In this document: positions 1 through 31,833 of the stretch, piece by piece | Position numbering within the stretch: position 1 is the stretch's first letter | Layout: every line of letters begins with the position of its first letter | DNA from: a virus | Virus record (IMG/VR): IMGVR_UViG_3300009181_000225 | Span: 1 to 31,833 of that record | Direction: 5' to 3' (one strand) | DNA length: 31,833 nucleotides | Made by a program: the position numbers and the translations under genes | Notes under the pieces: generated by a model | What the model was told of the DNA's origin: nothing | The model's input: only the letters and a program-made list of their open reading frames with translations | Database searches by the model: none

Positions 1-1299
1 ACAGGCACATCGGTTCAAACAATCGGCATCGGCACAGGAGCTGCTGCAAATGCAATTACGATAGGCAGCAACGCTGCCTCGATCGTTTCAATTAATGGCG
101 GTGATGCTTTAAATTTGTACACTGATAATGGTTCATTAACGATTGATAGCGGTACAGGCAATACAAATATCGGAACCTTTGGTTATGCAAGAACCACAGA
201 TATAGCTACAGGAGCAGCCAATCAAACTGTTACACTAGGTTCAACACATGGCGGTTCTTCTTTGACTTTAAATGCAGGCTCTGGTAGCTTGGGTATAGGC
301 ACATCAAACGCTGTAAGAAGTATAAACATAGGAACGGGCACATCGGTTCAAACAATCGGCATCGGCACAGGAGCTGCTGCAAATATAATCTCGATTGGAT
401 CAACAACAGGCGCCGCTTCTCTAACACTTAATGCAGGTACAGGTTATATTAAAGCGAGTACCAGAGTCGGAATAAATTTAAGTAGAGCTCCTAGCTCTAT
501 GCTGGATATTAAGCAATCATCAGATCCGACATTTTCTTCGACAACTATAACAAATAATGGAAGCGCGATTCGCATAGAAGATGCTGATGCTGACCCCAAT
601 GCTTGGATTATAGGAGCAGGTAGTAATGATAATCTCTGGTTTGGCTGGACTACCACTGCTTCATCAACAACGTCAACCGCGCAAGGTTTTCTAAGCGCTA
701 CCGCAAACGCCTTTACGCTAATGAATTTTACAGGCCAACATAGGTGTATCCCAGAATCAAGAAATATAGATGATTATTCTAACAAAGTAGGATTAATCGT
801 AATAGCGATCGGTCAATACCAGAATCCAACATCCGGATCTACTATAGGAGCATATAATAGAAATATTGCAATTAATGATGCTACACCTATTATAGAATTA
901 GCATCTCAAAGAAATGATAAAAGATCTTTTGGAGTAGTTTCAGAACTAGAAGATGTTTCTGACGGTGCCCGAGAATTTGCTATAGGTAAATTCGTAAGTG
1001 TGACTGAATCAGGCGGTGCAGAAGACAATCGTTTATTTATTAATGCTATTGGAGAAGGTGCAATTTGGGTGTGCAATATTAATGGTAACTTAGAAAATGG
1101 CGATTATATTACAACATGCGAAATACCAGGTTATGGGATGAAGCAAGAAGATGATATAATGCGTAATTATACTGTAGCAAAAATTACATGTGATTGTAGT
1201 TTTGATTTAAATAGCAGCATGTACGAATGTGAAGAATTCTATAGCAACGGAATAAAACTTATTCGGGCATTTGTAGGTTGTACCTATCATTGCGGGTAA
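1..1299 (+). CDS. Tail-fibre-like structural protein, 5' end cut by the window
   Basis: The frame is open from base 1, so the start lies outside the window; a TTG at 115 is in frame but not a credible start. The N-terminal half is low-complexity repeat built on Ile-Gly-Thr-Gly and Ser-Leu-Thr-Leu-Asn-Ala-Gly units, typical of beta-rich phage fibre shafts. From about residue 240 it becomes a non-repetitive C-terminal domain containing GEGAIWVCNINGNLENGDYI and a Cys-rich end finishing FVGCTYHCG. From memory, similar C-terminal domains occur on fibres of large phages and giant viruses, but I cannot confirm this here. Role by inference: virion fibre or receptor-binding part. Function confidence is moderate; that it is coding is certain. 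Confidence 0.8.
   Translation, partial: TGTSVQTIGIGTGAAANAITIGSNAASIVSINGGDALNLYTDNGSLTIDSGTGNTNIGTFGYARTTDIATGAANQTVTLGSTHGGSSLTLNAGSGSLGIGTSNAVRSINIGTGTSVQTIGIGTGAAANIISIGSTTGAASLTLNAGTGYIKASTRVGINLSRAPSSMLDIKQSSDPTFSSTTITNNGSAIRIEDADADPNAWIIGAGSNDNLWFGWTTTASSTTSTAQGFLSATANAFTLMNFTGQHRCIPESRNIDDYSNKVGLIVIAIGQYQNPTSGSTIGAYNRNIAINDATPIIELASQRNDKRSFGVVSELEDVSDGAREFAIGKFVSVTESGGAEDNRLFINAIGEGAIWVCNINGNLENGDYITTCEIPGYGMKQEDDIMRNYTVAKITCDCSFDLNSSMYECEEFYSNGIKLIRAFVGCTYHCG
4..384 (+). repeat. 48-nt in-frame direct repeat within the fibre gene
   Basis: Positions 4-51 and 337-384 look identical over 48 nt, 333 nt (111 codons) apart, so the repeat is in frame. It encodes GTSVQTIGIGTGAAAN twice. Identity at silent sites suggests recent duplication or gene conversion inside the fibre shaft. 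Confidence 0.8.
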
Positions 1300-1304
1300 C
1301 AAAC

Positions 1305-1324
1305 ATGAACTACGATTAGTTCAT
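1305..1324 (+). terminator. Possible weak terminator after the fibre gene
   Basis: Inverted repeat ATGAACT (1305-1311) and AGTTCAT (1318-1324) with a 6-nt loop, six bases after the fibre stop codon, followed by ATTTATT. The stem is AT-rich and the T-run is broken, so this is weak. It lies between converging genes. Confidence 0.35.
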
Positions 1325-1390
1325 ATTTATTGATGAAAAAGCCATGATGGTACCTACACTAGGTAATATGTTAACAGTTTAGAAAATAAC

Positions 1391-1855
1391 TTAATTAACA
1401 TCTTTGTGAGTAGTCGGGTCTTTTTCCAATAAGCCTCTAGACTCGAATATCTCGTCGATGTTAAATTTGTGTTTTGATTTATTGGTAAGCCTTGTTCTTT
1501 TAATGATATCATCAGAACCTTTTTTAAAAGAAATCATATCTTCAGTAGTCCAGCCAGCATGAATTCCAATAACCTTATTCGATGATAGCAATTTTGCTTT
1601 CATGGTTTTAGCTAACCTTACCTGATCTATTCTAATAACATTATCTCCATCATCGATAAATTCGCAGCCTACCCACTCTATTTCCATTGTTTCGCCAGGT
1701 TTAAGCGTCACGACGGATCCTAAATCAGGATCTATTCGAGAAGCTTCTCGAAGCTCAGGATCATTTATCCACACATATAGAGATTCAGGACTATTAAATA
1801 TAAAAAATTTTTTCCCTGACGCACCTTTATTAATGACTATTCTAATCTTTTTCAA
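1391..1855 (-). CDS. Hypothetical protein, 154 aa
   Basis: I do not recognise a family. The first half looks beta-rich, with a VVTLKPGETMEIEWVG stretch of the kind seen in small virion or beta-sandwich domains. The C-terminal third is basic (SKHKFNIDEIF). There is no ATG near the 5' end. The most likely start is the TTG at 1853-1855, preceded by AGGACAAGATATT, an AGGA ribosome-binding site about 9 nt away. The start overlaps the end of the small upstream gene by 14 nt, which suggests translational coupling. Confidence 0.7.
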   Translation of the reverse strand: MKKIRIVINKGASGKKFFIFNSPESLYVWINDPELREASRIDPDLGSVVTLKPGETMEIEWVGCEFIDDGDNVIRIDQVRLAKTMKAKLLSSNKVIGIHAGWTTEDMISFKKGSDDIIKRTRLTNKSKHKFNIDEIFESRGLLEKDPTTHKDVN

Positions 1856-2018
1856 AATATCTTGTCCTATAACAATAAACTACTAATCTTCTTATCGAAA
1901 GATACGTGTTTCTGAGCGTCTGACGTTCATTAAAAATATTAATTTTAAACTTACGTGGTTCTATAAGACTTAATAGTTCTTGTTTTTTTAAGAAGCTCGG
2001 GGTGAATATCATCTTCAT
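1842..2018 (-). CDS. Small basic hypothetical protein, 58 aa
   Basis: A 58-codon reading frame fills most of the gap between its neighbours. It begins MKMIFTPSFLKKQELL and ends YRTRYFEKD. It is rich in Lys, Arg and aromatic residues. Its stop lies inside the start region of the next gene on the same strand. There is no clear ribosome-binding site, and the ATG sits in a short direct repeat (two copies of TTTCATATCGAT on the plus strand). Same-strand packing and overlap favour a real gene, but chance cannot be excluded in AT-rich DNA. Confidence 0.35.
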   Translation of the reverse strand: MKMIFTPSFLKKQELLSLIEPRKFKINIFNERQTLRNTYLSIRRLVVYCYRTRYFEKD

Positions 2019-2045
2019 ATCGATTTCATATCGATTCTACAACAA

Positions 2046-2429
2046 CTAAATGGATTTTAAATTACCCATGATTCTATTAATCAATTCTTCGTCGTCTGGA
2101 CCGAATGCAGCACATAAAACTGAATCGTCTTCTGTAGACTTTGCATAAGAACCCGTGATTGAGTGAACGCTAATACCCAATAGTTTGGCTCGAAAAATTA
2201 AATCATCAATCGCTAATTGCGATTCAACGCCTAAGATGACAGGTTCACCGGAACCTTGAAGCCAAGCGACTTCTTCGTACGATAACTTAACGTATAATTC
2301 GTCTAATCTATCTGATTCGTTGTTCTCTGTTAAAAACTTTGTCGCTGCTTGTGAAGTTAGCGAAGCCACAGTTGCGCGTCTCAGCTTAAGATCTTTTCGC
2401 ACAATAATAACTTGTTTTACATTTTTCAT
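2046..2429 (-). CDS. Peptidyl-tRNA hydrolase, PTH2 family
   Basis: PTH2 enzymes cleave the ester bond of peptidyl-tRNAs released from stalled ribosomes and so recycle tRNA. The 127-aa length fits the PTH2 domain (about 115-120 aa). The layout matches: an N-terminal strand QVIIVRKDLKLRRATVASLT, where the family has VVRxDLxMxxGKxAAQ; a central strand EPVILGVES; an AKLLGISVHSITGSYAKS segment; and the C-terminal hallmark AAFGPDDEELINRIMGNLKS, equivalent to AIGPAxxExIDxVTGxLKL. The family Gly-Lys in the first motif appears as Arg-Arg here, so activity should be checked. It lies next to the NADAR gene on the same strand. The type is archaeal/eukaryotic-like rather than the usual bacterial Pth. Confidence 0.82.
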   Translation of the reverse strand: MKNVKQVIIVRKDLKLRRATVASLTSQAATKFLTENNESDRLDELYVKLSYEEVAWLQGSGEPVILGVESQLAIDDLIFRAKLLGISVHSITGSYAKSTEDDSVLCAAFGPDDEELINRIMGNLKSI

Positions 2430-2462
2430 TTTTGAGCAAATTTAATACTATTTTTATTCAAT

Positions 2463-2948
2463 TTAAAAAACTTGTATATCGTTATTGCTAATTAGTAATT
2501 CTTGTCGTAGCTCTTCCCTAACTTCCTCTAAAATCTTGCCTATTTTATTATCGCCTTCGCCATTATATACGCCCCAAAATCTATCATTAAACCTGTTATT
2601 CATAACTAACTTCATAACGCCTGTTTTTAATAATAAATCTCCTAAAAAAGGATTTTGAAACTTTTCTTTAATTAATACTTTCATAATATCGACCTTAATA
2701 TCAGGCCAATCATTTTGCAATTGAAGACATCGTCCCATTTTTTTTGCCTCCAATGGTGTTGCAGCGTTTCTAATTATTTTCCTTAATTTATCATCGACTG
2801 TTTTGGCGGCCTGGTATGCATGTTCTACGGTCGGGTATAACATACCTTCGAAACGAATAGTTGATTGATAAAAATTTGATAAGAACTCATAACCAGCTTC
2901 TTTCGTGAAACGATCGATTACCTTTGAGTTTTCGTCTTTTTGTTCCAT
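2463..2948 (-). CDS. NADAR-family N-glycosidase (YbiA-like)
   Basis: NADAR proteins cleave N-glycosidic bonds of ADP-ribose-like or riboflavin-pathway intermediates; some remove ADP-ribose from guanine in nucleic acid. The 161-aa protein shows the family pattern in order: EFLSNFYQSTIRFEGMLYPT, VEHAYQAAKT, AATPLEAKKMGR, then MKVLIKEKFQNP, LLLKTG and RFWGVYNGEGDNKIGKIL near the C-terminus. Length and motif spacing are normal, so it is probably active. It shares the strand and a 33-bp gap with the PTH2 gene. In phages the family is thought to act in NAD/ADP-ribose conflicts, for example against DarT-type toxins; that role here is inference. Confidence 0.88.
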   Translation of the reverse strand: MEQKDENSKVIDRFTKEAGYEFLSNFYQSTIRFEGMLYPTVEHAYQAAKTVDDKLRKIIRNAATPLEAKKMGRCLQLQNDWPDIKVDIMKVLIKEKFQNPFLGDLLLKTGVMKLVMNNRFNDRFWGVYNGEGDNKIGKILEEVREELRQELLISNNDIQVF

Positions 2949-3031
2949 CGCTAATAATTATCGACAGGACAATATCGCAGTTAAATAATCGTGACTATTT
3001 GACAAAATATTTTCTATAACGAGTTAATTAT

Positions 3032-3223
3032 ATGCAAAACCTTGCTGACGAACCTAAACCAAAAACTAAAAAAGAAATTCTTGTTGAAGAAATTAAAGAA
3101 ATAGAACGTCAAATAGAAAAATGTCGTCTAGCAAAAAAGAATTGCTCCAAGTTAAAGTCTGAATTAGTACGATTAATTATAGAGCTTGACAGCGTGGAAC
3201 AAGATAACGAATATGACGATTAA
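3032..3223 (+). CDS. Small coiled-coil protein, 63 aa
   Basis: Residues 14-56 are almost continuous charged helix (KKEILVEEIKEIERQIEKC) with heptad-like Ile/Leu spacing, so a coiled coil is likely. The C-terminus is acidic (EQDNEYDD). The leader carries GACTATTTGACA at 2993-3004, a variant of the motif before the fibre genes. GAG in ACGAGTTAATTAT is the only ribosome-binding hint. I do not recognise a family. Confidence 0.6.
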   Translation: MQNLADEPKPKTKKEILVEEIKEIERQIEKCRLAKKNCSKLKSELVRLIIELDSVEQDNEYDD

Positions 3224-3310
3224 AAACGTTAATTTAAAATAAAAAGTCTAGTGACAATTCGAGATGATCGTTATCATCATCGATTGAATTAGCACGAATT
3301 GCTTATAGGA

Positions 3311-3383
3311 GATCCTGACGGGAGTCGAACCCGCTTCTCTCAAATATACTTTGAGTATTTCGTTCCGCGATTACTGCAGGATC
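3311..3383 (-). tRNA. tRNA-like element, irregular or degenerate tRNA
   Basis: Read on the minus strand, a perfect 7-bp acceptor stem (GATCCTG/CAGGATC) encloses 73 nt. It includes a normal T-arm, GCGGG-TTCGACT-CCCGT. The length fits a class I tRNA. The D-stem is poor (only GT/AC can pair). The anticodon arm has two alternatives. One is an AAATA/TATTT stem with a 9-nt loop CTCAAAGTA that keeps U33 and would give CAA. The other is a CTCAA/TTGAG stem with a 7-nt loop that lacks U33. So it is either an unusual tRNA or a decaying one. No CCA is encoded. Confidence 0.45.
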
Positions 3384-3411
3384 TATCAATACTATTAGAT
3401 TGTTCGAAAAT

Positions 3412-3654
3412 TCACTTTCTAACAGGCGTTTCGGTAGTTGTAGTCGTCTTTGTTCCAGCATTGCTAGCCGGGACGTTTACAGGAATTGCTTCTGCAACCG
3501 TCGCAGATGCCGACGTAACTGTCACGACTGCAACGGTGTCAGACTTAACAACACTAGAAACTGATGCTCCTGCATCAGTCACTTCGGTCTTAAGCTCAGG
3601 AGTCTTACAACCACCAAGAATAGCGCAACACATAACAACAATTAAATTCTTCAT
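3412..3654 (-). CDS. Small lipoprotein, 80 aa
   Basis: MKNLIVVMCCAILGGC is a short signal peptide with a lipobox (ILGGC); lipidation would be at Cys16. The mature part is a low-complexity Thr/Val/Ala/Ser chain ending TTTTTETPVRK, like an unstructured linker anchored to the membrane. AGGAAGATAAGACAAA precedes the ATG. The length would suit an outer-membrane spanin (Rz1-like) or a superinfection-exclusion lipoprotein. Neither can be assigned, because no inner-membrane spanin partner is seen beside it. Confidence 0.65.
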   Translation of the reverse strand: MKNLIVVMCCAILGGCKTPELKTEVTDAGASVSSVVKSDTVAVVTVTSASATVAEAIPVNVPASNAGTKTTTTTETPVRK

Positions 3655-4021
3655 TTTGTCTTATCTTCCTATATAACCTTTTCAGGTGCACCTAAATATA
3701 CACTAAAAATAAAAATTATATCATAAAATTTTTCTACAAAAAGCTATAACTTTTGATGACGCGTAAAATAACGCGTCAGAATACAAATAGAATCTTTTTC
3801 ATCATAGTTGTTGCGAATGATGATAAACATTATTTACATTGTGTCCAATGCAGCCGATTATCTATACGGAGATAAAATGCCAGGCTTAACATTGACATTG
3901 ATATTGAGTTCGCTGGTCACGGTCTGAGATGCGACTATTTGATAATAGTTTTTAAACTATAATGATACTTAAAGTAAGAAACACGTCAAAAAATCTCGAT
4001 GTTGATAGAAGCTAATAAGAT
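3655..4021. other. Intergenic leader with dyads, no gene seen
   Basis: This 367-bp gap separates divergent genes. It holds a perfect 8-bp inverted repeat, TGACGCGT and ACGCGTCA (3757-3764 and 3771-3778, loop AAAATA), with no T-run on either strand, so an operator is more likely than a terminator. Nearer the plus-strand gene, GACTATTTGATA (3933-3944) forms the dyad ACTATT-TGAT-AATAGT, matching the leader motif of the next fibre gene. I see no supported open frame. Confidence 0.5.
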
Positions 4022-5425
4022 ATGGTTGTCAAAAAAATCATTAATGACAGACAAAGAACTCGAAAAACCTACGGATTCGTGCGGCGGGTGCCTGATATCG
4101 TGTCTGCAGGGGTCAATAATAGCGAAGCGAGCATTATGTCAACAAACTTAGATTGGAAAGAATCTGTTAGGTTCGCGACAACAGGTAGCGTAACATTGCC
4201 ACCTGGCAATGCAAGTCGAGCTATTGATGGCGTGGGGAAGACCCTCGCCGACGGTGATAGAATTTTATTAAAAAATCAATCAACTGGTTCTGAAAATGGA
4301 ATTCACATAGTCGATCTTACGAATAACAGCTGGACAAGAACAGATGACGCAGTACCTGGAGATACTTTGACTAGCGGTGCTACCGTATACGTCGAAGATG
4401 GTACATACAACGAAGGTTCCAAATGGGTTCTTGCTACAAAAAATGTGACTTTAGGTGGATCTCAAGATTGGGTACTATTTGATAGAGGCAACGATTGGAT
4501 AGTATCAGGTTCAGGCGGACAGATGAAGACACAGGACTCTGTCGTTATTGGAGCTGATTTTGCTGAAAACATAGCTTCCGATATTTTCTTTTATGTCAGC
4601 GGTTCGAGAGCATCGCTAGGTTCCACAGGCGTTATAGCCGACAGATCAGTATTTGCCGGCGACGTTGTTATTAGCGGTTCTTTAAACATGACCTCCGGCG
4701 ACGGCTTTTTTGGTGACATGTTAGAAGTTAGCGGCTCAGCAAAAATTACGTCGGGGTCGCTATACTTTCAAAAAGCCGGTACAAACGATTACTACTATTT
4801 TATCAACTCAAATGATGGTTCCTCATCTCAAAGTGGATCGTTTTATTTGTCAGGTACCTTATCACAAGGCTTCAGCTCACGCGCAGGCGCAGTGTGTTCT
4901 TCAGCAACAGGTCTTTTTTCAAAGACAACAAGATTTGGCGAATATTCTCAAGCAAGTAGCGGATTTACAGCGAACTATATAAACAATGTTCTTGGAAAAA
5001 CGCAATATTCGAGAGTCGTTTGGTGCGGCGAGGCGACAAATGGAGCAGGACAACTTCTATTTAAGGGGTACGATTCCGCAGGCAGTCTAACGCAATTCTT
5101 TTCATTAGAAAATGATAAGACATATGCGATAAGAGCCACGGCGACCGTGTCGGATACTGCAGATCAGTCTGATAGTGCTGTATTTGTTAGAGACGCGTTG
5201 TTTTATAAAACGGCTAATGTTGTGACGCGTCTAAATATTAATTCAACGTTGTCATTACCAAATGCCAATACGCTCGACTTGGACATTACTGTCAGCGGTT
5301 CATTAGCACCGTATAATTCAGACATAACTTTTATTATCGATCCTGTATCACCAGCTACGTTTAGTGTAAGCGGCGTTCTACGAAGTACGATTACCGTTGA
5401 ATTAACTGAAATTCAGGTAACTTGA
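4022..5425 (+). CDS. Tail-fibre or baseplate-associated structural protein
   Basis: Residues about 45-155 match a domain common in phage tail fibres: DWKESVRFATTGSVTLPPG, then GVGKTLADGDRILLKNQST, SENGIHIV, SWTRTDDA and a GATVYVEDGT/SKWVLAT pair. This is followed by repeated xVSGS units (FYVSGSRASLGSTG, VFAGDVVISGSLNM, LEVSGSAKITSGSL) shared with the next gene. The C-terminus is beta-rich and ends STITVELTEIQVT. The N-terminus (NDRQRTRKTYGFVRR) is basic. The start is taken at 4022, although the ribosome-binding site is weak; an internal ATG begins MSTNLDWKE. Together with the two genes that follow, it forms a fibre cluster. Confidence 0.8.
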   Translation: MVVKKIINDRQRTRKTYGFVRRVPDIVSAGVNNSEASIMSTNLDWKESVRFATTGSVTLPPGNASRAIDGVGKTLADGDRILLKNQSTGSENGIHIVDLTNNSWTRTDDAVPGDTLTSGATVYVEDGTYNEGSKWVLATKNVTLGGSQDWVLFDRGNDWIVSGSGGQMKTQDSVVIGADFAENIASDIFFYVSGSRASLGSTGVIADRSVFAGDVVISGSLNMTSGDGFFGDMLEVSGSAKITSGSLYFQKAGTNDYYYFINSNDGSSSQSGSFYLSGTLSQGFSSRAGAVCSSATGLFSKTTRFGEYSQASSGFTANYINNVLGKTQYSRVVWCGEATNGAGQLLFKGYDSAGSLTQFFSLENDKTYAIRATATVSDTADQSDSAVFVRDALFYKTANVVTRLNINSTLSLPNANTLDLDITVSGSLAPYNSDITFIIDPVSPATFSVSGVLRSTITVELTEIQVT

Positions 5426-5431
5426 TTTGAT

Positions 5432-5551
5432 ATAAATCAAATTATAAACCGATATAACGCAATTATTACAATAAAATCGCTTATGAGCGCAAGTTGTCGA
5501 AATGATTTGACTATTTGATAGTATTTATTATGCGTCGATCATGACGCACAA
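5432..5551 (+). promoter_or_regulatory. 120-bp leader module, copy A
   Basis: Nearly identical (about 8 differences in 120 positions) to 8749-8868 read on the other strand, and placed just upstream of a fibre gene in both cases. It contains a GACTATTTGATAGT dyad (5509-5522), a TTATTATG segment and an mRNA-leader inverted repeat TGCGTC-GATCAT-GACGCA (5531-5548). It probably holds a late promoter and a 5' hairpin; the transcription start is unknown. Confidence 0.7.
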
Positions 5552-6224
5552 TATGCAGTCGAATAGAAAAAAACAAAGTACAGATCTTGCAATACGATCT
5601 AATTCGCTTGTTGAATCTGTCTACATGCCGCCTAATAGCACGTCTAGATCACCTTATATTGAAATTGGTAAAGACGTTACTTGGTATGTTAGCGGATCTA
5701 AAAACGTAGTTTCTGATCAAGGCACCGGTCGCCGTGTAGCAGTCTTCGGAGGCGATGTCGTTATTAGCGGGTCATTGCGTGTAGACGGCTGCGAGTTATC
5801 TGGTTCTTTTAATTTCGATTGTGATATACTAGAATTGACTGGCTCAATCGATGTTATGGGTACTGCTCGATTTACAGAAAACGTGGCAACCTCAAATTTG
5901 ACGACATTATTAGGGAATCAATTTCTTGCTGCAGGAACAGGTTTGTCATCATCTATCGCTGCTGACGGTCAAATAATAATGTCTTTGTCTTCGTCTCCTA
6001 ACACAATCGAGTGGAATGACAGATTAAGCGGTACTGCGGATGGATCTAATACACTATTTGTGTTGACATATCAACCTGTTAATTCGACTTCACTGATGGT
6101 TTTTATCAATGGTATTCTTCAAGAGTTCGGCGCTGAGGCTGATTTCATCATTAGCGGAGCGAACGTTACATTTAACTTTCCGCCTATTACAAATTCAAAA
6201 ATAACCGCCACGTATTCAAGATAA
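5541..6224 (+). CDS. Short tail-fibre-like protein
   Basis: The protein carries the same signature as its upstream neighbour (DVTWYVSGSK, VFGGDVVISGSLRVDG), so the two share a fibre-shaft module. The C-terminal 80 residues form the familiar fibre-end pattern GSNTLFVLTYQPVNSTSLMV, FINGILQEFGAEADFIISG and ITNSKITATYSR (compare VFLNGVMLSPVYDL in the 582-aa fibre). The ATG at 5541 lies inside the leader hairpin that is non-coding in copy B, so the ATG at 5553 (MQSNRKKQST) is an equally likely start. Neither has a good Shine-Dalgarno. Its end overlaps the convergent gene by 9 nt. Confidence 0.78.
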   Translation: MTHNMQSNRKKQSTDLAIRSNSLVESVYMPPNSTSRSPYIEIGKDVTWYVSGSKNVVSDQGTGRRVAVFGGDVVISGSLRVDGCELSGSFNFDCDILELTGSIDVMGTARFTENVATSNLTTLLGNQFLAAGTGLSSSIAADGQIIMSLSSSPNTIEWNDRLSGTADGSNTLFVLTYQPVNSTSLMVFINGILQEFGAEADFIISGANVTFNFPPITNSKITATYSR

Positions 6225-6866
6225 TTTTTTCTCATATTTTTTGCGGCGCGCTGCAAGATCTAATGCGGCTCTACCTGTACGAGTATTAGGATCCTGGTCA
6301 GGTCTTATTTTCTTCTTTAATTTATTTTCGCCGACGTCTTGTGTAGATCCTTCGATAGAGGCTTCTTTTGATTTTTTAGTATTTTCTTTTAATGTACTCA
6401 CGGTTAAGTCATTAACACAAGATTCGTCTTTGCTTAAGCGTTCTTTATCTAGTACTTCAACTTTTTGTTCATATTCAAGTTTTAATTTATTTAATTTCTC
6501 TATTTCTTGTTTAAGAAACATGAGCTCGCCTTGTTTAAAAAAGTATAATTTTTCTGCATCGCCGCAAACCGAACTAACGAATAGTTTGACATTTTCAAGA
6601 ATCATATTAATAAAATTTGAAATTTCAAGCGTTGTCTTTTGTTGCGATACCATGTCTCCAATAACAATCTGTTGTTTTTTGATGTGATCGCTTGTTTTTT
6701 CGATTAGTTCTTTTGAACCTATTGAATGACCTTCATGTCTTTTTATAGACTCGACCAACTCATTAAATTGAATTATTTTTTCAGAAATAATTTCCTGCAA
6801 AAACAAAATTCTTTTTAACAAAACATCTTTATCTATTAATTCGCTTTGATTCATTTCAACATTCAT
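6216..6866 (-). CDS. Coiled-coil protein, 216 aa
   Basis: Most of residues 5-145 is predicted helix with heptad patterns (LLKRILFLQEIISEKIIQF; FLKQEIEKLNKLKLEYEQKV). A charged linker and a basic tail with RPDQDPNTRTGRAALDLAAR follow. The frame is open further upstream to an ATG at 6908, but that start lies in the U-tract of the preceding terminator, so the ATG at 6866 (MNVEMNQSELIDK) is preferred; 6854 is also possible. No family recognised. A tail or scaffold role would suit its place among fibre genes, but this is a guess. Confidence 0.65.
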   Translation of the reverse strand: MNVEMNQSELIDKDVLLKRILFLQEIISEKIIQFNELVESIKRHEGHSIGSKELIEKTSDHIKKQQIVIGDMVSQQKTTLEISNFINMILENVKLFVSSVCGDAEKLYFFKQGELMFLKQEIEKLNKLKLEYEQKVEVLDKERLSKDESCVNDLTVSTLKENTKKSKEASIEGSTQDVGENKLKKKIRPDQDPNTRTGRAALDLAARRKKYEKKLS

Positions 6867-6908
6867 GTACAGTAATTTAATATCAAATTTTGTCAAGTAA
6901 ATATGCAA

Positions 6909-6939
6909 AAATAAAAAGGCTCGGAGTTTCCTCCGAGCC
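6909..6939 (-). terminator. Rho-independent terminator after the 582-aa fibre gene
   Basis: On the minus strand a perfect 9-bp stem GGCTCGGAG/CTCCGAGCC closed by a GAAA tetraloop is followed by TTTTTATTTTT. It lies 46-76 nt past the stop of the minus-strand fibre gene. This is a textbook intrinsic terminator. Confidence 0.92.
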
Positions 6940-6984
6940 TCGCAACTTGTTAGTCTAAGTTGCTATCGCAAAAGCCATTAACTA

Positions 6985-8733
6985 TCAGCCGCGTGCAACA
7001 ACAACGATGACGTCGTCTGCCATGAGGCTGCTAGCGATTCCTGCTGCTAACGTAACCGAGGTGGTCGTGATTGCAGTAAGATCATATACTGGTGATAACA
7101 TTACACCGTTAAGGAAGACATCAACTAGTTTGTGATTAGCTGATGCTAACGTTTGAGAGATGAATGTAAGCACACCGGCGGAGATTGCTGCAGAGTTACC
7201 TGCATAAGAAACCTTTGAAAGATTTCCACCTGCAGAACCTGCATCCACATCTTGGCGAAGCTCATTAAGCATGCCAACGATAGTCGAAGCTGCGAAGCTG
7301 GCATCTGGAACCTGCGCCGCAGAAGCGAAGGCGATTGCAGCGTTACCAGCTGATTGAAGCTTAAGTTGTGCACCAGCATCAACAGCAGCGACAAGGAAAT
7401 CGCTGCCGCTCTTAGAAAGAGAACCAACCATCGTTCCTTCATTAGCACCGATCTTTGCGACCGACATCCATGCTGGAACGAGAGCAGATGCAGCTATAAC
7501 AGCTGGGGAATCAAAAGCTGTTTGTACAGCTTGCTTCGCGAAGACGATTTCGCCTGCGCCGACGCGTTGGCCCATGATAAGATCCCATGAAGCGCCAGCG
7601 CCTCTAGACAATACGAGACCAGAATCAGAAGATCCTGCAGATCCAGTTGCAAGATAGATGAATGCATCCTTTACTATCATGTTATCAGTCTGGATGTATG
7701 TGGTTGCACCCTTAACGTATAGATCGCCGTTAACTGTTGCGTTTCCAGCAACTAACAAGTTGGACGAAATAGAAAGTCCATTGCTACCAGTGATAGAAAG
7801 ACCATTCATCACGTTGCTTGGTGAATTAGCACTTAATATGCCAGTAATACCAACTGCTCCTACGAGCGAAGATGGTCCTGCAACTGCGAGCCCGTTGCTA
7901 CCAGAAACAGAGAGCGCGTTGAATGAGTTGCTTACGTTAGCAAACTGTGAAGCACCTAATACACCGAGCGTAGATGCAAACGTAGCAGCTCCGGAGGCTC
8001 CAACTGCTGCGAGTGAAGATGCACCCGAAACGGTCAAAGATGAGAGTGTTGAAGCGCCTGCGCTTAATGTAGAGGCAAGTACCACTGCACCTGATGCTCC
8101 AACTGTTGCGAGTGAAGATGCACCCGAAACGGTCAAAGATGAAAGCGTTGAAGCGCCTGCTTGAAGTGTAGAGGCAAGTACCACTGCACCTGATGCTCCA
8201 ACTGTTGAGAATGAAGATGCGCCGGTGACACCGAGCGTTGTTCCAACTGTTGCTGCACCTGTAACGCCGAGAGATCCAAGCGTTGAAGCGCCGGCACTTA
8301 GTGTAGAGGAAAGCGCCACAGCGCCCGAAGCATTAATCGCTGCAAATTGTGCTAGCTGTGCAACTCCAAGTGTACCTGCAATTACTGTGTTACCGCTGCC
8401 AGATGCTACTGTAAACTTATCTGTAGCGATAGCAAAATTGCCGGACGCATTAATTGCTGCTTGCGTTGAAGTACCACTGACGCTAAGTGTACCTTGAAGT
8501 GCAGAGTTTGCACCAGATACGCGAACAGCGGCGTATATATCTGCAAGATCTTGACTTCCGTCAAGTGCAGAATACCAATTGCTCTTACCAACGATTTGCT
8601 TAATCTGCGAACGAAGCGCGTCGAGGTCGCCCTTTAGATTTGCCTTGCCAGCTAAGCCTGCGCCTGCTTCAAGCGTATCGTCGAAAGAAAGTGAACCACT
8701 GATTTGTGTTTGTTGAACTTTTGTAATAGCCAT
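6985..8733 (-). CDS. Long repetitive tail-fibre protein, 582 aa
   Basis: The N-terminus (MAITKVQQTQISGSLSFDD) probably attaches to the virion. Residues about 80-300 are Ala/Ser/Gly/Thr/Val repeats (GASGAVVLASTL, AGASTLSSLTVSGASSLATV) including a perfect 33-residue period. Then comes VNGDLYVKGATTYIQTDNM with KDAFIYLATGSAGSSDSGLV, a module common in fibres of large phages. The C-terminus has VDVFLNGVMLSPVYDL and ends DDVIVVVARG. By eye its codons are more GC-rich and Ala-biased than its neighbours, which may reflect repeat composition or recent acquisition. AAAGGA precedes the ATG by 11 nt. It has its own duplicated leader and a strong terminator, so it is probably monocistronic and strongly expressed. 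Confidence 0.85.
   Translation of the reverse strand: MAITKVQQTQISGSLSFDDTLEAGAGLAGKANLKGDLDALRSQIKQIVGKSNWYSALDGSQDLADIYAAVRVSGANSALQGTLSVSGTSTQAAINASGNFAIATDKFTVASGSGNTVIAGTLGVAQLAQFAAINASGAVALSSTLSAGASTLGSLGVTGAATVGTTLGVTGASSFSTVGASGAVVLASTLQAGASTLSSLTVSGASSLATVGASGAVVLASTLSAGASTLSSLTVSGASSLAAVGASGAATFASTLGVLGASQFANVSNSFNALSVSGSNGLAVAGPSSLVGAVGITGILSANSPSNVMNGLSITGSNGLSISSNLLVAGNATVNGDLYVKGATTYIQTDNMIVKDAFIYLATGSAGSSDSGLVLSRGAGASWDLIMGQRVGAGEIVFAKQAVQTAFDSPAVIAASALVPAWMSVAKIGANEGTMVGSLSKSGSDFLVAAVDAGAQLKLQSAGNAAIAFASAAQVPDASFAASTIVGMLNELRQDVDAGSAGGNLSKVSYAGNSAAISAGVLTFISQTLASANHKLVDVFLNGVMLSPVYDLTAITTTSVTLAAGIASSLMADDVIVVVARG
7971..8190 (-). repeat. 99-bp tandem repeat in the fibre gene
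   Basis: A unit of 99 bp (33 codons, GASGAVVLASTLxAGASTLS and onwards) occurs twice in tandem with very few differences; the block AGAGGCAAGT recurs at 8071 and 8170. More diverged units flank it. Unit number could vary by recombination. Confidence 0.75.
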
Positions 8734-8748
8734 ATAATTAATATCCTT

Positions 8749-8868
8749 TTGTGCGTCATGATCGACGCATAATAAGTACTATCAAATAGCTAAATCATTT
8801 CAACAACTTGCCCTCATAAGCGATTTTATTGTAATAATTGTGTCATATCGGTTTACAATTTGATTTAT
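8749..8868 (-). promoter_or_regulatory. 120-bp leader module, copy B
   Basis: This is the second copy of the leader at 5432-5551, about 93% identical, in opposite genomic orientation but in the same position relative to its gene. It retains the CTATTTGATAG dyad and the TGCGTC/GACGCA hairpin. In this copy AAAGGATATTAATTAT follows the hairpin and supplies a ribosome-binding site for the fibre ATG at 8733. Confidence 0.7.
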
Positions 8869-8906
8869 AGCAAAAACCGCTTATAGCTAATGATCGTGTC
8901 GTATCA

Positions 8907-10244
8907 TCAATCGATGATTGAATCCTTGATTCTCAGCAAGTTTTGATCGACATCGCGAATATCACGTTCACGAATAAATACAGGAAAGCGAATTTTGCCA
9001 TCAGAAGTTAATCCATCACCAGTTAATGGATCAGGCTGACCTTCTACCTCTACAACTCGCCCAATCCATACATCGGGATCTAGATTGATTTCAGATTTAA
9101 GTTTATCTGTGAAACCACCACCAACTCTAGTTACGATGTTGTTTGGTAGTTTAACTTCAAATCCGCCCCATAAACCTTCTCGTTTAGTTCCTCTGTTCCC
9201 CTCATAGTGGCCTACAACAACTCCTTCAAATGTCATTGTTGGTTTCAGTTTTTTAATATTAGAAGATCTTTTAAAGAGATACAGAGCATCAAGATCCTTT
9301 AGCATAACGCCTTCGAATCCAGCACTGGTCTCAGACGCATACATTCCTAATAATTCTTCCTGGTTCTTTACCAATCGGCCTGGAACTTGTTTAACTACAG
9401 GATTATCGCATTTTGTAACAAGCTCGCCAACAAGTGCTACACGATTCGTAAGGGTAAGTTCTGATACTTGATCTTGCCAATCAATAAATGGCATTGCATC
9501 AAAAACATGAAAGATCATGCTTGAATCGTCTTTGCCTTTCTTGTGAGACATTACAATAGAAGCTGATTCATTCCAGCTTTCTCCCATAATTTCGCCATCA
9601 AGCACGAATTCGTCCCATTGGGCTTTTTCTAACGCTAACTTAATTTTAGGAAGAGTTTCAAGTACATTTCCGCTTCTGGTAAACATCGTTACCGTGCCTT
9701 CGTGCTTTACAGCAATACACCTAAGGCCATCCAACTTTGGTTCAACACGAATTGGATAGTTTACATTATCTTCAATAATGATTCCTTTCCCGTTTTCGTG
9801 GCGTGTCGTTAGGCTTTCCGCAAGTTGAACAGAAAACTTTGTAATAGCTCCAGGCCAAACTTTATTAACAGTTGAAGATTGAACACCACACCGCAGATTT
9901 TTTAGCAAAATTCTTTGACACCACTTTGCCTGCCGGGCATCGATTCCTTCAAAAAAACTTTCGACAAGGCGCTTTGCTGCATTCCCAGTAACTTGTCGAG
10001 TAGAAAGCTTCTCATGAAGCATTTCAATAAAAGCCATAATGGCATCATTATCAGATATCGTAGATTTTTCTAGAGGCTCCGGAGCTTTAAATTTATTGAT
10101 GTAAAAATTGGTATATGGATCACCAACAACAGTAAAAACTCGCTTTAATAAAAGATCGTCATTATAAACTTCTAAAAGTTCCTCTTTGAATAGACGAGAA
10201 TTATCCGATTCTAGTTTCTCGAGAACATCGATGATGGATGACAT
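8907..10244 (-). CDS. ATP-dependent DNA ligase
   Basis: Seals nicks in DNA by enzyme-AMP and DNA-adenylate steps, for replication and repair of phage DNA. The 445-aa protein has an N-terminal helical DNA-binding region. The nucleotidyltransferase motifs follow in order: EPKLDGLR (Lys170, the adenylated residue), FTRSG, VLDGEIMG (Glu218), FHVFDAM, EGVMLKD (311-317) and KKLKPT (331-336). The C-terminal OB-fold includes EGVVVGHYEG and GRVVEVEGQPD. All catalytic motifs are intact. Length and N-terminal layout are like T4-type phage ligases. It is the last gene of the minus-strand cluster with the sigma factor. Confidence 0.95.
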   Translation of the reverse strand: MSSIIDVLEKLESDNSRLFKEELLEVYNDDLLLKRVFTVVGDPYTNFYINKFKAPEPLEKSTISDNDAIMAFIEMLHEKLSTRQVTGNAAKRLVESFFEGIDARQAKWCQRILLKNLRCGVQSSTVNKVWPGAITKFSVQLAESLTTRHENGKGIIIEDNVNYPIRVEPKLDGLRCIAVKHEGTVTMFTRSGNVLETLPKIKLALEKAQWDEFVLDGEIMGESWNESASIVMSHKKGKDDSSMIFHVFDAMPFIDWQDQVSELTLTNRVALVGELVTKCDNPVVKQVPGRLVKNQEELLGMYASETSAGFEGVMLKDLDALYLFKRSSNIKKLKPTMTFEGVVVGHYEGNRGTKREGLWGGFEVKLPNNIVTRVGGGFTDKLKSEINLDPDVWIGRVVEVEGQPDPLTGDGLTSDGKIRFPVFIRERDIRDVDQNLLRIKDSIID

Positions 10245-10281
10245 ATATTTAATATAACATGTCTATCGAAAAGATTGCATT

Positions 10282-10797
10282 TCATTTTAGGTTTTTTAAC
10301 ATAGAAAGTTTAAGCGCTGAAGAATCAATATCGTCCTCAACGCTAGTCGTTTCTCCTAAGCCGAAAGTTGAAGTTTCGATATTAAGCGTTCCTATAGAAG
10401 TGACGAATGTACTTTCATCTATTTTTGGATTTTTGTTTTTTTTTAATGTTTCATCTACACTTTGTTGCACTGGCAAAATTTCTAATATTTTTTTCGATAA
10501 TGAATGAACGCCTCCCATGTCATCGACCATAATTAATTCTCCTGTATTTTCGCTTAGAAGCGCTGGGGAATCAAGTACAACTATTCCTTCTTGCGGAGAA
10601 GAAATTGCTACATTAACGATTTTTTTGAACTCTGCTTCAGAAGGAGGAGAAACACCCATACTATCACATTTTGTTATTAACGTCGAGTGAGTGACAATTC
10701 CATAATCATCTACGAATCGCTTTAGTGTTGTTTTCCGCTTTTTTAATAGATCGACTAATTTAATTTGCGGTAGTCGTTTTATTTTAAAATTTGCCAT
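10282..10797 (-). CDS. Hypothetical protein, 171 aa
   Basis: No family recognised. The N-terminus is strongly basic (FKIKRLPQIKLVDLLKKRKT). The middle contains IVTHSTLITKCDSMGVSPPS followed by a predicted helix, which could be a small DNA- or RNA-binding fold. The C-terminal third is Ser/Thr/Glu-rich and probably disordered. It lies 9 nt after the helix-turn-helix gene and 37 nt before ligase, so it is probably co-transcribed with both. Confidence 0.65.
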   Translation of the reverse strand: MANFKIKRLPQIKLVDLLKKRKTTLKRFVDDYGIVTHSTLITKCDSMGVSPPSEAEFKKIVNVAISSPQEGIVVLDSPALLSENTGELIMVDDMGGVHSLSKKILEILPVQQSVDETLKKNKNPKIDESTFVTSIGTLNIETSTFGLGETTSVEDDIDSSALKLSMLKNLK

Positions 10798-10806
10798 ATA
10801 CTTGTC

Positions 10807-11112
10807 TTAATAAGTAATTTCTTCTTTTCTAGTTGCTTCTAAATTGTGCAAAAGATCAGAAATTACATTTTGAAATTGTGGCGAAGTTGCAGCTAACTTA
10901 ACCTTGTCAGGTGATAACTTCATATCCCATTCTTTATCGAAACCTTCAACAAACTTTGTCATCACGCGTAGGATATAGTTTCTTGCTGAGGAGTGATTCA
11001 TTACGAATCCGATTTCTGACATGATCTCAGCAATCTCACGATAATTTATGCCTTCCTCGTCGAGAACAGTCGCATAACTTTTAGTAACTTTTGATTCCTT
11101 CTTAGATGTCAT
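10807..11112 (-). CDS. Small helix-turn-helix protein, candidate sigma region 4 partner
   Basis: The 101-aa protein contains EEGINYREIAEIMSEIGFVM followed by NHSSARNYILRVMTKFVE, a helix-turn-helix at about residues 19-55. The segment resembles sigma-70 region 4.2 or a small activator. Sigma region 4.2 is exactly what the sigma factor two genes upstream lacks. The start overlaps the preceding gene by 11 nt. Inference: it may act with the truncated sigma factor, as T4 gp33 does with gp55, or it may be an independent DNA-binding regulator. I see no catalytic motif. Confidence 0.65.
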   Translation of the reverse strand: MTSKKESKVTKSYATVLDEEGINYREIAEIMSEIGFVMNHSSARNYILRVMTKFVEGFDKEWDMKLSPDKVKLAATSPQFQNVISDLLHNLEATRKEEITY

Positions 11113-11332
11113 TTTCTCTTCTCAGATTTGCTTTAATTGAATATTTTCTATTTTGAATATCTAATAAACGATTACTTAAAATGTTTTGAACGTTAGATTC
11201 TTCGCTCTTTTGTGTGAGAGATTCCTGCCTTCGATCTAAACCTAAATTCGCCATTAATAACGTTTTTCGATAAATCATTATTAACAATAGAACGTTTATC
11301 GATCCTAAAACGATAGGCGCAAATTGCAACAT
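11102..11332 (-). CDS. Small single-pass membrane protein, 76 aa
   Basis: Residues 5-22 (APIVLGSINVLLLIMIYR) form a single transmembrane helix. The remaining 50 residues are polar and helix-forming (RRQESLTQKSEESNVQNILS), probably cytoplasmic by the positive-inside rule. The ATG overlaps the stop of the sigma gene (TAATG), a sign of translational coupling. Function unknown; a membrane protein inside a sigma-factor operon is unusual. Confidence 0.65.
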   Translation of the reverse strand: MLQFAPIVLGSINVLLLIMIYRKTLLMANLGLDRRQESLTQKSEESNVQNILSNRLLDIQNRKYSIKANLRRENDI

Positions 11333-12120
11333 TACATTGACCCTTTTCCTGACGCAATTAGTTTTGCTTCTTCGTCGGTCACCTGATACGATTCGGAAGA
11401 AATGTCATCATATAAACCAAATCGCAATCGCAAAATAGCTGCTTCTTTTGTAGACAATTCGCACATGACTCGTTTAACAATTTGCATCATTTCCTTTTTC
11501 GCCAAAGACTCAAAAGGATTGACTATAGGATTCATATCCTCTAATCTATCGCCTATTGTGGCAGAACCATCGTTGCTAATAGGTTGTTGCAACGAAACTA
11601 CACTTCTACTCGATTGCACTGTAGCTTTAACGACTGTTTCTGAAACAGAAATCATTTCAGCTAATTCTTCAGAAGATGGTCCATATCCATTCATCTCCTT
11701 GAATGAATCAGTCGCAAGTAACATCTTTTTCTGCGCAGAAATAGCGTGAGCAGGCAATCTAATGATTTTTTTTCTCGTTAAAACATATTGACTAATTGCC
11801 TGTTTGATCCACCAAGTCGCATAGGTTGAAAAACGAAATCCTCTTTGCCAATCGAATCGATCGATTGCCTTAAGTAAACCTAGATTTCCTTCTTGAATAA
11901 GATCTTCAAGCGGAATATCTTTGCTTTTTTGCTTTTTGGCAACGTAAACGACAAGTCTAAGATTGGATTGCGCTAGCTTTTGGCGAGCTTTAATAGAATC
12001 ATTTCCGCCTTTTTCATAAACCTGAAATAATTCAATTAGTTTATTATGTTCAAGTTGTGGATATAAACGTAATGAATTTAAATAACTCGAAATCACGGTT
12101 TTAGAAGAGTTTTCTAACAT
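11332..12120 (-). CDS. Sigma-70 family factor lacking region 4.2
   Basis: Directs RNA polymerase to promoters. A region 1.2-like start is SSYLNSLRLYP (11-21). Region 2 is intact: LAQSNLRLVVYVAKK (49-63), IPLEDLIQEGNLGLLKAIDR (69-88) and FRFSTYATWWIKQAISQYV (95-113). Region 3 includes RLPAHAISAQKKM and a 3.2-like VVSLQQPISNDGSATIGDRL. Region 4.1 is recognisable (ELSTKEAAILRLRFGL, 221-236), but where the 4.2 helix-turn-helix should follow, the chain continues as YQVTDEEAKLIASGKGSM and stops. No continuation of 4.2 is seen in the other frames just downstream, so this is a designed end, not a simple frameshift. Such a factor should read the -10 element but not a normal -35. It probably serves middle or late promoters. 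Confidence 0.9.
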   Translation of the reverse strand: MLENSSKTVISSYLNSLRLYPQLEHNKLIELFQVYEKGGNDSIKARQKLAQSNLRLVVYVAKKQKSKDIPLEDLIQEGNLGLLKAIDRFDWQRGFRFSTYATWWIKQAISQYVLTRKKIIRLPAHAISAQKKMLLATDSFKEMNGYGPSSEELAEMISVSETVVKATVQSSRSVVSLQQPISNDGSATIGDRLEDMNPIVNPFESLAKKEMMQIVKRVMCELSTKEAAILRLRFGLYDDISSESYQVTDEEAKLIASGKGSM

Positions 12121-12121
12121 A

Positions 12122-12460
12122 TCAGCTTAACTTTTCGAGACCACCAGATTCTTCAATTTTTGTGACAGTGTTGAGATCTACATCTCCTGATGAATCTCGT
12201 CCACTAGACCTTTGCGTAAACTCCATATGCGCATGCTCTCTATCATTTCGAATGATATCCTCACGGCGAAGGTATGCAATTTCGACCTCCCAAAGGTATG
12301 GATCTCTGCCCGCCCCAGAAAGTCGATTCCTTTCACCTTCAAGACGATCTATTCTATCGTGAATTGCTTCATCAGATGTGTATGCAATGTCGTCCATGCT
12401 ATAGATTTCAGGAGCCTCATTCGCGAAATCCTTATTAACGTTTTTGTTCTTTTTAAACAT
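12122..12460 (-). CDS. Hypothetical protein, 112 aa
   Basis: First gene of the minus-strand sigma/ligase cluster, ending one base before the sigma gene. Charged and probably helical, with IHDRIDRLEGERNRLSGAGR and YLRREDIIRNDREHAHMEF. No family recognised. The promoter region contains a 7-bp dyad (12510-12530). Confidence 0.6.
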   Translation of the reverse strand: MFKKNKNVNKDFANEAPEIYSMDDIAYTSDEAIHDRIDRLEGERNRLSGAGRDPYLWEVEIAYLRREDIIRNDREHAHMEFTQRSSGRDSSGDVDLNTVTKIEESGGLEKLS

Positions 12461-12509
12461 TGTGATGTTACTCGTTTCGTTTCTAAATATAGATTTAATC
12501 GTTACCCGT

Positions 12510-12530
12510 AGAACACACTATATGTTCTAT
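12510..12530. promoter_or_regulatory. Dyad upstream of the sigma operon, possible operator
   Basis: TAGAACA and TGTTCTA form a perfect 7-bp inverted repeat with a 7-bp centre, 50 bp before the first gene of the minus-strand operon. There is no T-run, so a protein-binding site is more likely than a terminator. The rest of 12461-12581 holds nothing recognisable. Confidence 0.4.
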
Positions 12531-12581
12531 TCGTTATCTTCTATCTTCAATTTACTGCATTACTGACTGCTATTGCATGAG

Positions 12582-12938
12582 TTAAAATTCTATTACGCCC
12601 CATTCATCATGCGAGATTGTATAAACTGCCTTCTTCACGCCAGCAGATCGCATTCGACCTTGACAACTAACACAAGGTCTCGAAGTCGTCCATTCGTCGG
12701 TTGATCGTAATACTCTCGCCACCCATACAATAGAATCTGGCGTTAATTTTTTTATGAGTCGAGCTTCAGCATGGTGCGTTGGTACAATATCTCTAGCAGA
12801 GATATTCCTTGCTGCAACAATTACGCCGTCGGATCGAAGACCAACGGCACCAAGACAAAAAGATCTATTTTCGAATTTTTCAGGATTGTCTCTAGCAACG
12901 CTTGCAGCCATCACCAACATTCGTCTATCAATCGACAT
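12582..12938 (-). CDS. Cytidine/deoxycytidylate deaminase-like protein
   Basis: Zinc-dependent deaminase fold. HAEARLIKKL (His-Ala-Glu, with Glu as proton shuttle) and RPCVSCQGRM (Pro-Cys-x-x-Cys) give the three zinc ligands in normal order and spacing. The 118 aa are short for dCMP deaminase but right for a minimal domain. RSFCLGAVGLRSDGVIVAAR is the usual leading beta-hairpin. The substrate cannot be read: nucleotide-pool deamination (dCMP to dUMP) is likeliest for a phage, while nucleic-acid editing or base modification is possible. The gene is transcribed on its own, divergent from the endolysin. Confidence 0.82.
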   Translation of the reverse strand: MSIDRRMLVMAASVARDNPEKFENRSFCLGAVGLRSDGVIVAARNISARDIVPTHHAEARLIKKLTPDSIVWVARVLRSTDEWTTSRPCVSCQGRMRSAGVKKAVYTISHDEWGVIEF

Positions 12939-13006
12939 AAGGAAATTTTATCATAGTTTTTTGATTTTTTGCATTATTTAGCATTATTTAATATTAGGAG
13001 ATCTAT

Positions 13007-13705
13007 ATGGGAATTAATGATGAAATTATAACGTCAAAAAGCGGTCTTGAATTTATTTCAAAATGGGAAGGATGTATATTAAAACCATATAAAGATATAG
13101 CCGGACTCAGAACAATAGGCATAGGACATCTAATTAAACCTGGCGAAAACTTCCTCAATGATGTAGAGATCACAAAAGAAAAAGCTCTTGAAATCCTCGC
13201 AAGCGATGTAAAGATTTGCGAAAGCTCAATCAAGGCAAGAATAAAAGTTCCGCTAAATCAAAACCAATTTGATGCGCTAGTGTCTTTTGGCTTTAATTGT
13301 GGAACAGGCGTGTATGTTCAATCAGACGCTTGCAAAGCATTAAATGAAGGAAAATACGACGAAGTTCCGCTAAGATTATTAGTTTGGTGTAAAGCAAGAG
13401 TCAATGGCGTTCTTCGAAAAAATCAAGGTCTATATAACCGCAGAAAATCAGAAGGCGAATTGTTCGTAAAACCCGTTATTGAACAATCATTAGTGAAATT
13501 GATTCCTTGGACAAAAAAATCTTTAACTGAGGCACAAAATTGCTTAACAAAATTAGGCCTCTACAATATACGCGTTGATGGACTATGGGGACCATCAACT
13601 TCGGCAGCAATTACGAAATTCGCTCTTGATAAAAAAATCGATATTGGACCAAATCCAAGGTTAGAAATCACAGAAACTCTTTTAGAAACATTAAAAAAAG
13701 CTTAA
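13007..13705 (+). CDS. Endolysin, T4-type lysozyme with peptidoglycan-binding domain
   Basis: Hydrolyses the glycan backbone of peptidoglycan to release progeny phage. Residues 10-150 are a GH24 muramidase with the Glu-8aa-Asp-5aa-Thr triad: Glu21 (SKWEG), Asp30 (YKDIAG) and Thr36 (RTIGIGHL). QFDALVSFGFNCGTG is the second family motif. Residues about 170-232 form a PG_binding_1-type module (LTEAQNCLTKLGLYNIRVDG, LWGPSTSAAITKFAL). No signal peptide or SAR anchor is seen, so a holin is needed for export; none is clear next to it. The Shine-Dalgarno is excellent: AGGAG 6 nt before ATG. Upstream are two GCATTATTTA repeats. Confidence 0.93.
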   Translation: MGINDEIITSKSGLEFISKWEGCILKPYKDIAGLRTIGIGHLIKPGENFLNDVEITKEKALEILASDVKICESSIKARIKVPLNQNQFDALVSFGFNCGTGVYVQSDACKALNEGKYDEVPLRLLVWCKARVNGVLRKNQGLYNRRKSEGELFVKPVIEQSLVKLIPWTKKSLTEAQNCLTKLGLYNIRVDGLWGPSTSAAITKFALDKKIDIGPNPRLEITETLLETLKKA

Positions 13706-13899
13706 TCCTTCCGCGAAGAAGAATAATTGTCTGCTGCCCAACACTCGCCCTTTAATGTGAATGTTGTATTTTTTGAAATTAACCTATTGCAACAAAAAAC
13801 CTTGCACGACGGACAGTCCACACCAGACTCTTCCTTAATAGATTGTTGCACTTCAAATTCATTGTTACAAACGACACATTCATATTCATACGTAGGCAT
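13702..13899 (-). CDS. FmdB-type zinc-ribbon protein
   Basis: MPTYEYECVVCNNEFEVQQS is the signature of the small zinc-ribbon family annotated FmdB/CxxC_CxxC_SSSS. The second knuckle is DCPSCKVFCC. The tail, ISKNTTFTLKGECWAADNYS, is also typical. The 65 aa form a single ribbon. The molecular role is unknown; the family was named as putative regulators and is frequent in large phages. It overlaps the endolysin end by 4 nt tail-to-tail and follows the 262-aa gene on the same strand by 10 nt, so the two probably form an operon. Confidence 0.85.
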   Translation of the reverse strand: MPTYEYECVVCNNEFEVQQSIKEESGVDCPSCKVFCCNRLISKNTTFTLKGECWAADNYSSSRKD

Positions 13900-13909
13900 A
13901 TTTTCTCCA

Positions 13910-14698
13910 TCAAATAACAGGCAAATTACTCGAAATAATAGTCGGAAACATTACAATTAGTCCTTTAACAAGAGAAACATTGGGTTGTCTAGTAACCTTT
14001 AACGGCCCTTGATGACTAACTAGTGACGCTAAAGCTGGGTCGACTAACACCTCGCAAAATCTCTTTTCTATTCCATCAATCCAACAAATTTGCGAAACTA
14101 ATTGACATATTTGCGAATAGTCGGTGTGTAACACGTCATGCGCAGTAGCGTTAGGTTGTATTACTCTAACTGGTTTTGATCCAAGCGAATTAAATTTCGA
14201 AGTAACCGGAAATCCTACTATGCCTTGATAAGAAGCTCCCGCGAAATGCCATCCGTAGTTACACGCGCGTTTAGGCAATGATTCCAGCTTTTTATCAAGA
14301 ATCCAATGCTTGCCAGGATCAGCAATAAGACCTTCATTAATACCTAATTTTGCTAATTTTGTGTCGGTGCTTGAAGAATGTTTTATCATCGAAATATTCG
14401 ATGTTGAAATTGCCATCGGCGACGGATTAATCCGCCTGATCGCATTAATATAAGCTAGATCTGCTACTTGCGCAGTCATTAATGATGCATCAAAAACATC
14501 AGCTAATTGTTGTTGCAAAGTCGCAGAAACGTTAACTCTAACACCATCAATTTTTAACGCGTCTTCCATGATGTTAAGCACAACATTCTTACCACCTATA
14601 GAATATGACAAATTAGTCCACCGCGCTTCAAACGTTCCAGCTAATATCCTGTCAAAAATATATCTTTCTCTTTCTGCAATTTTTTCTGGGAAAGTCAT
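13910..14698 (-). CDS. Conserved protein of unknown function, 262 aa
   Basis: I recognise the pattern FPEKIAERERYIFDRILAGT, DALKIDGVRVNVSATLQQQL, LGINEGLIADPGKHWILD, CNYGWHF and HDVLHTDYSQICQLVS from uncharacterised bacterial and phage proteins, but no function is known to me. The compact Trp/His/Asp-containing segments (GKHWILD, NYGWHF, AHDVLHTDYSQ) suggest an enzyme active site, perhaps a hydrolase. No signal peptide is visible. It lies beside the lysis gene, so a cell-wall role is conceivable but unproven. Confidence 0.7.
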   Translation of the reverse strand: MTFPEKIAERERYIFDRILAGTFEARWTNLSYSIGGKNVVLNIMEDALKIDGVRVNVSATLQQQLADVFDASLMTAQVADLAYINAIRRINPSPMAISTSNISMIKHSSSTDTKLAKLGINEGLIADPGKHWILDKKLESLPKRACNYGWHFAGASYQGIVGFPVTSKFNSLGSKPVRVIQPNATAHDVLHTDYSQICQLVSQICWIDGIEKRFCEVLVDPALASLVSHQGPLKVTRQPNVSLVKGLIVMFPTIISSNLPVI

Positions 14699-14758
14699 GA
14701 TTTTTTAATTATAACATAAGAAGCGTATGTTTACAATAACACAAAAAGACTTTTTATG

Positions 14759-14786
14759 TTGTAAACCTGTAACTTTATCGTATAGT
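14759..14786 (+). promoter_or_regulatory. Candidate sigma-70-like promoter for the Gly-rich lipoprotein
   Basis: TTGTAA (14759-14764), a 16-bp spacer and TATAGT (14781-14786) lie 45 nt before the ATG in the divergent gap 14699-14831. This is the best host-type promoter in the gap; nothing else is recognisable there. Confidence 0.4.
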
Positions 14787-14831
14787 ATGAAGTCTTATCC
14801 GTTGAGGTTTAACGGGCAAAGGTAAAATAAC

Positions 14832-15128
14832 ATGTTAAAGAAATTATTTGGAATTGTTTGCGTTCTCGCTACGTTTACTGCGTGCAGCGATAAGGAGGAG
14901 TCATGTGAAGTAGCAGTGACTGTTTCTTCATCAACTTCGACTGTCGAGGTTGCAAGCTCGTCTTCAGGCGGTGGAACAGTATCAACTGGTGTTGAGTCAG
15001 GAGGCACCGGCGGTTCGGTTGCATCAGCAGGCGGGGCAACGAGCGCTGAAACTTCTTCAGTAGCTAGCGTTGGTGGCTCAGGCGCTGGTGGCTCAGGTGC
15101 TGGTGGCTCAGGCGCCGGCGGAAACTGA
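14832..15128 (+). CDS. Gly/Ser-rich lipoprotein, 98 aa
   Basis: MLKKLFGIVCVLATFTAC is a signal peptide with a lipobox (TFTAC; lipidated Cys18), followed by SDKEESC and a long disordered Ser/Thr/Val/Gly tail ending in three GGSGA units. It resembles the Gly-rich linkers of myxobacterial surface lipoproteins. Ribosome-binding site AAAGGT lies before the ATG, and a strong terminator follows, so this strand is coding. A Pro-rich frame on the opposite strand is its shadow. Role unknown: membrane-anchored exclusion factor, spanin-like protein or virion linker are options. Confidence 0.7.
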   Translation: MLKKLFGIVCVLATFTACSDKEESCEVAVTVSSSTSTVEVASSSSGGGTVSTGVESGGTGGSVASAGGATSAETSSVASVGGSGAGGSGAGGSGAGGN

Positions 15129-15144
15129 TCACTAAATAAACATG

Positions 15145-15185
15145 ACAAATTAAGCCCTAATAATCTGGGCTTAATTTGTTTTTTA
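15145..15185 (+). terminator. Strong intrinsic terminator, probably bidirectional
   Basis: A perfect 13-bp stem ACAAATTAAGCCC/GGGCTTAATTTGT with a 9-nt loop is followed by a T-tract on the plus strand. It separates two convergent lipoprotein genes; on the minus strand the flanking sequence is less T-rich. Confidence 0.9.
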
Positions 15186-15542
15186 TTGTTTTAAGGTCAT
15201 TGTTTCATCGAAGCAACCTTTGTATGTGTCTGCTAACGGATCACATTGTAAGGGAACTTCTATATATATTAATTCGCCGGCAGGACCCTTAACAACGATG
15301 ATTTCATAACCACATTGCCAAAAGCTGTTCTGGTTTTGAACGGCGTCGTTTTGAGTTGTACTACTTGTAGAAGATGGCGCCGGATAAGATCCATGAAGCT
15401 GTTCTGGCATATCATTCTCAGGTGTGATAGAATTTTCGCTGGTATCTATTGAACAAGAGAATCCGACGAATAATAAAAATAGTATCCCTAAATAACCAAT
15501 CGGAGATTTCGGTAGATACTTAATCGCTGCGGATAAGACCAT
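15183..15542 (-). CDS. Lipoprotein, 119 aa
   Basis: The N-terminus (MVLSAAIKYLPKSPIGYLG) leads into a hydrophobic segment ILFLLFVGFSC with a plausible lipobox (VGFSC). A Ser/Thr-rich linker (APSSTSSTTQNDAVQNQN) and a small Cys-containing domain follow (WQCGYEIIVVKGPAGELIYI, PLQCDPLADTYKGCFDE), in which the Cys may form disulphides in the periplasm. AAGGTGTAAA before the ATG supports the start. It converges on the Gly-rich lipoprotein with a shared terminator. Function unknown. Confidence 0.65.
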   Translation of the reverse strand: MVLSAAIKYLPKSPIGYLGILFLLFVGFSCSIDTSENSITPENDMPEQLHGSYPAPSSTSSTTQNDAVQNQNSFWQCGYEIIVVKGPAGELIYIEVPLQCDPLADTYKGCFDETMTLKQ

Positions 15543-15622
15543 TTTACACCTTCAATGCCACCACGCTAAACTTAAAATGCGCGAATTCATCATTCGATAC
15601 ATCTTCAATAATATGTATTATC

Positions 15623-15847
15623 GTGACAAATAAAAAGCTCAATGTCGTTGAACAATTGATTAGGGAATTCGTTAAAGAATATGCGAGCAGATCAGGCTCT
15701 GCACCGGAAGAAAACTATCATGACGAATTACTAGATGATCCAGCATATACAGCCGGCTCAGTTTATGTGCCAGATGACATCAAAGAGAAAATCAATAAGT
15801 GGGCACTTGATATGGGACTATCAACGACTAAAAAGAAAGATCGATAG
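15623..15847 (+). CDS. Small hypothetical protein, 74 aa
   Basis: Starts at a GTG, with no ATG nearby and no clear Shine-Dalgarno. The N-terminus LNVVEQLIREFVKEYASRS is an amphipathic helix of the same type as the next small gene (LFQLRQIIREAIEEIASS). The middle is acidic (PEENYHDELLDDPAYTAG), with a basic C-terminus. No family recognised; small proteins with an LRQxIRE-type start are common in large phages. Confidence 0.55.
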   Translation: MTNKKLNVVEQLIREFVKEYASRSGSAPEENYHDELLDDPAYTAGSVYVPDDIKEKINKWALDMGLSTTKKKDR

Positions 15848-15986
15848 TTTCGATACAACTATCCTATTCAACCATACTTCAAAAAACGAAAGATTAAATT
15901 AGCGTAATAAAACTACAATCCTTCGTTCACTTCATGAATAATAATATAGCGTAAGAATAGTTACAATCAATAAAGGAAATACAACA

Positions 15987-16199
15987 ATGAAAATTAGACT
16001 CTTTCAACTTCGACAAATCATTCGTGAAGCTATCGAGGAAATCGCAAGCTCAAAAAAAGCCGATAAGGATGCTAATGATGATGGCGAAAATGACTTCGAA
16101 GATGTTATGATCGCTCGTATGAAGGCAAGCGGCATGGATAAAGAAGACGCTATAGAGAAAGGCGAAAAAGCCGCAAAGGTCGCTGCAAAAAAGAAGTAA
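15987..16199 (+). CDS. Small charged protein with LRQIIRE N-terminus, 70 aa
   Basis: RLFQLRQIIREAIEEIASSK is an amphipathic helix, then DKDANDDGENDFEDVMIARM with a DxNDDGxxDFED stretch reminiscent of acidic metal-binding or dockerin-like loops, then a Lys/Ala tail. AAAGGAAATACAACA gives a good Shine-Dalgarno. The next gene starts 4 nt after its stop, so the two are co-translated. Role unknown; capsid or assembly function is a guess from gene context. Confidence 0.65.
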   Translation: MKIRLFQLRQIIREAIEEIASSKKADKDANDDGENDFEDVMIARMKASGMDKEDAIEKGEKAAKVAAKKK

Positions 16200-16203
16200 T
16201 AAA

Positions 16204-16875
16204 ATGGGTCACGCTCGACTAAGGAAAACAGGAAATGGCGGACTTAAATTCAAACGGTCACTTAGCATAGACTGGGTGACTGCCGATTTAAGCCCAGAAA
16301 ATCTAGTCGGATCTGACGGAATTCTAGTACATGCAATTATATTCGGTGACCCATACGCTTCAAATATAAAAGGTCCGATATCAATACTCGATATCTCTTT
16401 TTGCTTTTTCAAAACATCGTCGAATATAAATCTAGCCTCATCAACAGGTAGAACACACAAAATCGTTGATGGACCATTCTTTAGATTATACGATCAAACA
16501 ATAGATAACTTTAAATCGCTAATGTCACTCGGAGCCACGGCGCATAATCTGCCACAAGAAGAATGGCTAGATTTAACTATCAAAAATCTAAAGCCAGACA
16601 AAGTCTATCAAATTAATTGCGCGTTTTTTGACGAGAAAAACAAAGTGTCTCCTCTAATTACATTGAATCCAGGAAATCATCAAATCGCTTATGATAGACA
16701 ACAAGGATGTATAGCAATCGGAGTATTCACTGCACCAACAGAAGAAATTACAATTAAAATTTCTTCGTTATCAATAGAATCGCCTCATATCAACGCTCTT
16801 GTCATCCGCGAAATTGGCGACAACCCTCGCGTGGTCATCTCCCGAATTAAGACAATCGCTCACTTAAAATCTTAA
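16204..16875 (+). CDS. Hypothetical beta-rich protein, 223 aa, possibly structural
   Basis: Follows the 70-aa gene by 4 nt. It is rich in predicted strands, with an immunoglobulin-like region LDLTIKNLKPDKVYQINCAF and an ISILDISFCFFKTSSNINL stretch. No enzyme motif. It converges with the 426-aa gene and overlaps it by 29 nt at the 3' ends. I do not recognise a family; a virion or tail accessory role is likely only from neighbourhood. Confidence 0.65.
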   Translation: MGHARLRKTGNGGLKFKRSLSIDWVTADLSPENLVGSDGILVHAIIFGDPYASNIKGPISILDISFCFFKTSSNINLASSTGRTHKIVDGPFFRLYDQTIDNFKSLMSLGATAHNLPQEEWLDLTIKNLKPDKVYQINCAFFDEKNKVSPLITLNPGNHQIAYDRQQGCIAIGVFTAPTEEITIKISSLSIESPHINALVIREIGDNPRVVISRIKTIAHLKS

Positions 16876-18127
16876 TAAGAAATTCCTTTTTATCTTTTGG
16901 CATCGCTTCCGCAAGTTCAAGCAAAAACGCGTCCGCACCAGCTGAATTTAATAAAATATCAAAATAAGCCAATACGTCATCACCCTTATTTAAAATTACG
17001 TCGCCACGAGGTCCTTCAACTGATAAGGCTGTATACCTCTCGAGTAGTTCAACGTCTTGAAGCACGTCGGCATGTAATCCACAAATTAATGCAGGGAAAC
17101 CCATCGCTGGACCGCCACCATATAATTTAACTTTCGCCGCAGAAATAATTGAAGTAGGAATCTCTCGGCAAACTAAATCTTCTATTCGCTGGGTGATAGT
17201 TCTAGACCGATCTAAAAAGCTAGTATGAACTTGCTTCAATGACGTCGACTCTTTTAATATGCCCAACCTGCGAAGCGTCGGATTACACGCTGGATCACCA
17301 AAAATCAAAGGAATACTTTTTTCATCAATAAGTCGTTGCCATCCATTTTTGTCAATATAAACAAGATCAATATCAGAAATAACTTCTATGCCTTCACTAA
17401 CAGGTTTTGGCAAAACTGTAAAATAAGAAACATAAGCCCTATCAACAAAAGACGCATGCTCAAAGTTCTTAGGACTTAAATATGAAACTACAAAATCAGA
17501 CGATCCTCCCGAAGGCGCAGAAACACTCACGATAAACGCTCTGCCATCTAACTTCAATTGAGTAGTCATCGTAACACCCGTATCCAACTCAATCAATAAC
17601 TCATCGTTAGAATTAACTCGCAAAGATACACCACGCCAACCTAATCCACCGGCGACTATACCAGAAACATCTAAAGAAACAATCGGCGTACCACCACCAC
17701 GCCCCGTTCTTACAAAACATCGAGATTTTTCAAGTCCAATCTCAATTCCACCGCTAGTCTTTCCATCTGGACTAATCGCAATATATGACCCACGAACCCC
17801 TCGCGTCATAATATTAACTTCTCTTCCTCCAGCAACCAAACAAAAATCAGTCGCCTTATAACGATAATCAGTCATTCCTGTGGAAACATACGCAGAAGGA
17901 TCAACATGCTTTAATCTGTCACTATCTAAGGCTACTATTCTAGAATCCGTGCTACCATCGACAGGTATCATACTTCGCAAGCGCTCGGTTCCTAAATCAT
18001 CAATCGTCAAATCTACAACTCTTAAAGACGTTAATGCCCCAGCGGCAACTAACTCGTCGGTAATTCTCAACAATATTGGTAATGTCGTTTGATTTCTTAC
18101 AACAGTCGTCAATGTAATCTGTCGCAT
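16847..18127 (-). CDS. Hypothetical protein, 426 aa, possibly virion-associated
   Basis: No family recognised. The N-terminal 300 residues alternate short strands (ITLTTVVRNQTTLPILLRIT; GWRGVSLRVNSNDELLIELD), suggesting stacked beta domains. The C-terminal third is helical (DVELLERYTALSVEG; LLELAEAMPKDKKEFLIKIL). GGGTPIVSLDVSGIVAGGLG is a Gly-rich loop. It lies 3 nt after the HAD gene on the same strand, so they are co-transcribed. Length and beta content suit a tail or baseplate component. Confidence 0.65.
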   Translation of the reverse strand: MRQITLTTVVRNQTTLPILLRITDELVAAGALTSLRVVDLTIDDLGTERLRSMIPVDGSTDSRIVALDSDRLKHVDPSAYVSTGMTDYRYKATDFCLVAGGREVNIMTRGVRGSYIAISPDGKTSGGIEIGLEKSRCFVRTGRGGGTPIVSLDVSGIVAGGLGWRGVSLRVNSNDELLIELDTGVTMTTQLKLDGRAFIVSVSAPSGGSSDFVVSYLSPKNFEHASFVDRAYVSYFTVLPKPVSEGIEVISDIDLVYIDKNGWQRLIDEKSIPLIFGDPACNPTLRRLGILKESTSLKQVHTSFLDRSRTITQRIEDLVCREIPTSIISAAKVKLYGGGPAMGFPALICGLHADVLQDVELLERYTALSVEGPRGDVILNKGDDVLAYFDILLNSAGADAFLLELAEAMPKDKKEFLIKILSERLS

Positions 18128-18130
18128 AAT

Positions 18131-18688
18131 TTATTTTACCCTAGTCGCAATAATCTGTACGCTTCTTGGAATCGCAGGATCCTGTCTCATCGCCAGAACG
18201 GCAGCGACATTCTTCGCCGAATCATCGTAAAATCTAACTATCTGTACACCACGCTTAATGATCTCATCTCGAATAACATCAACTTTATGTTGCGGATTAG
18301 AACTACCCAAAGCAACAACGCGGATTCCACTAACACCCAATCCATCTAAAAATCGCGAGATCGGTTTACTGGAATTCCTCGCAGTCAAAATAAAAACGTT
18401 GTTCAAGCCTAAATTTCTTATCGCATATTGCAACTTCAATATCATGTGAGCGATCGGTTGCGCACCATCAACTAACTCAAAATCAGAAAAATCAAACGAA
18501 TCACCCTCAACAGGACGATATACAGCATATTCGGCAGAAGTTAACTCTATACTCTTCCCCTCTTTCGTCGTTAAATGTATACGAGATGTCGTATGAACCA
18601 ACGTGTCATCAAAATCAAAAATATTTACCTCAGACGGTGCAGCCGTCTCAAATAAAGTTCGATACAAATCGCGCAATTTATAACTCAT
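18131..18688 (-). CDS. HAD-superfamily phosphatase
   Basis: Haloacid dehalogenase fold with all core motifs. Motif I is NIFDFDDTLVHTTS (nucleophile Asp in DFDDT). Motif II is NVFILTARNSS. A Lys follows in SNPQHKVDVI, and motif IV is IVRFYDDSAKNVAA (acidic pair). The 185 aa leave room only for a small cap. Such phage enzymes dephosphorylate nucleotides or nucleic-acid 3' ends; which one cannot be told, and no kinase domain is fused. It is encoded immediately upstream of the 426-aa gene. Confidence 0.85.
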   Translation of the reverse strand: MSYKLRDLYRTLFETAAPSEVNIFDFDDTLVHTTSRIHLTTKEGKSIELTSAEYAVYRPVEGDSFDFSDFELVDGAQPIAHMILKLQYAIRNLGLNNVFILTARNSSKPISRFLDGLGVSGIRVVALGSSNPQHKVDVIRDEIIKRGVQIVRFYDDSAKNVAAVLAMRQDPAIPRSVQIIATRVK

Positions 18689-18717
18689 AACAATAATCTA
18701 TACTCGACGCCACACCA

Positions 18718-18999
18718 TCATTCGCACATCTTTACACGCTTTACCAACAACGTCCCCAACGCAACCAACGCATTAATAACTTCGGGCCGGGTTAATAATG
18801 TTTCCGCAATTAATTCTCCCGCAAAAGAATCATCATCAAAAGAATCAGGCAACATCATCTCCTCTCCATCAGCAATACCCAATAATCGTAACGCTTCATC
18901 AGTAACGGCAAGAGAACTACCTCCAATAGACTCAACAACGGAATCCACTAACGAAGCTGCCATCTCTTCAACAATTTCTCGCTCTTGGCCTCTACCCAT
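18718..18999 (-). CDS. Small acidic protein, 93 aa
   Basis: Mostly helical and acidic: REIVEEMAASLVDSVVESIG, then LRLLGIADGEEMMLPDSFDD, then INALVALGTLLVKRVKMCE. No transmembrane segment strong enough to call and no family known. It lies 29 nt upstream of the HAD gene on the same strand. The 226 bp upstream (19000-19225) hold only reading frames of 22 codons or fewer and nothing I can support. Confidence 0.55.
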   Translation of the reverse strand: MGRGQEREIVEEMAASLVDSVVESIGGSSLAVTDEALRLLGIADGEEMMLPDSFDDDSFAGELIAETLLTRPEVINALVALGTLLVKRVKMCE

Positions 19000-19225
19000 T
19001 ATTCACACCTATCAATATTTCTTCAATAACTATAACTCAACCAATCTAGAAATACCAAAAGTTATATGCACTCATACCAACAACATATCAAAAGACACAC
19101 CAGTCACAACATAAATGCCCCCAACAATCACTCGATTAATCTTTTCATGGATATACAGCACATATATTCGTTCATTTTACCGGGGCGCTCTAGCATCACG
19201 GATCGATATCGACGGAACACAAAAT

Positions 19226-19411
19226 TCAATGAGCACCAGAATCATCCACATCATCATGGCCACCAAGCAACGCCTCGATTAAGTCTTCTTTAAATTGCAA
19301 CAAATTATTGTGCATCGCTAACTCATAACGCTCAAAGGCATTCGATATATTATCTGCAATCTCATTAAAATCATCCCGATCTCCATCGTCATTTTCGTTT
19401 GGCATGGTCAT
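19226..19411 (-). CDS. Small acidic protein, 61 aa
   Basis: Starts MTMPNENDDGDRDDFNEIAD and ends GGHDDVDDSGAH, with a central helix AFERYELAMHNNLLQFKEDL. A TATAGT hexamer ends only 1 nt before the ATG, which is too close for a normal -10. There is no good ribosome-binding site, so the second ATG (MPNEND) is also possible. No family recognised. Confidence 0.5.
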   Translation of the reverse strand: MTMPNENDDGDRDDFNEIADNISNAFERYELAMHNNLLQFKEDLIEALLGGHDDVDDSGAH

Positions 19412-19452
19412 ACTATATCACGAAATATAGAGATTTTTCAAAATATCACAAA

Positions 19453-19629
19453 TCATATTTTTACATCAATCAACTTAATCGAATCAACTAAGTTACCCTT
19501 GTCATCATAAGGACAATGTCGACAACTACCATTACAACAATACCCGCGATCAATTAAATACGCGGCGGTCCACGTCGCGTTTCCGCTGGCTGGATCTCTA
19601 TACCAATCGACTCCTTCTATCAACTTCAT
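19453..19629 (-). CDS. DUF5522-like Cys-rich small protein, 58 aa
   Basis: The chain MKLIEGVDWYRDPASGNATW followed by TAAYLIDRGYCCNGSCRHCP fits, from memory, the DUF5522 family, in which RGxCCGxxCRHCPY is the hallmark. The four Cys of CCNGSCRHC probably bind metal. Function of the family is unknown. It lies 8 nt after the preceding minus-strand gene. Length is typical for the family, so this is probably the whole protein. Confidence 0.72.
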   Translation of the reverse strand: MKLIEGVDWYRDPASGNATWTAAYLIDRGYCCNGSCRHCPYDDKGNLVDSIKLIDVKI

Positions 19630-19637
19630 AAAAATAT

Positions 19638-19820
19638 CTATTTGACAACGTCAATATACAACGCAACCCCACCATCTTGATACATCACAGCGCTGGGGCT
19701 TATATCATAAATGTATATAATGCTACGTTTGCTTCGGCCGCGATTTACAACAAACCTACAATCGAAAAAATCATAAGCACCGCCCATACAACTCGCCCAA
19801 CAGACAATATAATCTCGCAC
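19638..19820 (-). CDS. Small hypothetical protein, 50-60 aa, start uncertain
   Basis: The frame opens with a GTG at 19820, without a ribosome-binding site. An internal ATG at 19787 (MGGAYDFFDCRFVVNRGRSK) may be the real start. The C-terminal half looks like a small beta-domain (SKRSIIYIYDISPSAVMYQD, ALYIDVVK). An overlapping 35-codon frame from 19858 (MRYSKIDIENACEIIL, then a hydrophobic helix) competes for the upstream part. Both readings are tentative. Confidence 0.4.
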   Translation of the reverse strand: MRDYIVCWASCMGGAYDFFDCRFVVNRGRSKRSIIYIYDISPSAVMYQDGGVALYIDVVK

Positions 19821-19894
19821 GCATTTTCAATATCAATTTTGCTATAGCGCATTATCTCAATGTCTCGATTTCGATTAATAAACACACCAGAGTC

Positions 19895-20173
19895 TCACAG
19901 CGTGTCTTGCCATCGGCAATCCACAAGTGAGCCACATATATCACACGCATTCATTCTATCATGCTTCAATATAACTCCCGTCGTGATCGCGTCACTCTTA
20001 TTATCAAAATGCATCGGCTTCGTCAATTGCTCAACCACTTTCGATGATCCAACGGCCGGCACCGTCTCCATATCACTAACTTCATTCGCCTCAAAATAAC
20101 CCGTGCTATATCGATACGAACAACCAATTACCAACATACCTCCGATTCCCAATGTCAAACTAAAAACCAACAT
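19895..20173 (-). CDS. Small lipoprotein, 92 aa
   Basis: MLVFSLTLGIGGMLVIGC is a signal peptide with a lipobox (LVIGC; lipidated Cys18). The mature part includes SYRYSTGYFEANEVSD and ends with a CDICGSLVDC cluster that could bind metal or form disulphides. The frame extends to an ATG at 20215, but the added residues (with a Trp and Cys) would spoil the signal peptide, so 20173 is preferred. A 7-bp hairpin (AGCCCCA/TGGGGCT) lies just upstream. Confidence 0.6.
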   Translation of the reverse strand: MLVFSLTLGIGGMLVIGCSYRYSTGYFEANEVSDMETVPAVGSSKVVEQLTKPMHFDNKSDAITTGVILKHDRMNACDICGSLVDCRWQDTL

Positions 20174-20272
20174 CAATCTATCACAGCCCCACGATGGGGC
20201 TCTTAGAATAATCAAGAAAAACCTGTCACATAAACCGTATGACGTTTAATCAAAGTTATTCTGAGAGCACCA

Positions 20273-20494
20273 TCATGTCACAATGCGTAGGTATCCACTG
20301 TTTTGAGTATCGCCATCCTCCACCTCGACATCATACATGTTTAAAACGCCCCTTGCGATGCGCTTCATTGCAGTGGAGTATCCAGTAATAATATGTAGCT
20401 CAAGCTTACCCCAATTATCATTTATGAATTGATGTACCAGCTCCGGCACGTCTTCATGACTTACTCCGTGCAAATCTAACTTTGGAGGTTTCAT
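20273..20494 (-). CDS. Smr-domain-like protein, 73 aa
   Basis: The pattern KLDLHGVSHEDVPELVHQFI, LELHIITGYSTAMKRIARGV and SGYLRIVT follows the Smr (small MutS-related) domain: LDLHG motif, IITG motif, then a final Gly-x-Leu strand. The usual GKG after IIT is GYS here. Smr domains bind branched or structured nucleic acid, and some nick DNA or cut mRNA on stalled ribosomes. Single-domain length suits a phage version. It is adjacent to the intron-containing tRNA gene. Confidence 0.65.
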   Translation of the reverse strand: MKPPKLDLHGVSHEDVPELVHQFINDNWGKLELHIITGYSTAMKRIARGVLNMYDVEVEDGDTQNSGYLRIVT

Positions 20495-20532
20495 TGTGCA
20501 AAATCAAATTTACTACTTAAGAGAAATATTCG

Positions 20533-20803
20533 CTCCGACTCCTGGGGTCGAACCAGGGACCAACGCATTACTTTACCACTTCAGTTTTTACTGCCGATAT
20601 TATCGTTTGTGGTCTGGACTATCCCATCATCCGTTCTGGATGGACTCATTATAGTCTCTGCACCTCCCGGTTTCCCGGTTTGGCTCAGGATTGCCATGCC
20701 TATTTGGCGAAGGGTTCCCTGAATTTCGAGTCTTTTCATCCAGGAATTCCTTCCTGGCGCTGCCTACGACAGTGCGTCGCTCTACCAACTGAGCTAAGTC
20801 GGA
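20533..20803 (-). tRNA. tRNA-Asn(GUU) interrupted by a group I intron
   Basis: Exon 1 (20769-20803, 35 nt) runs from TCCGACT through the D-arm (GCTC-AGTTGGTA-GAGC) to CTGT of the anticodon loop. Exon 2 (20533-20570, 38 nt) begins TAA and completes the anticodon stem (ACGCA/TGCGT), the variable loop TGGTC, the T-arm CCTGG-TTCGACC-CCAGG and the acceptor AGTCGGA plus discriminator G. Joined, the loop reads CTGTTAA, giving anticodon GUU for Asn, and every stem pairs perfectly. CCA is not encoded, so a CCA-adding enzyme is needed. Without splicing the tRNA cannot form. Confidence 0.92.
20571..20768 (-). ncRNA. Group I intron, 198 nt, IC3-like
   Basis: The intron lies between anticodon bases 35 and 36. 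Exon 1 ends in U and the intron ends in G, as group I splicing requires. P1 pairs exon GCACUGU with intron GCAGCGC, with the U-G wobble at the splice site and one mismatch. P2 is CCAGGAA/TTCCTGG. The conserved core reads GGCAATCCTGAGCCAA (Q region), GTGCAGAGACTAT (R region) and GGGATAGTCC (S region). P3 pairs GACTC/GAGTC and P7 GACTAT/ATAGTC. It contains no endonuclease frame. The core closely resembles the tRNA-Leu(UAA) introns of cyanobacteria and chloroplasts. Confidence 0.92.
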
Positions 20804-20848
20804 ATATCATATCTTGTTTCTAATATTAGTCTATATTCTCTCGTTTGT

Positions 20849-21094
20849 TTAATGCTTATCTTCTTTGCGAATTAAACGCAACACACTTTGACTGATCGCC
20901 GGCGATCCGAGATCTCGCAACATACCTTTCTTCCCTTTGCCCGTCTGTGCAACAAGATAATCCGCCACATCCTTATAGATTTGTTTGCGAAATGTTGCAA
21001 GAAGACTCTTCGTGTACATCGCCTGAGCTACGAATATAACGAGAATTACTAGAAATTGAAGCAACACGACATATGCTATATCAATCATATCCAT
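20849..21094 (-). CDS. Small membrane protein, 81 aa
   Basis: One N-terminal transmembrane helix (AYVVLLQFLVILVIFVAQAM, about 7-26), then a basic cytoplasmic tail (FRKQIYKDVADYLVAQTGKG; SVLRLIRKEDKH). It lies 12 nt after the 119-aa gene on the same strand. The start may be the first ATG or the third codon (MIDIAYVV). A holin-like role is possible, but there is only one helix and no other support. Confidence 0.6.
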   Translation of the reverse strand: MDMIDIAYVVLLQFLVILVIFVAQAMYTKSLLATFRKQIYKDVADYLVAQTGKGKKGMLRDLGSPAISQSVLRLIRKEDKH

Positions 21095-21106
21095 TATCCA
21101 TGTATG

Positions 21107-21466
21107 TTAGTCGCCAATATTGATATTGTTAACATCGACCTCTACTCCTCGAGAGTAGGCACTATTTTCTACGCGAGGAGCTGGTACTGGATTCGTACTT
21201 GTGACGGATCCGACTGGAAATAGTTTGGGCGCGCCTAAAGACCCAGATCTTTTTTTTACAAAGTACCCATTAGTATCAATATACGATCGTTTCTCTAGCC
21301 AAACAGTTATGTTATTAATGCCAATAGCAGTTTTTTTCTTCGTATAGTCGGCGGCGAGTTTCTTGTATTTATCCTGAAGAACATTCATGTGATATGCAAC
21401 TTGTTGAGTGGCCGCCACAAAAATGTCACAAACTAAAAGTCCATAAATGATTCCTCTCATTGTCAT
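21107..21466 (-). CDS. Secreted or membrane-anchored protein, 119 aa
   Basis: The N-terminus MRGIIYGLLVCDIFVAATQQ is a hydrophobic anchor or signal segment, followed by a helical stretch (NVLQDKYKKLAADYTKKKTA), a small domain and a Pro/Val/Asn-rich tail. This layout (anchor plus coiled coil) is that of small inner-membrane spanins, but the match is only in outline. AAAGGACATGACA precedes the second ATG (21460), which may be the true start. A hairpin CGTAGGT/ACCTACG (21474-21493) sits just upstream of the ribosome-binding site and could affect translation. Confidence 0.55.
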   Translation of the reverse strand: MTMRGIIYGLLVCDIFVAATQQVAYHMNVLQDKYKKLAADYTKKKTAIGINNITVWLEKRSYIDTNGYFVKKRSGSLGAPKLFPVGSVTSTNPVPAPRVENSAYSRGVEVDVNNINIGD

Positions 21467-22112
21467 GTCCTTTCGTAGGTCACCACACCTACGCGGCGAG
21501 GCTCTGATACACGGTCTTCATAGTTCTTAATATATCCTGTTCGGCGATGCCTTTATACTCGCTTGTCAACAAACACGTAATATCTTTTCATCATGGATGT
21601 AATCAATAATCATTGAAGCCTAGTAACGCCTAGGTTTTGCGCAAGATTCGTATACAACACAACAATTTCACGATGATTCTTCGATTAATCGCTAGAGGAA
21701 TAACTTTAGCCATGGTTAACCGCAAGGAGCTTGAGATATCGATTTTATTGACCAAAATTTTTCCGGAAAATTTTACGGCTAGCGCGCCGTCAAGAACAAT
21801 TTAGCTGTCGGATTTACGCGTATAGTGGCCTCATGGGTGCTGAGAGCAATATCGAAATAGTTCCAGAAAACTTTCCTGAAATTTTTTACACGGACTTAGC
21901 GCCCGCCCCTCCAGAAAAAGCTAGCAAAAGATGCCATTTGACCGGGGGGGGCCCCCCCTTTTTAAGCTATTTTTCGGGGCCATATAGGGGCCTAATATAG
22001 GCCGGGGCCCCGTGTATTTGCGGCTGTTTTAGGGGGCCTATGAGTTGATATATGCGTGTTTAAAGTAGGCCGGGGCCCCGGGTTGCCGGCGAGGTAAGAT
22101 GATGTTGCGATG
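21467..22112. other. Intergenic boundary with G8C7 hairpin and GGGGCC cluster
   Basis: No convincing gene in about 645 bp. A run of eight G and seven C followed by five T (21944-21963) could be a plus-strand terminator. GGGGCC recurs at 21976, 21987, 22004, 22033 and 22072, with TAGGCCGGGGCCCCG twice (about 21998 and 22067). Two short plus-strand frames (21712-21804, 30 aa; 21833-22000, 55 aa) share a PENF motif but lack good ribosome-binding sites. The stretch separates the AT-rich left part from the more GC-rich early region. Confidence 0.55.
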
Positions 22113-22391
22113 TTAGTTTTTGCGATGGATATGCAGGGTATGCATTTGACAGATTTGGCAGTGGCAGTGTCTAGGGCCAGTGTAGTGTACGTTAGTATCG
22201 ATGTTATAGATTGGGCCGTGGTATTCAGTTCCGTTGATAAAGCGAAGGCCGGTCCAGGCCGAGAAGATGTCGGGTTGAATAAGGACTAAACGTTTGTCAT
22301 CGAGTTCTATTTCGTAGAGAGCAGCTGCGATGACGTCGTCGTAGGCGAAAGTATAGTCGATTGTTGATGTCCACATGGCGTGAGGTTGCAT
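22113..22391 (-). CDS. Hypothetical protein with C-terminal His/Cys cluster, 92 aa
   Basis: The C-terminus RHCHCQICQMHTLHIHRKN is packed with His and Cys and probably binds zinc. The N-terminal part is an acidic domain (TFAYDDVIAAALYEIELDDK). CCAGGAATATT before the ATG gives a Shine-Dalgarno. No early-type promoter lies in front, so it is probably read through from the genes upstream. No family recognised. Confidence 0.6.
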   Translation of the reverse strand: MQPHAMWTSTIDYTFAYDDVIAAALYEIELDDKRLVLIQPDIFSAWTGLRFINGTEYHGPIYNIDTNVHYTGPRHCHCQICQMHTLHIHRKN

Positions 22392-22427
22392 AATATTCCT
22401 GGACCGATGTAGGTTGTCGATGGTGTA

Positions 22428-22661
22428 TTAGGTGAGTGATGGGACGCCTAGGTAGATTTGTCCGCCTGTTAGCCAGGTTTCAATGTCGTAGCGAGCTTGA
22501 TCTTCGAATGCCGTGGGATTGCAGCCTGCGCATTCGGCGGCGACACGTTGACCGTTGTGATTGTTGTCGCATAGGATTACTGCTGGACCGGTGCGGCCGC
22601 AAGAGTCGCAGCGAGTTGTGGCGAGATAATCTGGGGTGTTATTGGTATTGGCGGTGGTCAT
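22428..22661 (-). CDS. Small zinc-ribbon protein, 77 aa
   Basis: TTRCDSCGRTGPAVILCDNN and AAECAGCNPTAF supply two CxxC knuckles (plus a lone Cys and His between), as in a treble-clef or zinc ribbon. The tail AFEDQARYDIETWLTGGQIY is a helix. Function unknown; possibly a nucleic-acid or protein adaptor. Confidence 0.65.
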   Translation of the reverse strand: MTTANTNNTPDYLATTRCDSCGRTGPAVILCDNNHNGQRVAAECAGCNPTAFEDQARYDIETWLTGGQIYLGVPSLT

Positions 22662-22679
22662 ATATTTGGCGTGGATATA

Positions 22680-22799
22680 TCAGTTGATGGGGGAGCGTAG
22701 TGTAGTACGTTTTGGTAGTCTTGCCTTTATCCGTAATATTAGGATGAGTGCATATTGTTTTGGTGATCGTGGGATACGTCGTAGCGGATATGAGAACAT
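22680..22799 (-). CDS. Very small basic protein, 39 aa
   Basis: MFSYPLRRIPRSPKQYALIL continues as a Lys/Arg-rich chain, ending 18 nt before the next gene's ATG. CTGGAG lies 8 nt before the ATG. The frame is open further upstream, but there it only shadows the preceding zinc-finger gene. Plausible as one of the many tiny early products; confidence is limited by length. Confidence 0.4.
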   Translation of the reverse strand: MFSYPLRRIPRSPKQYALILILRIKARLPKRTTLRSPIN

Positions 22800-22827
22800 A
22801 TGTGTATCTCCAGTTTGTCCGGACGTA

Positions 22828-23163
22828 TTAGTCTGCTTTGCCTTTGTGGTTTGTGGCTGTGCTTTGAGACATTGTACGAAACCTGACATTGGGTGTAGGC
22901 TTTTGCATGCCTAGTTGACAAGATTTTCCTACCATCATGCCGCTGTTGACCCAGAAAGCCTGGCGATATTCTTCCCTATCTGCGTGTGATTCAAATTTAA
23001 GGACAGTGAGGCTAGCTTGTTTGCCGTCGCCGGCTGATAGGCCTAGGTATTTTACAGTAGGTTCATCAGAGCAATCTGGGCAGTTATTGATTTTGCCACC
23101 CGCATTTCTTTTTGCAAAGGAGTGGGGGTTAAAAGATCCGCCGCAGAGGATACAATCGCGCAT
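22828..23163 (-). CDS. Zinc-finger-like hypothetical protein, 111 aa
   Basis: MRDCILCGGSFNPHSFAKRN and INNCPDCSDE form a two-knuckle zinc finger. A central compact domain follows (YLGLSAGDGKQASLTVLKFE; EEYRQAFWVNSGMMVGKSCQ), with a polar tail. Ribosome-binding hint GCGAGAACAA only. No early promoter directly upstream; 38 nt separate it from the 140-aa gene. No family recognised. Confidence 0.6.
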   Translation of the reverse strand: MRDCILCGGSFNPHSFAKRNAGGKINNCPDCSDEPTVKYLGLSAGDGKQASLTVLKFESHADREEYRQAFWVNSGMMVGKSCQLGMQKPTPNVRFRTMSQSTATNHKGKAD

Positions 23164-23201
23164 TTGTTCTCGCTAGATTTTATTGTTTATTGCCGTGTGT
23201 T

Positions 23202-23624
23202 TTAGTCGCTCAGCACAGTTTCAAAACTGAAATCTGCATTCAACGTTAGATCCATGGTAACCCACTCGTTGCCGTCCCATATATAAACGAACTCGACGCC
23301 TAATTGATCCGCTACGTCTGCCACCATCACATCGAGGGAAGGAAAGGTCGTTGAGCTCATGGCTTCTCCTCGGTCACGGTGATAAGCAATTGTGACGTTG
23401 TTGGCTGGGTTATCAAACGTGTGGGTATCGCCGAGGTCAGGCACCAATCGAGGATGAAGTTGAGAGATTGAGCCCAAGCTTAGGAGTGCATCAACGCGGG
23501 GAGTGGTGGCGTAATGGGTCGACAACGTTGCGCCGACGCCACTCGGGTAACCATCGTAGTGACAGTAGACTCCGACAACAGTGTTATTAGGAAGGGACTT
23601 GCAGATGAAAGATCGTGTTGACAT
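23202..23624 (-). CDS. Conserved phage/plasmid protein, 140 aa
   Basis: The pattern MSTRSFICKSLPNNTVVGVY then CHYDGYPSGVGATLSTHY, LLSLGSISQLHP and TIAYHRDRGEAM matches a family I remember from phages and plasmids (STRS, CHxDGYPSGVG and RDRGE signatures). Its function is not known to me. It has its own early promoter with an 18-nt leader and Shine-Dalgarno (GGTAGG), the same leader type as the 58-aa acidic protein. Confidence 0.75.
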   Translation of the reverse strand: MSTRSFICKSLPNNTVVGVYCHYDGYPSGVGATLSTHYATTPRVDALLSLGSISQLHPRLVPDLGDTHTFDNPANNVTIAYHRDRGEAMSSTTFPSLDVMVADVADQLGVEFVYIWDGNEWVTMDLTLNADFSFETVLSD

Positions 23625-23642
23625 GTTGTTTCCTACCTTCTT

Positions 23643-23671
23643 ATACTATCACGTTCGAGTGTTACTTTGCA
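23643..23671 (-). promoter_or_regulatory. Early promoter, leadered class
   Basis: TGCAAA, 17-bp spacer, TAGTAT, then an 18-nt leader AAGAAGGTAGGAAACAAC with Shine-Dalgarno before the ATG at 23624. Confidence 0.85.
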
Positions 23672-23678
23672 CAGGTGA

Positions 23679-23894
23679 TCAAAGAAAGAAGCAGATGAAG
23701 GCGAGGGTGCCTAGGCCGACCTTGGGGCCACAGAAGTAGGTGAGGGTGGCGATGCCTGCCAGAAGGATGGTCTTGATGATGATGTTGGTGACGAGCCACG
23801 TGAGGGCTTCCTCGGACTGTTGTTTCGTCTGCAGACGGGCCTTCAAACTGCTGTTGGAGGTTTGGAGCGACTGGCGTTTGGTGCCGTTATACAT
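23679..23894 (-). CDS. Small membrane protein, 71 aa
   Basis: A polar N-terminus (MYNGTKRQSLQTSNSSLKAR) precedes two hydrophobic segments (WLVTNIIIKTILLAGIATLT and GLGTLAFICFFL) that form one or two membrane helices. The frame is open to an ATG at 23930, but those 12 codons are the promoter itself; the -10 box ends 6 nt before the ATG at 23894, so that is the start. mRNA predicted leaderless. Confidence 0.7.
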   Translation of the reverse strand: MYNGTKRQSLQTSNSSLKARLQTKQQSEEALTWLVTNIIIKTILLAGIATLTYFCGPKVGLGTLAFICFFL

Positions 23895-23900
23895 GGTCTT

Positions 23901-23929
23901 ACTATACCCCTTTCCTACGTGACTTTGCA
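23901..23929 (-). promoter_or_regulatory. Early promoter, leaderless class
   Basis: TGCAAA, 17-bp spacer, TATAGT, AAGACC, ATG (23894). It begins two bases after the stop codon of the gene before it. Confidence 0.85.
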
Positions 23930-23930
23930 T

Positions 23931-24098
23931 TCAGAATGGGTTGGTCCAGGTGTTGTACTGGCGTTCGGTGAGCTGCCGTTCCTTGCACAGGGAGTCCGTC
24001 AGGTTGTTCCAGGCTTCCCGCTTCCAGACGACGTCCCCGTGCGGGCCGGCGTAGATCTCGATGAACATCTTGAGGGCTTGTTTCTTGGTCAGCTTCAT
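23931..24098 (-). CDS. Small hypothetical protein, 55 aa
   Basis: MKLTKKQALKMFIEIYAGPH continues to a Trp-rich C-terminal half (VVWKREAWNNL, QYNTWTNPF). Mostly helical and compact, so a folded small host-takeover protein is plausible. The start at 24098 is fixed by the promoter, whose -10 box ends 6 nt upstream; the longer open frame to 24143 is promoter sequence. No family recognised. Confidence 0.7.
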   Translation of the reverse strand: MKLTKKQALKMFIEIYAGPHGDVVWKREAWNNLTDSLCKERQLTERQYNTWTNPF

Positions 24099-24104
24099 AG
24101 TCTT

Positions 24105-24133
24105 ATTATACCCTTTCAGGGGTGAACTTTGCA
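24105..24133 (-). promoter_or_regulatory. Early promoter, leaderless class
   Basis: TGCAAA, 17-bp spacer, perfect TATAAT, AAGACT, ATG (24098). The -10 box is the consensus hexamer. Confidence 0.88.
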
Positions 24134-24139
24134 CCGGCG

Positions 24140-24316
24140 TCACACGGCGGATTCTTCTTCTTCTTCTTCTTCTTCAAGAAGCTCGTTGGTATGCGCCATG
24201 TCTGCAACATCATCTTCCGACATATAACAGAGACATGCTTTGATGACCATCTGTGGGTCGAGGACACCCTCATCGATTAATTCGAGCAGCTTGTTCGTTA
24301 CTTTGCGTGTTACCAT
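24140..24316 (-). CDS. Small acidic protein with poly-Glu tail, 58 aa
   Basis: MVTRKVTNKLLELIDEGVLD, then PQMVIKACLCYMSEDDVADM, then a run of eight Glu (eight GAA codons) and ESAV-like end. The helical body looks like a small alpha-bundle; the acidic tail may mimic nucleic acid or bind basic proteins (inference). Leader AAGAAGGTAGGAAACAGC provides a Shine-Dalgarno. The GAA run is prone to slippage, so tail length may vary. Confidence 0.72.
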   Translation of the reverse strand: MVTRKVTNKLLELIDEGVLDPQMVIKACLCYMSEDDVADMAHTNELLEEEEEEEESAV

Positions 24317-24334
24317 GCTGTTTCCTACCTTCTT

Positions 24335-24363
24335 ATACTATCACGTTCCTGCGCGACTTTGCA
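24335..24363 (-). promoter_or_regulatory. Early promoter, leadered class
   Basis: TGCAAA, 17-bp spacer, TAGTAT and an 18-nt leader with GGTAGG before the ATG at 24316. It overlaps the last codons of the preceding gene, whose end MQSRAGT is promoter sequence. Confidence 0.85.
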
Positions 24364-24544
24364 TCGCAGCTTTGAATGAACTTGCGTGAGGAACCGTGTA
24401 AGCCTCGCGAATGATACGCGTATGGGTTTCCAGGCGTAGATAGCCTTCGTTGATGCCTTTGCGGACCTCGTGTTGATCTTGGTATTCGAGGTTGGAGAAG
24501 TTGAAGCCAACGAAGTACTTGTATGCCATCATGTTATTTGCCAT
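24341..24544 (-). CDS. Small hypothetical protein, 67 aa
   Basis: MANNMMAYKYFVGFNFSNLE, then YQDQHEVRKGINEGYLRLET and THTRIIREAYTVPHASSFKA. The start follows the stop of the 55-aa gene by 4 nt, so this is the second gene of a two-gene unit; MMAYKY is an alternative start. A longer open frame continuing upstream merely shadows the 55-aa gene. No family recognised. Confidence 0.65.
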   Translation of the reverse strand: MANNMMAYKYFVGFNFSNLEYQDQHEVRKGINEGYLRLETHTRIIREAYTVPHASSFKAAMQSRAGT

Positions 24545-24548
24545 GTGA

Positions 24549-24716
24549 TCACTGTGGAATGAAGCAGATCCGGATGTCGTGATAGCCTTTGCCGCTGAGG
24601 AAAAGAGCTTCGGTTGATATTTGATTTGCTGGAAGAGTTTTTGAGGAAGTGTCGCCTTCATTCGTTGTGAATTCGATCTTGAAGAGTGCCTCTTTCTTTG
24701 CTGCTTCGTTTCCCAT
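24549..24716 (-). CDS. Small hypothetical protein, 55 aa
   Basis: MGNEAAKKEALFKIEFTTNE, then GDTSSKTLPANQISTEALFL and a short end GYHDIRICFIPQ. It looks like a small beta-rich fold. The start is fixed by the promoter whose -10 box ends 6 nt upstream. First gene of a pair with the 67-aa gene. No family recognised. Confidence 0.68.
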   Translation of the reverse strand: MGNEAAKKEALFKIEFTTNEGDTSSKTLPANQISTEALFLSGKGYHDIRICFIPQ

Positions 24717-24722
24717 AGTCTT

Positions 24723-24751
24723 AATATATCATTCTTCCACGTGACTTTGCA
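24723..24751 (-). promoter_or_regulatory. Early promoter, leaderless class
   Basis: TGCAAA, 17-bp spacer, TATATT, AAGACT, ATG (24716). The upstream repeat core lies 11 bp before the -35 box. Confidence 0.87.
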
Positions 24752-24762
24752 CAACCTGAAGC

Positions 24763-24790
24763 AGATTAAGTGGATAAGTTTTTAGCCATG
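24763..24790 (-). repeat. Upstream repeat element, shortest copy
   Basis: Carries the core CCATGGCTAAAAACTTATCC followed by ACTTAATC, as in the other three copies, but the outer TGGCTAATCGTTTGA part is replaced. It contains TTATCCACT, 8 of 9 bases of a DnaA box, and the mini-ORF MAKNLST. The gap 24791-24891 holds nothing else recognised. Confidence 0.75.
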
Positions 24791-24891
24791 GTAGGTAAGG
24801 TTCCCAGAAGGCTCGAGGCGTGACCTTGTGAGGTTAGCCTATGTTGCCATAGGTTGATTGATAAAGATTCATCCTAGAGGCACCTGGGTGA

Positions 24892-25620
24892 TCAGAACAC
24901 GCTAGCCGAGACCCACTGGACGATACCTTTTGTGTCCTTGACACCGGCATTAGCATTCCATTGGTTGCGATATTTTGAAACGCCGGTCCAGAAGATTTTG
25001 CCTGTGAAGCCGTTGATGGTGACGGTCGTGCCTTTGGCAGGGATGCGTGCGAGCATTCCTTCTGCGACGGTTTTAAGTGCAGCATCTTTTGCTGTCTTCA
25101 CCGCCGCCTTTGCTTCGGCTGCAGCCTTAAGCTTTGCTTCCGCGATTAAGCGTTCGTCAAAAGCCTTGCTGGCATCAACCTTAAGTTGTTCCTGCGCAGC
25201 CTGCCACAACAGATAGTTCTCCCACATGACCGGGCCGCCAAACGCAGCTTGTTTCCAGTTTTCGTCAACGGTGGCAAGCAATGCATAACCATGCCGGTCG
25301 CTGAACAGGTTGGTGCAATCGATCCATGCGAATTGCTCGGCCGGAGCAAGAGGTTGGCGTACCATCCAATCCGCCTCCTCGATGAATGCCATTGGTCGAG
25401 CGGTTGTAATACCGCGATACCGCGAAGGTACTACTCCGTGTTCGCCGAGCCACACAAGGGCCCACGTACAGGTGGTTGCTCGGAAGTCGCTGTAGTCGAG
25501 GGTGTCCGACCAGTTGCGATCTTCGCGGGTCGATTCAACCTTCAGAACCTTGCCTTCAAAGAAGAGTTTCGAAGCGTCAAGTTTGGTGGTTTGATCACGA
25601 TATGATTTGATGATTGCCAT
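24892..25620 (-). CDS. Hypothetical protein with Ala/Lys coiled coil, 242 aa
   Basis: The N-terminal 140 residues look globular (LFFEGKVLKVESTREDRNWS; TCTWALVWLGEHGVVPSRYR; WIDCTNLFSDRHGYALLATV). Residues 150-195 are an Ala/Lys/Glu helix (LIAEAKLKAAAEAKAAVKTA). The C-terminal 50 (GTTVTINGFTGKIFWTGVSK) resemble a small SH3/KOW-like beta barrel. It is the largest early gene after the AAA+ ATPase. It has its own promoter and a Shine-Dalgarno leader (AAGGTAGGAAGAAC). No family recognised. Confidence 0.75.
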   Translation of the reverse strand: MAIIKSYRDQTTKLDASKLFFEGKVLKVESTREDRNWSDTLDYSDFRATTCTWALVWLGEHGVVPSRYRGITTARPMAFIEEADWMVRQPLAPAEQFAWIDCTNLFSDRHGYALLATVDENWKQAAFGGPVMWENYLLWQAAQEQLKVDASKAFDERLIAEAKLKAAAEAKAAVKTAKDAALKTVAEGMLARIPAKGTTVTINGFTGKIFWTGVSKYRNQWNANAGVKDTKGIVQWVSASVF

Positions 25621-25637
25621 GTTCTTCCTACCTTTTA

Positions 25638-25666
25638 ACTATATCATCTTCCCGCGCGACTTTGCA
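25638..25666 (-). promoter_or_regulatory. Early promoter, leadered class
   Basis: TGCAAA, 17-bp spacer, TATAGT, then a 17-nt leader with AAGGTAGG before the ATG at 25620. An upstream repeat copy lies 13 bp before the -35 box. Confidence 0.87.
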
Positions 25667-25680
25667 TAGAAGCAAGAAAA

Positions 25681-25723
25681 GATTAAGTGGATAAGTTTTT
25701 AGCCATGGTCAGGTGATTAGCCA
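25681..25723 (-). repeat. Upstream repeat element
   Basis: TGGCTAATCACCTGACC then ATGGCTAAAAACTTATCCAC and TTAATC. The stop codon of the upstream 98-aa gene (WLIT-stop) is formed by its first part. Contains TTATCCACT and the mini-ORF MAKNLST. Confidence 0.82.
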
Positions 25724-26005
25724 CATGCGATTCGCTGCGAGCCAACGTTTCTGACCTGCCGAACGACCGGTGCCTTTTGCTTTGAGGTGAGGTACTACAA
25801 GCGTGTAGGCCTCCGCAAGCCACACAGCTGCAGCGTCACTCGTCGCAAATGGTCCGACATTGAGACCTGCCCCGCAACGATCCATCAGCAACCATCCGTC
25901 GGGCGATGCCGTGGCCCTCAACGCGGAGGTGATCACCTTCAACCTCCGCACGCTCATTTTTGAGGGGAGTGTTGAGGAAGGAAGCGTTTTGTTGATCATC
26001 TTCAT
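25709..26005 (-). CDS. Hypothetical protein, 98 aa
   Basis: MKMINKTLPSSTLPSKMSVR leads to a small domain with TSALRATASPDGWLLMDRCG, AAAVWLAEAYTLVVPHLKAK and a basic end (GQKRWLAANRMWLIT). The DGWLLMDRCG strand-turn hints at a compact alpha/beta fold. Start fixed by a -10 box 6 nt upstream; the third codon is a second ATG. Its last codons overlap the upstream repeat of the next gene. No family recognised. Confidence 0.68.
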   Translation of the reverse strand: MKMINKTLPSSTLPSKMSVRRLKVITSALRATASPDGWLLMDRCGAGLNVGPFATSDAAAVWLAEAYTLVVPHLKAKGTGRSAGQKRWLAANRMWLIT

Positions 26006-26011
26006 ATTCTT

Positions 26012-26040
26012 ATAATACCACGTTCAGGCGCGACTTTGCA
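26012..26040 (-). promoter_or_regulatory. Early promoter, leaderless class
   Basis: TGCAAA, 17-bp spacer, TATTAT, AAGAAT, ATG (26005). An upstream repeat copy lies 12 bp before the -35 box. Nearly identical to the promoter at 31746-31774. Confidence 0.88.
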
Positions 26041-26051
26041 CGGCTTCGCAG

Positions 26052-26096
26052 CAGATTAAGTGGATAAGTTTTTAGCCATGGTCAAACGATTAGCCA
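26052..26096 (-). repeat. Upstream repeat element
   Basis: TGGCTAATCGTTTGACC then ATGGCTAAAAACTTATCCAC and TTAATCTGC. TGGCTAA occurs twice, 18 bp apart, inside the unit. Contains TTATCCACT and the mini-ORF MAKNLST. Confidence 0.82.
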
Positions 26097-26107
26097 CTGG
26101 GCAACGC

Positions 26108-26206
26108 TCAGGAGTCAATGAAGTTTTGAAGTTTTCTGCCGGCGTTCCACGCGCTCCACATCATGAATGTCACAAAGATGAACTGGGGAATTGTTTCAAT
26201 CACCAT
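26108..26206 (-). CDS. Tiny membrane protein, 32 aa
   Basis: MVIETIPQFIFVTFMMWSAW then NAGRKLQNFIDS: one hydrophobic helix with a basic end. Although only 32 codons, it begins exactly 6 nt after a full early promoter -10 box, as do ten other genes here, which strongly supports translation. Function unknown. Confidence 0.65.
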   Translation of the reverse strand: MVIETIPQFIFVTFMMWSAWNAGRKLQNFIDS

Positions 26207-26212
26207 GGTATT

Positions 26213-26241
26213 AGTATATCATCTTCACGCGCGACTTTGCA
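26213..26241 (-). promoter_or_regulatory. Early promoter, leaderless class
   Basis: TGCAAA, 17-bp spacer, TATACT, AATACC, ATG (26206). Confidence 0.85.
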
Positions 26242-26260
26242 CCAGGACGCACATTTTTGT

Positions 26261-26686
26261 TTAGATGCTTGATGCTGCTGATTTGATGTATGTTTGCAAA
26301 CAGCTCGCTTTGAAGTTAGAAAAAGCGACATCATTAATCTTTATGCCAAGCTTAGTGGCAAGCTTTCGTCCTCGATGCCATGCCTCAAATTCTTCCTCGA
26401 TGATATCGCACTGGTGAATGAATCGTTTCTTTATAACTCTAGATGTTACGCCATAACCGTGACGAAAACGAAACTCAGTTGTTTTAGACTTGTCAGCGAT
26501 TAGTACATGTCCACATTCATGAAGCAGCGTGTAGAGCTGGTCTGTCAATGGTTCTGTTTCATTGATGCAAATCAGACGTTCTTCCTTGTAGTATGTTCCA
26601 TCGTCGATGGTAGAAAATTCAACACGAATATTTCTAAGATTGCACCAAGCAACAACGGTGGCAAGGCTCTTTTTTGTGGTAGTCAT
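26261..26686 (-). CDS. HECGH metallopeptidase-like protein, paralogue 1
   Basis: QLYTLLHECGHVLIAD carries the HExxH zinc site, and DIIEEEFEAWHRGRKLATKL provides Glu residues for the third ligand, as in IrrE/ImmA-type and related minimal metallopeptidases. The C-terminus NFKASCLQTYIKSA matches the paralogue at 27621-28175. ImmA-type proteases cleave repressors; that target is inference. The start at 26686 (MTTTKKSLATVVAW) is preferred over an in-frame ATG at 26758, because GAGG precedes it and the longer version overlaps the upstream gene. Confidence 0.72.
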   Translation of the reverse strand: MTTTKKSLATVVAWCNLRNIRVEFSTIDDGTYYKEERLICINETEPLTDQLYTLLHECGHVLIADKSKTTEFRFRHGYGVTSRVIKKRFIHQCDIIEEEFEAWHRGRKLATKLGIKINDVAFSNFKASCLQTYIKSAASSI

Positions 26687-26714
26687 ACATCCTCGTGAGG
26701 GAGACCATGATGCA

Positions 26715-26897
26715 TCAATAGTGTTGAATGATGTAGATAAGTGGCGTGAAGAAGCCAAGCACCGTTAGCACACCGGCCATAAATGGCAAGCAAGTTTCTC
26801 CAAGGAATTCATCTACGCGAGTTGCATATCTGACTTCATGTTGGTTGACGGAATAACAAGTCACAACATTACTATCTTTAGGAAACTTTTTTGACAT
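26715..26897 (-). CDS. Small membrane-anchored protein, 60 aa
   Basis: MSKKFPKDSNVVTCYSVNQH begins inside the end of the upstream 68-aa gene (20-nt overlap, different frame). The C-terminus is a membrane helix (CLPFMAGVLTVLGFFTPLIY). A GTG immediately before the ATG could also start it. Tail-anchored topology is likely. Function unknown. Confidence 0.6.
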   Translation of the reverse strand: MSKKFPKDSNVVTCYSVNQHEVRYATRVDEFLGETCLPFMAGVLTVLGFFTPLIYIIQHY

Positions 26898-27084
26898 CAC
26901 TCGTCAACGCCCAGGTGGTTGCCCCAGTAGCTGGGTCTAAAAGATTGACGGCACCAACAAAGCGCCAGTCGTTTTCGTAATCTGCGGTACCGCCCAAACG
27001 TTTGGTATAATCGTCCGATGCAGCAATCATTTTGCGTTGACCGGGGCCTACAAGAAGAAGATCACCTTTTTTGATATACGCCAT
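26878..27084 (-). CDS. Small beta-rich protein, 68 aa
   Basis: MAYIKKGDLLLVGPGQRKMI, then AASDDYTKRLGGTADYENDW and RFVGAVNLLDPATGATTWAL: this looks like a small SH3- or carbohydrate-binding-like barrel. Start fixed by the promoter -10 box 6 nt upstream. First gene of a unit that may include the 60-aa membrane protein and metallopeptidase paralogue 1. No family recognised. Confidence 0.68.
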   Translation of the reverse strand: MAYIKKGDLLLVGPGQRKMIAASDDYTKRLGGTADYENDWRFVGAVNLLDPATGATTWALTSDVKKVS

Positions 27085-27090
27085 TGTTCT

Positions 27091-27119
27091 ACTCTATCAT
27101 GTTCCGTCGCGACTTTGCA
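27091..27119 (-). promoter_or_regulatory. Early promoter, leaderless class
   Basis: TGCAAA, 17-bp spacer, TAGAGT, AGAACA, ATG (27084). The -10 hexamer is one of the weaker versions. Confidence 0.82.
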
Positions 27120-27143
27120 TAAGCTCCCCGCGTTTTTATAATT

Positions 27144-27359
27144 TTACTTGCTGGTCGCAAAAATGGTGATGACATATGCAAGACAAAAGAACAACATGAA
27201 TGAACCTATAGAGAGGGAGGCTAGGTTAAAACATCCTGCAAGACCCCAAAAGAATCCGCCGAACGTGAATGCGAGAATTGGCGCTATAAGCGTAAAACGC
27301 GTAAACTGCGGGAACGCAATGGTCAACCCGAGGAAGACAAAGAATAAAACAAACGGCAT
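27144..27359 (-). CDS. Integral membrane protein, 71 aa
   Basis: Almost entirely hydrophobic: MPFVLFFVFLGLTIAFPQF, then LIAPILAFTFGGFFWGLAG and SLSIGSFMLFFCLAYVITIF, giving two or three membrane helices. AAAAGAGTTTCAATA precedes the ATG. No early promoter immediately upstream. A holin or antiholin, or a host membrane effector, could look like this; no assignment. Confidence 0.65.
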   Translation of the reverse strand: MPFVLFFVFLGLTIAFPQFTRFTLIAPILAFTFGGFFWGLAGCFNLASLSIGSFMLFFCLAYVITIFATSK

Positions 27360-27414
27360 TATTGAAACTCTTTTCTAAGACACTAGTTGTCTAGAGCATT
27401 GACATTTCAAAAAC

Positions 27415-27657
27415 CTATTTTGATAGAGACACATTTGTTGATTCGAAAGTTGATGAATCAAAAGTGTTAGCGATAGTAGTAGCTTGAAGCATGTGAGTGA
27501 GTGTAGTAGTAATGAGAGAAGCTTCTTGGTATCTACCCAAAATGGTAAGGTGATATTGCAAGTCCTGCAAATCTTTAATGATTCTGATATATTGCGGGTG
27601 CATATTCATATTGAAATGTATCAGACCGACGTTAATAACGCCTTGCTGTTTGCCCAT
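27415..27657 (-). CDS. Hypothetical protein, 80 aa, start uncertain
   Basis: MGKQQGVINVGLIHFNMNMH then PQYIRIIKDLQDLQYHLTIL, a helical core and a Ser/Thr-rich end. The first ATG overlaps the upstream metallopeptidase gene by 37 nt; the ATG at 27609 (MNMHPQYIRI) removes the overlap. Neither has a Shine-Dalgarno. Low-confidence gene. Confidence 0.45.
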   Translation of the reverse strand: MGKQQGVINVGLIHFNMNMHPQYIRIIKDLQDLQYHLTILGRYQEASLITTTLTHMLQATTIANTFDSSTFESTNVSLSK

Positions 27658-28175
27658 TTAACATAACTTTTAAGACAATCTACCCTAACGACATCAAACG
27701 CAGCCCTATCCAGATTAAGTAGCAAACGTTTTGCTAGACGCCACCCACGAGCCCAAGCTTCTATTTCTTCTTCTAGACAAGCAAGTCGATGATGAAATGT
27801 TGTATTAATATTCGCGTCTCCACAGTGTGGATAGCCTATACCGAATCGTTCGTCTTTTTCATCATAACCGATAAGATGATGACCGCATTCGTGAAGAAGA
27901 ATATAAAGCTGTTTTTCTGGCCGATTACGACCAGCCATCGTAACAACTTTAGTTATCGAATCGTATGATCCACCTTCTTTTTTACCAAACAATACAGTAA
28001 CATTTCGATAGCAACACCAATCAACAACCAGGGCAAGTTTCTCAATACATACTACGTCTCTAAACCATTGTTTCTCAGCTTCTCCGCGGCGACGGGCAGA
28101 AGTACCTTTGTACGCTGCCCGTTTAAATCTGGACCATGCCCGAGTTAGCCAAAGTTGTTTATCAAATTTAATCAT
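27621..28175 (-). CDS. HECGHH metallopeptidase-like protein, paralogue 2
   Basis: QLYILLHECGHHLIGYD is the HExxH zinc site. RLACLEEEIEAWARGWRLAK and VDCLKSYVKWA align with paralogue 1 (DIIEEEFEAWHRGRKLAT; ASCLQTYIKSA). It adds a basic N-terminus (RAWSRFKRAAYKGTSARRRG), which may contact nucleic acid or a partner. It sits just downstream of the MoxR-type ATPase gene; such ATPases often work with metallopeptidase-like partners, so a joint complex is possible (inference). No early promoter is visible in the 94-bp gap. Confidence 0.75.
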   Translation of the reverse strand: MIKFDKQLWLTRAWSRFKRAAYKGTSARRRGEAEKQWFRDVVCIEKLALVVDWCCYRNVTVLFGKKEGGSYDSITKVVTMAGRNRPEKQLYILLHECGHHLIGYDEKDERFGIGYPHCGDANINTTFHHRLACLEEEIEAWARGWRLAKRLLLNLDRAAFDVVRVDCLKSYVKWANSKALLTSV

Positions 28176-28269
28176 CGCGAATCACAACTGCCTAGTGCAG
28201 TGGCAATGATATTTGATAAAAACCAGCGAAGCACTTTCTTATTTTATATCTTGTTTATAAGATAACTTT

Positions 28270-29418
28270 TTATGATTTTTTCGCTTTTGCTTTCTTCGCG
28301 ACAGGCTGGCCGACTGTTTTATCAGCGGCGTCAGTTTTGTCATTTTTATTATCGGTGTTAAAGACAGCAATAATACCTGCGACGCACCACTTATGAACGC
28401 TCTTGGCAAGGTCAAGCTTTTCAATACCTCCGGCAGTGAGTTTCGACCAAGCTGATACGCGTAGTTCGGCTGGAAGACTATTCATAAATGCCTCAAGATT
28501 CGCACCTTGAACATCATTCAAGACTGTCAGATTCTTTGTAACGTACTCAGACATTTTTTCGATGGCGATATTGAGCCTCTCTTGACCGAGCGATTCAATC
28601 TTCTTTTTAACCTTATCGTATTCTTCGATAATTTCCTGACCAGTAACTTGTGCGTCGATCGTTTTTACGTAACCATGAAATGCGATTGTCGCTTCTGTTC
28701 CAACATAACCGAGACAAAGCGGATAGAACATCGGATCGTTTGGTTTATCTGCAACGTCAACAAGGCGCAACGCTGTGCTAAGACGCTCCCACGATCTGCG
28801 ACTAGGACTAACTGCGCTAGAATCTCCTACGTTCGGTGGATCGAGCCATTTATCGTTGCCTGCAATAAACGTCATCACGTTGTCGTGGATGAGTCCAGTG
28901 TCTTTTGCCCACGTAAGCCAGTCCTTGACGTCAGGAGTTAAGTCGATAGTCCAGAAACGATCCAGCAATGCAGGATCCATTTCATTAACCGTATAGTTTC
29001 CGCCTGTGTTAACTGCAGCGAATACGCGAGTGTCAGGATGAAGTTTCCATCCATTAAGCTCACGATCAAGTACAATTTGAAATGCTGCCTGCATAACTTC
29101 AGGCGTGGCTCGATTAAGCTCATCAAGAAACAAACACACAGGCACATCGCATGCATGCTTATACCACCCAGGCGGATTGAATCGTGTAACTTCACCATCG
29201 GTGCTAGGGAGACCAATCATATCGCCTTCGCTCATTTGAGAGAGTCGACGATCAATAACTTCAAAATTCGCAAAGTGATTATTCGTAGCAATCACTTGTG
29301 CTACCTGACGAACAACTTGACTCTTCCCGATACCATGAGCACCGCGAAGAAGAATAGACGTCTCCTTCGGAAGAAGAGGGGCGACCTTCAAAAATGTACG
29401 AATCTGCATTGTAGTCAT
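28270..29418 (-). CDS. MoxR-type AAA+ ATPase
   Basis: AAA+ chaperone-like ATPase of the MoxR/RavA group, which remodels protein complexes. Walker A is LLRGAHGIGKSQ (about 23-34). Walker B is VCLFLDELNRATPEVMQAAF. Sensor 1 lies in RVFAAVNTGGNY and an arginine-finger candidate in MDPALLDRFWTIDL. The C-terminal part includes a basic, probably disordered tail (AKKAKAKKS). MoxR proteins usually pair with a VWA-domain protein; none is seen here. The nearest neighbour is a metallopeptidase-like gene. It has its own early promoter inside the preceding gene's end and a good Shine-Dalgarno (AGAGGA, 7 nt). Confidence 0.9.
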   Translation of the reverse strand: MTTMQIRTFLKVAPLLPKETSILLRGAHGIGKSQVVRQVAQVIATNNHFANFEVIDRRLSQMSEGDMIGLPSTDGEVTRFNPPGWYKHACDVPVCLFLDELNRATPEVMQAAFQIVLDRELNGWKLHPDTRVFAAVNTGGNYTVNEMDPALLDRFWTIDLTPDVKDWLTWAKDTGLIHDNVMTFIAGNDKWLDPPNVGDSSAVSPSRRSWERLSTALRLVDVADKPNDPMFYPLCLGYVGTEATIAFHGYVKTIDAQVTGQEIIEEYDKVKKKIESLGQERLNIAIEKMSEYVTKNLTVLNDVQGANLEAFMNSLPAELRVSAWSKLTAGGIEKLDLAKSVHKWCVAGIIAVFNTDNKNDKTDAADKTVGQPVAKKAKAKKS

Positions 29419-29440
29419 ATGATGTTCCTCTAACTTTCTT

Positions 29441-29469
29441 ATCTTATCTTATCGAGCGTTAACTTTGCA
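29441..29469 (-). promoter_or_regulatory. Early promoter, leadered class, inside a coding end
   Basis: TGCAAA, 17-bp spacer, TAAGAT (within three TAAGA repeats), then a 22-nt leader with AGAGGA before the ATPase ATG. The -35 and spacer encode the last residues CKVNAR of the gene before. Confidence 0.8.
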
Positions 29470-29655
29470 CGGCACTTCGGACTTTTCTGGTCGCGGATCC
29501 CATCCGACGTCACGTTGTGCTGCACCAACCTTTTCCAAGGCATGCAACAAATCGGTGTAATATTCGCTTGACGGAATATCATATAAGCAAAGTTCCCTGA
29601 GGATAGCCTTCACGCCAGTAAGCCTGTTGTACGCCTGAATCTGATCTTTAATCAT
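29449..29655 (-). CDS. Small hypothetical protein, 68 aa
   Basis: MIKDQIQAYNRLTGVKAILR and SEYYTDLLHALEKVGAAQRD form helices; the end DPRPEKSEVPCKVNAR is disordered and partly encoded by the next promoter. Its ATG overlaps the stop of the preceding gene (ATGA), so it is translationally coupled. No family recognised. Confidence 0.65.
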   Translation of the reverse strand: MIKDQIQAYNRLTGVKAILRELCLYDIPSSEYYTDLLHALEKVGAAQRDVGWDPRPEKSEVPCKVNAR

Positions 29656-29882
29656 AGAATTGCCTGCTTTGCGAGCTGGATCTCAAGAATCTTATACGCT
29701 GTACGCCAGCTACGATGTTCTGCACAACCAACTGCTTTCTTGTCAGCAAAAACAGTCACACGATATGGGTAACGTTTCCCACCGCCCTTCCCCCGCGAGG
29801 CTTCAATATCAATCGTCCTATCAGGATATAGCATTTCTGCCATATACTTCACGGCACTTTTCGGAGAAGGTGTCATATTCAT
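29652..29882 (-). CDS. Small basic protein, 76 aa
   Basis: MNMTPSPKSAVKYMAEMLYP, then a basic middle EASRGKGGGKRYPYRVTVFA and a helix HRSWRTAYKILEIQLAKQ. TAAGGAAGACTATT gives a Shine-Dalgarno for the ATG at 29882; an upstream TTG at 29906 would overlap the previous gene. The RGKGGGKRYPYRV stretch suggests nucleic-acid contact. It sits between two overlapping genes in one unit. Confidence 0.65.
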   Translation of the reverse strand: MNMTPSPKSAVKYMAEMLYPDRTIDIEASRGKGGGKRYPYRVTVFADKKAVGCAEHRSWRTAYKILEIQLAKQAIL

Positions 29883-29902
29883 AATAGTCTTCCTTACGAT
29901 AC

Positions 29903-30034
29903 TCAAGCTTCTTCATCCTGTCGCCAGGATTTCTTTGGATTGTTCTTGCGCTTATCGCGGCGATTTTTCATAGGTCGCCCAGATACGTGGCGCTTGTTCA
30001 TAGCGGCAACAAGACTGTTTCGATTACGCTTCAT
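29903..30034 (-). CDS. Tiny highly basic protein, 43 aa
   Basis: MKRNRNSLVAAMNKRHVSGR then PMKNRRDKRKNNPKKSWRQD. Nearly half the residues are Lys, Arg or Asn, so it probably binds RNA or DNA. The first 12 residues are identical to those of the 127-aa gene at 30553-30933, with silent differences only. Start fixed by the promoter -10 box 6 nt upstream. Confidence 0.7.
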   Translation of the reverse strand: MKRNRNSLVAAMNKRHVSGRPMKNRRDKRKNNPKKSWRQDEEA

Positions 30035-30040
30035 AGTCCT

Positions 30041-30069
30041 AATATATCACTTCGCTAATGAACTTTGCA
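30041..30069 (-). promoter_or_regulatory. Early promoter, leaderless class
   Basis: TGCAAA, 17-bp spacer, TATATT, AGGACT, ATG (30034). Confidence 0.86.
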
Positions 30070-30078
30070 TGATGTCAT

Positions 30079-30495
30079 CTATATGACAGGATTTAATAAG
30101 TTCAAATTTGTTAAGATATATTGCCCACCGTTGATTATAAACGAGTGACGAGCAACCATGAGTCGTCGTTTGTTAGCTTCTTCTTCAACATAACAAAGCC
30201 CAGCATAAATTGCAATCTCGCCCACTTTAATATGCGCGCTCGTCATTGATAACGAGATCATCACCGCCTCGATTAAATAAGGATGGCACGCCGGTCGATG
30301 ATACACCGATTCAGCAATGGCTAGCAACGAATTAGTGATAAAGAGACCACCTACGCTGAGATTTCTTTCAAAAAGTTCGACGTTATCTGACTTCACCGAA
30401 ACGTCTGACACATACCTGCGAAGTGGAAGCTCAACAGCCGTCATTTGATTTGGCTGCCACAAGACCTTATTTCTTCGGGTGCCACGATGATTCAT
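30079..30495 (-). CDS. Hypothetical protein, 138 aa
   Basis: The N-terminus is basic (MNHRGTRRNKVLWQPNQ). The core is mixed alpha/beta: VGGLFITNSLLAIAESVYHR, AVMISLSMTSAHIKVGEIAI and EEEANKRRLMVARHSFIING. No motif or family recognised. Promoter with a 12-nt leader and no clear Shine-Dalgarno, an intermediate between the two leader classes. Confidence 0.7.
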   Translation of the reverse strand: MNHRGTRRNKVLWQPNQMTAVELPLRRYVSDVSVKSDNVELFERNLSVGGLFITNSLLAIAESVYHRPACHPYLIEAVMISLSMTSAHIKVGEIAIYAGLCYVEEEANKRRLMVARHSFIINGGQYILTNLNLLNPVI

Positions 30496-30507
30496 TGTTA
30501 CAATTCC

Positions 30508-30536
30508 AATATAACCTGTTTATCGGAGACTTTGCA
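30508..30536 (-). promoter_or_regulatory. Early promoter with 12-nt leader
   Basis: TGCAAA, 17-bp spacer, TATATT, then GGAATTGTAACA and ATG (30495). Confidence 0.83.
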
Positions 30537-30552
30537 CAAGGAAAGTCGCCAT

Positions 30553-30933
30553 TCACATCTTGATCTTAAGCTCACATCGATACACAGCGACAGTGCGACC
30601 GATGTAGGGTCCGGTGGTTACCGTCGCAACGACAAGTCCTACAGGTTTCTTTCCCCATCCATGCCATTCCACGCCGTTAAGTCGGGTGATAATCACCCCA
30701 GTAGGGGAAGGTAGACGAGCAGAGCCTTGCCGCGAATAAACTCGGCTTTCGCCATCGTCTCCGATGGTGTCCCCGTTGATGCGATCATCTTCGTACAGGC
30801 GTGACACATCATCATCTGAGCGTGTGTACCAAATGTAGGCACTCGCGGGGAGAAAGAAGCAATCACCAGGTTTGATCTTTTTTGCCACGCTGTGTTTCAT
30901 AGCGGCAACAAGACTATTTCGATTGCGTTTCAT
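30553..30933 (-). CDS. Hypothetical protein, 126 aa
   Basis: MKRNRNSLVAAMKHSVAKKI, then PGDCFFLPASAYIWYTRSDD, a Ser/Arg/Gly loop and a beta-rich end (TGVIITRLNGVEWHGWGKKP; TGPYIGRTVAVYRCELKIK). The C-terminus looks like a small OB/SH3-type barrel. It shares its first 12 residues with the 43-aa gene and the HSVAKKIK segment with the plus-strand 30-aa gene. The open frame extends 6 codons further, but that is promoter; the ATG at 30933 is 6 nt after the -10 box. Confidence 0.72.
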   Translation of the reverse strand: MKRNRNSLVAAMKHSVAKKIKPGDCFFLPASAYIWYTRSDDDVSRLYEDDRINGDTIGDDGESRVYSRQGSARLPSPTGVIITRLNGVEWHGWGKKPVGLVVATVTTGPYIGRTVAVYRCELKIKM

Positions 30934-30939
30934 ATTTCT

Positions 30940-30968
30940 AGTATACCTCATTCACCCATGACTTTGCA
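30940..30968 (-). promoter_or_regulatory. Early promoter, leaderless class
   Basis: TGCAAA, 17-bp spacer, TATACT, AGAAAT, ATG (30933). First minus-strand promoter of the divergent region. Confidence 0.86.
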
Positions 30969-31179
30969 CTGAATTCAATGTTTAATCAAATTATATCTCC
31001 AGTGTAACCTTACATCCTTGGTGTAACCGTGTCAGGACGCTCTAGGCGACGCCGGCATGCCATTCCTATAGGCTAACCTGGCTAAGGCCGCCAAAGGTGA
31101 CTCAGGAGGCTTTTGGGCTGTGTCATGGGTGGATGGGCAATCATCCGGCGCTTATTGTCAACCTTTGTTGCAAACTTCA
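30969..31179. other. Divergent control region of the early genes
   Basis: About 210 bp between opposed early promoters, without a supported gene. GTGTAACC occurs twice, 19 bp apart (about 31000 and 31019), and GGCTAACC/GGCTAAGG form a further near-repeat around 31070-31086. These could be operator sites, but no regulator can be named. Confidence 0.45.
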
Positions 31180-31208
31180 TGCAAAGTCATGCACGAACGT
31201 GTTATACT
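31180..31208 (+). promoter_or_regulatory. Early promoter, leaderless class
   Basis: TGCAAA, 17-bp spacer, TATACT, AAGACT, ATG (31215). Confidence 0.87.
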
Positions 31209-31214
31209 AAGACT

Positions 31215-31307
31215 ATGGAAACGAAACGCAGCGTGGCAAAAAAGATCAAAACGACTTTTATCTCAGGCGGGCCCGGCGGACTTCGCTGGCTTCCCATTAG
31301 TCGCTGA
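31215..31307 (+). CDS. Tiny basic protein, 30 aa
   Basis: METKRSVAKKIKTTFISGGP then GGLRWLPISR. A 22-nt block encoding SVAKKIK is identical to the 126-aa gene across the divergent region. It may be a real micro-protein or a truncated relic of that gene; the intact promoter and spacing favour expression. Longer frames across this stretch are shadows. Confidence 0.55.
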   Translation: METKRSVAKKIKTTFISGGPGGLRWLPISR

Positions 31308-31308
31308 A

Positions 31309-31351
31309 TGGCTAATCGTTTGACCATGGCTAAAAACTTATCCACCTAATC
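31309..31351 (+). repeat. Upstream repeat element, plus-strand copy
   Basis: TGGCTAATCGTTTGACC then ATGGCTAAAAACTTATCCAC and CTAATC. It is the only copy with ACC rather than ACT in the last sense codon of MAKNLST, a silent change. It ends 12 bp before the next -35 box. Confidence 0.82.
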
Positions 31352-31363
31352 TTTTCGCTTCAG

Positions 31364-31392
31364 TGCAAAGTCGCGCATGAACGTGGTATATT
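31364..31392 (+). promoter_or_regulatory. Early promoter, leaderless class
   Basis: TGCAAA, 17-bp spacer, TATATT, AAGACT, ATG (31399). The spacer GTCGCGCATGAACGTGG is identical to that at 31746-31774. Confidence 0.88.
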
Positions 31393-31398
31393 AAGACT

Positions 31399-31713
31399 AT
31401 GAAAGACGACAAGTCGACAAAGGCGATTCAGCCGCGGCGAAACCAACTCGTCGAGCTCTGGATGAAAACGCACCATCCCGGCGGGCCTGCAGCGGTGTTC
31501 TTCAACCCACTCGCTGACGATGGCGAGCGAATTAAAAACCTCATGGATAAGCTCAAATTGAATGAAGATCAAGCCGAGGCGGCGATCATGTGTGATGTAT
31601 TCATCCATCCCATACGGACTGACGAGCTTTGTAATTTCGTACATCGTATGGATCAAGATGTTTACGGCTATGTCATGGCGTGGGACGGAACAGAATTCAT
31701 TTCCCACAATTAA
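31399..31713 (+). CDS. Hypothetical protein, 104 aa
   Basis: MKDDKSTKAIQPRRNQLVEL, then KTHHPGGPAAVFFNPLADDG, a helix RIKNLMDKLKLNEDQAEAAI and an end VYGYVMAWDGTEFISHN. It looks like a small folded alpha/beta protein. No family recognised. Start fixed by the promoter; monocistronic, with the next promoter 33 nt after its stop. Confidence 0.72.
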   Translation: MKDDKSTKAIQPRRNQLVELWMKTHHPGGPAAVFFNPLADDGERIKNLMDKLKLNEDQAEAAIMCDVFIHPIRTDELCNFVHRMDQDVYGYVMAWDGTEFISHN

Positions 31714-31745
31714 CATCAAGTATCTAAACAAAAACGTTCCCACGG

Positions 31746-31774
31746 TGCAAAGTCGCGCATGAACGTGGTATTAT
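31746..31774 (+). promoter_or_regulatory. Early promoter, leaderless class
   Basis: TGCAAA, 17-bp spacer, TATTAT, AAGAAT, ATG (31781). Confidence 0.88.
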
Positions 31775-31780
31775 AAGAAT

Positions 31781-31833
31781 ATGGAAACGAACACAGGCAA
31801 ACGTTACGAAACCGCAATGATCGCAATCTTGTA
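31781..31833 (+). CDS. Early protein, cut by the end of the window
   Basis: Only the first 17 codons are present (METNTGKRYETAMIAIL). The ATG lies 6 nt after the -10 box of a full early promoter. METN resembles METK of the 30-aa gene at 31215, as if start modules were copied. Nothing can be said about function. Confidence 0.6.
   Translation, partial: METNTGKRYETAMIAIL

What the first reader, a model, noticed from the sequence alone, without database searches (positions are those of the whole stretch)
20533..20803. Group I intron inside a phage tRNA-Asn(GUU) gene
Exons join to a perfect tRNA-Asn. The 198-nt insert has P1 with the U-G splice wobble, a terminal G, and P3, P7, Q, R and S elements close to those of cyanobacterial and plastid tRNA-Leu introns. 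It splits the anticodon between bases 35 and 36. Known bacterial tRNA introns sit in Leu, Ile, Arg and fMet genes; I know of none in a phage tRNA-Asn. There is no endonuclease, so spread must be passive or in trans. The intron could gate tRNA supply by splicing.
Basis: partly seen in the sequence, partly recalled or inferred. Interest (0 to 1): 0.86.

Follow-up and report, generated by a model that had tools for sequence, protein, structure and literature searches.

The report
Self-splicing intron splits phage tRNA-Asn
A bacterial virus carries a tRNA-Asn gene cut in the middle of its anticodon by a small self-splicing RNA, and a database survey shows that such split tRNA genes are common in phages, although the literature searched here does not describe them and standard tRNA finders skip them.

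Summary
On the minus strand, exons 20769-20803 and 20533-20570 flank a 198-nt insert and join into a perfect tRNA-Asn(GUU), split between U35 and U36. The insert is a complete small group I intron: Rfam Intron_gpI 49.8 bits, E 5.8e-10, a hair under the 50-bit cut-off. Helices P1-P9, the U.G splice wobble and the terminal G are present. In nine related phage introns 36 of 56 pairs show double-sided changes and 98% of cells pair. A second assembly of the same virus has the identical intron.

It is not unique. A capped scan of viral contigs found 119 intron-split tRNA genes (Asn, Met/Ile, Arg, Lys, Thr and others), the intron's guide tuned to the anticodon loop. Named phages have them too (Klebsiella Muenster, Agrobacterium Atu_ph07, the 735-kb huge phage), unlabelled. 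At least 95 bacterial or archaeal contigs carry introns at the same tRNA-Asn site. A 2014 review says phage introns lie only in protein genes.

Best explanation: a self-splicing, endonuclease-less intron, inherited with the tRNA gene, that releases functional tRNA-Asn. Gating of tRNA supply has no support. Splicing itself is inferred, not shown.

The parts
20769..20803 (-). 5' exon of tRNA-Asn(GUU): acceptor 5' strand, D arm, anticodon stem 5' strand, loop bases 32-35 (CUGU)
20571..20768 (-). 198-nt group I intron, begins C, ends G (omega G at 20571)
   Evidence: Rfam Intron_gpI 49.8 bits E 5.8e-10; covariation of 9 relatives
20533..20570 (-). 3' exon: U36 A37 A38, anticodon stem 3' strand, T arm, acceptor 3' strand, discriminator G; no CCA encoded
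20769..20772 (-). P1 exon strand CUGU, last U at the 5' splice site
   Evidence: pairs with the GCAG guide (U.G wobble); GCAG near the 5' end in all 26 phage Asn introns, 24 distinct
20760..20763 (-). internal guide sequence GCAG (P1 3' strand)
20740..20757 (-). P2 hairpin, 7 bp, GGAA (GNRA) loop
   Evidence: 7 of 7 pairs with double-sided changes
20728..20732 (-). P3 5' strand GACUC
   Evidence: pseudoknotted with 20643-20647; 5 of 5 pairs covary
20662..20723 (-). P4-P5-P6 domain, P6a capped by a GAAA loop
20652..20656 (-). P7 5' strand GACUA (R element)
   Evidence: invariant
20643..20647 (-). P3 3' strand GAGUC
20628..20642 (-). P8 hairpin
   Evidence: 4 of 5 pairs covary
20617..20621 (-). 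P7 3' strand UAGUC (S element)
   Evidence: invariant
20575..20613 (-). P9 with two nested hairpins
20273..20494 (-). neighbouring downstream ORF, Smr-like (below Pfam cut-off); context only
   Evidence: 19.4 bits, cut-off 25.7

Best explanation
The gene is a phage tRNA-Asn(GUU) gene interrupted by a compact, endonuclease-less group I intron. After transcription the intron folds, its guide GCAG pairs with the anticodon-loop bases CUGU, an external guanosine bound at P7 attacks after U35, and the freed U35 then attacks after the terminal G. This joins U35 to U36 and restores the anticodon GUU. Host RNase P and 3' processing, with CCA added by enzyme because none is encoded, would finish the tRNA. 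In this phage lineage the intron is inherited with the tRNA gene as a nearly neutral passenger. It belongs to a large phage and bacterial population of tRNA introns, some of which encode homing endonucleases. Shown: anatomy, covariation, conservation, distribution. Inferred: splicing in vivo, neutrality, past spread by homing.
For: tRNA-Asn complete after joining. Group I match over the full model. In 9 phage Asn introns 98.1% of pair cells pair and 36 of 56 pairs have double-sided changes, including the P3 pseudoknot (5 of 5); covariation 0.503 against 0.172 shuffled, 0 of 500. Over 24 distinct phage Asn genes the exons keep 119/120 anticodon-stem and 168/168 acceptor pairs across 13 and 14 different stem sequences, so the spliced tRNA is under selection. 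The guide fits its own exon better than other exons across insertion classes: mean 2.45 against 1.42 +/- 0.10, 0 of 2000 shuffles. The gene lies in the same order, tRNA-sigma factor-ligase, in relative L236, at 80% nucleotide identity for tRNA plus intron and 64-68% for the ligase.
Against: Rfam score 0.2 bits under the gathering cut-off. No RNA data. An exact intron-less allele in a close relative was not found; nearest relatives lack the tRNA in the stretches read, and intact copies of a related phage's tRNA-Asn (L387, L388) lie in phages with no clear synteny.
Confidence: 0.92

Rival explanations
1. The intron is retained because it regulates or protects the phage tRNA: splicing gates tRNA supply, or the unspliced precursor hides the anticodon loop from host anticodon nucleases.
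For: The intron splits the anticodon itself and is conserved within a phage lineage. Introns recur in anticodon loops of many phage tRNAs.
Against: Anticodon-loop insertion is also normal for bacterial tRNA introns where no such role is known. No ligand domain, nuclease or linked defence gene was seen. Not tested.
Confidence: 0.05
2. A degenerate, non-splicing intron remnant in a dead tRNA gene.
For: Rfam score just under the cut-off; no endonuclease.
Against: All helices intact, compensatory changes throughout, exons almost perfectly paired.
Confidence: 0.03
3. Recent capture of an interrupted host tRNA-Asn gene, so that the gene is simply a bacterial one on a phage.
For: The same site is occupied in at least 95 bacterial or archaeal contigs. 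One origin of all Asn introns is not rejected (AU p 0.446).
Against: The window intron's nearest kin are phage Asn introns (81% identity) and the best exon matches are phage. The intron is shared in synteny with a distant phage. A remote bacterial origin remains open.
Confidence: 0.1

Closest known systems
Bacterial and plastid tRNA group I introns (cyanobacterial tRNA-Leu(UAA), tRNA-fMet; Ile2(CAU) of Acidovorax/Burkholderia)
   Same: Small group I intron in the anticodon loop of a tRNA, guide pairs with anticodon-loop bases, exons pair in the anticodon stem
   Different: Host gene is tRNA-Asn, position 35/36, and the carrier is a phage
Phage group I introns (T4 td/nrdB/nrdD, SPO1, Twort)
   Same: Group I intron on a phage genome
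   Different: [quoted passage not shown] this one is in a tRNA
tRNA-Asn(GUU) introns of candidate-phyla bacteria, Omnitrophota and Pacearchaeota (found here)
   Same: Same gene, same position 35/36, mostly the same GCAG guide
   Different: Cellular contigs; ~500-nt versions encode HNH-like proteins; separate branches in the quick tree
Synechocystis tRNA-fMet intron with I-Ssp6803I
   Same: tRNA anticodon-loop intron; phage tRNA-Lys introns L222/L197 encode the same nuclease type (PDDEXK_5; L222 has a weak match to 2OST)
   Different: The window intron has no ORF

Membership tests
Group I catalytic intron (RF00028) | P3-P7-P8 pseudoknotted core with R and S elements | tested here: met
   P3 covaries at 5 of 5 pairs, P7 invariant and paired, P8 covaries
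Group I catalytic intron (RF00028) | P1 with U.G wobble at the 5' splice site; intron ends in G | tested here: met
Group I catalytic intron (RF00028) | P4-P6 domain | tested here: met
Group I catalytic intron (RF00028) | Score at or above Rfam gathering cut-off (a curation threshold, not a biological feature) | tested here: inconclusive
   49.8 vs 50 bits, E 5.8e-10; 8 of 10 related records score 51-80 bits. The model is weak on this group: it finds 10 of 18 sampled phage loci at E<=0.001
Group I catalytic intron (RF00028) | Guanosine-initiated self-splicing | not testable with these tools
   needs an RNA experiment
Group IC3 subgroup (bacterial tRNA introns) | Subgroup-specific peripheral features | not tested
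   no subgroup models on hand; size and host gene are consistent
tRNA-Asn gene | Joined exons give a standard cloverleaf with anticodon GUU | tested here: met
   acceptor 7/7, D 4/4, anticodon stem 5/5
Mobile (homing) group I intron | Encodes a homing endonuclease | tested here: not met
   198-nt intron without ORF; no HNH match on either contig of the virus
Archaeal BHB tRNA intron | Bulge-helix-bulge at the junctions | not tested
   site is 35/36 rather than the usual 37/38, and a complete group I core is present instead

The most novel reading that the evidence does not exclude
Splitting the anticodon is useful to phages: the unspliced precursor would escape host anticodon nucleases, or splicing would time the supply of tRNA, so that tRNA introns are kept as a regulatory or anti-defence trait in many large phages and not merely tolerated.
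Probability: 0.06. Interest if true: 0.88.

Novelty: new variant of a known kind. Interest (0 to 1): 0.64.

Why it matters
A 2014 review places phage group I introns only in protein genes. Here phage tRNA genes turn out to be a frequent home, across several anticodons, in isolated phages too, and they are easily missed: the tRNAscan-SE 2.0 paper says it was not designed to detect group I introns in tRNAs, and phage tRNA surveys use it. Phage tRNA inventories are therefore likely incomplete. Natural exon-guide pairs tuned to different anticodon loops give a ready data set for how group I introns retarget.

Tried and rejected
A first pattern scan was too loose: it mostly caught intact tRNAs. Rfam at gathering threshold returned nothing, so absence above cut-off would have misled. 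I first read the quick intron tree (28 changes of site) as showing repeated jumps into tRNA-Asn. AU tests do not reject one clade of phage Asn introns (p 0.73), one clade of all Asn introns (p 0.45) or one clade of all phage introns (p 0.76), so jumping between tRNAs is not shown. A search for the window's own intron-less allele found none. Ligase and HAD-protein relatives carry no tRNA-Asn in the stretches read, so no syntenic empty site was shown. ARAGORN's isotype calls for many phage introns (SeC, Stop, Phe) were misplacements, corrected by requiring U before and G at the end of the intron. Anticodon identity stays ambiguous for a few Lys/Asn/Thr cases and for the class-I UAA tRNAs. A short 'intron' reported in lactococcal phage L47 tRNA-Ser (58 bp) and 22-49 nt ones in a cyanobacterial survey are too short for group I and were not counted as precedents.

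Full report
What is there. The window is a whole IMG/VR virus record. On its minus strand a 271-nt gene at 20803-20533 consists of two tRNA halves around a 198-nt insert. Default ARAGORN sees nothing; with introns allowed it reports tRNA-Asn(gtt) with an intron of 198 nt. The joined exons form a full cloverleaf: acceptor 7/7, D stem 4/4, anticodon stem 5/5, loop CUGUUAA. The insert lies between U35 and U36, and the placement is unique given U before and G at the end of the intron. No CCA is encoded.

It is a group I intron. Rfam's model matches end to end at 49.8 bits, E 5.8e-10 in the whole window, 0.2 bits below the curated cut-off. I drew the full structure by hand: P1 (CUGU with GCAG, U.G at the splice site), P2 with a GNRA loop, P3, P4, P5, P6 with a GAAA-capped P6a, P7, P8, P9 with two hairpins, terminal G. 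Aligned with eight other phage tRNA-Asn introns, 98.1% of the 483 pair cells are standard pairs, 36 of 56 pairs change on both sides, and the covariation score is 0.503 against 0.172 for shuffles (0 of 500) and under 0.1 when the partners are slid. P3, whose strands form the pseudoknot, covaries at all five pairs. The structure was drawn on the window sequence, which favours it over slid versions in the share of cells paired; the double-sided changes are the stronger evidence.

It is real and shared. A 65.8-kb contig from another metagenome overlaps the window at 99.97% over 21,781 bp and carries the identical intron. That contig has a protein matching a baseplate wedge family, and the window a DNA ligase and a sigma factor, so this is most likely a tailed phage. 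No other tRNA gene was found on the window or on the 60 kb read of that contig. In a more distant phage (L236) the same order tRNA-Asn with intron, sigma factor, ligase is kept, with the tRNA plus intron at 80% identity and the ligase at 64-68%.

How widespread. Of 124 matches in the loci held (including the window and its sister contig), 119 resolve into a tRNA split in the anticodon loop: 26 Asn after 35 (24 distinct introns), 31 CAU (after 33 or 36), 19 Arg(UCU), 23 class-I tRNAs with UAA, 14 Lys, 3 Thr, 2 UCA, 1 Ile(UAU). All 26 phage Asn introns have GCAG near their 5' end, CAU-36 introns have GUG, CAU-33 introns mostly GGU(C), Lys-35 introns GGAG or GAAG. Across 96 distinct genes the guide fits its own exon (mean 2.45) far better than exons dealt at random (1.42 +/- 0.10; 0 of 2000). 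These are related sequences, so the number is not a probability, but the exon-guide match follows the insertion class.

Named phages. Klebsiella phage Muenster has a 231-nt intron (104 bits) inside a CAU tRNA. The 735-kb huge phage and Agrobacterium phage Atu_ph07 have introns in tRNA-Leu(UAA) by ARAGORN, and the 595-kb huge phage has one with an ORF, read by eye. A Microcoleus phage has one in tRNA-Arg(CCU), deposited as a 286-nt tRNA-Arg. The first four carry no intron annotation; Atu_ph07 has a hypothetical protein drawn over the intron's end.

Cellular genomes. One scan of cellular contigs, restricted to a G before UAA, again hit its limit. Of 117 loci 95 are tRNA-Asn split after 35, mostly candidate-phyla bacteria and Omnitrophota, some Pacearchaeota, Bacteroidota and others; 5 are Thr and 4 Lys. 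GCAG occurs in the first 40 nt in 70 of 95 (shuffled rate 0.18); many of the others are ~500-nt introns with an HNH-like ORF right after the splice site. Most are metagenome bins, so single assignments, the archaeal ones above all, may be wrong.

Endonucleases. Phage tRNA introns of 600-760 nt encode HNH_3 proteins (Arg, UAA) or PDDEXK_5 proteins (Lys), one of the latter with a weak match (E 0.007) to 2OST, which I know as I-Ssp6803I, the enzyme of the Synechocystis tRNA-fMet intron. The window intron has none.

Evolution. In a quick tree of 166 introns the window falls among phage Asn introns. AU tests reject neither a single phage clade nor a single Asn clade, so I claim neither transfer from bacteria nor jumps between tRNAs.

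Literature. A 2014 review states that all phage introns then known lay in protein genes in spite of many phage tRNA genes (PMC3984707). tRNAscan-SE 2.0 was not designed to detect group I introns (PMC8450103), and it was used for huge phages and Atu_ph07 (PMC7162821, PMC6102473), whose papers never mention introns. [quoted passage not shown] Ten searches found no report of a phage tRNA group I intron or of a tRNA-Asn one; most subscription papers and preprints are not covered.

Verdict. The feature is a new variant of a known kind: group I tRNA introns, here in phage tRNA genes. It is one of many, which lowers the surprise of this one and raises that of the class. Splicing is very likely but unproven; gating or protection is speculation.

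Noticed in passing
L003 1428-1734 (Klebsiella phage Muenster, MT708547): tRNA(CAU) gene with a 231-nt group I intron (104 bits), unannotated; similar intron sequence in KP13-7, RCIP0023, OU509535.
   Followed up: partly
L246 1253-1614 (Agrobacterium phage Atu_ph07); L244 1420-1710 (735-kb phage LR756501): tRNA-Leu(UAA) split by group I introns, absent from annotation or overlaid by a hypothetical protein.
   Followed up: partly
L222, L197: Phage tRNA-Lys introns encode PDDEXK_5 endonucleases of the kind known from the cyanobacterial tRNA-fMet intron.
   Followed up: partly
L252, L255, L308: tRNA-Asn introns in contigs binned as Pacearchaeota (and many more in candidate-phyla bacteria); group I introns in archaeal tRNA genes would be notable if the bins are right.
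   Followed up: no
L138, L153, L165 and about 20 more phage contigs: A class-I (short variable loop) tRNA with anticodon UAA carrying an intron; its amino-acid identity is unclear.
   Followed up: no
L184 3526-5058: One 280-kb phage contig with three intron-split tRNA genes (Arg, Leu and probably Lys) beside an intact tRNA-Asn.
   Followed up: no
L002 2234-2414 and 2943-3123: Two group I introns within 900 bp in the capsid region of a small marine autographivirus, neither annotated.
   Followed up: no
window 2463-2948 (-): NADAR-domain protein (Pfam PF08719), possibly NAD or ADP-ribose related.
   Followed up: no
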